In this document: in pieces, positions 1 to 31,755 of the stretch | Position numbering within the stretch: position 1 is the stretch's first letter | How the letters are laid out: every line of letters starts with the position of its first letter | IMG/VR virus record: IMGVR_UViG_3300034066_000082 | Span: 1 to 31,755 of that record | DNA from: a virus | Length of the DNA stretch: 31,755 nt | Reading direction: 5' to 3' (one strand) | The notes under the pieces: model-generated | Databases searched by the model: none | Seen by the model: the letters and a program-made list of their open reading frames with translations, nothing else | What the model was told of the DNA's origin: nothing | Program-made: the position numbers and the translations under genes

Positions 1-132
1 ACGCTTCTGCCTTGCTGCATTAATTTCTTCTAAGCCAGCGCCAAGTTTGAAGCCACCGAGTGCAGCCTCAAACGGGCTTTGCACATCGACTGCGTAGTTG
101 ATCGGGGCTTGGAATGGATTGATGGTGGCCAT
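1..132 (-). CDS. Ejection (DNA-transfer) protein, N-terminal fragment, gene runs off the window
   Basis: This is the first 44 codons of a leftward gene whose remainder lies outside the window. It begins MATINPFQAPINYAVD and continues with a short Gly/Ala-rich helix-like stretch. An AAGGA ribosome binding site lies just before the ATG, and the gene starts 10 bases after the stop of the gp7-like gene. In P22 the gene after gp7 encodes the ejection protein gp20, so position alone suggests a gp20-type internal virion protein that leaves the capsid with the DNA. The visible sequence is too short to prove this. The start is well supported; the function is inferred from gene order. Confidence 0.7.
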   Translation of the reverse strand, partial: MATINPFQAPINYAVDVQSPFEAALGGFKLGAGLEEINAARQKR

Positions 133-142
133 GCTCTATTCC

Positions 143-793
143 TTAAAAACCGAAGCCCATGCCAGCCTTGCCGCCTGCACCGTACTGGAAGCCAAGAATC
201 TGAGCGGGCAAGTTGAACAGGCCGCTAAACGCCTTGGCCTCGGCCAGCTCGCCACCAGCACGGGCCGCGCCCTGCTGGGCCAGCAAGTTGGCCACATTTG
301 TGCCAGTCTCCATGCCAGCAGCGCCGACACCTGCAGCAGAACGCTGGCCCAATTGCGTCATGCCGCCCAGGCGTCCGTATTGCTGCTCAATGAGGCTGGA
401 CAGAAGCTGTGGCCGGAACTCGCTCAGCGCGGCCTGGATGTTGCCACCACGCAGCCCACCAGTGGCCGAAGCACGCTGCAGCAGGGCTTCCTCGCCTTGC
501 TGGGTTAGTGCTTGGAAAGTCTCACCACCTCGGATGCGCTCAATGGCTGCCTGCTCTGCCTCTGGACCTTGTAGGCCAAGCAAGGCCTGCTGTTGCTGGA
601 GCGCAGGTAGACCTGCCTCGGTGTAAGGCTTGAGCAAGGCTTGCAAGGCATCGAACTGCCTGCGCTGCTCTGCTACGCCAGCCTCTGCTGCGCCTGCTTG
701 AATACCTGCGGCCTCGCTTGCTGCATCGGCCTGCATCATGCCGCCGATCAGTTGAGAGCCTCCAACGATTAAGCCAGTTACTGGATCAGGCAT
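143..793 (-). CDS. P22 gp7-like ejection (DNA transfer) protein
   Basis: This 216-residue protein resembles P22 gp7 (229 aa), one of the internal proteins ejected with the DNA that help it cross the cell envelope. Family-like features are a glycine-rich hydrophobic N-terminus (GLIVGGSQLIGG), the RRQFDALQALLKPYT segment, and an ATGGL motif followed by an Ala/Gln-rich helical region. These align in order with QQF...LKPFT and ATGGL of gp7. The C-terminus is Gly-rich. Mature gp7 in P22 loses an N-terminal peptide; whether this one is cleaved cannot be told. It overlaps the upstream gene by 8 bases and precedes another ejection gene, as in P22. Confidence 0.82.
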   Translation of the reverse strand: MPDPVTGLIVGGSQLIGGMMQADAASEAAGIQAGAAEAGVAEQRRQFDALQALLKPYTEAGLPALQQQQALLGLQGPEAEQAAIERIRGGETFQALTQQGEEALLQRASATGGLRGGNIQAALSEFRPQLLSSLIEQQYGRLGGMTQLGQRSAAGVGAAGMETGTNVANLLAQQGAARAGGELAEAKAFSGLFNLPAQILGFQYGAGGKAGMGFGF

Positions 794-1301
794 GGCTGAA
801 CTCCTTCATGTAGTCTTCTAGCGTCTCGCCATACAGTCCCATGACTTGAGACGCCGCGTCTGTAGCACGCTGAGTGCCGTGGCACAGCGCCACAGCGATC
901 AGCACAACGTCATAGTATCCGGCACGCCAAACAAATGATCTCGCATCGGCCTTGCCTGCTCGCTCGGCCTGGTCAGATGCCTGCCATTTGAGGACCATTG
1001 AGGCAACGATGGGCGAAAGTGTGGGTGCGTTTGCCTGCCAGAATGCGTTCTGGTTCATGCCCACCAGGCTGTTCCAGATCACTGCATTAAGGTCTTCGCG
1101 CTCGACTGGATCACCGTCGGCCACATCGTCAAAGACCTGGATGGCACCATAGAGCATAAGCAGCCACTCGACGGCTGGCGCAGGAAGCGCGAGAGACCTT
1201 TGCAGGTTCTCCTTCAGCCAATCGACACCAGTCATGCGCAGCTCCTCTTCAGGGTGAGCTGCTGGCGGCTCGATAGGCTCAGCGACTGCATTTTCCCACA
1301 T
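786..1301 (-). CDS. Conserved late protein of unknown function, precedes gp7-like gene
   Basis: A 171-residue, mostly helical protein that I cannot assign to a function. It has an acidic N-terminal stretch, then an alpha-rich body with several Trp/Tyr residues and a hydrophobic segment (YYDVVLIAVALCHGTQ) that is too short and polar at its edges to be a confident membrane helix. The annotated ATG has only a weak binding site. An internal in-frame ATG at 1234 is preceded by GAGGAG at ideal spacing, which would give a 149-residue product beginning MTGVDWLKEN. It sits between a Cys-rich protein and the gp7-like ejection protein, so a virion or virion-assembly role is likely. Confidence 0.75.
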   Translation of the reverse strand: MWENAVAEPIEPPAAHPEEELRMTGVDWLKENLQRSLALPAPAVEWLLMLYGAIQVFDDVADGDPVEREDLNAVIWNSLVGMNQNAFWQANAPTLSPIVASMVLKWQASDQAERAGKADARSFVWRAGYYDVVLIAVALCHGTQRATDAASQVMGLYGETLEDYMKEFSHA

Positions 1302-1313
1302 TTCGACATCCCG

Positions 1314-1721
1314 TCAATCTTCTTCGTCTTCGCGCTCTTCCCAGGCCTGGCAGACGCGCAGGTCGTGGCAAATGAACTCCAGCTTCTCGCAGTAGCCCCT
1401 AAAGCCTGCATCCGTGTCCCACTCGTTGCGCGGGATACGCTCCATCTTGAGCTGCATCTCGACCGAGTTGTCGTAGTACTCGCAGTTCGAGCAGCGCCGC
1501 CGACGGGCCTCTTTCTCGTCGCACTGCATGGCCTTGCCGACGGCAACCCAGAAAGTCTTGTTCGCGGTCGGCTCGTTGCTGGGGTTCTCGGGACCGAGCA
1601 TCCAGTCGTCGATGGCGACCTGGGTGTTCTTTTTGTTCTCGGCTGTGGTCAGGAACTCTTCCTCATAGGGAATGCCACCAAACCCAGAAATCATCATCTT
1701 CGGCATCTTTGCGTAGTCCAT
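1314..1721 (-). CDS. Cys-rich late protein, probable metal-binding, function unknown
   Basis: A 135-residue soluble protein. The C-terminal half carries a Cys array: RRRCSNCEYYDN, then GYCEKLEFICHDLRVCQ, giving CxxC followed by three more cysteines. This is the spacing expected of a zinc or Fe-S binding fold. The N-terminal half has a Gly-rich start and many Asn/Glu residues. GGAG precedes the ATG at good spacing. It stops 12 bases before the next gene. Similar small Cys-rich proteins occur in tail regions of other podoviruses, but I know no established role. Another small Cys-containing protein of comparable style is encoded at 23630-23827 on the other strand; the two are not clearly homologous. 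Confidence 0.75.
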   Translation of the reverse strand: MDYAKMPKMMISGFGGIPYEEEFLTTAENKKNTQVAIDDWMLGPENPSNEPTANKTFWVAVGKAMQCDEKEARRRRCSNCEYYDNSVEMQLKMERIPRNEWDTDAGFRGYCEKLEFICHDLRVCQAWEEREDEED

Positions 1722-1733
1722 GTCTTACTCCTA

Positions 1734-2069
1734 TCAGGTGATCTCGCGGCCATTTGCGCGGATTGTCAACGATGTGGCTGCGCTTGCAATGGTGGAGATG
1801 AAGCCGCCAGGCTCCAAGGCCTGCCCAACCAGTCCGGGGAAAGTGTAGGTCTCGTCTGGTGCGATGGCACGGGTGTCCACAATCAGGTTGCTCGCGCCTG
1901 CGCTGCCACCACTTATCACCAAATTGACGCTGATGGTCACATTGCCTGCGCTGGTGTTGGTGGCCGTGAATTTGTCGATGATGGTCTTGCAGTTCACCGC
2001 CGTGTACTGAGTGGTCTGGCTGTTCTCGGCCTGCTTGGCAGGGATCAGCACCTTGATGGTTACGGTCAT
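1734..2069 (-). CDS. Small beta-rich virion protein, paralogue of the upstream gene
   Basis: A 111-residue Thr/Ala/Val-rich protein predicted to form beta strands and lacking any signal or membrane segment. It aligns over its whole length with the upstream 111-residue product (2080-2415): both have TT-x-YT near residue 20, a K-F/S-x-x-NT segment, a V-x-LV-x-x-GG/AG turn and a closing T-LTI-x-A-x-G. I chose the ATG at 2069 because GGAG lies 7 bases upstream; a longer in-frame start at 2096 lacks such a site and would overlap the upstream gene. A decoration, head-fibre or tail-associated role is plausible from context but not shown. Confidence 0.78.
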   Translation of the reverse strand: MTVTIKVLIPAKQAENSQTTQYTAVNCKTIIDKFTATNTSAGNVTISVNLVISGGSAGASNLIVDTRAIAPDETYTFPGLVGQALEPGGFISTIASAATSLTIRANGREIT

Positions 2070-2079
2070 GTCATGCTCC

Positions 2080-2415
2080 TTATGTGGCTTCGGCACCGCT
2101 GGCCGTGATTGTCAGGCCTGTCGATGCTGCTTGAACTTGGATGGTTTCTGCTGCGTTCATCACCTGCACGCCGTTGTACTGCAGTGCGTTGTTGGCTGGG
2201 ACAGACACATCGTAAAGGAATGCGTTTGTCGTGCCTGCCGTGCCAGCAGAAGGCACCAGAAACACTCGCACATTGATGGCCGCTGCCGTCGTGTTGGCAA
2301 TGCTGAACTCCTTAAGCAGCGTGCGGGTGCTGGCTGGGACCGTATAAAGCGTGGTCACGCCAGTGGTGATCGCAGCCTGGCCCAGCTTGGTTGGGGTTAT
2401 TACATCGAAAGCCAT
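2080..2415 (-). CDS. Small beta-rich virion protein (tandem paralogue)
   Basis: A 111-residue protein beginning MAFDVITPTKLGQAA. It is rich in Ala, Thr and Val with alternating strand-like segments, consistent with a single beta-sandwich domain. It has the same length and order of motifs as the next gene downstream (1734-2069), so the pair looks like an old tandem duplication. It overlaps the end of the 341-residue tail protein gene by 16 bases. It lies between tail and ejection genes, which supports a virion component such as a decoration or fibre-attachment protein. No catalytic residues are apparent. Confidence 0.78.
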   Translation of the reverse strand: MAFDVITPTKLGQAAITTGVTTLYTVPASTRTLLKEFSIANTTAAAINVRVFLVPSAGTAGTTNAFLYDVSVPANNALQYNGVQVMNAAETIQVQAASTGLTITASGAEAT

Positions 2416-3425
2416 GTGAGCACCAGGTTAGATTTAACAAACGCAGGTAAGGCGGCTGCCGTCAATGGCCCACTTTCCCAGCGTTGCTGGATGCCGTCGT
2501 AAATGAGGACATCGCCAGTTGTCGGTGTTGGAGCGTAAACGTCGGACAGTTGGCCGACCAGCGGCTCAGCTTGAACCCTGACAAATACGGAGCCAGATCC
2601 TCCAGACCCAGCATTGACCACCGCAGCCACCACCACATGAGGGATTGGGGCTTGTGGCAGATTCTTTGTCAGGCCACCAGCGAATGACGGGTTGTAGTAC
2701 AGGATGTCGCCATCTGCCCAGACTTCGCCATAAGGCGTGCCTGTGGTGTTGAATCCTCGAACCAGTCCAAAGCTGGAGACCAGCCCGAAGTCGTTGTTTG
2801 CGATGGCCTCGGCAGCCACGCCCATGACAAGCTGGCCATTGGTCAAGCCGGTTGATGGTTTGCCCTTAAGCACGCCAGACGATCCGACAGCGCCATCGAA
2901 CATCACCAGTTGCCCTTTGGCAATGTTGGCCGAGGCCTTGATGTAATAGTACTGCGACTCGCCAATGGACTGGTTGACGTTTGGCGTCATGTCCAGGTTG
3001 AGCGTGTAGCCACCATTCCAGTGCAACCTGCCGACCTTCGTGGCCGGATCAGGCGCATTGGTGTTGAAGTCGATGTAGTCGGTGGTGACCGAGTTGTTGT
3101 TCTGCTCAACAGGCGCAAGAGCCAGCAGATTCAGCACCTGGGCCAGCCTGGGAATGGCATCCAGTGCTTGCTGGACCTTGGCATTCAGCACCGCATCATC
3201 GACCGCCGTGTCCTGGGCCAGTGCAGCAATCTGGGCCAGCGCCTCGTTGGCCGTTGCCGATGCTGTGTCGGCCTGGTACTCGAAGTCTGTGCCGGTGATC
3301 ACCTGCAGCTCGTCCACCACAGCAAACAGCAGCTCGAACTGCCTGATCTGCTGCTGGTCGGTCAGAAACTGCGCGAGCTGGTCGCGTGTCAGGTTCAGCC
3401 TGCGGGAGACGGGTGCGGTGGCCAT
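2400..3425 (-). CDS. Tail-associated structural protein, possible needle or fibre component
   Basis: This 341-residue protein starts directly at the stop of the gp10-like gene (TGATG overlap). Residues about 10-110 are strongly helical with heptad-like Leu/Ala/Gln spacing, suggesting a coiled-coil trimerisation region. Residues about 125-300 are beta-rich with Gly/Val/Asn segments (KGQLVMFDGAVGSS, GLVSSFGLVRGFNTTG), and a C-terminal portion reads TGDVLIYDGIQQRWESG, a motif common in phage fibre-type proteins. In P22 the gene after gp10 encodes the tail needle gp26 (233 aa, trimeric coiled coil). This gene occupies the same slot, but I see no sequence proof of homology. Confidence 0.72.
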   Translation of the reverse strand: MATAPVSRRLNLTRDQLAQFLTDQQQIRQFELLFAVVDELQVITGTDFEYQADTASATANEALAQIAALAQDTAVDDAVLNAKVQQALDAIPRLAQVLNLLALAPVEQNNNSVTTDYIDFNTNAPDPATKVGRLHWNGGYTLNLDMTPNVNQSIGESQYYYIKASANIAKGQLVMFDGAVGSSGVLKGKPSTGLTNGQLVMGVAAEAIANNDFGLVSSFGLVRGFNTTGTPYGEVWADGDILYYNPSFAGGLTKNLPQAPIPHVVVAAVVNAGSGGSGSVFVRVQAEPLVGQLSDVYAPTPTTGDVLIYDGIQQRWESGPLTAAALPAFVKSNLVLTWLSM

Positions 3426-4870
3426 CAGTACGCCAACGCCTCGATCTGGGCCTCAAGACGGGCAAACGACACATGGGCATCGCTGTCGCCACGGAATCGC
3501 TGGATGCGCCAGTTGCGCATGTGTCCCTGCTGGAACCAGGCCAGGCGCTTGGCAGTGTTGCCAATGGTGCCGACGCTGATGCTGCGGTCCTGGCTCCAGG
3601 ACAGGCCGTTGACGCTGTAGCTGGTGCTGATCTGCGGGTTCTTGCCCAGCGCCACGCTGCCGGTCAGTGCGACCAGCTCGAGGCGGTTGAAGATAGCGCC
3701 ATTGCCTTCGTTGTAGACGATGAGCGTGCCGAACTCCCAGCGCACCTGCTGTCCCCAGTGGTGGCCGGTGTCCTGCACCAGATAGCCGATGTTGCTGCTT
3801 TGCGGATCGCCGACCAGCCACTTATCGTAGACCCAAACCAGATTGCGTGCGCGGTACTGGCTGAAGCCGACCACAGCCGTGGTGAGCGTGAACCAGACGG
3901 GCTGCTCGAGCGCCTCGCTGGCCGATGCGTCGTAGACCACTGTGCGGTCTGGTAGGTGGACGTAGAGGTGCTGGTGCGCCTTGTCGTTGCGTGCCTCCAG
4001 CTTGACCTTGACAAGTTGCGCCTCGGTGTACTGCAGTAGCAGGGTGTCGATCTCCTGCGTGCTGATTTTCTGGGTGGTTGCTGCTGCGCCAAGATAGATG
4101 CCTGGCGCTTCGTTGCGGCCACCGCCCAGAAATGCGATGCGCTCAAGATAGGTGCAGCAAGCGTGCGTGCCAATCACACCTTTTTGAACTTGTGCGCCGT
4201 CAATCCGCTGAAAAGGAAACAGTGCGCCGCCCACGTTGTCAAACACCTCTTGCGTGTTGCTATTGAGGGCATAGACCTCGTTGCGCAGCTTGATGAGCGC
4301 AACCACAGGGTCTGGATCAACCTCGGAGCTGCCGTATTTCAGCGGATTGACCTGCATCGGGTCTGACAGCTCGGTGACGACCAAATTGGCACCGTCGGTG
4401 GTCATGAAGAAGCCATCCACCCATACCACATCAAGCACCACGCCAAGGTCTGGGTCGGTGACTTGCCGCAAAATGGGAGCCGTTGGGTTCCAGACCGATG
4501 TCGCTGTCGTGTTGACCGGAATCCAGTAGTACAGGCGGCCACCGGACGCAATGGCCAGCACATCGAAGCTGTAATCCATCGTCACCAGTTCGGTGGTTGG
4601 CCCACCAACATCGCCCAGCACGGTCACGGTGCCATTGCTGGCAACGGTCACCAGCTTGGTGCCCATGACCCGATAGCAGACGCCGTTCCAGTTGATGCCA
4701 CCACGGTCAACGCCTGGGCCTGTGCCGTTGGACACGATGCCGTCGCCAGGACGCAGAAAGCCATTGCTGATGCCAGACGCCTTTGGCACCGGCACCATGT
4801 TTACAGGGTATGCGGTGCGCAGTTCTGGCGTGTTGTCAGCGTAGATGCCGGAAAGGATTGGAACTTGCAT
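3425..4870 (-). CDS. P22 gp10-like packaged-DNA stabilisation (tail hub) protein
   Basis: A 481-residue protein matching the P22 gp10 family (472 aa), which forms a ring below gp4 and, with gp26, closes the channel after DNA packaging. Shared features include YPVNMVPVPKASG with a following G-FLRPGDGI segment near the N-terminus, a VCYRVMGTKL segment, the central QKGVIGTHACCTYLERIAFLG region (P22 has VQKGIAGTYCK), the HLYVHLPDRTVVYDAS segment (P22 has HLPRHVLVYDAS) and a C-terminal beta-propeller-like RNWRIQRFRG. It lies downstream of gp4 as in P22, separated by two small genes. The start has only a weak binding site, but the family begins here. Confidence 0.88.
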   Translation of the reverse strand: MQVPILSGIYADNTPELRTAYPVNMVPVPKASGISNGFLRPGDGIVSNGTGPGVDRGGINWNGVCYRVMGTKLVTVASNGTVTVLGDVGGPTTELVTMDYSFDVLAIASGGRLYYWIPVNTTATSVWNPTAPILRQVTDPDLGVVLDVVWVDGFFMTTDGANLVVTELSDPMQVNPLKYGSSEVDPDPVVALIKLRNEVYALNSNTQEVFDNVGGALFPFQRIDGAQVQKGVIGTHACCTYLERIAFLGGGRNEAPGIYLGAAATTQKISTQEIDTLLLQYTEAQLVKVKLEARNDKAHQHLYVHLPDRTVVYDASASEALEQPVWFTLTTAVVGFSQYRARNLVWVYDKWLVGDPQSSNIGYLVQDTGHHWGQQVRWEFGTLIVYNEGNGAIFNRLELVALTGSVALGKNPQISTSYSVNGLSWSQDRSISVGTIGNTAKRLAWFQQGHMRNWRIQRFRGDSDAHVSFARLEAQIEALAY

Positions 4871-4874
4871 GTGC

Positions 4875-5159
4875 TTACCACTTCACCTTTGACGCCCACC
4901 AAGCGGCAGACATCTTGCCCTTGGCAATGTTGGCAGCGTGCCTGGCCTTGAACGACTCGCGCCGAGCCTTGTCGGCATTGGACTCGCCTTCCTTCTTTGG
5001 GCTGCCTGAGACGCCCTGCTGGCCGAAGCGAATGGTCTTCACTTGGTCGCCGACCTTGGCCACGACAACGTGGCTCTTGGTCGGGTGCGATGGCGTGCGC
5101 TTGGGCTTGTTGTAGCCCTCGACGCCAACGCGAGCCAGGCGGCTGTCTTTGGTGGCCAT
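4875..5159 (-). CDS. Small basic phage protein of unknown function
   Basis: A 94-residue, Lys/Arg-rich protein starting MATKDSRLARVGVEGYNKPK. It has a short beta segment (SHVVVAKVGDQVKTIRFG) and then a strongly basic helical tail ending in KMSAAWWASKVKW. I recall near-identical blocks (GYNKPKRTP, IRFGQQGVSGS, FKARHAKNIAKGKMSAAYWA) in proteins of many unrelated podoviruses, but their role is not established. The charge suggests nucleic-acid contact or internal virion location. The ATG at 5159 follows the stop of the preceding gene by one base (TGACATG). An upstream extension in the same frame lacks a start with a binding site and was not used. Confidence 0.82.
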   Translation of the reverse strand: MATKDSRLARVGVEGYNKPKRTPSHPTKSHVVVAKVGDQVKTIRFGQQGVSGSPKKEGESNADKARRESFKARHAANIAKGKMSAAWWASKVKW

Positions 5160-5160
5160 G

Positions 5161-5616
5161 TCAGGCCACCCGATACCAGCTATTGGTGGCCTGGTAGAAG
5201 CGCATCGTAAAGAAGGCATTGGCGGCCAGCGTTGTCGGTGCGCCAAAGGCTGCTGCTGCACCGTTCAAGGCCAGCGTAAAGCTGGTGATGATCTGGGTGG
5301 TGGTCACCAGCACCTGGGTGCCATCAGGCACGCCAGTGTTCAGCGGCAGCGTGATCGTGCCAGCGGCCAAAGTGCCAGCAGGCTGGATCAGCATCCACTG
5401 CTGCTCGGTGGTCGGAGTCGGCACCGTGATGTTGAAGCCTGTGCTAGGCGTGTACAGGTTTGTGGCCACCGTCGGTGCTGCAAAGGTGGCCTGGAAGTAT
5501 TGCAGGAGCTGGGTGATCGAGACCTTGCGTGCGTCGCCATTGTTGGAGACGTAGACCGGCAAGAGGTCGCCGCCAGAGACCTGGCTGATGCCAGAGAGTT
5601 GATTGATGGTTGGCAT
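5161..5616 (-). CDS. Structural protein of unknown role, beta-rich
   Basis: A 151-residue protein. The N-terminal 40 residues (MPTINQLSGISQVSGGDLLP with KVSITQLLQYFQ) resemble the short capsid- or tail-attachment segment found at the start of many phage fibre-type proteins. The remainder is Thr/Ala/Val-rich beta structure ending in FYQATNSWYRVA. GAGGA lies well placed before the ATG. It stops one base before the next gene. Its place between gp4-like and gp10-like genes suggests a tail-machine or head decoration component. I cannot name the family. Confidence 0.72.
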   Translation of the reverse strand: MPTINQLSGISQVSGGDLLPVYVSNNGDARKVSITQLLQYFQATFAAPTVATNLYTPSTGFNITVPTPTTEQQWMLIQPAGTLAAGTITLPLNTGVPDGTQVLVTTTQIITSFTLALNGAAAAFGAPTTLAANAFFTMRFYQATNSWYRVA

Positions 5617-5628
5617 GGTTCTGGTTCC

Positions 5629-6111
5629 TCAGTTGTACTCGAGTGGGCCGTCCTGGCCTGCCAGGACTGGATCGACGGGTTGGCGCAGGAATGGATCGTC
5701 GTAGACGCGCCAGGGCTTGTTGCCTGCACCGGATGGCATAGTCCCAGGCATCTGCTGCTCCATCGGCATGGCCGCACGGGACAGGAGCGTGTTGTAGGAC
5801 TCCTTGGCCGTGGCCTTGGTGTCGGGCATCACCTGCTTGCCGTAGCTTGGGGCCAGCTTGATGGCCATGTTGGTGTAGATGGCCTCGTTGGAGCTGTCCG
5901 GCACGTTGGTCTGCTCGTCCAGGTCGCTGTCCTGTGGGCTGGATGGCAGCGGGTAAGCCAGCCGGATGCCAAGAGCATTCCAGGCGGCCATCATGGTGTC
6001 AAGCCTGCGCAGTGCTGACTGCATCTGCTCTGGGCCGAGGTCGAAGGCGTAGGAGGCCAAGCCGATCTCGTCGAAGGCTTGCTCGATGAATTGGCGCTTG
6101 GTCCATCCCAT
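5629..6111 (-). CDS. P22 gp4-like tail accessory factor (head completion)
   Basis: A 160-residue protein of the P22 gp4 family (166 aa), which binds the portal after packaging and extends the DNA channel to gp10. Diagnostic matches are IEQAFDEIGLASYAFDLGPE at residues 9-28, followed by a MQSALRRLDTMMAAWNALGI segment (P22 has [20 protein letters not shown]). Later come the helical SSNEAIYTNMAIKLAPSYGK (P22 has AVFHNLACRIAPDYA) and the MPSGAGN motif (P22 MPTGSGN). AGGAG precedes the ATG. P22 gp4 also shows peptidoglycan-hydrolase activity in some reports; nothing in the sequence lets me judge this here. Confidence 0.9.
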   Translation of the reverse strand: MGWTKRQFIEQAFDEIGLASYAFDLGPEQMQSALRRLDTMMAAWNALGIRLAYPLPSSPQDSDLDEQTNVPDSSNEAIYTNMAIKLAPSYGKQVMPDTKATAKESYNTLLSRAAMPMEQQMPGTMPSGAGNKPWRVYDDPFLRQPVDPVLAGQDGPLEYN

Positions 6112-6112
6112 G

Positions 6113-6421
6113 TCATTCTCCTGTTTTCTCGGACAGCCGATCTTGGATCAATTGTCCCAGCTTTTTGTCCCTTGTGCGACCATCAAATCGGATGCCGAGT
6201 TCTGTGGCCTTGGCCTCCAGCTCGGCACGGGTTGGCGGTGCATCGTCGTCTGGTACTGTGTCCACAGCTTCAACAGCCTGGGCTTCTGCGGCCTTGGCTG
6301 CTGCTTCTTCTTGCTCGCGCAGCAGGCGGTAATTGATGCCGTCGATTGGACGCGATGGCTTGCGCACCTTCACGGGCTTTTTCCCTCTGAGGTACTTTGG
6401 AATCAGAATGTTGTCTTGCAT
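6113..6421 (-). CDS. Small protein with HeH/SAP-like C-terminal helix-extension-helix
   Basis: A 102-residue protein whose C-terminal 40 residues (TRAELEAKATELGIRFDGRT then KKLGQLIQDRL) match the pattern of the HeH/LEM or SAP-like fold found in many phage head-joining proteins. The N-terminus is basic (PKYLRGKKPVKVRKPSRP) and the middle is an Ala/Glu-rich helix followed by an acidic linker. It is translationally coupled to the preceding gene: the stop and the ATG share a base (TGATG); an in-frame GTG sits one codon upstream. It precedes gp4 by one base. Such proteins lie between coat and connector genes in several podoviruses and may bind DNA or the capsid. Confidence 0.78.
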   Translation of the reverse strand: MQDNILIPKYLRGKKPVKVRKPSRPIDGINYRLLREQEEAAAKAAEAQAVEAVDTVPDDDAPPTRAELEAKATELGIRFDGRTRDKKLGQLIQDRLSEKTGE

Positions 6422-6597
6422 CACTTGGCTTTTTTCTTCATTGGCTTGGCTGTTTTTGCAGCGGCCTTGAAAGCAGCATCTGTGGGTGCGCCTTTGCTCC
6501 CAGGCTTGCGCATGCGCTCAGGCGTCTTGCCTGCAGCCTTCTGGCGCTCGATGCGCTCGCGCTTGGCTGCGATGTTGGCGTAGAGACCGGCTTTCAC
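6421..6597 (-). CDS. Small basic conserved phage protein (GLYANI...KMRKPG type), GTG start
   Basis: A 58-residue, very basic protein. It contains AGLYANIAAKRERIERQKAA, then PERMRKPGSKGAPTDAAFK and a poly-Lys/Ala tail. I recognise the combination LYANI-AKR...MRKPG-KGAPT as a small protein common near coat genes of diverse phages, with no assigned function. The start is GTG at 6597, which overlaps the stop of the upstream gene as GTGA. Reading further upstream gives only a shadow of the neighbouring gene, so this start is preferred. The charge suggests binding to packaged DNA or to the capsid interior. Confidence 0.8.
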   Translation of the reverse strand: MKAGLYANIAAKRERIERQKAAGKTPERMRKPGSKGAPTDAAFKAAAKTAKPMKKKAK

Positions 6598-6764
6598 TTC
6601 TTGGCCTTTGCAGGTGCCTTGCTGGGCTTTCCAGCCTTCATGGCTGCCTTGCGTGCAGTGGACAGGGCCACGGCCACGGCCTGCTTCTGAGGCATACCAG
6701 ACTTCATCTCCTTGGAGATGTTCTTGCTGATGGATTTCTGCGAGTAACCTTTGGTCATTGGCAT
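6594..6764 (-). CDS. Small Lys/Ala-rich conserved phage protein
   Basis: A 56-residue protein beginning MPMTKGYSQKSISKNISKEM and continuing with MPQKQAVAVALSTARKAAMK and a Lys/Ala/Pro-rich tail. The KQAVA-ALS-AR block is a recurrent motif of small phage and bacterial proteins of unknown function. An AAGGAG site lies 7 bases before the ATG. It overlaps the next gene by four bases (GTGA), and begins 60 bases after the coat gene, beyond a strong terminator hairpin, so its expression should depend on read-through. High helix content and charge (many Lys, few acidic residues) suggest nucleic-acid contact. Confidence 0.8.
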   Translation of the reverse strand: MPMTKGYSQKSISKNISKEMKSGMPQKQAVAVALSTARKAAMKAGKPSKAPAKAKK

Positions 6765-6781
6765 GATGCTCTCCTTGATGA

Positions 6782-6810
6782 TGAAAGAAAGAAGGGGCCG
6801 AAGCCCCTTC
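6782..6810 (-). terminator. Rho-independent terminator after the coat gene
   Basis: On the minus strand GAAGGGGC-TTCG-GCCCCTTC forms an 8-bp perfect stem closed by a UUCG tetraloop and followed by TTTCTTTC. It begins 14 bases after the coat stop codon. It should end or thin leftward transcription after the coat gene, so that the small proteins and tail genes beyond it are made at lower level. Confidence 0.85.
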
Positions 6811-6824
6811 CCTCAACCTGCTGC

Positions 6825-8117
6825 TTACTGGTTGAACAACAAGATGCCGGACATCTCGGGGTTCTTGTTTACCACACCAAACAGGGTGTCAAGGCGGTAC
6901 TTGATCACCATGCTGTCGATGTCATAGAACTTCTGCATGACCAGCTCAATGCCCTGGTCGGTGCTTGCACGCATCACTGCGACACCAGCATCCGAAGGCA
7001 CAGCGTAACGGCCAGGCAGAATCTCCAGAGAATCACGCTGCCAGAACACGTTCACCGCAGCGGCATTCACGTTCAAGAAGGTGATGGCGGCTGCATCGGC
7101 AGGGATGGCCACTTCCACGTTCTTGTACTGCAACTGAGCGTCGGTTGGGGGTGTAGCACCAATGGTTTGAGCGCCAATGATGGGAGGCGTGATCACCAGG
7201 CTGGTGCCACCGGCTGGAACGCTCACGACACGGAAGGTCTTGAGCTGGCCTGTGGACTGCTTTGTGATGTGATGCACTGCGTACACTTCGGCAATGGTGA
7301 AGCAATCGCCAGGGGCGATGTTGGCCGAGGTGTTAACGGTGACGGTCTGGAAGCGGTTGTCCACGTTGATCTGGCCGCCGACCGAGGTCGAGGTGGCCTG
7401 AGGAGCGTAGTTCGCTTGCGTGTTAGAACCATTGGTGTCGATGCGAACACCAGAGCCACCAGCAGCGCGTGTCTGACGGTTTGCGTAGTCGAACTTGTAG
7501 GTGTCGAAGCCTGCGACCATACCGACGAAGCTGCGCTCGTAGGCACGATCAGACTTGGCATTGCCAAACGAACGCGAAGCCTGCGACAGGTTACCGGCCA
7601 GGCCGTTGTAGTCACGACTGGACAGACCCATGAAGCGGTCGTAGTTCGGGACGCCCTGTTCGTTCATGATGGTGTCGCACAAAGCGATGTCATCATAGTC
7701 ACCGGCAGCGGCAGCAATCGGCACAACCAGCGAACCAAGGCTTGCAGCCGAGTTCATGATTGCGACGTTGATGTCGGAGGCCAGCTTCTGCTTGGCGCTC
7801 TCACCCAGACGGCCTTCTTGCAGTGCATCGCGCAGCTCAAGCGTGGTCATCTCCCAAGGCACGGTCTGGCTGAAGCCCAGGGTGGCAGGAACTGCCAACT
7901 GAGTCATGCCCTGATAGGTCACCGGAGTGCCTGGGGTGCTGCTCTGGGATTGAGCGATGTAAGGCTGGGGACGCCAGATGGTGTTGTTGGCACGCTCCAT
8001 CATCGTCTGATCTGTGTTGTAGATGTTGACGTGACGGGACAGGACCAGCGCATCTTGGAAGCCTTCGAGGAGGTCTTCAAACGCGACGCGCTCTTCTTTC
8101 GAGAAACTATTGGACAT
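6825..8117 (-). CDS. Major capsid (coat) protein, P22 gp5 family
   Basis: A 430-residue protein, the same length as P22 coat. The family is recognisable from RANNTIWRPQPYIAQSQSST near residues 44-63 (P22 RSSNTIWMPVEQESPTQEG), the VPWEMTTLELRDALQEGRLG region, a Gly/Ser-rich SLGSLVVP segment (P22 EMGSLVIT), VNVDNRF-type GGQINVDNRFQTVTV (P22 NKVNVDNRFATVTL) and a late VNVFWQRDSLEI (P22 TNVFWADDAIRI). It builds the icosahedral head with a HK97-like fold. AGGAA lies before the ATG. The gene is flanked by scaffold upstream and a terminator downstream, suiting high expression. Confidence 0.93.
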   Translation of the reverse strand: MSNSFSKEERVAFEDLLEGFQDALVLSRHVNIYNTDQTMMERANNTIWRPQPYIAQSQSSTPGTPVTYQGMTQLAVPATLGFSQTVPWEMTTLELRDALQEGRLGESAKQKLASDINVAIMNSAASLGSLVVPIAAAAGDYDDIALCDTIMNEQGVPNYDRFMGLSSRDYNGLAGNLSQASRSFGNAKSDRAYERSFVGMVAGFDTYKFDYANRQTRAAGGSGVRIDTNGSNTQANYAPQATSTSVGGQINVDNRFQTVTVNTSANIAPGDCFTIAEVYAVHHITKQSTGQLKTFRVVSVPAGGTSLVITPPIIGAQTIGATPPTDAQLQYKNVEVAIPADAAAITFLNVNAAAVNVFWQRDSLEILPGRYAVPSDAGVAVMRASTDQGIELVMQKFYDIDSMVIKYRLDTLFGVVNKNPEMSGILLFNQ

Positions 8118-8139
8118 GATTAATTCCTATTTCAAAAAA

Positions 8140-9036
8140 TCAGTTTTTGGATGCTGCACGCTTCTGCGCCTTGTACTGGATGACCTTGGTCATGTTGCCA
8201 GTACGAGCCGCTTCTTCTCGCAGCCGTTCGAGGGTTGAGTCCACCGCCCCAGATACTCGGCCAGTTCCTGACACTATTCTCTCGGGTGGCGGGGCTGCCT
8301 TACGGTTGGTAACTTTCAATTCTTTCTCCAGTTTCGCTACCGCAAAGGCAAACTTCACGGGGTCTTTGATATCGGACAACTCCTTGGCCTTCTTCGGATT
8401 CTTGCCGAGTGCGTAAATGACGAGCGCAGGGTTATCTGCGCCTTGAAGCACCACGCCCTGCTGGGTGATGTTGAAGAGTTCCTGGGCCACGGCCTCGGCA
8501 TCCTCAAAATCCTTGACTCGCAGCTCAGCTTTCGCCCTGCCGTAGCCATCCAGCTTTGCCTTCCACGCCTTCTGCTGATTCATAACTTCAGCTTCCTGCG
8601 CGGCCTGCATCTCATCGGCTTTTCGCTTGCGCTCAAACCAACCGGCCAGTGCCTCCTCAAATTTGTCAGCGTCGTAGTCGTGATCTTCCAGCTTCGGCTT
8701 CGGTCCCAGCACGACCGGCTTGGTCTCAGTCTGTGCGGTTGTCTGCAGCTTGCTCTGTAGCTCTCGGTTCTGACGTTGCAATTCTCGGTTCGTCTTACGC
8801 AGCTCGCGCACCCACTCAGGCGCATGAGTCTGTTCTTCGGGAGGTGGCGCTTCCTCACCAATGGAGACGATCACCTCGTCCGACTCGCCCTCGCCATCTT
8901 CGGCATTCTGGCCTTCGTCCTGGTCACCGCCGGATTGGTACTCGTCGGTGGTTTGCTCAGTGTCTTGGCCTTCGTCCTCGATAACTACGGTTTCATCGTC
9001 TTGGCTTTCATCTCCTGATACTGCCTTTTTACTCAT
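8140..9036 (-). CDS. Scaffolding protein (P22 gp8-type)
   Basis: A 298-residue protein, close to the 303 of P22 scaffold. Residues 1-70 are extremely acidic (runs of Asp/Glu/Gln). Residues about 75-105 and 125-170 are charged coiled-coil-like helices (RELRKTNRELQRQNRELQSK), and the C-terminal 35 residues are a basic helical segment ending TKVIQYKAQKRAASKN. In P22 the basic C-terminal helix-turn-helix binds coat during procapsid assembly. Sequence similarity to P22 is not obvious; the call rests on charge pattern, length and position between portal and coat. The ATG lacks a good ribosome binding site, and is ATGA-coupled to a 25-residue microgene upstream. Confidence 0.88.
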   Translation of the reverse strand: MSKKAVSGDESQDDETVVIEDEGQDTEQTTDEYQSGGDQDEGQNAEDGEGESDEVIVSIGEEAPPPEEQTHAPEWVRELRKTNRELQRQNRELQSKLQTTAQTETKPVVLGPKPKLEDHDYDADKFEEALAGWFERKRKADEMQAAQEAEVMNQQKAWKAKLDGYGRAKAELRVKDFEDAEAVAQELFNITQQGVVLQGADNPALVIYALGKNPKKAKELSDIKDPVKFAFAVAKLEKELKVTNRKAAPPPERIVSGTGRVSGAVDSTLERLREEAARTGNMTKVIQYKAQKRAASKN

Positions 9037-9110
9037 TCTCTGACCCCATCAAACTCACCCATTGACACGGCTGGGTGGATGCCGTTTATCACATTCTCGC
9101 GCTTTTTCAT
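9033..9110 (-). CDS. Predicted 25-residue microprotein between portal and scaffold
   Basis: A short reading frame fills exactly the gap between portal and scaffold. Its ATG (9108-9110) follows the portal stop TAA with no base between, and its TGA overlaps the scaffold ATG as ATGA. The product starts MKKRENVINGIHPAVSMGEF and is 25 residues long. This stop-start-stop-start tiling is typical of translationally coupled phage genes and explains why scaffold has no clear ribosome binding site of its own. There is no strong binding site for this frame either, so it would be reached by ribosomes finishing portal. It may be a real peptide or only a coupling leader. Confidence 0.55.
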   Translation of the reverse strand: MKKRENVINGIHPAVSMGEFDGVRE

Positions 9111-11171
9111 TTACCTGACAACAGGCTGAATGATCTGGCCACGCAGAATCTCCTGCACGGCCTCTGCATTTGTGAGCGCCATGTTTTGGGCTGTCTCGTC
9201 AACCTTGCCGAGCGTCTCGAGCGTCTTGGCTCTGCTGAGTTCTGCGTCGGCCACGGTCTTGACAGTGTTGGCACGGGCCTGCGCCGCCTTGGCGGTGGCC
9301 TCCTCGGCAGCGGCCTGGAGGTACATGGCATTCGGGTCTTGTGGCTTGCCCTGCATCTCGGCCATGAGTTCTTGGGCCTCGTCCTCGGTCGGCTCGACCA
9401 CGCCCATGCGCAGCAGCTTCTTGCGGAAGTAGGCATTGGCATCTCCGACGCCCTCGCCCTCCATGTTCATCATGGCCATCGCCGTCAGCACCTGTGCGGT
9501 CTCTGGGTCTTGCGTGATCGAGAGCATTCCGGTCAGCGCCCTGACGGTCGCTTGGCGCTTGCTCGAGCTGGACGGGCCAACGTCTGCGATCACATCGAAG
9601 GTGGCGCTGGACAGGTCGTTTTGCATGACAACCTCGCCGGTCTCTTGGTCGACGGATGGCTGCATCAGCTCGACCATGCCAGCCTCGCCAGTGGCCGCGA
9701 CCGTTTTCATCTTGCGCTTTTCTTCGGTATAGATGTCCCTGGCCATCGAGAGCCAAATCTCGCCGCAGCGCTTCATGCCTTTGGCAAAGTTGGACATGTA
9801 GATGTAGGCCTGGCCATCGACTCTGGCCTGGATCATCTCGACGGCCTTGCCGGAGATATTGCTCACCATCTTGTCAGCGCCTTGCTGATTGCCCAAGATG
9901 TCCTGCATGTCAGTCTCGGTGATCTGCAGGAGCGCGGCCATTGCCGGTGGGATTTGTGGGCTTTTGGTGTAGGCCACCGGACCGCTGACGGCCTGGTTGC
10001 CGTTCTGGTCGGTGATCGGGTTGATCAGCAGGTACGGGTAGTCCTTGAGGTTGTCCTCGGACCACATGACCTGATGGCCAGCCACCTGTTCAGGCGTGAG
10101 GATCGGCTTCTCGACGCTGGACAGTGCGCTGATCTCGCCCAGTTTGCTGAGTTGCATGTTCTTCAGGCGCTGCGCATCCTTGGCCAGCCGCACGTGGCCC
10201 ATGCAGCGTTCCACGTTGTCCACAAACCACCGCTTGCCATACACCACGACGATCGGGATGCAGTTGCCTGCGATGTAGCCAGCGTCCTCAAGCACTCGGC
10301 CACCGGACATGACGTACTTGCGCACGCGCTTGCGCTTGACCTTCTTCTGCCGAATCTCGCGGGTGCCGATGGCGGCCAGCGTGTCCTCGAGGGTCTCGTC
10401 GGCTGCGAAGTCGGCCTGGCTGTAACGCTCCTCAGTGCCGTCGATGGCCTGGAAGATGCGAATGGTCTCGGTCTTTTCCTCCACCTTGAAGTACTCGGCC
10501 ACGTAGACCACATCAGGCGTGCACCAGTCGAACTCGTACTGGTGGATGATCTTGGGCCAGTCGGTCGGGTCGTCGCCCCAGGTGTCCTTGTAGGCCTGGC
10601 GGGTCATGCTGGTGACGACGAAGCAGAACTTGGCGTCTGACTTATCCTGGCGCTTGGCACCGAGGTCGAAGAACACCGAGCTGTCAGCGTCGAAGATAGG
10701 CTCGATGCGGATGCGCTGCCGGTCGTCCTCTGGGTCTTCCTCGTCCTCGTAGACCGTGCGCAGACGCCAGGCTCCGATGCCACCGCCGACCGCCTCCTCG
10801 AAGGCGTTGTCGTAGGCCTCGTCGGCCACGGAGGCCTGCTCGTCGGCACGGTACAGGCCATCGCAGACCTCGGCCAGCTTGTCGTTCTCGGTGCCATCCT
10901 TGGAAACGAAGTCCACCGTGATCCGGTTGTTGCGGTACTCGTTGACCACTCGGATCACGGCCAGCATGATCTTGTTGACCTCGAACTTTGGCTTGTTCTC
11001 GTACTGGTCCCAGAGTGGGCCTTCCCACTGGCTTCCTGCCAGGCTGTAGAAGCGCCGGTCCTGCAGGCATTGCAGGCGCTCGTCGCGCAGTGCGCTCTGA
11101 ACGTCGTCGAACTGCGCCATGGCTTCTGTATGAAGGTTGGCAAGGCGCTGGTCGTTGGAGATTCTGGCCAT
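9111..11171 (-). CDS. Portal protein (P22 gp1 family)
   Basis: This 686-residue protein belongs to the P22-type portal family (P22 gp1 is 725 aa). It forms the dodecameric ring at one vertex through which DNA is packaged and ejected. Visible family features are the N-terminal helical region with DRRFYSLAGSQWEG and VNKIMLAVIRVVNEYRNNR (residues about 39-85), an acidic EDEEDPEDDRQRIRIEPIFD segment around residue 142, and a helical LGEISALSSVEKPILTPEQV stretch. The C-terminal 120 residues are an Ala-rich coiled coil matching the barrel of P22 portal, though shorter. GAGGAA precedes the ATG. It follows terL by 28 bases. Confidence 0.92.
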   Translation of the reverse strand: MARISNDQRLANLHTEAMAQFDDVQSALRDERLQCLQDRRFYSLAGSQWEGPLWDQYENKPKFEVNKIMLAVIRVVNEYRNNRITVDFVSKDGTENDKLAEVCDGLYRADEQASVADEAYDNAFEEAVGGGIGAWRLRTVYEDEEDPEDDRQRIRIEPIFDADSSVFFDLGAKRQDKSDAKFCFVVTSMTRQAYKDTWGDDPTDWPKIIHQYEFDWCTPDVVYVAEYFKVEEKTETIRIFQAIDGTEERYSQADFAADETLEDTLAAIGTREIRQKKVKRKRVRKYVMSGGRVLEDAGYIAGNCIPIVVVYGKRWFVDNVERCMGHVRLAKDAQRLKNMQLSKLGEISALSSVEKPILTPEQVAGHQVMWSEDNLKDYPYLLINPITDQNGNQAVSGPVAYTKSPQIPPAMAALLQITETDMQDILGNQQGADKMVSNISGKAVEMIQARVDGQAYIYMSNFAKGMKRCGEIWLSMARDIYTEEKRKMKTVAATGEAGMVELMQPSVDQETGEVVMQNDLSSATFDVIADVGPSSSSKRQATVRALTGMLSITQDPETAQVLTAMAMMNMEGEGVGDANAYFRKKLLRMGVVEPTEDEAQELMAEMQGKPQDPNAMYLQAAAEEATAKAAQARANTVKTVADAELSRAKTLETLGKVDETAQNMALTNAEAVQEILRGQIIQPVVR

Positions 11172-11199
11172 AATTAGTTCCTCAATTTGTGCGATTGTC

Positions 11200-12423
11200 T
11201 CACCACTTCTTTACGTTTGGCAAAGGCGTGAAGACGGCAGGCTTGGCCGCACTGGACCGCCGCACCGCCTCGCAGGCGTATCGCAAGGCGTCGATGACGT
11301 GGTTTTTCTTGTCCTCCAGGATCGGCAGAATCTTACCTGTCAGTGGGTCTTGCTTATAACTGTAAAGGGTCAGCTCGTCAATCGTGTGGATGCAGCGTGG
11401 GTGAACCACGATGTCGTAGTTCTTCAGAAACTCAATTCCTTCCTCGACCGACTTCGGGCCTTTGACCGCCGTCATGATCTTGGGAAAGCCGTTCTTCTTC
11501 ATGTGGCTGATGGTCTCCGGCCTGGCCGAGTCAGCCACGATGGGCCACTTCTCGGACTCTGGCACGGTCATGAACAGCTCAGGCGTGTTCACAATCTCGC
11601 AGCCCACCATGTAGGCTTCGTGGTCGATGTAGAGGGTGCGGCCAATGATGTGGCAGCGCACCAGCACGGTCGGATCAATGGCGAAGCCCCAGTCAGCGCC
11701 GAGCCTGTGGATGGCGTCTCGCGGTGCCTCGAACTCGTCGATCTTCCAGTTCTTAAAGACCCTGGCGCTGCTGTTGGTCAGGTACTGGCCCATCCAAACA
11801 TGCTGGTACTTGTCCGGATCGCGCCGCTTGTCGTACTCCATCTCGTCGCGCAGGACGTCTGGGAACCACGGGTTATCGGTGAAGTTGACCTTCAGGACTG
11901 TGGCGTCCTTCGGAGGCGTTGGGCCTCGCAGCAGGTGATCGACAGGATCGGTCTGCTGGCGAGGGTTCCAGGTGAACCACAGCTCGGACTGGGGCTTGCG
12001 AATGGTTGGCCGCAGCAGGTCCAGGCTGGTCTGGCTCAGGCTTTGGGCCTCCTCCACCCATGCGCAGTCGTAACCCTCCAGCGACTTGATAGAGTCGGCT
12101 GTGTGATTCTGCATGCCTTGGAAGATGATCATGCCGTCGCCCTTCTTGGACTTGATCACGGCTTCCTGCACCTCGAAGTAAGCGCCAGCGTTCATCTGCT
12201 CGATCTTTGTCTCGAGCAGGCGCTTGACAGACTGGGCCAGCGACTTCTGGACCTCGCGCACGCAGACGCTGCGCCGCTTCTGATCCATGATGTGGGCCTC
12301 AATCATCAGCTCGGCAAACATGTGGGACTTGCCGGAGCCGCGTCCACCCCATGCGCCTTTGTACCGGCTGGCCTCCATCAGAGGCAGCGCCCATTCTGGG
12401 GTTTGGAGCTGCAGGACGGTCAT
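11200..12423 (-). CDS. terL: Terminase large subunit (packaging ATPase/nuclease)
   Basis: A 407-residue protein of the PBSX/Terminase_3 type. The ATPase domain shows Walker A GGRGSGKS at residues 26-33, Walker B YDCAWVEEA with catalytic Glu about 125, and the coupling motif WNPR at 152-155. The RNase H-like nuclease domain shows the expected acidic residues in GADWG (Asp 244), ADSARPE (Asp 298) and HVIDALRYA (Asp 378). It drives DNA into the procapsid through the portal and cuts the concatemer. The ATG overlaps the terS stop as ATGA. Length is slightly below the usual 420-500 but all motifs are present. Confidence 0.95.
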   Translation of the reverse strand: MTVLQLQTPEWALPLMEASRYKGAWGGRGSGKSHMFAELMIEAHIMDQKRRSVCVREVQKSLAQSVKRLLETKIEQMNAGAYFEVQEAVIKSKKGDGMIIFQGMQNHTADSIKSLEGYDCAWVEEAQSLSQTSLDLLRPTIRKPQSELWFTWNPRQQTDPVDHLLRGPTPPKDATVLKVNFTDNPWFPDVLRDEMEYDKRRDPDKYQHVWMGQYLTNSSARVFKNWKIDEFEAPRDAIHRLGADWGFAIDPTVLVRCHIIGRTLYIDHEAYMVGCEIVNTPELFMTVPESEKWPIVADSARPETISHMKKNGFPKIMTAVKGPKSVEEGIEFLKNYDIVVHPRCIHTIDELTLYSYKQDPLTGKILPILEDKKNHVIDALRYACEAVRRSSAAKPAVFTPLPNVKKW

Positions 12424-12851
12424 GCCTTGACGACCACGCGCTTGATCTCCCTGAACTCCAGAGGCGCACCATCAGCGCCTGTAACTTCGTGCTTTTGGGT
12501 TTCTGCCCACCGCATCTGAGTCTTGGACCACCAGATCATGGCCGCCGTGTCGCCGCCCATTGCCTTCTGGAACAGGGTCCGACCGACGCCAGAGTTGGCC
12601 TTGGCCTTGCCTGCCACCAGCTCGGTGGCAAAGTGCTTGCGCAGCGTGTCGGTGTCAATGCCGCCGCGCACCAGGACTGCGATCTGCTCGATTGGCAGGC
12701 CGTAGCCTGACATTGCCTCGACCTGTTTGCGCTCTGCGTCGGTCGGCTCGAAGGCCATCCGACCAGCGTTTTCCCGTGCACCGCCGTTGTTTTTCCGGCC
12801 ATCCGGCTTTTTTAGAACCGATTTTTCAATTGTGGGTTTTCGTGCTGCCAT
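12420..12851 (-). CDS. terS: Terminase small subunit
   Basis: A 143-residue protein directly upstream of terL with ATGA overlap. The N-terminus is basic and disordered (KKPDGRKNNGGARENAGR). It is followed by a helix-turn-helix-like region (DAERKQVEAMSGYGLPIEQI with a following TDTLRKHFATEL) expected to bind the packaging site, and then a helical oligomerisation part including AMGGDTAAMIWWSKTQM. This arrangement is characteristic of small terminases that recognise pac/cos DNA and hand it to TerL. GGAGG lies 6 bases before the ATG. It overlaps the 3' end of the methyltransferase gene by 26 bases. Confidence 0.88.
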   Translation of the reverse strand: MAARKPTIEKSVLKKPDGRKNNGGARENAGRMAFEPTDAERKQVEAMSGYGLPIEQIAVLVRGGIDTDTLRKHFATELVAGKAKANSGVGRTLFQKAMGGDTAAMIWWSKTQMRWAETQKHEVTGADGAPLEFREIKRVVVKA

Positions 12852-14118
12852 CTTTAACCTCCGCGAAAGGTTGTCCAGTTTCTGCGTGAACTGCGATTTT
12901 GCCTGTGAAGTCCTGCCAGCGTTTCACGATGACGTCGCAGTAGCGTGGGTCCAGTTCCATGAGCAAGGCAGTGCGGCCGTTCTTCTCGGCTGCGATCAGG
13001 GTTGTGCCGGAGCCGCCAAACAGATCAAGAACTACATCGTGTCCTTTGCTACTGTTCTGGATCGGAATCTCTACCAACTCGACAGGCTTCATTGTCGGGT
13101 GCAGTTTTGACTGCATTGGTTTGTCAACGTTCCAGATGCTGAATTTGTTTCTGTCGCCATACCAAGGATGGCCTGCCCCATCCTTCCATCCATATAACAC
13201 CGGCTCGTGTTTGTAGTGGTAATCAGCACGCCCCAAAACGTGATTGTTTTTCACCCAAATTAACTCATGACGCACAGGCAGGCACGCTTCCTGCATCATC
13301 ATCATCATCATCATCTGCTCACCGCCCTGTGGCGCAAACACGTAGAACGGTGAGCCTGGTTTCATTGCGACAAACATTGAAGAAAACGCTGCAAGGAAAA
13401 ATTCTTTCAGTTCGTTGCCTTGTAAGTGATCGTTTTTAATCGGAGTCTGAATTCTATTTCCCCGGCCAGACGCATTCAGACTCCGATTCTTGTCGGCATA
13501 GCTGACGCCATAAGGCGGGTCTGTGACAACAAGATCGGCAAACTGCCCAGCAAGCAGCTTGTCCATCGCATCCACGCTGGTGCTGTCGCCGCACATCAGC
13601 CGGTGCTTTCCCATCACCCAGACGTCGCCTGGAACCGTGACAGGGTTTTCCTGCACGGAAGGAGCATCGTCAGGATCGGTGAGGCCGTCTGTGCCTTGCA
13701 CCGGCATCAGCGCCGCGATCTCCTCATCTGTGAACCCCACCAAGTCCAGATCAAACCCAAGATCACCCAGCTCTCCCAGCTCAAGCGCCAGCAGCTCGTT
13801 GTCCCAGCCAGCGTTCAGCGCCAGCTTGTTGTCAGCAATGACGTAGGCACGTTTCTGGGCATCGGTCCAGCCTGCCGCGACCATGACCGGCAATGATGCC
13901 ATGCCGAGTTTGCGAGCCGCCATTACGCGACCATGACCGGCAATGATGCTGCCGGACTCGTCCACCAGGACTGCGGTCGTGAAGCCCCACTCACGGATGC
14001 TGGCCGCGATCTGGGCCACCTGCTCCTCGCTGTGGGTGCGCGAGTTCTTGGCGTAGGGCACCAGCTTTTCGATGGGCCACTGCTCTACCTTATCGGCTGG
14101 ATTTGGCTTTGCTGCCAT
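12826..14118 (-). CDS. ParB-domain / DNA methyltransferase fusion (N6-adenine or N4-cytosine type)
   Basis: A 430-residue two-domain protein. Residues about 12-110 form a ParB/sulfiredoxin-like N-terminal domain with IIAGHGRVMAARKLG at 58-72. Residues about 165-410 form a methyltransferase with catalytic motif TDPPYGVSY (DPPY 200-203), HPTMKPVEL (340-348), and AdoMet motif DLFGGSGTT (365-373); the order DPPY before the AdoMet site marks the beta class. Such fusions methylate phage DNA, possibly against host restriction or to mark packaging sites. Oddities are a run of seven Met at 269-275, a 15-bp perfect inverted repeat, and a 24-bp repeat read in two frames. The 3' part looks AT-richer than the ParB part. 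Confidence 0.93.
   Translation of the reverse strand: MAAKPNPADKVEQWPIEKLVPYAKNSRTHSEEQVAQIAASIREWGFTTAVLVDESGSIIAGHGRVMAARKLGMASLPVMVAAGWTDAQKRAYVIADNKLALNAGWDNELLALELGELGDLGFDLDLVGFTDEEIAALMPVQGTDGLTDPDDAPSVQENPVTVPGDVWVMGKHRLMCGDSTSVDAMDKLLAGQFADLVVTDPPYGVSYADKNRSLNASGRGNRIQTPIKNDHLQGNELKEFFLAAFSSMFVAMKPGSPFYVFAPQGGEQMMMMMMMQEACLPVRHELIWVKNNHVLGRADYHYKHEPVLYGWKDGAGHPWYGDRNKFSIWNVDKPMQSKLHPTMKPVELVEIPIQNSSKGHDVVLDLFGGSGTTLIAAEKNGRTALLMELDPRYCDVIVKRWQDFTGKIAVHAETGQPFAEVKDGSTKTHN
13294..13314. repeat. (CAT)7 microsatellite inside the methyltransferase gene
   Basis: Seven perfect copies of CAT on the plus strand read as seven ATG codons (Met 269-275) on the coding strand. Copy-number change would alter the Met run without frameshift. 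It falls in a variable part of the methyltransferase between catalytic core motifs. Confidence 0.95.
13438..13488. repeat. 15-bp perfect inverted repeat in the methyltransferase gene
   Basis: The arms 13438-13452 (AATCGGAGTCTGAAT) and 13474-13488 are exact reverse complements, separated by 21 bases. Each arm contains GAGTC/GACTC. They encode residues about 210-228, just after the DPPY motif. The mRNA could form a stable hairpin here. Confidence 0.92.
13876..13949. repeat. 24-bp direct repeat within the ParB domain, two copies in different frames
   Basis: Positions 13876-13899 and 13926-13949 are identical over 24 bases, with starts 50 bases apart. Because 50 is not a multiple of three, the same DNA is translated as part of SIIAGHGR in one copy and ASLPVMVA in the other. 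Confidence 0.93.
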
Positions 14119-14241
14119 TCAAAACCCCCCACCACGCACCGTAGTGCAAGTCACGCTTCCGTCCCAATTCTTGACACACCGTGTGGTCTGAGCCTGCGCG
14201 ACTGTCGCCATCAGTGTAATTGCGATGATGATTGCTTTCAT
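14119..14241 (-). CDS. Tiny exported protein with signal peptide and two cysteines
   Basis: A 40-residue product starting MKAIIIAITLMATVAQAQ. The first 17 residues are a textbook Sec signal peptide: Lys, hydrophobic core, then AQA as cleavage site. The mature part would be only about 23 residues (QTTRCVKNWDGSVTCTTVRG and a Gly/Phe end) with two Cys that could form one disulfide. AAGGAG lies at ideal distance before the ATG. Its TGA is followed directly by the methyltransferase ATG, so the two are coupled. I do not recognise a family with known function. A periplasmic role such as superinfection exclusion is possible but unsupported. Confidence 0.72.
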   Translation of the reverse strand: MKAIIIAITLMATVAQAQTTRCVKNWDGSVTCTTVRGGGF

Positions 14242-14273
14242 GGTTGCTCCTTTTAGTTTGTGGGTTTTCGTGG

Positions 14274-14456
14274 TCATACCCGATTGTCCTCCAGAATTTG
14301 TTTTCTCGCCATCCTCATGGCGTCCTTGAGGTCAAGCCTGAGCTGCTCGTTCGCGGCCTGCTCATCTTGGAGTCGGATGTAGACCTCGGCTGCGAACTTG
14401 GCCAGCGTGTCGTGCTGCCAAGTTGAGAAGTTTGGTGTGTCAAGTTGCTGGATCAT
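14274..14456 (-). CDS. Small helical protein, function unknown
   Basis: A 60-residue protein beginning MIQQLDTPNFSTWQHDTLAK. After about 15 residues it is one long charged helix with many Glu, Gln, Arg and Ala, ending KQILEDNRV, consistent with a coiled coil. It has no Cys and no membrane segment. The ATG overlaps the upstream stop as ATGA, and GGAG lies 8 bases before it. It is the second gene of the late transcription unit. I cannot assign a role. Confidence 0.7.
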   Translation of the reverse strand: MIQQLDTPNFSTWQHDTLAKFAAEVYIRLQDEQAANEQLRLDLKDAMRMARKQILEDNRV

Positions 14457-14734
14457 AAAAAAACTCCAACCTGCTTAAACAAATTTGGCCTGTGTTGTTT
14501 CATCAGTTCCATGTCTGCTGGGTACGCTTTTTGTCCTGTTTTAACATTTTTTACAACCCAATAATTTGCCTTCTTTTCAACTCGACCATCTGCGACGACT
14601 TTGTAAGTCACCCAATCATCGGTGTGTGCTTGCGACTTCTCAAACAAAAACCACTTCTGATGTTCGTCCCTGATTTCCGCTTTCAACTTCCATCCATCGG
14701 CCTCATCAGGAATTCTTCCACCGTACGTTTTCAT
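14453..14734 (-). CDS. Small protein, first gene of the late operon, function unknown
   Basis: A 93-residue protein beginning MKTYGGRIPDEADGWKLKAE. It is rich in Lys, Trp, Tyr and Val with alternating strand-like segments (KWFLFEKSQAH, DWVTYKVVADGRVEKKANYW), suggesting a small beta barrel or sheet, and ends with a hydrophobic VGVFL. AAAGGAG lies before the ATG. It is clearly AT-richer than the packaging genes, a sign of separate origin. It is the first gene after the strong leftward promoter at 14793-14764, so it should be well expressed with the late genes. No motif allows a function call. Confidence 0.75.
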   Translation of the reverse strand: MKTYGGRIPDEADGWKLKAEIRDEHQKWFLFEKSQAHTDDWVTYKVVADGRVEKKANYWVVKNVKTGQKAYPADMELMKQHRPNLFKQVGVFL

Positions 14735-14749
14735 GCTTTGCTCCTTTGT

Positions 14750-14779
14750 CCTATAGGTTAAGCATCATATCCCTATAGG
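14750..14779. promoter_or_regulatory. Paired CCTATAGG palindromes, candidate operators at the leftward promoter
   Basis: Two perfect 8-bp palindromes CCTATAGG lie at 14750-14757 and 14772-14779, 22 bp centre to centre (about two helical turns). One is in the -35/-10 spacer and one just downstream of the -10. This placement suits a dimeric regulator acting on late transcription. Confidence 0.55.
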
Positions 14780-14793
14780 CTCATCATTGGCAA
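14764..14793 (-). promoter_or_regulatory. Leftward sigma70-like promoter for the late operon
   Basis: On the minus strand TTGCCA (14793-14788) and TATGAT (14769-14764) each match five of six consensus bases and are separated by 18 bp. Transcription would start near 14757, about 22 bases before the ATG of the first late gene. Confidence 0.65.
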
Positions 14794-14824
14794 GTTCTTT
14801 AAAAAAAATTCTGCATCATGATCT

Positions 14825-14967
14825 GCCCCTACCCTACCTCCCCTACCCCTTCCTAAAAGGGGGTAGAGGCGGGGCGGGTTTTAGGGGCAGAGTCAAGACA
14901 CTTTGCCCCTATCGCCCCTAACCACCCCAGGGGCACTTAGGGGCATTTAGGGGCGATTTTTTGGGGC
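14825..14967. repeat. Cluster of AGGGGC/GCCCCT hexamers with nested inverted repeats
   Basis: AGGGGC occurs on the plus strand at 14883, 14929, 14939 and 14949, and GCCCCT at 14825, 14905 and 14914. The three copies from 14929 are exactly 10 bp apart, one helical turn. An 11-bp perfect inverted repeat (14911-14921 with 14947-14957) is followed on the plus strand by six T. The cluster extends into the 3' end of the primase gene. It could be an origin-type iteron array, a rightward terminator, or both. The rest of 14735-14946 holds the late promoter and a C-rich hairpin (14843-14866). Confidence 0.7.
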
Positions 14968-17001
14968 ATTTTTCTGCATCAGCATTGCGCTCGCCTGTGC
15001 TTGGTTGATGAAAATCCAGCCATGCTCGAACGTCTCCAGTGTGCCTGCGTTGAGCAATTGTGCGACCAATCCGTCTGATCTGGATGCCTCTGTTTTGTTC
15101 TTGGCGGTGCGCTCTGACGCTCCATCATTGACCAGCAAGTCACGCAGCGCAGACCTGCTGATGTAGGGTAAACCCTCGCGCTCTTCTGCACCTGATGCCC
15201 ACCATGCACGCTCGACCGTGCGCACATTCTCGTCGTGCTTTGTAGGTTTTTTGTGGTGTTTTGTGGCATTCGCATCGTCGTCTGGCACGGCCACGCAGGT
15301 AGTCGCTGGGCCGCCAAACTTGGTCGTGCCCATCTCGATCACCTCCAGTTTGAAGTAGATCGTCTCGCCCTTGCTTGGCAGCTCGCGCTGCTTGGTGACA
15401 GATACAGACCTGGTGCCGTCCTTTTCTGAGACCTCAATCTCGGTGTCAATGTGCGCTCGGATGCCGGACCAGCCTCGAGCGCCTCTGGCAGCGTCCTTGC
15501 CGTTGTGGTGGATGATCATCATGGCAGCGCCTGTTGCCGTGGCCACCTGGTCGAATCTGGCCATGACTGGACCCATGTCCTCGCCGCTGTTCTCGTTCGC
15601 GCCGGCGCTCATCCTGGCCAGCGTGTCGCCGATGATCAGGCGCACCGGCTTGCCCTTGGCCACCTCAATGGCACGCACCAGCTCGATCACGTCGTGGGCA
15701 TCCTGGTCGCCAGCGTAGAAGTTCATCGGGACCGGCACCATCGCCAGGTTCTCCAGGCTGCAGCCGTGAAACTTCTTGATAGCCTGCATGCGCGACCGGA
15801 TGCTGGCCGGGGCTTCGCTGGCCAGGTAGACCACCAGGCCGGGGTCGGTCTTGCGGCCGTAGCAGTCCTCGCCAGTTGCGATGGCCGTGGCCACCGACAG
15901 CGCCCAGAAGGTCTTGCCTGAGTTGCTGTCGCCGTAGACCACCACCGAGCTGCCAATGGTCATGAGGCCTTCCACCAGCTCGTCTGGTGCCTCGTAATCG
16001 CTGCCGAGCTGGTCGCCAAAGACCACCTGCAGCTTGTCGATCACGGCTGAGCCAGTTTGCTGCACCAGCAGGCCTACCAAATCATGCCCTGCTTGGGCAT
16101 AATCGTTGGCGTCCATGCCTTCGATTGGTGGGATGATTACCCTGGCACCGAATTTCGCGCTCGCCTGGTCGGCATACTTTTGTCCAACGCCATGCTTGTC
16201 GTGGTCTGCGACGATCACAATGTCCTGTCCAATTCCAAACATGTCGCGCAGACTACCAGTTACCGGCACCAAGCTGCTGGCGCTGTAAGTGGCCACGCAT
16301 GGGCGGCCTGTCGTCTCATGGATCGTGGCCGCTGTGGCAAACCCTTCTGCCACATAAATCACGCCAGGCTCATCCAGTGAGCCTACCATCCAGAATTTTC
16401 CACCGGCCTCGCCGCCTGGGTGGTAGAGTTTTCCTCCTTCGCTGTCGATGTACTGCAAGGTGGCCAGTGCGCCATCCTTGTCGAACAGGGGCACGATCAG
16501 CCTTCCGTCTCCTGTGATCCTGGCACCGTGCGCCTGGATGCCCTTTCGCTTGAGGTACGGGTGATCGGGGCTGGCTGCTTGGGCCGCTGTCCAGATCGCC
16601 TCCACGGTCGCCGCGGCCACTTCGTGCTGCTTTTCCAAGGCTGCTTCGCGCAATGCCTTAGCCTCTGCCAGCCTCCTGGCGTGGGCCATCTCCTCTGTGG
16701 CTGTCAGCCTCCTGCCAACGTCAGCACGCCAGGGTGATTCAAACCCCATGCGCCAGCAGCCGAAGCGGCCTGCTGGAACACCATCACCGAAGACCACATA
16801 CCAGCCGGACTTGTCGCCTGTCTTGGCGCTGCCTTTGGTCCCTGACTTGAACCGGTGCAGCTTGCCATCGAAGTGGATTTCTTCTGGTGTCTCAAGCCCT
16901 GCCGCACGCATTGCATCAATGAGCTGGGCTTCTGGTGGTGCGACGAGCTTTTCTGGTGGTGGTGCCCAAGGCCCACCGAGTACTTTGGAGAGGTCAGCCA
17001 T
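14947..17001 (-). CDS. TOPRIM primase / RecA-like replicative helicase fusion
   Basis: A 684-residue replication protein. Residues about 35-130 are an N-terminal region of unclear fold. A TOPRIM primase domain follows, with catalytic Glu in YVAEGFAT (about 219) and the DxD in VADHDKHG (266-268). A RecA-like ATPase domain has Walker A GDSNSGKT (357-364), Walker B RLIIGD (454-459) and a RepA/DnaB-like HHNGKD (498-503). The C-terminal 80 residues look like a winged helix (LPYISRSALRDLL...). It should prime and unwind phage DNA; the polymerase would then come from the host or from outside the window. I chose the ATG at 17001 because GGAG lies in front; the 21-base longer form lacks this. It is encoded opposite to the other replication genes. 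Confidence 0.92.
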   Translation of the reverse strand: MADLSKVLGGPWAPPPEKLVAPPEAQLIDAMRAAGLETPEEIHFDGKLHRFKSGTKGSAKTGDKSGWYVVFGDGVPAGRFGCWRMGFESPWRADVGRRLTATEEMAHARRLAEAKALREAALEKQHEVAAATVEAIWTAAQAASPDHPYLKRKGIQAHGARITGDGRLIVPLFDKDGALATLQYIDSEGGKLYHPGGEAGGKFWMVGSLDEPGVIYVAEGFATAATIHETTGRPCVATYSASSLVPVTGSLRDMFGIGQDIVIVADHDKHGVGQKYADQASAKFGARVIIPPIEGMDANDYAQAGHDLVGLLVQQTGSAVIDKLQVVFGDQLGSDYEAPDELVEGLMTIGSSVVVYGDSNSGKTFWALSVATAIATGEDCYGRKTDPGLVVYLASEAPASIRSRMQAIKKFHGCSLENLAMVPVPMNFYAGDQDAHDVIELVRAIEVAKGKPVRLIIGDTLARMSAGANENSGEDMGPVMARFDQVATATGAAMMIIHHNGKDAARGARGWSGIRAHIDTEIEVSEKDGTRSVSVTKQRELPSKGETIYFKLEVIEMGTTKFGGPATTCVAVPDDDANATKHHKKPTKHDENVRTVERAWWASGAEEREGLPYISRSALRDLLVNDGASERTAKNKTEASRSDGLVAQLLNAGTLETFEHGWIFINQAQASAMLMQKNAPKNRP

Positions 17002-17003
17002 TT

Positions 17004-17858
17004 TTAGTCTCCACAGAAGCACGCAATGGCTTCTTCATTTTTGTCAAACATGTCTCGTTGTTCCTTGCTAAATTTCAGCATTGAAGAGTAGTTGGGTCGG
17101 TCTTTCCTGAAGTACTCCCCCCCCGTGATTCCAGGATTTGTAATTGATCCTTCCTGGCTTGCCCACCAAATTGCACGCTCTGGCTTCTCTGCGATCAATG
17201 ACAAAATCTGCGACGCGCCTTTGAGAAAACACAGGTCGCAGTTTCCGTGATAAGTCACGCCGCCAATGTTTGGCAGCCCAAGATCAAATGACTGTTTGGC
17301 CCAGAACTGTGCCACGTCCTGACGTGTCACATTGGCATCAGCAAGGGGCATAAGTCGGTGAATACCCTTCATGCCGTCTGACGGGTTGGCTCTGATCTTG
17401 GCTACTCGCCGAGGCTCATCGGCTCGGATGCCGACCATGTTGTCCCAGTCATCCCACCCTATGTGGTGTCTGCAATAGTTGGCAAATGGCTTGATCTTCA
17501 GATCGACTGTGCAAAACCTGGTCACTGGGTTCGGCAGGTAATTTTTTTTCCTGATCAGAGCCTCAAATGGCTCGCCATTTCTTGCCGCACTAGCAAAGTC
17601 AACCACTCGCACACGGTCGCGTGGCTCTTCAGCGTCCTGCCACTCCAGCCATGTGATGGGCACGCCCCAATGCTCTCCACAGTCGCGCACAAATTGCAGG
17701 GTGGCTTCGTCCTCCTTGCCGGTGTTGGCAAACATCACAACGCAGTCGTCTGGTAATCCACTGTTTGACTGCAGCACCCGCCACAGCATATAGGCGCTGG
17801 TGCGCCCACCGCTGAAGCTGATGCATGTCGGGCTGTCGATCTTAAATGGATCAGCCAT
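17004..17858 (-). CDS. PP-loop ATPase, PAPS-reductase-like
   Basis: A 284-residue protein of the adenine nucleotide alpha-hydrolase (PP-loop) superfamily. The pyrophosphate-binding loop is SFSGGRTS (14-21). Further family features are VMFANTGKEDE (41-51), RFCTVDLKIKPF (114-125) and GIRADEPRR (143-151). Cysteines at 207 and 210 (NCDLC) and 280 and 282 (CFC) could bind a metal or Fe-S centre, as in phage and Dnd-type PAPS-reductase-like proteins. True PAPS reductases make sulfite; phage relatives are of unproven function, and DNA or nucleotide sulfur modification is one idea. It is between cro and primase, overlapping cro by 8 bases. It is AT-richer than its neighbours. Confidence 0.87.
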   Translation of the reverse strand: MADPFKIDSPTCISFSGGRTSAYMLWRVLQSNSGLPDDCVVMFANTGKEDEATLQFVRDCGEHWGVPITWLEWQDAEEPRDRVRVVDFASAARNGEPFEALIRKKNYLPNPVTRFCTVDLKIKPFANYCRHHIGWDDWDNMVGIRADEPRRVAKIRANPSDGMKGIHRLMPLADANVTRQDVAQFWAKQSFDLGLPNIGGVTYHGNCDLCFLKGASQILSLIAEKPERAIWWASQEGSITNPGITGGEYFRKDRPNYSSMLKFSKEQRDMFDKNEEAIACFCGD

Positions 17859-18030
17859 TTACTGGCTCCCGATCTGCTTTCAGCACTCCCTCGGTCTTGA
17901 CCTCCAGCTCGTACTGTCGTCCCATCGGAGGGGTCTCGCCCCATGTGTAGATCACCTGGGGCCAGATGCCCAGTGCGTCGGCCAGCTTCTTCGTGCTGCC
18001 GTAGTAGTTAATTGCCTCTTGGGTCTTCAT
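17851..18030 (-). CDS. cro: Cro-like repressor, P22 Cro family
   Basis: A 59-residue DNA-binding protein matching P22 Cro (61 aa) along its length. MKTQEAINYYGSTKKLADAL corresponds to P22 MYKKDVIDHFGTQRAVAKAL, GIWPQVIYTWGE to GISDAAVSQWKE (helix-turn-helix), and YELEVKTEGVLKAD to YRLEIVTAGALKYQ. I start it at the ATG at 18030, which has GGAAGGA just upstream; a longer frame extends through the promoter region and is not credible. It is the first gene of the leftward early unit and faces the overlapping promoters at 18063-18102, where it presumably binds. No CI partner is visible. Confidence 0.9.
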   Translation of the reverse strand: MKTQEAINYYGSTKKLADALGIWPQVIYTWGETPPMGRQYELEVKTEGVLKADREPVNG

Positions 18031-18062
18031 TTCATTCCTTCCAGATAATTTTTCATGGGGTG

Positions 18063-18092
18063 TTGACATCTTAAACAGAAAAGTGCTACAGT
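18063..18092 (+). promoter_or_regulatory. Rightward early promoter
   Basis: Consensus TTGACA (18063-18068), an 18-bp spacer and TACAGT (18087-18092) preceded by TG at 18084-18085, an extended -10. Transcription would begin near 18099 and run into the Sak4-like gene, which starts at 18152 after a GGAG site. Confidence 0.75.
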
Positions 18093-18096
18093 GCAA
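18068..18096 (-). promoter_or_regulatory. Leftward early promoter for cro, overlapping the rightward one
   Basis: On the minus strand TTGCAC (18096-18091), a 17-bp spacer and TAAGAT (18073-18068). Matches to consensus are modest (three and four of six). It would drive cro, the PP-loop gene and the primase. Its two elements occupy the same DNA as those of the rightward promoter. Confidence 0.5.
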
Positions 18097-18102
18097 CCAC
18101 TG
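18089..18102. promoter_or_regulatory. Candidate Cro operator dyad
   Basis: CAGTG-CAAC-CACTG is a perfect 5-bp inverted repeat in 14 bp. It covers the rightward -10 and the leftward -35. Size and place fit a Cro dimer site, but the operator sequence of this Cro is unknown. Confidence 0.5.
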
Positions 18103-18151
18103 CGCAACCGGATGGTCCGAAAGCGCAGCAACCCAAATAGGAGAGCCACTC

Positions 18152-18829
18152 ATGGCAATCAATGTGAAGACCACCGGCAGCTTGGCTGCCAACGGTGTCA
18201 AAGTCCTGGTCTATGGCCAGGCCGGTGCTGGCAAGACCAGCCTGATCAAAACCCTTCCCAGCCCCATTGTGCTGTCGGCAGAGGGAGGCCTGCTGTCCAT
18301 CCAGGACGCCGACCTGCCATTCATCGAGATCACCTCGATGACTGAGCTGCAGGAGGCTTACACCTGGCTGACCAGCAGCGACGAGGCCAAGTCCTACAAA
18401 TCGGTGGCACTGGACAGCATCAGCGAGATCGCCGAGGTCTGCCTGAACACCGAGAAGAAGGCTACCAAAGACCCACGCCAGGCTTACGGTGCGATGCAGG
18501 AGCAGATGGCCGACATCATTCGCGCCTTCCGCGACCTGCCTGGCCGCCACGTCTACATGAGCGCCAAGCTGGAGAAGACCCAAGACGAAATGGGCCGAGT
18601 GCTGTACGCGCCCAGCATGCCTGGCAACAAGACCGGCCAGGCGCTGCCCTACTTCTTCGACGAGGTGCTGGCCCTGCGCGTTGAGAAGGATGGCGACGGA
18701 GCCACCCAGCGTGCGCTGATGTGCGACTCGGATGGCCTGTGGCTGGCCAAGGACCGCAGCGGCAAGTTGGATGCCTGGGAGGCACCGGACCTGAGCGCAG
18801 TGTTTGCCAAGATTGGGGGCAAGGCATGA
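18152..18829 (+). CDS. Sak4-like RecA-fold ATPase (single-strand annealing / recombination)
   Basis: A 225-residue P-loop ATPase of the AAA_24 / Sak4 type. Walker A is GQAGAGKT (22-29), Walker B is SVALDSISE (84-92), and the ADIIRAFRDLPGRHVYMSAK region matches the core of phage Sak4 proteins. Sak4 proteins bind ssDNA and, together with an ssDNA-binding protein, promote strand annealing or exchange. A DUF669 ssDNA-binding protein is encoded two genes downstream, which fits. GGAG lies before the ATG at 18152; a longer frame would begin inside the promoter. It is first in the rightward operon, so it is an early product presumably repressed by Cro. Confidence 0.88.
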   Translation: MAINVKTTGSLAANGVKVLVYGQAGAGKTSLIKTLPSPIVLSAEGGLLSIQDADLPFIEITSMTELQEAYTWLTSSDEAKSYKSVALDSISEIAEVCLNTEKKATKDPRQAYGAMQEQMADIIRAFRDLPGRHVYMSAKLEKTQDEMGRVLYAPSMPGNKTGQALPYFFDEVLALRVEKDGDGATQRALMCDSDGLWLAKDRSGKLDAWEAPDLSAVFAKIGGKA

Positions 18830-19041
18830 ACTATACAAAAACAGGCGGGTCAGCGTTTCCGCAAGGCAACGACCGCGTTGTAGCGGCTGTATCCATTAAA
18901 CAAAGTCAAGGCATGACCCTGCGCGACTACTTTGCGGCGAAGGCGATGCAGGGACTGATGGACGCAGCAATGCCGATGCCGGAGATTGCTCAGGCTGCAT
19001 ACCAAATGGCCGACGACATGCTGAAAGCGAGGACCGCATGA
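18826..19041 (+). CDS. Small phage protein with MTLRDYFAAKAM motif
   Basis: A 71-residue protein overlapping the Sak4-like gene by ATGA. The N-terminal 30 residues look disordered (NYTKTGGSAFPQGN). The remainder is helical, with GMTLRDYFAAKAMQGLMDAA, a motif I know from many small phage and prophage proteins of unknown function that lie in early operons. It has no Cys and no membrane segment. Its stop overlaps the next ATG. A regulatory or accessory role to recombination is possible from its place only. Confidence 0.78.
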   Translation: MNYTKTGGSAFPQGNDRVVAAVSIKQSQGMTLRDYFAAKAMQGLMDAAMPMPEIAQAAYQMADDMLKARTA

Positions 19042-19427
19042 AGACGATGGAGCAAATGGCAGCCGAATGGCTGGAGGCCAAAGAGGCCGAGCGTGTAACA
19101 GTCGAAAAGCGCCGCGACATCGAGGACTCCATGCGCAAGGTTGCAAGCATCCGTGACGACACTGAAGGCACCGAGACCCTGGCGCTCGAAGGCTTTCGGG
19201 TCAAGGTCGTGGGCCGCATCGACCGCAAGGTGGATGCAGACAAGGTGCAGGAGCTGGCCGCAGAGGCTGGCCTGACAGATCACCTCTCGACACTGTTCCG
19301 CTGGAAGCCGGAGATCAACATGGCCATCTGGAAGGCCGCCGACGAACGCATCACTCGGCCACTGGCTGGCGCAATCACGGCCAAGCCTGGCCGCCCTTCT
19401 TTCACCATTGACATCATCAAGGAGTAA
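19038..19427 (+). CDS. Conserved early protein of the Sak4/ssDNA-binding module, function unknown
   Basis: A 129-residue protein. The first 40 residues form a charged coiled coil (EWLEAKEAERVTVEKRRDIE). A mixed alpha/beta part follows, with VKVVGRIDRKVDADKVQELA, a Trp-containing LFRWKPEINMAIWKAAD, and a short beta end (RPSFTIDIIKE). I do not recognise catalytic motifs. Its arrangement recalls small coiled-coil proteins encoded beside phage recombinases such as Gp157-like proteins, but I cannot show homology. It overlaps both neighbours' control signals: ATGA at the start, and its stop codon abuts the binding site of the next gene. Confidence 0.75.
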   Translation: MKTMEQMAAEWLEAKEAERVTVEKRRDIEDSMRKVASIRDDTEGTETLALEGFRVKVVGRIDRKVDADKVQELAAEAGLTDHLSTLFRWKPEINMAIWKAADERITRPLAGAITAKPGRPSFTIDIIKE

Positions 19428-19433
19428 TTCATC

Positions 19434-19961
19434 ATGGCTTTTCTCGGACAAACTTTCGACGCAAACGAACTGCCGCAAGGCACTGGCGGCAACTTCGAGC
19501 CGCTGCCGGAAGGCAACTACAACGCCAGCATCACACAGGCTGAGCTGAAGAACACCAACGACGGTGGCGGCCAGTACATCAAGCTGCGCCTGGACATCAC
19601 CGGTCCAACGCACCAAGGCCGGGTGGTGTTCTCAAACCTCAACATCAAGAACGCAAGTGCCAAGGCCGAGGAGATCGGCCGCCAGCAGCTTGGCGAAATC
19701 ATGCGTGCGGTCGGGCTGGCCAAGGTGACCGACACCGACCAGCTCATCGGTGGCAATGTCAACGTCAAGCTGACCATTCGCGCAGCACGCACTGATGAGA
19801 AGACCGGCAAGACCTACGACGCCAGCAACGAGGTCAAGGGTTACCGAGCCATCAACGGTGGCGCAGCACCAGCAGCGTTCAAGGCTGCAGCACCCGCAGC
19901 AGCTCCGGCAGCAGCGTCTGCACCTGCCAAGGCTTCGCCGCCCTGGGTGAAATCCAAGTAA
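19434..19961 (+). CDS. DUF669 single-stranded-DNA-binding protein
   Basis: A 175-residue protein of the DUF669 family, which supplies ssDNA-binding function beside phage recombinases. Residues 1-145 contain the family blocks: F-LPEGNYNASITQAELKNT, GGGQYIKLRLDITGP, GRVVFSNLNIKN, a QQLGEIMRAVGLAKVTDTD stretch, and a VNVKLTIRAARTDEKTGK strand. An Ala/Pro-rich flexible linker (about 146-166) leads to a short PPWVKSK end, where bacterial SSB would carry an acidic protein-docking tip; here it is basic. AAGGAG precedes the ATG. It should coat ssDNA made by the helicase and nuclease and load the Sak4-like ATPase. Confidence 0.85.
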   Translation: MAFLGQTFDANELPQGTGGNFEPLPEGNYNASITQAELKNTNDGGGQYIKLRLDITGPTHQGRVVFSNLNIKNASAKAEEIGRQQLGEIMRAVGLAKVTDTDQLIGGNVNVKLTIRAARTDEKTGKTYDASNEVKGYRAINGGAAPAAFKAAAPAAAPAAASAPAKASPPWVKSK

Positions 19962-19965
19962 GCAA

Positions 19966-20000
19966 GAAAAAGCCCCAGGAACCGTGATGAACCTGGGGCT
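19966..20000 (-). terminator. Leftward-facing rho-independent terminator inside the rightward operon
   Basis: AGCCCCAGG (19971-19979) and CCTGGGGCT (19992-20000) are perfect 9-bp complements with a 12-base loop. The U-tract exists only on the minus strand, where the stem is followed by TTTTTC. It should stop leftward transcripts entering from the right, and may act as an mRNA hairpin in the rightward transcript. Confidence 0.72.
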
Positions 20001-20029
20001 GAAGTGGCAACTACCAAAAGGAGACGGGC

Positions 20030-21061
20030 ATGAAGATACCCGAGTCAGAGCATACCATCCAGGCGCTGATTGACAAAGCGCACGAAGCAAAGGCCGAGCA
20101 GCCAAGGGGCCACATGGGCTGCAGCCAGCTTGGCCACGCATGCGACCGCTGGCTGTGGCTGAGTTTTCGCTGGGCCGTGCAGCCCAAGTTCCCTGGCCGC
20201 ATCCTGCGCCTGTTCAGGCGTGGCCAGATGGAGGAGGCCACCATCGTGTCGGACCTGCGCGCCATCGGCCTCGATGTGCGTGGCTCAGGCAAACAGCAGA
20301 CGCGCGTGGACTTCGGCTGCCATGTGTCCGGCAGCCTGGACGCCATCATCGAGTCTGGCGTGCCAGAAGCGCCAAAGAAGCGCCACATTGCCGAGTTCAA
20401 GACCCACAGCAAAAAGTCATTTGACGACCTGCTCAAAGCTGGCTCGGTGGCCAGTTCCAAGCCTGAACACTTCGTCCAGATGCAGCTTTACATGCACGGC
20501 ACCGAGATTGATCGGGCCTTGTACGTGGCGGTCTGCAAGGATGACGACCGCATCTACACCGAGCGCGTGCGATACGACCAGGTGGTGGCTGAGAAGTACA
20601 TTGACCGCGGCCACCGTCTGGCGATGGAAGACCGCATGCCGCCACCGATCAGCACCGATCCATCTTGGTATCAGTGCAAGTTCTGCGATGCGCATGATTT
20701 CTGCCACCAGAGCAAGACCACCCAGCATGTGAACTGCCGCACCTGCGCCCACAGCACGGCCAAGTCGGACAGCACCTGGCATTGCGCCAAGTGGGATGAC
20801 ACGATACCGCTGGAGGCCCAGCGCACCGGATGCGAGAGCCATGTCCTGCATCCCGACTTGGTGCCTTGGCAGCGCAAGGACGGGCCGGACGAGTGGACGG
20901 CTGTGTATGAGATCAATGGCGTGAATCTGGCCAATGGCGATCCTGAGCAAGAGGGTGTCTACGGCTCCAAAGAGTTGCTGGCCAATGCCGCTGCCTGCGC
21001 CAGCGGTGATTCGTTCATCGCCGAGATGCGCAAGGATTTTGGCGGGAGGATTGTCGGATGA
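20030..21061 (+). CDS. PD-(D/E)XK nuclease, RecB/Cas4-like, with Fe-S-type cysteines and extra zinc ribbon
   Basis: A 343-residue nuclease. The catalytic core shows GSLDA (Asp 104), AEFKT (Glu 122, Lys 124) and QMQLY (150-154), the RecB-family Q-x-x-x-Y-like motif. Cys 31 or 38 near the N-terminus and CKFCDAHDFC (216, 219, 225; CxxC-x5-C) reproduce the one-plus-three cysteine plan of the 4Fe-4S staple in Cas4/AddB nucleases. After it comes a second Cys set (236, 239, 252, 268) that could bind zinc. It probably resects DNA ends to make ssDNA for the Sak4/DUF669 pair. AAAAGGAG precedes the ATG. No helicase domain is fused; a helicase is encoded downstream. Confidence 0.88.
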   Translation: MKIPESEHTIQALIDKAHEAKAEQPRGHMGCSQLGHACDRWLWLSFRWAVQPKFPGRILRLFRRGQMEEATIVSDLRAIGLDVRGSGKQQTRVDFGCHVSGSLDAIIESGVPEAPKKRHIAEFKTHSKKSFDDLLKAGSVASSKPEHFVQMQLYMHGTEIDRALYVAVCKDDDRIYTERVRYDQVVAEKYIDRGHRLAMEDRMPPPISTDPSWYQCKFCDAHDFCHQSKTTQHVNCRTCAHSTAKSDSTWHCAKWDDTIPLEAQRTGCESHVLHPDLVPWQRKDGPDEWTAVYEINGVNLANGDPEQEGVYGSKELLANAAACASGDSFIAEMRKDFGGRIVG

Positions 21062-21429
21062 TCGACTTCATTTCATCAAACCCCAACGCGCACCCACAGA
21101 CAGTGGCTTGCGCTCGCCTGCTGGCCGCGATTACTGCTCAGGCCATTGAGGATGCATCGAGCAAGCAGGCCACCGGCGCGGAGAACTTCGCAGCCGTCGA
21201 CTGGCTGTTCAGCAAGACCTCCTCCTTTGAAGACTACGCTCGCCTGATCGGCGCGGACGCAGAACAAATTCGCACCGCCTTGCTGGAGCCTCCTCCAGAC
21301 ATCGAGCCAAAGAGCAGCAAGTTCGATGCAAGCAATCGCCGCTACTTGAGAGCCTCCTACATGAAGTGGCTGACAAGACGAGCAGCGGAGGAAGCAGCGC
21401 TGAAGAAGGCAATGGAGAAGAACACATGA
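21058..21429 (+). CDS. Early protein of unknown function, helical
   Basis: A 123-residue, predominantly helical protein. It begins MIDFISSNPNAHPQTVACAR, with a helix containing many Ala residues, and ends in a charged Lys/Arg/Glu helix (RRAAEEAALKKAMEKNT). It shows no catalytic motif, Cys cluster or membrane segment. It is joined to its neighbours by ATGA overlaps at both ends, so it is co-expressed with the nuclease. I cannot assign a family. Confidence 0.75.
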   Translation: MIDFISSNPNAHPQTVACARLLAAITAQAIEDASSKQATGAENFAAVDWLFSKTSSFEDYARLIGADAEQIRTALLEPPPDIEPKSSKFDASNRRYLRASYMKWLTRRAAEEAALKKAMEKNT

Positions 21430-21788
21430 GCGACATCCATTCATGCAGCTACCACTGCAACCGGACGGAGTGCATCAAAGCGCAGCGAGACGAACTGCGC
21501 GAGAGGCTGGCACAGTCAGAGCAGGAGCCGGTAGCGTGGCTAGATGGCCCACATTTGGTAGTTCGTTTGGATATGCGTAACCGCTTGAACTACCAAGGGC
21601 CGTGGGTTGATTTGGGAAGGGCAATTCCAGACAAATGGACTCCATTCCTCTACACCGCCCCACCACAGCGCACATGGGTAGGGCTTGACCACCAAGACAA
21701 AAAGAAGTTTAGTTCTTGGTTAGACCACAAAACAGATGATGAAGTTTTCACAGCCATTGATGATTTACTTAGAGAGATGAACACATGA
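21426..21788 (+). CDS. Small phage protein with Cys/His N-terminus and PVAWL...LYTAPP motif
   Basis: A 120-residue protein. The N-terminus HSCSYHCNRTECIKAQRDEL may bind zinc and is followed by a short coiled coil. A block PVAWLDGPHLVV and a later FLYTAPPQRTW then appear. The pair PVAW and LYTAPP recurs in a large group of unassigned small phage and prophage proteins. The C-terminal 35 residues are acidic and helical. The 3' half is AT-richer than its neighbours. Start at 21426 by ATGA overlap with the previous gene; a longer in-frame extension is a shadow of that gene. Confidence 0.78.
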   Translation: MSDIHSCSYHCNRTECIKAQRDELRERLAQSEQEPVAWLDGPHLVVRLDMRNRLNYQGPWVDLGRAIPDKWTPFLYTAPPQRTWVGLDHQDKKKFSSWLDHKTDDEVFTAIDDLLREMNT

Positions 21789-22042
21789 AAGATGACATCA
21801 TCCGCATGGCGCGGGAGGCTGGATTCTTTCCTGATTGGAACTGGGATCGGACAAATTGGCACGCCGCTGGATTTAGTGGATCGTTTGAACGTCTTGTCGA
21901 GCTTGTCCGTGCTGACGAGCGTGAGGCGTGTGCGAAGGTGTGTGAAACGCAATCGGCGCGGTGGCATACCGACCAGCGTGACGTTTACGTTGCTCAAGAA
22001 TGCGCCGCCGCCATCCGAGCAAGGGGGAGCGATGCTGCGTGA
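21785..22042 (+). CDS. Small phage protein of unknown function
   Basis: An 85-residue protein starting MKDDIIRMAREAGFFPDWNW. It has an aromatic-rich loop (FSGSFERLVELVRADEREAC) and an Ala-rich helical end. MAREAGF and LVRADEREACAK-CE are blocks seen again and again in early-region proteins of many proteobacterial phages with no known function. It starts with an ATGA overlap and overlaps the helicase start by 11 bases, so the two are translationally linked. Confidence 0.78.
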   Translation: MKDDIIRMAREAGFFPDWNWDRTNWHAAGFSGSFERLVELVRADEREACAKVCETQSARWHTDQRDVYVAQECAAAIRARGSDAA

Positions 22043-23633
22043 CTACCAACAGCGCACCATCGACCAGCTCTATGCCTGGTTTGAGGCTGGCCACCACGGC
22101 AATCCATGCCTGGTGCTGCCGACCGGCTCAGGCAAGAGCCACATCGTGGCCGCGCTGTGTAAGGACGCCCTGCAGAACTGGCCGGAAACGCAGATTCTGA
22201 TGCTCACGCATGTCAAGGAGCTGATCGAGCAAAACGCCGAGAAGATGCGCCTGCACTGGCCAGGCGCGCCGATGGGCATCTACAGCGCCAGCATCGGCAA
22301 GAAGCAGCTCGGTGAGCCGATCACCTTTGCAGGCATCCAGTCGGTGCGCAGCAAGGCCAAGGAGCTGGGCCACATCGACCTGGTGATCATCGACGAGTGC
22401 CACTTGGTCAACCACAAGGACGAAGGGGGCTACCGCCGCCTGCTGGCCGAGCTGAAGTCCATCAACCCTGCGCTGAGGGTGGTGGGCCTGACGGCCACGC
22501 CTTACCGCCTGGGGCATGGCCTGATCACCGACAAGCCGGCGCTGTTCGACGCCCTGATTGAGCCTGTGACCATCGAGGAGCTGATCTTCAAGGGCTACCT
22601 GGCCACGCTGCGCTCCAAGGTCACCAAGGCCAAGCTGGACACCACTGGCGTGCACAAGCGTGGCGGTGAGTTCATCGAGGCCGAGCTGCAGGCGGCAGTC
22701 GATACCGACGACAACAACCAGCGGGTTGTGCGTGAGGTGATTGATCTGGCAGGAGACCGCAAGGCCTGGCTGGTGTTTTGCACAGGCGTCAAGCACGCCC
22801 ACCACGTAGCCGAAGTCCTACAACAGCAAGGCATTGCCGCTGACTGCGTGACGGGTGAAACGCCGAAGAAAGAACGCGAGCGAATGCTTTCTGACTTCAA
22901 GGCTGGCCGCTTGCGTGCGCTGACCAATGCTAATGTCCTGACCACCGGCTTTGATTACCCTGACATTGACCTGATCGCCATGCTGCGCCCGACCATGAGC
23001 GCCAGCCTGTATGTCCAGATGGCAGGCCGAGGCATGCGGGTTAAGAGCCACACCGACCACTGCTTGGTGCTTGACTTTGCTGGCGTGGTGGCAACGCACG
23101 GTCCGATCACCGCGGTGCAGCCGCCCAAGAAGGCAGGCGACGGCAATGGCGAGGCACCAGTCAAGGTCTGCGACAACTGTGGCGAGCTGTGCGCCATCTC
23201 GGTGGCCAACTGCCCTGCCTGCTGCCATGCCTTTCCAGAGCCTGAGCGCAAGATGCTGGAGCTGCGCAACGACGACATCATGGGCCTAGAGGGAAAAGAC
23301 CTCGAGGTGACGAGCTGGAACTGGCGCAGGCACATCAGCAAGGCCAGCGGCAAGGAGATGTTGTCCTGCACCTACTATGGCAGCCTGTCCGACAGGCCGA
23401 TCACCGAGTACCTGCCTGTGCTGCATGACGGGTATGCAGGCGACAAGGCCATGCGCCAACTGATGACGATGGCAACATCGTCCGGTGCGAATCTGGCCCA
23501 GGCCACGCACATGGAAGGCAGCGAAGGGCTGGAGTACCTGGCCGTGCAGATGAGCAACAGCCAGCCGCCCAGCAGCATTGAGTACAAGATGGACGGGAAG
23601 TTTCACCGTGTTTTGAAAAGGAGTTGGGCATGA
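22032..23633 (+). CDS. Superfamily 2 DNA helicase (DEAD/DEAH-type, RadD-like) with zinc ribbon
   Basis: A 533-residue helicase. Motif I is LPTGSGKS (29-36), motif II is IIDECH (119-124), motif III is TATP (154-157) and motif VI is QMAGRGMR (329-336). A four-Cys zinc ribbon follows (CDNC at 380-383, CPAC at 394-397), and a C-terminal domain of about 130 residues has no obvious fold. This is the layout of phage and bacterial RadD-like helicases used in recombination and replication-fork repair. AGGGGGAG precedes the ATG at 22032; a frame extending further upstream belongs to the neighbouring gene. It probably works with the nuclease and annealing proteins encoded beside it. Confidence 0.92.
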   Translation: MLRDYQQRTIDQLYAWFEAGHHGNPCLVLPTGSGKSHIVAALCKDALQNWPETQILMLTHVKELIEQNAEKMRLHWPGAPMGIYSASIGKKQLGEPITFAGIQSVRSKAKELGHIDLVIIDECHLVNHKDEGGYRRLLAELKSINPALRVVGLTATPYRLGHGLITDKPALFDALIEPVTIEELIFKGYLATLRSKVTKAKLDTTGVHKRGGEFIEAELQAAVDTDDNNQRVVREVIDLAGDRKAWLVFCTGVKHAHHVAEVLQQQGIAADCVTGETPKKERERMLSDFKAGRLRALTNANVLTTGFDYPDIDLIAMLRPTMSASLYVQMAGRGMRVKSHTDHCLVLDFAGVVATHGPITAVQPPKKAGDGNGEAPVKVCDNCGELCAISVANCPACCHAFPEPERKMLELRNDDIMGLEGKDLEVTSWNWRRHISKASGKEMLSCTYYGSLSDRPITEYLPVLHDGYAGDKAMRQLMTMATSSGANLAQATHMEGSEGLEYLAVQMSNSQPPSSIEYKMDGKFHRVLKRSWA

Positions 23634-23827
23634 CCACCAGACCAGCAGAGCCACAGTTCCTGCTTGACTACCGCCAGTGGGTGAAGTCAGGACCGCCGAA
23701 GTGCTGTTTTACTTGCGAGCATTTCAACCAGTCCGGCCATTGCCTGGTGTTCGACATGACGCCACCCGAGGACTTTGCGGCCACGGTTGATGGCTGCGAT
23801 AAGTGGGAGTTTGAATGTCCGTTCTGA
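23630..23827 (+). CDS. Small Cys-rich protein, probable zinc binding
   Basis: A 65-residue protein starting MTTRPAEPQFLLDYRQW. It contains CCFTCEHFN, then GHCLVFDMTPPEDF and DGCDKWEFECPF, giving a CxxC plus later Cys pattern expected for zinc. I start it at the ATG at 23630 (ATGA overlap with the helicase, AAGGAG upstream) rather than the TTG six bases earlier. It overlaps the VRR-NUC gene by 13 bases. Its place between helicase and nuclease suggests an accessory role in the same process; no family role is known to me. Confidence 0.78.
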   Translation: MTTRPAEPQFLLDYRQWVKSGPPKCCFTCEHFNQSGHCLVFDMTPPEDFAATVDGCDKWEFECPF

Positions 23828-24180
23828 CCGACCGCATCCCCACCGAACACGAAGAGCAACGCGAGCTGGTGCGCTGGTTTCGGCAGAGCTGGCCTGGCGT
23901 GCGCATCTTTGCGATCCCCAACGGTGGTGCTCGCAGCAAGGCCACTGCTGGCCGCCTGAAGGCAGAAGGCGTGGCCTCTGGCGTGCCGGACCTGTTTATT
24001 CCTGCCTGGAGGCTGTGGGTGGAGATGAAGCGCACCAAAGGCGGCAGCCTGAGTGCCGAGCAAAAAGACTGGATCGCATATCTGGAAAGTGTGGGATTCT
24101 GTTGTATAGTGGGAAAAGGTGCTGACGATGCCAAGAGGCAGATCAGTGCCTTTTTCAACCAACGCAAGGACACACTATGA
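23815..24180 (+). CDS. VRR-NUC domain nuclease
   Basis: A 121-residue stand-alone VRR-NUC nuclease, of the kind found in FAN1 and in many phages. Motifs: EHEEQRELVRWF at the N-terminus, IPNGGARSKATAGRLKAEG (34-52), GVPDLFIP with catalytic Asp 59, VEMKR with Glu 70 and Lys 72, and Q83 in LSAEQ. It probably cuts structured or branched DNA such as flaps or junctions. GGGAG lies before the ATG, which overlaps the previous gene. With the helicase and RecB-like nuclease it forms a compact recombination and replication-repair set. Confidence 0.92.
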   Translation: MSVLTDRIPTEHEEQRELVRWFRQSWPGVRIFAIPNGGARSKATAGRLKAEGVASGVPDLFIPAWRLWVEMKRTKGGSLSAEQKDWIAYLESVGFCCIVGKGADDAKRQISAFFNQRKDTL

Positions 24181-24416
24181 GCACTCGCATTTACGTGGTC
24201 ACGGACACCGAGACCAACCGCCACCGCCTGATTCGCGCAGCCAACCAGGCCCAGGCCATCAAGTACGCCGCCTCGACCCGGTTCGATATCGAGGTGGCTG
24301 GCCAGGACGATCTGGTGAGCCTGCTGACGCACGGCATTCCTGTGGAGCTGGCCACCGCCCAGGCCATTGCAGACATGTTCGAGGATGTGGTCACCAATGC
24401 CGGAGGCACCGACTGA
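24177..24416 (+). CDS. Small phage protein of unknown function
   Basis: A 79-residue protein starting MSTRIYVVTDTETNRHRLIR. The N-terminal 20 residues form a beta strand and turn, and AANQAQAIKYAASTRFDIEV looks like a helix plus strand, as in small alpha/beta ferredoxin-like folds. I recall similar proteins in early regions of related phages, with no function known. It overlaps the VRR-NUC gene by ATGA, and its stop shares one base with the next ATG (TGATG). Confidence 0.78.
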   Translation: MSTRIYVVTDTETNRHRLIRAANQAQAIKYAASTRFDIEVAGQDDLVSLLTHGIPVELATAQAIADMFEDVVTNAGGTD

Positions 24417-24583
24417 TGGCCACCGAGAAGACAAAGGACCGCTACATGACGATCCGCATCCCTGCTGATGTGGAGCTGGCTCTGCGCCGCCAGGCCGAGC
24501 AAGACACCAGGACGCTGGCCGCCCAGGTGCTGCACTACATCAAGCAGGGGCTGGCAGACGAAGGCAAGAAGGTGGCCGCATGA
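24416..24583 (+). CDS. Ribbon-helix-helix (Arc-like) DNA-binding protein
   Basis: A 55-residue protein. After a short basic lead (MATEKTKDRY) comes the ribbon MTIRIPADVELALRRQAEQD and the second helix RTLAAQVLHYIKQGL, the classic ribbon-helix-helix fold of Arc, MetJ and CopG repressors. It would bind DNA as a dimer or tetramer. GGAGG lies upstream of the ATG at 24416. It could regulate early or late promoters, and the CCTATAGG pair at 14750-14779 and the dyad at 24734-24752 are possible targets. This is only a suggestion. Confidence 0.85.
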   Translation: MATEKTKDRYMTIRIPADVELALRRQAEQDTRTLAAQVLHYIKQGLADEGKKVAA

Positions 24584-24738
24584 AGTGCCCTGTCTGCAAG
24601 GCCTGGGTGCTTGTCAAGGAAAGCCGTCCACGACCTGACAACACCATGTATCGGCGCTTGGAGTGCGCCAATGGCCACCGCTTCGTGACCGAGGAGCGGG
24701 TTGTCAGAGTCATCGCTGCGAAAAAGGCAAAAGACTAG
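24580..24738 (+). CDS. Mini zinc-ribbon protein resembling the NrdR N-terminal domain
   Basis: A 52-residue protein. MKCPVC, the middle SRPRPDNTMYRRLECANGHR and FVTEERVV reproduce the N-terminal zinc ribbon of NrdR, where the sequence is of the form CPxC...SRP...IRRRREC..C..RFTT-ER. Here the last metal ligand looks like His (ECANGH) instead of Cys. The ATP-cone domain of NrdR is absent, so it is not a full NrdR. It could bind DNA or RNA. ATGA overlap joins it to the ribbon-helix-helix gene. It is too short to be picked up by many gene callers. Confidence 0.8.
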   Translation: MKCPVCKAWVLVKESRPRPDNTMYRRLECANGHRFVTEERVVRVIAAKKAKD

Positions 24739-24752
24739 GGTTTGTCCCTAGT
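24734..24752. promoter_or_regulatory. 7-bp inverted repeat around the end of the zinc-ribbon gene
   Basis: ACTAGGG-TTTGT-CCCTAGT, a perfect 7-bp dyad with 5-base spacer, includes the TAG stop. No U-tract follows. It may be a protein-binding site or RNA hairpin. A TTGCAT (24752) and TAAGAT (24777) lie just beyond but are 19 bp apart. Confidence 0.45.
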
Positions 24753-24816
24753 TGCATAGATTGTGGGAAATCGTGGTAAGATGCAGTCATCGCAACCAAC
24801 CAGCAAGGAGCTGAAC

Positions 24817-24987
24817 GTGAAAGCTGCATACGAAATCCACAACCCAAGTTTCAACGACATGACCCTTGATGAGCAGATCGAGGTTGGCATCAATGACTGG
24901 TGCGCAGAAGGCCGTGATGGCCATCCATATTTTGGCCGGTCGAAAGAACAAGCTGAGTCCATCCGTGCGCAGTACGAAGGCGCTTGA
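24817..24987 (+). CDS. Small acidic protein, GTG start, function unknown
   Basis: A 56-residue protein. I use the GTG at 24817 because AAGGAG lies 6 bases upstream. The longer frame from 24763 has no binding site and runs across the untranslated leader. The product begins MKAAYEIHNPSFNDMTLDEQ if GTG is read as Met. It is acidic and soluble, with one Trp and one Cys. No family function is known to me. It is preceded by a 78-base gap with the dyad at 24734-24752 and followed by a UUCG hairpin. Confidence 0.7.
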   Translation: MKAAYEIHNPSFNDMTLDEQIEVGINDWCAEGRDGHPYFGRSKEQAESIRAQYEGA

Positions 24988-24995
24988 TCAACCCT

Positions 24996-25011
24996 GCGCC
25001 CTTCGGGGCGC
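24996..25011 (+). terminator. GCGCCC-UUCG-GGGCGC hairpin, weak terminator or mRNA stabiliser
   Basis: A 6-bp perfect GC stem closed by a UUCG tetraloop, 8 bases after the preceding stop codon. The following bases (TTCATC) are only slightly U-rich. It may thin rightward transcription or protect the mRNA end. The 24988-25036 gap otherwise holds only the next gene's AAGGAG. Confidence 0.5.
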
Positions 25012-25036
25012 TTCATCAACCAGCAAGGAGACCACC

Positions 25037-25189
25037 ATGCAAGCCACACAACCTCAGCAACCCTCTTGGCTGGCCCAACGGTCCAGTCTGATGAACCCGA
25101 ACTGGCGCTACGTGCCAGCAGCGTCCACCAACATCATGGAGCGCTTTCGCGCAATGGGCTGGGTGCCACCTTCGGAGGCCAAGAAATGA
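25037..25189 (+). CDS. Small protein of unknown function
   Basis: A 50-residue product starting MQATQPQQPSWLAQRSSLMN. The end (WRYVPAASTNIMERFRAMGW and VPPSEAKK) is a recurring block in small phage proteins that I recall from proteobacterial phages. AAGGAG lies 7 bases before the ATG. It has no Cys or membrane segment. The AACCAGCAAGGAG leader is the same as that of the gene at 24817, a 13-base repeat that may reflect a common translational signal. The stop overlaps the next ATG. Confidence 0.7.
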   Translation: MQATQPQQPSWLAQRSSLMNPNWRYVPAASTNIMERFRAMGWVPPSEAKK

Positions 25190-25341
25190 AGAAGATTCTC
25201 AACCTGGCGCTGGCCAGCTTGATCGGCATTGCCCTGGCCCTCCTGATCATGGAGTGGATGGTCGGCTGCGGTGAGACCTACATCGACTCCAAAGGCGTCA
25301 GCCACAAATATGCCTGCCTGTTTCTGGGCCTGGACAAATGA
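25186..25341 (+). CDS. Small single-pass membrane protein
   Basis: A 51-residue protein beginning MKKILNLALASLIGIALALL. Residues about 4-24 are a membrane helix preceded by two Lys, and the remainder (EWMVGCGETYIDSKGVSHKY then ACLFLGLDK) would be in the periplasm if the helix acts as a signal anchor; it has two Cys. There is no lipobox at the expected place. It overlaps its neighbours by ATGA. It is the first of two membrane proteins at the end of the rightward operon. Roles such as exclusion or host-membrane modification are possible but not shown. Confidence 0.7.
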   Translation: MKKILNLALASLIGIALALLIMEWMVGCGETYIDSKGVSHKYACLFLGLDK

Positions 25342-25616
25342 GCGGCTCACCTTCCAAGGTCGCCAAGTGCAAGCCAGTCAGGCTGGCCGCTGAGACGCTG
25401 CCGCCAAGCCCTGCACCTGGATACCTCAGAAGGATGGCCACCGCCATGCTGGTGGTGCTTGGAGTGACATTTGTCATCTGCCTGTGGATCGTCCTGATCG
25501 CTGCGTCTGCCGCCTTGGCACCAGACAGGCGCATCATCGACTGCAGCATGGCGTCATTCCACCCAGACTTTACGCCAGCTATGCGCGAGGCGTGCCGCAC
25601 GCGCAAGCCCATGTAG
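25338..25616 (+). CDS. Small membrane protein, last gene of the rightward operon
   Basis: A 92-residue protein. Residues 1-32 are a basic, Pro-containing cytoplasmic part, residues about 34-60 a hydrophobic helix (MATAMLVVLGVTFVICLWIV with a further LIAASAALA), and the end (RRIIDCSMASFHPDFTPAMR) a short soluble tail with two Cys. It is coupled to the previous gene by ATGA. Its TAG is only 6 bp from the stop of the convergent endolysin gene, with no terminator between. Function unknown. Confidence 0.7.
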   Translation: MSGSPSKVAKCKPVRLAAETLPPSPAPGYLRRMATAMLVVLGVTFVICLWIVLIAASAALAPDRRIIDCSMASFHPDFTPAMREACRTRKPM

Positions 25617-25622
25617 CAGGTC

Positions 25623-26135
25623 TCAGGCAGTCATGCTGGCTGCCTTGGCCTTCACATCAGCGACGCGCCTGCCCCAGCCCTTGCCAAAGTCTGTCCAAGT
25701 CGGCAAGTTAACAAGAAAAGCAAGCCTGCGCTTGGAGTAGTCATCGACGAGCTGCTGCGCATCAAGGGCCGCCACAGCCGCCAAAGTCTTCGGGCCTATG
25801 CCACCATCCTGCTCGACGCCAACGCACGCCTGGAGCCACTTTGCAGCCCTTCCTGGGCCGCTGTTGATGGCGGCATCGAACACAGCATAGTCCACGCCGG
25901 ACGGCAGGTCGTCGCCACGCACCTTGTCCCAGTATTTGGCCTTGTACAGAGGTGCCACATCGGCAGGCGTGAGCGCACGCATCGTCTTCTCGTCCACCTC
26001 ATGGCCGCAATGCTCCTCCCAGACCTTCTTGGTGCAGCCGAGGTTCGTCATGCCGCCAGGGTCTTTGGGGTGATTTACAAAGCCGCCCTCGTGGTGCAGC
26101 ACGGCAGCCAGCGCAGCGTCAAAATTCTGTTTCAT
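25623..26135 (-). CDS. Endolysin, glycoside hydrolase family 108 N-acetylmuramidase
   Basis: A 170-residue endolysin. The N-terminal GH108 domain shows HHEGGFVNHPKDPGG (residues 14-28), with catalytic Glu 16 in the HEGG motif, then MTNLGCTKK and YWDKVRGDDLPSGVDYAVFD. The C-terminal part (GRAAKWLQACVGVEQDGGIG then PKTLAAV) is the usual PG_binding_3-type domain. It cleaves the peptidoglycan glycan chain at the end of infection. It lacks a signal peptide, so export needs the holin encoded just upstream. GAGGA lies before the ATG at 26135; a longer frame has no proper start. It is the last gene of the leftward transcript. Confidence 0.92.
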   Translation of the reverse strand: MKQNFDAALAAVLHHEGGFVNHPKDPGGMTNLGCTKKVWEEHCGHEVDEKTMRALTPADVAPLYKAKYWDKVRGDDLPSGVDYAVFDAAINSGPGRAAKWLQACVGVEQDGGIGPKTLAAVAALDAQQLVDDYSKRRLAFLVNLPTWTDFGKGWGRRVADVKAKAASMTA

Positions 26136-26142
26136 GGTGTCC

Positions 26143-26634
26143 TCACTTGGTTGCTTTGGAGAGCAGATCGGTCTTGGCCTGCGAGCCAGCCGAGCTGCCG
26201 AAGTAGTAGGCAATGATCCCAGTCCAAGCTGTGCCCAGGCTGCCGAGCATCATCAGGATCGCCGGATTGTTGCTGTCGATCTGGTTGAAGAACATCATCA
26301 CCATGATCCCAAAAAATCCCAGCGTCACAGCGCCAGCCAGGATTGGCGGCATCATCGAGCGAGTGGTGGCCTGCATCTCCCTAGCGCTCTTGCGGTCCTC
26401 GACCGCCAGTTTCTCAAAGTTCAGGCCCAGCTCCTGAGCCTGCTTTGCCAGCTCGATCTCGGCCAGCTTGACCTGAGCGATCTGATCTGCGGTCAGCTTG
26501 TTGCTGGCAATCAGGTCGCCGACTTCCTTCTCATCGACGCCAATGGCCTTGGAGACAGCCGAGACGGCCATGCCTGCCAGTGGGCCACCGAGCGCAGTGG
26601 CAATGGTTGGTGCGATCTGCTTGAGCCAGTCCAT
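26143..26634 (-). CDS. Holin, three-transmembrane type
   Basis: A 163-residue protein of the Holin_3TMs type. An N-terminal hydrophobic, Gly/Ala-rich helix (IATALGGPLAGMAVSAVSKA, about 11-30) precedes a long amphipathic helix. Two clear membrane helices follow: ILAGAVTLGFFGIMVMMFF (98-116) and LMMLGSLGTAWTGIIAYYFG (127-146), then a short Lys-containing tail. It would form lesions in the inner membrane that release the endolysin, encoded 7 bases downstream. AGAGGAAG precedes the ATG. Confidence 0.87.
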   Translation of the reverse strand: MDWLKQIAPTIATALGGPLAGMAVSAVSKAIGVDEKEVGDLIASNKLTADQIAQVKLAEIELAKQAQELGLNFEKLAVEDRKSAREMQATTRSMMPPILAGAVTLGFFGIMVMMFFNQIDSNNPAILMMLGSLGTAWTGIIAYYFGSSAGSQAKTDLLSKATK

Positions 26635-26635
26635 A

Positions 26636-27250
26636 TCAGCTTCCTCTCTTGGTCAACATTGCGCTGGCAATCTCCAGCATGAATTTTGTCTGCTCCAGGT
26701 TTGCTGGCTGCGCTGCCCAGCCAACCGTGATCTGTCCAACGAAGCGATGCGAGTCTGGTGGGACGCTCACACGGCAGGTGTACGCAACACCCTTCTCAAG
26801 ATACCAAAGTCCGACCTCAGACTGTGCATAGCGGTACTCGCCGCAGGGTATTTCATTGGTCATCAGCTTGACCACATCGGAATTGTTCGACGAGTTGTGC
26901 GTGAACAGGCCGACGTCAATGTTCTCAATGGTCTTGTCGCGTCCGTCCTTGGTGTAGGCCTTGTAGAGTGTCCTGGAGTTGAACAGCGGATTGACCTTGA
27001 AGATCGCCACCACCGTCGCACCAGTCTGCTTGAACAGCATCGTTGCCGCATCATCGGCTCGGTCTGTCCGTATCTCCGGCAGCTTCTGCGACTCCTTGTA
27101 GGCGTCGCGGATGAACTCCTGGCTCTCGTACAGGGCAAAACCAGCAAAGGCGATCACCGCCATCAGGATGACTGCGAACAGCTTGAAAGGGCTGTCCACG
27201 TACCCCAGAATCTTGTCCAGGGTGGTGTTGGCGTTGAGCTTCTCGGTCAT
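26636..27250 (-). CDS. Membrane-anchored periplasmic protein of the lysis cassette
   Basis: A 204-residue protein with a single membrane helix at residues 23-41 (KLFAVILMAVIAFAGFAL) after a short cytoplasmic N-terminus. A periplasmic alpha/beta domain of about 150 residues follows, with blocks TGATVVAIFKVNPLFNSRTL and YTCRVSVPPDSHRFVG; two Cys lie at IPCGEY and YTCRV. The fold could be PAS- or GAF-like. Proteins like this lie beside holin genes in other podoviruses; one idea is that it senses envelope state or times lysis. It is ATGA-coupled to the gene upstream and is two bases from the holin start. Confidence 0.78.
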   Translation of the reverse strand: MTEKLNANTTLDKILGYVDSPFKLFAVILMAVIAFAGFALYESQEFIRDAYKESQKLPEIRTDRADDAATMLFKQTGATVVAIFKVNPLFNSRTLYKAYTKDGRDKTIENIDVGLFTHNSSNNSDVVKLMTNEIPCGEYRYAQSEVGLWYLEKGVAYTCRVSVPPDSHRFVGQITVGWAAQPANLEQTKFMLEIASAMLTKRGS

Positions 27251-27726
27251 ACATGCCGCTGCATCGCATCCACCACGAAGTAGAAGGTCAGGCCCAGGAC
27301 GAACACCGTGGTCAGGACAGCGATGCCAATCAAAAACATTTCGTCGATCTCGGCCTGCCTGCGCTGCTGGGCCTCTTTGCGTCTGCGCTCTGCCTTGGCG
27401 GCATCGGCCTCCATCTGCTTTGCCCTGGCCGTGATGCGCATCCAGACGTCCATTTTGTTGGACTGAAAGAAGAGCATCTTGACCTGCTCTTCAAATTCCC
27501 TTGCCTGCTCCAGAGCAAGTTCCAGCTCCAGCGCCTTGCCAAGCGCAGAGCCTTTGAATCCGCCAGTCTTGGCCTTCTCGACGACCTCGATGGCTTGAGC
27601 CTTGGCGTCAAAGTATTGCCCAAGCACCGGTCCCAAAGACTGGACATCCTGAACGGTCTTGACAGCCTTTTTGACGAGGTTTACCGCTGAAGATACCGCA
27701 GCAAGGGCGGTGATAGGGTCAATCAC
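27247..27726 (-). CDS. Coiled-coil protein with C-terminal membrane helix
   Basis: A 159-residue protein starting with GTG (GTGA overlap with the upstream gene). Residues 5-30 are an amphipathic helix; residues about 65-128 are a long charged coiled coil ending in an Arg/Lys/Gln-rich stretch; residues 130-152 are one membrane helix (FLIGIAVLTTVFVLGLTFYF). It is therefore tail-anchored with its bulk in the cytoplasm. It belongs to the lysis cassette by position and may be a holin partner, antiholin or a membrane-tethered assembly factor. No Cys. I do not know a proven function. Confidence 0.77.
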   Translation of the reverse strand: MIDPITALAAVSSAVNLVKKAVKTVQDVQSLGPVLGQYFDAKAQAIEVVEKAKTGGFKGSALGKALELELALEQAREFEEQVKMLFFQSNKMDVWMRITARAKQMEADAAKAERRRKEAQQRRQAEIDEMFLIGIAVLTTVFVLGLTFYFVVDAMQRHV

Positions 27727-27902
27727 TTTGTCATCCAGATCGCCGCAAAAATTGTTCCTGCCATCGACACCAGCATGATGCCAGCGGTCTTGATCATGAT
27801 GCCCTCAATGCGCTTGAGCCGCGCATTGATCTGATCATAGCGAATGGCGCAGACCTCCTCATGCGTGGTCAGTCGTGCGTCTGTTGCGTCAATCGTGGAC
27901 AT
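27723..27902 (-). CDS. Small tail-anchored membrane protein (XhlA-like arrangement)
   Basis: A 59-residue protein, MSTIDATDARLTTHEEVCAI and on. The first 36 residues are a charged coiled coil (YDQINARLKRIEGIMIK) and residues about 37-57 are a membrane helix (TAGIMLVSMAGTIFAAIWM). This is the arrangement of XhlA-type proteins that join holin/lysis systems. Its TGA overlaps the GTG of the next gene, and its ATG overlaps the stop of the previous one (TAATG). It is short enough to be missed by automatic calling, but the overlaps strongly support it. Confidence 0.8.
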   Translation of the reverse strand: MSTIDATDARLTTHEEVCAIRYDQINARLKRIEGIMIKTAGIMLVSMAGTIFAAIWMTK

Positions 27903-28255
27903 TACAACCCCTGGCCTGGCGTGATGTAGACCGTGGCTGCTGCGCTGGACAGGCCGCTGAAGAACGTGGTCTGATTGAAGCGCAGAATCTCCACGGCACC
28001 GGCCACCAGCACGATGGCTGCTGATGGCGTTCCAGCCACAGGTGCCACAGCATTTGCAGCGGCCTCTGCAGCGGTGCTGCCAGTGCCCAAGAACACCGTG
28101 GTGTTGCCTGCATTGATGAATCGAAACTGGCCTGCGTTCTGCGGGTCGAACTTCTCATAGACAGGCGCTTGGATGCCAGTAGGAGCTGATGTCGTGGCTG
28201 CGACGACTACGGTCTTGCCAAAGGGTGCAAATGCGATTTGTGAATTGCCAGCCAT
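27902..28255 (-). CDS. Small beta-rich virion protein of unknown role
   Basis: A 117-residue Ala/Thr/Val-rich protein starting MAGNSQIAFAPFGKTVVVAA. It has alternating strand-like segments, including FDPQNAGQFRFINAGNTTVF, a low-complexity GTGSTAAEAAANAVAPVAGT region, and a last strand ATVYITPGQGL. It looks like a single beta-sandwich or decoration-type domain. The composition is similar to the 111-residue pair at 1734-2415, though I cannot align them convincingly. AAGGAG precedes the ATG. Downstream are lysis proteins. Confidence 0.76.
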   Translation of the reverse strand: MAGNSQIAFAPFGKTVVVAATTSAPTGIQAPVYEKFDPQNAGQFRFINAGNTTVFLGTGSTAAEAAANAVAPVAGTPSAAIVLVAGAVEILRFNQTTFFSGLSSAAATVYITPGQGL

Positions 28256-28256
28256 G

Positions 28257-28505
28257 TCAGACTCCTTGTGCAGCAGTGGCTGCTTTGTACGCTGCGATCA
28301 CGCCAGCGGTGTGGGTGGCAGCGCAGATGGCCTGCACGCGAGCATCCTCGCCAGCGTAATCGTCGCCTGGGGCAACGACATGCCGATGGAAGGTGCCGCT
28401 GATCTGCTTGCCATCTTCGATGATGGCGGTCTTGGTGCGTACTTGGACGCAGCCGTTTTCAATCACTTCGATGCGGTCAACAACGATTACTTTTTCGAGA
28501 GCCAT
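28257..28505 (-). CDS. Small phage protein of unknown function
   Basis: An 82-residue protein. MALEKVIVVDRIEVIENGCV and VRTKTAIIEDGKQISGTFHR form a beta part, and VVAPGDDYAGEDARVQAICA followed by AYKAATAAQGV a helical end. I recall the pattern MALEK-x-IEV-E-G-VQVR...H-R..L-PG-D in many phages next to tail fibre genes, with no proven function; a fibre or virion component is likely. The binding site before the ATG is poor. It follows the terminator after the tailspike, so it may need read-through or its own promoter, which I cannot see clearly. Confidence 0.76.
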   Translation of the reverse strand: MALEKVIVVDRIEVIENGCVQVRTKTAIIEDGKQISGTFHRHVVAPGDDYAGEDARVQAICAATHTAGVIAAYKAATAAQGV

Positions 28506-28514
28506 TTTGATAAT

Positions 28515-28548
28515 CCAATCAAAATCAAATTCCGGTGTTCCGCACCGG
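28515..28548 (-). terminator. Probable terminator after the tailspike gene
   Basis: On the minus strand CCGGTG-CGGAA-CACCGG forms a 6-bp stem with 5-base loop (28548-28532) followed by AATTTGATTTTGATT. It begins 8 bases after the tailspike stop. The U-tract is interrupted, so termination is likely partial. Confidence 0.55.
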
Positions 28549-28555
28549 CACGGCT

Positions 28556-30397
28556 TTAACCAATGAAATTAACCGTGACAGAGTGTGAAGCGCCAAGCCT
28601 GTTTTTCACATTCAGTTTGCCGCCCGTGTACCACATATTAAATCGCCCATCTACATCAGGATTAGTTCCTCCTGTTGAGACTTCAAAAAGGCTACCTCCT
28701 GGGGCTGCGATTGAATAAATTGCGTTGCCACCAGTCGCAAACACTGCTTGTGTTGTGTAGTCAAAATCGACACTGACGATGAACAACCCCCGCCCTGTAT
28801 TGAAAAAACGAGGCGCAAATTCATACGTGCCATCGTCAACAATAAAAGTGCTTTGAACTGAAGTTGCACCACCAATAGCCCCAGAAGGATCAGCCAAAGC
28901 GCCGCCATTCAACATTGGTGCTTGATTCAGACTTGCACCAACAGAATATACGTTCAAGAATCCTTGGTTTAAAGCACCACTTACTTGACCGTTATAACTT
29001 GTTGGTGTTCCAGTTGTAGTCGTTATGAATGGTTTGGCGTTTGCAGGAGTGCTAACACCATCAATATTCATTACGCTGGTGGAAACAATGTCAAAATTAT
29101 TGTTTGTGTTGTTTGTGCCAACAGCCGAATAATTTAATTTTGGAACAACAACATTGTCCAACCTAAGTATTCCGTAGGAACTTGCCCCAAAGCCGACAGT
29201 TGTAATCCAATCAACAGGGTTGTTGTTCACAGAAACATTGCTGACCAATATCAATGGTTTTGATGGAATACCAATACTAGTATTGCCAATAGTTGCGCTG
29301 ACAATAATGTCTATCTTGTTTGTCCCGGTAGTTACACCAGCGCTGATTGAGTTAAAAACCTGAATTCCATCAACCATGCAGCTGCCAGTGTCTTCACCGT
29401 AATCAGCGCCTTGAAAAAAGCTAACAATTGACAAACCAGTTTGAATAGGAGATTTACTCCCTCCATCATAGCCCCGATAGAAAAATTGGCAGTTAGATAC
29501 TGAGCCAACACCATACTGAAAGTTGATCTCGGTACTGCCGCCAAAATTTGTGTAGTCACTATCACGAATAATTGTTTCGTCTCGCACCGATCCAACAGCT
29601 TGGATTTTTAGCGCTCTGCCTCGGCAATTTCGAAAGATATTACCAAAAGATGTTAGTGTTGCGTCTACGTATTGGCCGGATAGCGTTGTTGGGTCAGGCC
29701 CAAAAAATCTAAACGCATCGTTGTCTACGTTAAATGCTGACCCTACTAAATCATCACTATAAATAGCTGCATATTGGTTCCCAAAATGCAAACATTCACG
29801 AATGTATTTAGCTGTGTCGTACGGTGCAACCGTGATGCCAGAAGTTCCATTAGAGCCTGGGTTTCCAGTCCCTGCTGCTCTGGTGATAAGTCTAATCCGA
29901 TTGCTCTGGATAGTAACAAGCTGGAAAGAACCTGCAATATAAACAGCGTTATTCCAAATACTAGCTACATTCATCCTAAAGCGAATGAATAGGTTGTTAG
30001 AGATTGTGCAGTTTGGTAGTGTGTTGCTTGAAGGGGCGGCAGAATTGTAAACACGGATGCCACCCGCAATCTGATCATTGCCATCAAACGATAGCCCATC
30101 AACTGTCAATGAGTTGTTGCCTGTCTCAATATCAATTAGCCGATTGATGTTGTTGTTTGCGCCCGTGTAAATAAATGTCCCGTGACCGTAAAATGTCACA
30201 TCAGTAGTAATGGTCGCGGAAACATTGGACGCAAGCGCATAAGTTCCTGCGGGAACAAAAACTTGTTGCGCCCCTGACTGTAATGCGGCCAAAAGTGCGG
30301 CACTGCAATCTGTTGATCCATTACCTACAGCGCCATAATCCAAAATATTGGCTGGCGCTCCAGTTATCATCGAATAAGAAACTTTTGTAAGCGACAT
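28556..30397 (-). CDS. Tailspike, pectate-lyase-like beta-helix (receptor binding or depolymerase)
   Basis: A 613-residue protein. The N-terminus ANILDYGAVGNGSTDCSAAL (residues 15-34) with FVPAGTYALAS is the standard entry of the Pectate_lyase_3 right-handed beta-helix, used by phage tailspikes to bind or cut host polysaccharide. The body is Asn/Gly/Ser/Val-rich with repeated short strands (GLSFDGNDQ, CTISNNLFIRF, SNCQFFYRG) as expected of helix rungs. The last 130 residues would form the C-terminal cap. The DNA is clearly AT-richer than the packaging genes, suggesting acquisition by exchange. No head-binding domain is present; that is on the gene at 30899. AAGGAATAAG precedes the ATG. Confidence 0.88.
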   Translation of the reverse strand: MSLTKVSYSMITGAPANILDYGAVGNGSTDCSAALLAALQSGAQQVFVPAGTYALASNVSATITTDVTFYGHGTFIYTGANNNINRLIDIETGNNSLTVDGLSFDGNDQIAGGIRVYNSAAPSSNTLPNCTISNNLFIRFRMNVASIWNNAVYIAGSFQLVTIQSNRIRLITRAAGTGNPGSNGTSGITVAPYDTAKYIRECLHFGNQYAAIYSDDLVGSAFNVDNDAFRFFGPDPTTLSGQYVDATLTSFGNIFRNCRGRALKIQAVGSVRDETIIRDSDYTNFGGSTEINFQYGVGSVSNCQFFYRGYDGGSKSPIQTGLSIVSFFQGADYGEDTGSCMVDGIQVFNSISAGVTTGTNKIDIIVSATIGNTSIGIPSKPLILVSNVSVNNNPVDWITTVGFGASSYGILRLDNVVVPKLNYSAVGTNNTNNNFDIVSTSVMNIDGVSTPANAKPFITTTTGTPTSYNGQVSGALNQGFLNVYSVGASLNQAPMLNGGALADPSGAIGGATSVQSTFIVDDGTYEFAPRFFNTGRGLFIVSVDFDYTTQAVFATGGNAIYSIAAPGGSLFEVSTGGTNPDVDGRFNMWYTGGKLNVKNRLGASHSVTVNFIG

Positions 30398-30405
30398 CTT
30401 ATTCC

Positions 30406-30888
30406 TTAAACAAAATAAGTAACTGTAAAATTAATGCCAGCGCAAGCAGTTATTGCAGAAGAAAGATAAATTGTTGTTGAAAATGCAATGAGCGTGCTTC
30501 CTTGGTTCACGTTTGCTATACCTACGCTTCCTGCAGATGCAGGTGGTGCTATGTTAGATACCGTAAACGGTAAATTTGTGCAAATTGTTCCACCAGATGC
30601 ACCAGCAATAGACGTTGCCCCAGAAACGGAGCCATTTATTGTCACTTGTCTACCAACTTTTGTGTAAGTTCCAGACGAGCTAAAAGCGCCAACAACTGTA
30701 AGACCCGGACCTTGGTTTGGTGTCCAAGTTCCTTCTTCGTAGTCGTTCAGCAACTCACTGGTCATGCCACCTGGGTTTGGATTGATAGAAAAGTCAATTC
30801 CTTTTCCTGCAGTTCCAATGACGAGGTTGCCAGCGACAATGGTTTGGTCGCCTGTGCGTGTTGATGGAAATCCAACTGTTTTGAGCAT
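30406..30888 (-). CDS. Fibre-associated protein with DYEEGTWTP motif
   Basis: A 160-residue protein. The N-terminal 45 residues (MLKTVGFPSTRTGDQTIVAG and GTAGKGIDFS) look like a short connector. The motif LLNDYEEGTWTPNQGP (47-62) is a marker found in fibre or spike proteins of many phages, followed by a beta-rich domain of about 100 residues with GTYTKVGRQVTINGSVSG. It lies between the head-binding protein and the tailspike, so it is probably a connecting, trimeric part or a second receptor-binding protein. It is AT-rich like the tailspike. AAGGAG precedes the ATG. Confidence 0.8.
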   Translation of the reverse strand: MLKTVGFPSTRTGDQTIVAGNLVIGTAGKGIDFSINPNPGGMTSELLNDYEEGTWTPNQGPGLTVVGAFSSSGTYTKVGRQVTINGSVSGATSIAGASGGTICTNLPFTVSNIAPPASAGSVGIANVNQGSTLIAFSTTIYLSSAITACAGINFTVTYFV

Positions 30889-30898
30889 TGCTTTCTCC

Positions 30899-31381
30899 TT
30901 AGAACAGGAATTCGATGACGGATGTGACCGGAGGCGCTTGAGAGAACGTCACGTTCCCACCGGACACCGTGTAGGTGTTCTGGTTCTGGTAGACGCCATT
31001 GATGTAAATTGCAAACGGTGTGGATGACACCGGAAAGATGGTCTGAGATCCATTGCCAGTTGCATTGGTGGCCACAGAGCCAGAATCAAGATTCCCGTTC
31101 AGCGAGCTGTAGACCAGGCTGCCTTTGCTGTCTTGCACCAAGATGCTGTAGTCGCTGCCAGCGTAGAAGCGTGATGGCGTGCCCTGGTAGACCGGATAAC
31201 CGTTAAGCGTTCTGATCGGCTGCGGTGCTGCAATGGTCAGAGCCGAGTCCCAATAGACGCTGATCGGGTTGGTCTGCGGATTCAGGTTGACCGTGCCAAC
31301 CCAGATGTACCCGTTCTCGAGCGGCAGGCCGTCAGCGCCAGCGAATGCTGGGTACGGTGGTTGAATCGAGAGTGCGCTCAT
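30899..31381 (-). CDS. Stand-alone tailspike head-binding domain protein (P22 gp9 N-domain-like)
   Basis: A 160-residue protein whose first 95 residues resemble the N-terminal head-binding domain of P22 tailspike: PYPAFAGADGLPLENGYIWV, GTVNLNPQTNPISVYWDSAL, QPIRTLNGYPVYQG and YSILVQDSKGSLVYS, against ANGKIYIG, DTDPVNPANQIPVY, QPLIINAAGKIVYNG and HSMAIYDANGSQVDY in P22. The last 60 residues form a small beta domain (PFAIYINGVYQNQNTYTVSG). It would fix the spike to the tail hub. In P22 this domain is fused to the spike; here it is separate. ATGA overlap with the upstream ejection gene, AGGAG before the ATG. Confidence 0.82.
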   Translation of the reverse strand: MSALSIQPPYPAFAGADGLPLENGYIWVGTVNLNPQTNPISVYWDSALTIAAPQPIRTLNGYPVYQGTPSRFYAGSDYSILVQDSKGSLVYSSLNGNLDSGSVATNATGNGSQTIFPVSSTPFAIYINGVYQNQNTYTVSGGNVTFSQAPPVTSVIEFLF

Positions 31382-31755
31382 TGTTGTTTCTCCTGGGTGG
31401 ATTGTGCCTGTTGTTGCTGCTGGATGGTAGATGTCAAACGCTTGAGCAACGCAGCCTCCTCGGGACTTCCTACAACGGTCTGTGGTATTTTGATCAGCAG
31501 GTTGCGAATTGGCGCTGACTCATAGATGCGAGCAGCAACCCCAATGCCGCCAGCAGTTCCAAGCGTTGCAAGGAACCCTAGCAGGCCGCCACCAAAGTAG
31601 CTAGACAGTGCCGCAGCACTGACGGGGATTGCGGCTTGGACGCCTGTTGGCGGTGCTGCTGCTGCCTCAGATGCTCGTTTTGTGATGTTGAGTACCCTGG
31701 TCAGTCCTTCGATTTGTTTGAGGTCATCACCACTGAAAAAGACGCCAACGGATGT
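31378..31755 (-). CDS. Large ejection protein, C-terminal part (P22 gp16 position), runs off the window
   Basis: The last 125 residues of a leftward gene whose 5' part lies outside the window. The visible part contains LKQIEGLTRVLNITKRASEA, an Ala/Pro stretch, a hydrophobic Gly/Ala-rich segment (YFGGGLLGFLATLGTAGGIG), then VAARIYESAPIRNLLIKIPQ, a helical PEEAALLKRLTST and a Gln-rich end (IQQQQQAQSTQEKQQ). A hydrophobic segment followed by IYESAPIRNLL-type sequence is what I recall from the C-terminus of large internal virion proteins of podoviruses. P22 gp16, which lies directly before the tailspike region, fills this slot. The reading frame is fixed by the ATGA overlap with the next gene. 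Confidence 0.72.
   Translation of the reverse strand, partial: TSVGVFFSGDDLKQIEGLTRVLNITKRASEAAAAPPTGVQAAIPVSAAALSSYFGGGLLGFLATLGTAGGIGVAARIYESAPIRNLLIKIPQTVVGSPEEAALLKRLTSTIQQQQQAQSTQEKQQ

Follow-up and report, generated by a model that had tools for sequence, protein, structure and literature searches.

Switching of methyltransferases by repeat number is established in bacteria. The mod genes of phasevarions carry many short repeat units. In the Type III mod genes of Haemophilus, Neisseria and Moraxella, expression of the methyltransferase is turned ON or OFF through the number of repeats within the coding sequence (PMC13076061). The locus described here would work in the same way, but phasevarion genes are bacterial restriction-modification genes, while here the gene belongs to a phage and the repeat has two copies at a 50-bp period that encode two parts of one domain. 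The neighbours are small-terminase-like and replication genes, with no partner restriction gene among them, and the repeat is a two-copy repeat of 24 bp and not an array of many short units.

The pneumococcal capsule is a further case. Waite and colleagues (2001, 2003) reportedly observed that capsule genes are frameshifted by a short duplication and restored by the loss of one copy, and these duplications are said to arise at varying places. For the tts gene, cap8E and the type 3 locus, phase variation is attributed to spontaneous sequence duplication (PMC4022640). Frameshift by a short duplication and reversal by copy loss would be common to both systems, the reversal here being one that we infer. 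In contrast to the capsule genes, a pre-existing 24-bp pair fixes the place and the size of the change in the phage gene and is reused by lineages. Type I hsdS systems exchange target-recognition segments, and the phage gene resembles them in having a common part and exchanged central segments. However, the exchange is seen here between genomes and by comparison only, and no shuffling within a genome was found. The phage family phrog_498 shares the domains of the gene, and in two of its records (MW202867, MW202613) a gene for a DNA-binding domain and a terminase gene follow, but most relatives are without the second repeat copy and without length changes. Within the portions of articles reached by a full-text literature search, no phage-carried methyltransferase switched through a coding direct repeat was found.

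The methyltransferase gene and its two-frame repeat

The window is the whole virus record IMGVR_UViG_3300034066_000082, 31,755 bases long. Its methyltransferase gene matches the phrog_498 'DNA methyltransferase' family over residues 4-426 with an E value of 1.1e-157. The methylase domain scores 91.6 bits with PF01555 (cut-off 26.7) and contains a DPPY motif and an FGGSG motif. The N-terminal domain scores 25.1 bits with PF02195, just under the Pfam cut-off of 26.3, and is matched strongly by ParB-like PHROGs. The gene belongs to the phrog_498 / N6_N4 methylases with a ParB-like N-terminus, and its methylation activity is putative. Genes for a portal protein, a head scaffolding protein and a primase/helicase-like protein lie near it. 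The features of the region are as follows.

12420..12851, minus strand: terminase small subunit-like gene (phrog_309), the next gene, with a 26-bp overlap with the end of the methyltransferase gene
12826..14118, minus strand: methyltransferase gene, 430 aa, ParB_N-like N-terminal domain fused to an N6_N4 DNA methylase (phrog_498)
12925..13536, minus strand: N6_N4 methylase domain, residues 195-398
13034..13564, minus strand: exchanged central segment, about codons 186-361, no blastn match to the related contig L125, lower G+C
13873..14091, minus strand: ParB_N-like domain, residues 10-82
13876..13899, minus strand: R2, the derived copy, encoding ASLPVMVA in another frame than R1
13900..13925, minus strand: 26-bp spacer between R1 and R2; either copy plus the spacer makes a 50-bp unit
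13926..13949, minus strand: R1, the first copy in the gene and the ancestral one, encoding IIAGHGR

The sequence-only reading had pointed to two identical 24-base stretches, 50 bases apart, that are used in two frames of one ParB-type domain. Both parts of this description hold: the copies are exact, their starts are 50 bp apart, and they encode the two peptides listed above. Chance was considered as a source of the identity. When codons were redrawn from the usage of 13 window ORFs and the protein was kept, 24/24 identity occurred in 0/400,000 trials and at least 20/24 at a frequency of 1.35e-4, and an exact 24-bp repeat of any kind occurred in 0/300 codon-redrawn whole genes. Chance identity of R1 and R2 is therefore excluded. 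The pair is the only direct-repeat family of at least 14 bp found between positions 13000 and 15000, and in the whole record no place besides R1 and R2 lies within three mismatches of the 24-mer. The exact 24-mer is present in 61 IMG/VR stretches, many of which have two or three copies at the 50-bp period, and a 24/24 pair also occurs in the GenBank virus genome MW202867. Since a second contig of the window's virus (L109) has the same pair, over 9,122 aligned bases, misassembly of the window's own pair is unlikely. No match to the repeat lineage was obtained when one genome from each of 84,980 species of bacteria and archaea was searched with two sequence patterns; a plasmid search returned three matches, all distant (66-70% identity). 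A degenerate search for the 50-bp pair outside the lineage yielded the same 50 stretches as the stricter search and no second origin.

Aligned relatives indicate which copy came first. Among 75 relatives without the pair, the R1 site agrees with the 24-mer at 20/24 or better in 55, a figure inflated by contigs in this set that were fetched for an exact single 24-mer, while the R2 site reaches at most 19/24 in 73 and mostly encodes xxVPVMVA. Because repeat-free relatives keep R1, and not R2, near the 24-mer, R1 is taken as ancestral and R2 as derived. The idea of a local conversion or template switch that happened to keep function, raised in the sequence-only reading, is supported by this comparison, in which R2 has the appearance of a brief stretch copied from R1. 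In near kin, 11 bp of the R2 site (GATCAAGTCCCGGTCATGGTGGCC) already match R1. The repeat would have been born when R1, with its conserved IIAGHGR motif, was copied onto an R2 site that beforehand had a chance match of about 11 bp to it (CCGGTCATGGT).

Length cycling or conversion may then keep the copies alike, at a sequence that is workable in both frames. In two genomes variants are common to both copies (both begin with GAATC in L158 and both end with CGCC in L161), as conversion or length cycling would produce; in other genomes (L150, L157) the copies have diverged. In 38 distinct genes of two-copy length, codon homozygosity amounts to 0.847 for R1 and 0.735 for R2, compared with 0.722 upstream of R1 and 0.641 downstream; the spacer, at 0.478, varies most. 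The value for R2 hardly exceeds that for the upstream region. R2 also keeps atypical codons: TTG stands for Leu in 32/33 and TCA for Ser in 31/32 cases, and these codons make up 14% and 16% in the window's ORFs.

Copy number of the 50-bp unit among relatives

The distance from the AGHG motif to the Y..ADN motif was measured at one locus per contig, which was possible for 148/181 loci with the window included; the copy states are assembly calls from metagenomes. Only three values occur: 52 bp in 4 loci, 102 bp in 136 and 152 bp in 8. In the repeat lineage they correspond to one, two and three repeat copies. Identity between R1 and R2 is bimodal among the 136 loci with 102-bp spacing, with 5-19/24 in 92 and 21-24/24 in 44, and all of the 92 measured repeat-free loci are in register. 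As to the 33 loci that were not measurable, 30 are in register without the repeat (one soon runs off its contig), L095 and L142 end inside the site, and L148 is not the gene. The repeat thus appears to be a copy-number hotspot at which a 50-bp unit is gained and lost, a feature that had gone unnoticed in the sequence-only reading.

An odd copy number is found in 12/56 measured repeat-lineage loci and in 0/92 repeat-free loci, one-copy loci being placed in the repeat lineage by an intact 24-mer-like site; the Fisher value of 3.8e-6 is descriptive only, because the contigs are related. All 12 carry the 24-mer or, in one-copy loci, a 23/24 or 22/24 form of it. Three-copy loci alone gave 8/52 with and 0/75 without the repeat in an earlier set (p 5.6e-4). 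Some contigs were fetched for the repeat itself and one search aimed at one-copy junctions, so that odd-copy frequencies are to be read from two upstream patterns that are blind to copy number. The first pattern (57/61 contigs measured) gave 36 loci with two copies, 7 with three, 3 with one and 11 without the repeat. With the second (55/78 measured) the corresponding numbers are 27, 5, 4 and 19; its 23 unmeasured contigs comprise 22 in register without the repeat and one that ends in R1. Odd-copy states make up 10/46 and 9/36 of the measured repeat-lineage loci in these two samples, which overlap.

The eight three-copy contigs come from eight datasets. In 8/8 the 26-bp spacer is duplicated exactly and a TGA stands in frame after R2. 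As the spacer is duplicated too, the insertion is one precise 50-bp unit. The window's own spacer begins with TAATG; a third copy would therefore place a TAA after R2, overlapping an ATG in the methyltransferase frame.

Close relatives differ by single units. L101 (three copies) and L118 (two copies), which are from different metagenomes, are separated by four substitutions and one 50-bp unit over 8,932 bp, the extra unit lying at 5374-5423 in L101. L122 (three) and L107 (two) align over 1,363 bp, with 18 mismatches and a single gap of 50 bp. L163, with one copy, aligns to the two-copy MW202867, a GenBank record from Manatee Spring, over 2,205 bp at 98.4%, and a further 1,071 aligned bp contain 46 mismatches and one 50-bp gap. 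A tree of 900 bp of the downstream region with 74 rows requires 8 changes for the 8 three-copy rows, at least 6 of them by well-supported branches, and 2 changes for the 3 one-copy rows then known; the tree is a quick one that drew program warnings about branch length and compositional unevenness, and the gene recombines. As far as the sequence goes, the downstream methyltransferase frame is open in 12/12 odd-copy contigs, with 9 reaching a stop after 315-374 codons and 3 running off the contig. Hence, the odd-copy genes are not old pseudogenes.

A candidate switch and its alternatives

We consider an ON/OFF switch in the phage's own methyltransferase, driven by slippage or short-homology recombination, to be the best reading of these sequences, with a probability of about 0.66. 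Two copies would keep the gene in frame (ON). Mispairing of the copies would add a 50-bp unit, giving three copies, or remove one, leaving a single copy. Since 50 is not a multiple of three, one or three copies shift the frame inside the ParB-like domain, which would turn the enzyme OFF; the three-copy product is predicted to end just after R2. Three copies could return precisely to two by loss of a unit. One copy is a probable dead end, because no second repeat is left for pairing. Slippage or short-homology recombination would explain why the steps are of 50 bp and why they are confined to the repeat lineage; no DNA hairpin that could aid slippage stands out on either strand (z -1.11 and -0.35). 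The locus shares with phase-variable genes a repeat whose length changes alter the frame (50-bp steps, 12/56 out of frame) and the occurrence of both states in close genomes, as in L101 and L118. A possible benefit is bet-hedging, by which the methylation of phage DNA would vary in the face of hosts with restriction enzymes that leave methylated DNA alone and hosts with enzymes that cut it. Near kin exist without the repeat, and these viruses can therefore do without the switch. If the reading is true, the locus is an example, open to test, of a virus that hedges how its own DNA is methylated, and one DNA word serves two reading frames of one domain within the switch. It would also provide a signature to seek elsewhere, namely a direct repeat within a gene, at a spacing that is not a multiple of three and with length variants.

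The main biological rival is a neutral hotspot in a dispensable gene. Here the copying of R1 onto R2 would be accidental, the slippage a side effect, and the odd-copy genes recent knock-outs; the high frequency of odd-copy states could indeed mean that the gene is dispensable. The odd-copy states sit at tree tips, and the 11 repeat-free contigs of the first upstream-pattern set point in the same direction. However, R1 and R2 still match at 21-24/24 in 44 loci, the spacer between them being the least conserved stretch, and the atypical TTG and TCA codons persist in R2. Conversion alone could explain both of these observations. The downstream frames that are open in every odd-copy locus speak against neutrality as well, and on balance we regard a neutral hotspot as unlikely. 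The chief technical worry is that only the two-copy repeat is real and that contigs with one or three copies arose through faulty assembly or amplification at so short a repeat. Copies of 24 bp are within reach of small k-mers, L095 and the circular contig L111/L116 end exactly on the last base of the repeat, and L142 ends inside R1. Contig ends on an exact repeat boundary would also fit a graph branch between real variants in a sample, which is suggestive only. Against an artefact stand the one-copy contigs L141 and L147, which come from two metagenomes and are identical over 2,174 bp, the origin of the three-copy contigs in as many datasets as there are contigs, and the GenBank record MW202867 together with repeated independent assemblies. 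Furthermore, 138 loci covering 964 kb hold 5 other exact direct repeats of at least 20 bp at an offset of 20-200 bp. There is hence no general excess of tandem duplication, though the chance to detect one is small. Taken together, errors of this kind are improbable as the source of the length variants.

Other explanations give the copies or the third unit a different role. Three copies might not be an off state: a TGATG after R2 allows a stop and restart that would split the product into a short ParB-like peptide and a methyltransferase lacking residues 1-65, and copy number would then change the targeting of the enzyme. This TGATG is present in 8/8 three-copy contigs with its ATG in the methyltransferase frame, and the methylase domain (residues 195-398) lies wholly downstream. 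The motif is, however, a simple consequence of the Val-Met codons that follow R1, a good ribosome-binding site is not seen, and one-copy contigs are without such a restart. We therefore judge a split enzyme very improbable. Translational bypass, known from T4 gene 60, would carry ribosomes across the 50-nt gap from a take-off stretch to an identical landing stretch and leave the three-copy protein unchanged. The gap, which opens with a stop and is flanked by identical stretches of 24 nt, would suit it, but the L101 RNA folds no better over its three copies than shuffled sequences do (z -0.05), and hopping could not rescue the one-copy states; bypass is hardly conceivable here. The sequence-only reading had also entertained selection at the DNA level for a binding site. 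R1 and R2 might bind the ParB-like protein or serve terminase packaging near the small-terminase gene, as conserved and evenly spaced repeats in a ParB-domain gene adjoining a terminase gene might suggest. This proposal is not supported by the comparison with near kin, several of which are without R2 (e.g. L121, L136, L151-L154). The pair is absent from 75, later 92, measured relatives including close kin, and near kin of the same gene order are among the contigs without it (11/57 in the first pattern). In MW202613, which has the same gene order, an R1-type motif was not found by the pattern used. Conservation of R1 follows from the protein motif, no fold or symmetry stands out, and a DNA site is extremely unlikely.

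The central segment and other observations

While the ParB-repeat part is common to these viruses, the central methyltransferase segment appears, by comparison of the genomes, to be swapped between otherwise similar ones. Against L125, the window gene is 87% identical before codons 186-361 and about 95.5% after them. The G+C content of the window bins is 46.5-49.5% in 13000-13499 and 60.5-63.5% in 13500-14099. In 677/990 pairs of repeat-lineage genes the C-terminal part is less than 60% identical, yet the median identity of the N-terminal part is 97.7% (range 79.5-100%). At 70% identity the central segment falls into 10 types in 48 proteins. DPPY and F.G.G-type motifs were found in each of the 10 types, with one member checked per type and SPPY in one of them. 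Five of these types include odd-copy states.

A broader reading joins both kinds of variation. The locus may be a phage contingency locus in which a two-frame repeat, kept by selection, flips the methyltransferase by one 50-bp unit, and recombination swaps a central segment that probably chooses the target. Populations would then hedge whether and where their genomes are methylated against opposing restriction systems. We put this forward tentatively, at somewhat less than even odds.

Several further features were seen in the window and its relatives. Inside the exchanged segment lies a 15-bp perfect inverted repeat (13438-13452 and 13474-13488) with a 21-nt loop. At 13294-13314 the methyltransferase gene contains seven CAT, that is ATG on the gene strand, encoding seven Met; L157 has nine units here, L109 and L002 have seven, and the run thus varies in length while staying in frame. 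In L102, positions 3380-3600 hold R1 followed by an unrelated continuation (LPEVPCIRLGHL and beyond), which marks either a recombinant or a chimeric assembly. Elsewhere in the window, a PAPS-reductase-like gene (phrog_424) at 17004-17858 matches the PADLOC SspD model with an E value of 1.3e-19, and a Cas4-domain exonuclease-like gene (phrog_1990) is located at 20030-21061.

Follow-up and report, generated by a model that had tools for sequence, protein, structure and literature searches.

A predicted bidirectional early control point between the primase and sak4 genes of a probably virulent, CI-less phage

Results

Organization of the locus

The stretch of DNA analysed here, hereafter the window, covers all 31,755 bases of an IMG/VR virus record that is classed as linear and is therefore probably a fragment of a phage genome. 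Leftward of the site under study the window carries DNA methyltransferase, terminase, portal, major head and head-closure genes, and rightward it carries genes for Sak4, an SSB-like protein, a Cas4-type exonuclease and a helicase (Table 1). An additional PAPS-reductase-like gene lies between cro and the primase gene in the window and in two relatives (L014 and L060), and was undetected there in most relatives. Farther left, positions 12826-14118 encode a ParB-like nuclease fused to a DNA methyltransferase (phrog_498, with ParB-like families across the first ~150 residues), and a long imperfect inverted repeat (CTGCCCCTAC...GGGGCAG; 14823-14892) lies past the end of the primase gene, where it could be a terminator or an origin-like structure; it drew only chance microRNA matches in an RNA-family scan.

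For comparison, 80 relatives were retrieved with the Sak4 protein as query, and core counts refer to 57 loci with a usable core, the window among them, which are related to one another. The closest named relative, MW202867.1 (L002), comes from Manatee Spring; its 34.5-kb genome is circular and carries P22-like head genes. Isolated Alteromonas phages (among them PB15 and XX1924), Idiomarinaceae phages (among them 1N2-2) and Salicola phages have the same locus layout. The rightward operon of MW202867.1 also contains a gene annotated as 'sigma-70' (26780-27202), a sigma-like phage factor that could bear on late transcription.

Table 1. Features at and around the divergent site of the window
Feature	Position	Strand	Evidence
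TOPRIM primase/helicase, fixed left neighbour of the cassette	14947..17022	-	PF13481, PF13362, PHROG primases
PAPS-reductase-like protein, leftward gene 2, in some relatives only	17004..17858	-	PF01507, phrog_424
P22-type Cro, 59 aa, leftward operon gene 1	17851..18030	-	PF14549 62.5 bits; phrog_409; closest solved structures 2hin, 1rzs
Predicted rightward early promoter: TTGACA (18063-18068), N18, extended -10 TG-C-TACAGT (18087-18092), predicted +1 A18099	18063..18092	+	10/12 consensus matches
Predicted leftward early promoter: TTGCAC (18096-18091), N17, TAAGAT (18073-18068), predicted +1 ~18061	18068..18096	-	7/12 consensus matches
Candidate operator within shared core; class consensus TTAaCCGGAAA..GGTAAAG, from which the window copy TTAAACAGAAAAGTGCTACAG deviates	18069..18090	.	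Core tracks regulator class
Predicted 5'-leader RNA hairpin CUGCGC-AAC-CGGA-UGG-UCCG-AAA-GCGCAG, head of sak4 message	18100..18128	+	Covariation, one copy per phage, fold
Shine-Dalgarno AGGAG of sak4, outside the hairpin	18139..18143	+	Sequence; AAGGAG conserved in leader alignment
Sak4-like AAA_24 ATPase / ssDNA annealing protein, rightward operon gene 1	18152..18829	+	PF13479 101 bits; phrog_124
SSB-like protein, rightward operon	19434..19961	+	phrog_2300 (no function named), phrog_6015 SSB
Cas4-domain exonuclease, rightward operon	20030..21061	+	phrog_1990
Helicase, rightward operon	21792..23633	+	phrog_16

Two predicted promoters interlocked in one core

Two sigma70-type promoters are predicted to share a single core of ~34 bp, each with its -35 element set against the -10 element of the other. 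The rightward promoter proposed in the initial annotation is well formed, with TTGACA, an 18-bp spacer and an extended TGCTACAGT, and agrees with consensus at 10 of 12 positions. The leftward TTGCAC/TAAGAT pair proposed alongside it is present in the sequence; its 7 matches in 12 are at chance level by themselves, and it becomes credible because an interlocked partner is kept in 45 of the 57 loci. These counts were scored against a sigma70-type consensus, which may not be the preference of the host. A pair with matching geometry occurred in 162 of 11,400 dinucleotide shuffles (1.4%) as against those 45 of 57 interrelated loci, which bears out the claim of overlapping divergent promoters. The loci with a usable core span at least eight regulator classes, and because the interlocked geometry persists across these despite kinship, it is very likely under selection. 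Individual elements are also conserved: ATCTTA, at the strand-complement position of the leftward -10, is kept in most cores of the P22-Cro class, and a TANNNT-like -10 ending 6-8 nt upstream of the hairpin is found in 57 of 57 loci. A palindrome spanning the whole core was considered as a general feature and dropped, since symmetry reached 5% or less in 8 of 57 loci (0.82 in the window itself), and we claim class-specific inner dyads alone.

The Cro regulator and its candidate operator

The gene adjoining the core had been called a P22-Cro homologue, an assignment that its match to the P22_Cro profile confirms: PF14549 scores 62.5 bits against a cut-off of 30.2, the match takes in positions 1-55 of the 60 in the profile, and the window has no second copy. 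In sequence the protein matches P22 Cro (1rzs), Gp39 (2hin) and PY54 Cro, the last of which works at a single 16-bp palindrome (PMC4488713). Candidate dyads number at most one per core. Within the P22-Cro class they are clear in L002 (ACCGGAAATCCGGT; ACCGG-N4-CCGGT), L031 and L061, and weak in the window, where the candidate operator departs from the class consensus by TTAACCGGAAA to TTAAACAGAAA and by GGTA to GCTA. The recognition helix of the window Cro is identical to that of its relatives despite this deviation, and the site in the window may be a weaker one or may resist the repressor.

A different Cro site, the CAGTG-N4-CACTG dyad at 18089-18102, had been put forward in the initial annotation, and we reject it. 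The dyad occurs as a sole exact copy in the window, where 2.15 copies are expected by chance at up to one mismatch. Its left half coincides with the rightward -10 sequence and is found in 7 of 57 loci, divided between two unrelated regulator classes; it is kept there because a TACAGT or CACAGT -10 implies it. The right half consists of the 5' arm of the conserved hairpin plus flanking bases. The core itself is the likelier binding site, since regulator and core are co-inherited.

Joint exchange of regulator and core

Across the relatives, the leftward gene encodes either a P22_Cro-like protein or a small HTH protein of one of several unrelated types, phrog_18104 in most cases, and classes were assigned by motifs in the regulator sequence. 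The core tracks these classes closely. In nearest-neighbour prediction over 41 loci, the core gave the correct class for 40.3, compared with 12.8 for the hairpin, 12.0 for sak4 and ~14 by chance, and in a residual test none of 2000 permutations equalled the core. Over the same 36 loci, the core predicted the class in 35 and the left neighbour (the gene beyond the regulator, on the primase side) in 13, and an independent scan added 13 new cores, every one of which was assigned to the correct class. Conversely, 24 pairs of loci have a hairpin and sak4 that are alike (>=90%) and a regulator and core that differ. Exchange between core and regulator is seen in 0-1 of 41 loci, whereas it is frequent on the two outer sides. 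This pattern indicates that regulator and core move as one cassette of ~250 bp between a fixed primase and a fixed sak4, jointly and independently of both neighbours, as expected of a repressor with its cognate operator, here the putative operator within the core. Part of the linkage could reflect physical closeness.

A covarying hairpin at the head of the sak4 message

Immediately beyond the rightward -10 lies a predicted two-stem hairpin, modelled on an alignment of 63 leaders as an outer stem P1 (6 pairs), a 3x3 internal loop and an inner stem P2 (3 pairs). Counts were taken from a MAFFT alignment because a simple motif-based hairpin finder lost some loci. With kinship ignored, 91.8% of cells in the 63 leaders are paired, double-change cells number 77 against 19.4 in shuffled alignments, and the covariation score is 0.411, compared with 0.137 for shuffled alignments and 0.071 or less when the structure is slid. 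The P1 stems, each with its complement, include CTGCGC, CACCTC, CACCAC, CTGCAA, TGTTCG, TGATCG, CGCTTC, CAGCGC and GTCGC, and additional variants appear in metagenome-assembled contigs; the stems differ freely in sequence, whereas their pairing and the unpaired A positions are conserved.

The position of the hairpin is equally constant. When 23 records were searched with a covariance model, every phage had a single strong copy, placed at the head of the sak4 operon (the lowest-scoring best match being that of CGphi29, E 0.008), and the exact L002 version, which is common, recurred on 32 contig stretches, each followed downstream by a homologue of sak4. In all 57 loci P1 begins 6-8 nt past the -10, and given this spacing the sak4 message should begin at P1 or one base upstream of it. 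The hairpin ends upstream of the Shine-Dalgarno sequence, leaving it free, and keeps its place at the operon head where extra ORFs precede sak4. Such small ORFs (MLKVTFYVYSKLLGKEF..., MSSSKFEVGVVSDLFDAG...) lie between hairpin and sak4 in L050, L062, L100-L102, L109, L113, L114, L117, L121 and L122, and likewise in L047, L065, L067, L073, L074 and L082; the first operon slot therefore takes cargo.

Whole-window and local cmscan searches of Rfam 15, at E up to 5 and 10, gave zero matches to the hairpin, and the open-licence literature yielded nothing direct on a leader RNA of this kind. As far as these sources reach, it appears to be an undescribed structured RNA. The hairpin was not seen in Moraxella, Seurat-type, Microcystis, Stenotrophomonas or Variovorax phages, whose Sak4 is more distant.

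Lysogeny genes

The initial annotation had noted that neither a CI repressor nor an integrase was visible and that the phage was possibly virulent; both statements hold over a wider sample. With positive controls behaving as they should, no tyrosine integrase (PF00589) and no S24 repressor protease domain (PF00717) was found in 22 records, which include the window and complete genomes, and no serine recombinase (PF00239) in 23. CI and integrase are thus missing from the fragment, from the complete circular relative and from the isolates alike. Matches to HTH_3 were few, three of them above cut-off, and not all were assigned to the divergent gene. A search of a genome collection for a prophage origin returned 12 matches, all in contigs of metagenome-assembled genomes and most of them short, which say little about integration. 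Since the known lysogeny genes are missing across records, the phage is probably CI-less and virulent. In agreement, integrase is reported to be missing from almost all members of a set of roseophages, of whose helicases two group near 1N2-2 and CGphi29 (PMC12629253). For a Cro-only virulent phage, the open-licence literature offered no direct precedent.

Discussion

We think it reasonably likely that the locus governs early transcription in both directions in a phage that has a P22-like head, lacks CI and is probably virulent, with a repressor acting in the shared core to exert feedback on both operons. Leftward transcription would supply first the small HTH repressor, which in the window is a P22-type Cro, and next the primase, and rightward transcription would yield the recombination and replication operon of Sak4, SSB-like protein, Cas4-type exonuclease and helicase. 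A repressor dimer would bind within the shared core, overlapping both promoters, so that a rising level of repressor would lower its own operon together with the opposite one, making the core a feedback timer and not a toggle. The rightward message would start at the conserved two-stem hairpin or one base before it. The hairpin would probably stabilize the mRNA, or else bind a factor that acts on elongation or translation; such a factor is possible because a 5'-stabilizing stem alone leaves the conserved unpaired A positions and the inner stem unexplained.

In the initial annotation the shared core was instead proposed to be a mutual-exclusion switch, in which polymerase on one promoter blocks the other, Cro biases the winner and two alternative states result. 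Both promoters do occupy the same ~34 bp in most relatives, and simultaneous binding of polymerases at bidirectional promoters is sterically excluded (PMC12825309), so the polymerases may well compete for the core. Competition by itself, however, gives no memory, and without a CI-type repressor nothing maintains the opposite state; in the same study, E. coli bidirectional promoters compete only under strong activation (PMC12825309). Moreover, replication and recombination genes lie in both operons and are probably needed together, and the dyad proposed for Cro is not conserved. A bistable switch of the lambdoid CI/Cro type would further call for an S24 repressor, an integrase or recombinase and a set of related operators, none of which was found here. 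We consider the switch improbable and its proposal unsupported: Cro lies within one of the two operons and is made from one promoter, and because no second, opposing repressor was found, it is simpler to suppose that both operons are under negative feedback. It is just as improbable that the locus is the decaying remnant of a temperate switch, that is, a lambdoid-like CI/Cro region after the loss of CI and integrase. P22-type Cro is normally partnered with a CI-type repressor and the window operator looks degenerate, as such a history would predict, but the arrangement persists in 57 loci with regulators of several types, the Alteromonas, Idiomarinaceae and Salicola isolates retain its layout, regulator and core have repeatedly been replaced in pairs, and whole records, the complete circular relative among them, are without lysogeny genes.

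The two other components of the model have alternatives of their own. The link between regulator class and core might arise by hitch-hiking, through crossover at the conserved GCAACCACTG or hairpin start, with the HTH protein acting elsewhere. The core lies 30-40 bp from the regulator gene and crossovers would naturally fall in the conserved stretch at the hairpin, yet recombination separates core from regulator in at most one of the 41 loci while being common on both outer sides, and divergent autoregulation is the usual arrangement for small HTH regulator genes; we regard this explanation as quite unlikely. Nor do we think it likely that the hairpin acts as DNA, for example as an origin or protein site. 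The inverted repeat does adjoin replication genes, and covariation cannot by itself tell RNA from a cruciform or single-stranded DNA. What favours RNA is that the hairpin opens at the predicted +1 and closes short of the Shine-Dalgarno sequence, that it stays at the operon head despite ORFs inserted before sak4, and that free stem variation with kept pairing and unpaired A positions is unlike a duplex-DNA site.

Beyond this feedback model, we offer tentatively, and with some doubt, a broader reading in which the locus would be a CI-less 'immunity region' of virulent phages. Unrelated one-gene HTH repressor-operator cassettes would be swapped at the primase-sak4 seat, possibly for co-infection exclusion, with the repressor of a resident phage shutting off a co-infecting phage that has the same core, and an undescribed single-copy leader RNA would control the recombination operon. 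Repressor-operator swapping is usually attributed to lysogenic immunity; its occurrence without known lysogeny genes suggests that repressor specificity is selected in virulent phages too, for instance via co-infection, and the many natural regulator-core pairs make such selection testable. The HTH classes also constitute paired data on the joint change of regulators and sites, and the leader hairpin, with its strong covariation, would add a new structured RNA.

Comparison with known systems places these features individually on familiar ground. By profile and by sequence match the window Cro is a member of the P22 Cro family, here without a CI partner and without the three-operator set; the divergent operon is one of recombination and replication and not cI, and in relatives the seat of Cro is taken by unrelated HTH proteins. 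In the lambdoid immunity region (cI-OR-cro), repressor and operator are exchanged between phages. The swapping proposed here resembles this in that a small repressor and its cognate sites would pass jointly between otherwise similar phages, and differs in having one repressor and one core, in virulent-looking phages without a lysogeny repressor, an integrase or a tripartite operator. The ompA-type 5'-terminal stem-loops of stable mRNAs and the HK022 put RNA likewise place a structured RNA at, or close to, the 5' end of a message or early transcript; the likeness drawn here is one of position, and the hairpin described here is a single one with a conserved A-containing internal loop and matches no Rfam family. 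At E. coli bidirectional promoters, starts flank or lie within a shared symmetric -10 and are 10, 18 or 23 bp apart, mostly 18 (PMC12825309). There too, opposed polymerases are mutually exclusive and one short stretch of DNA drives both directions, whereas the window has two complete promoters, the -35 of each interlocking with the -10 of the other, with separate -10 elements (18087-18092 and 18073-18068) and predicted starts ~38 bp apart. P22 Cro, lambdoid repressor-operator swapping and overlapping divergent promoters are each known singly; their combination in CI-less phages appears to be new.
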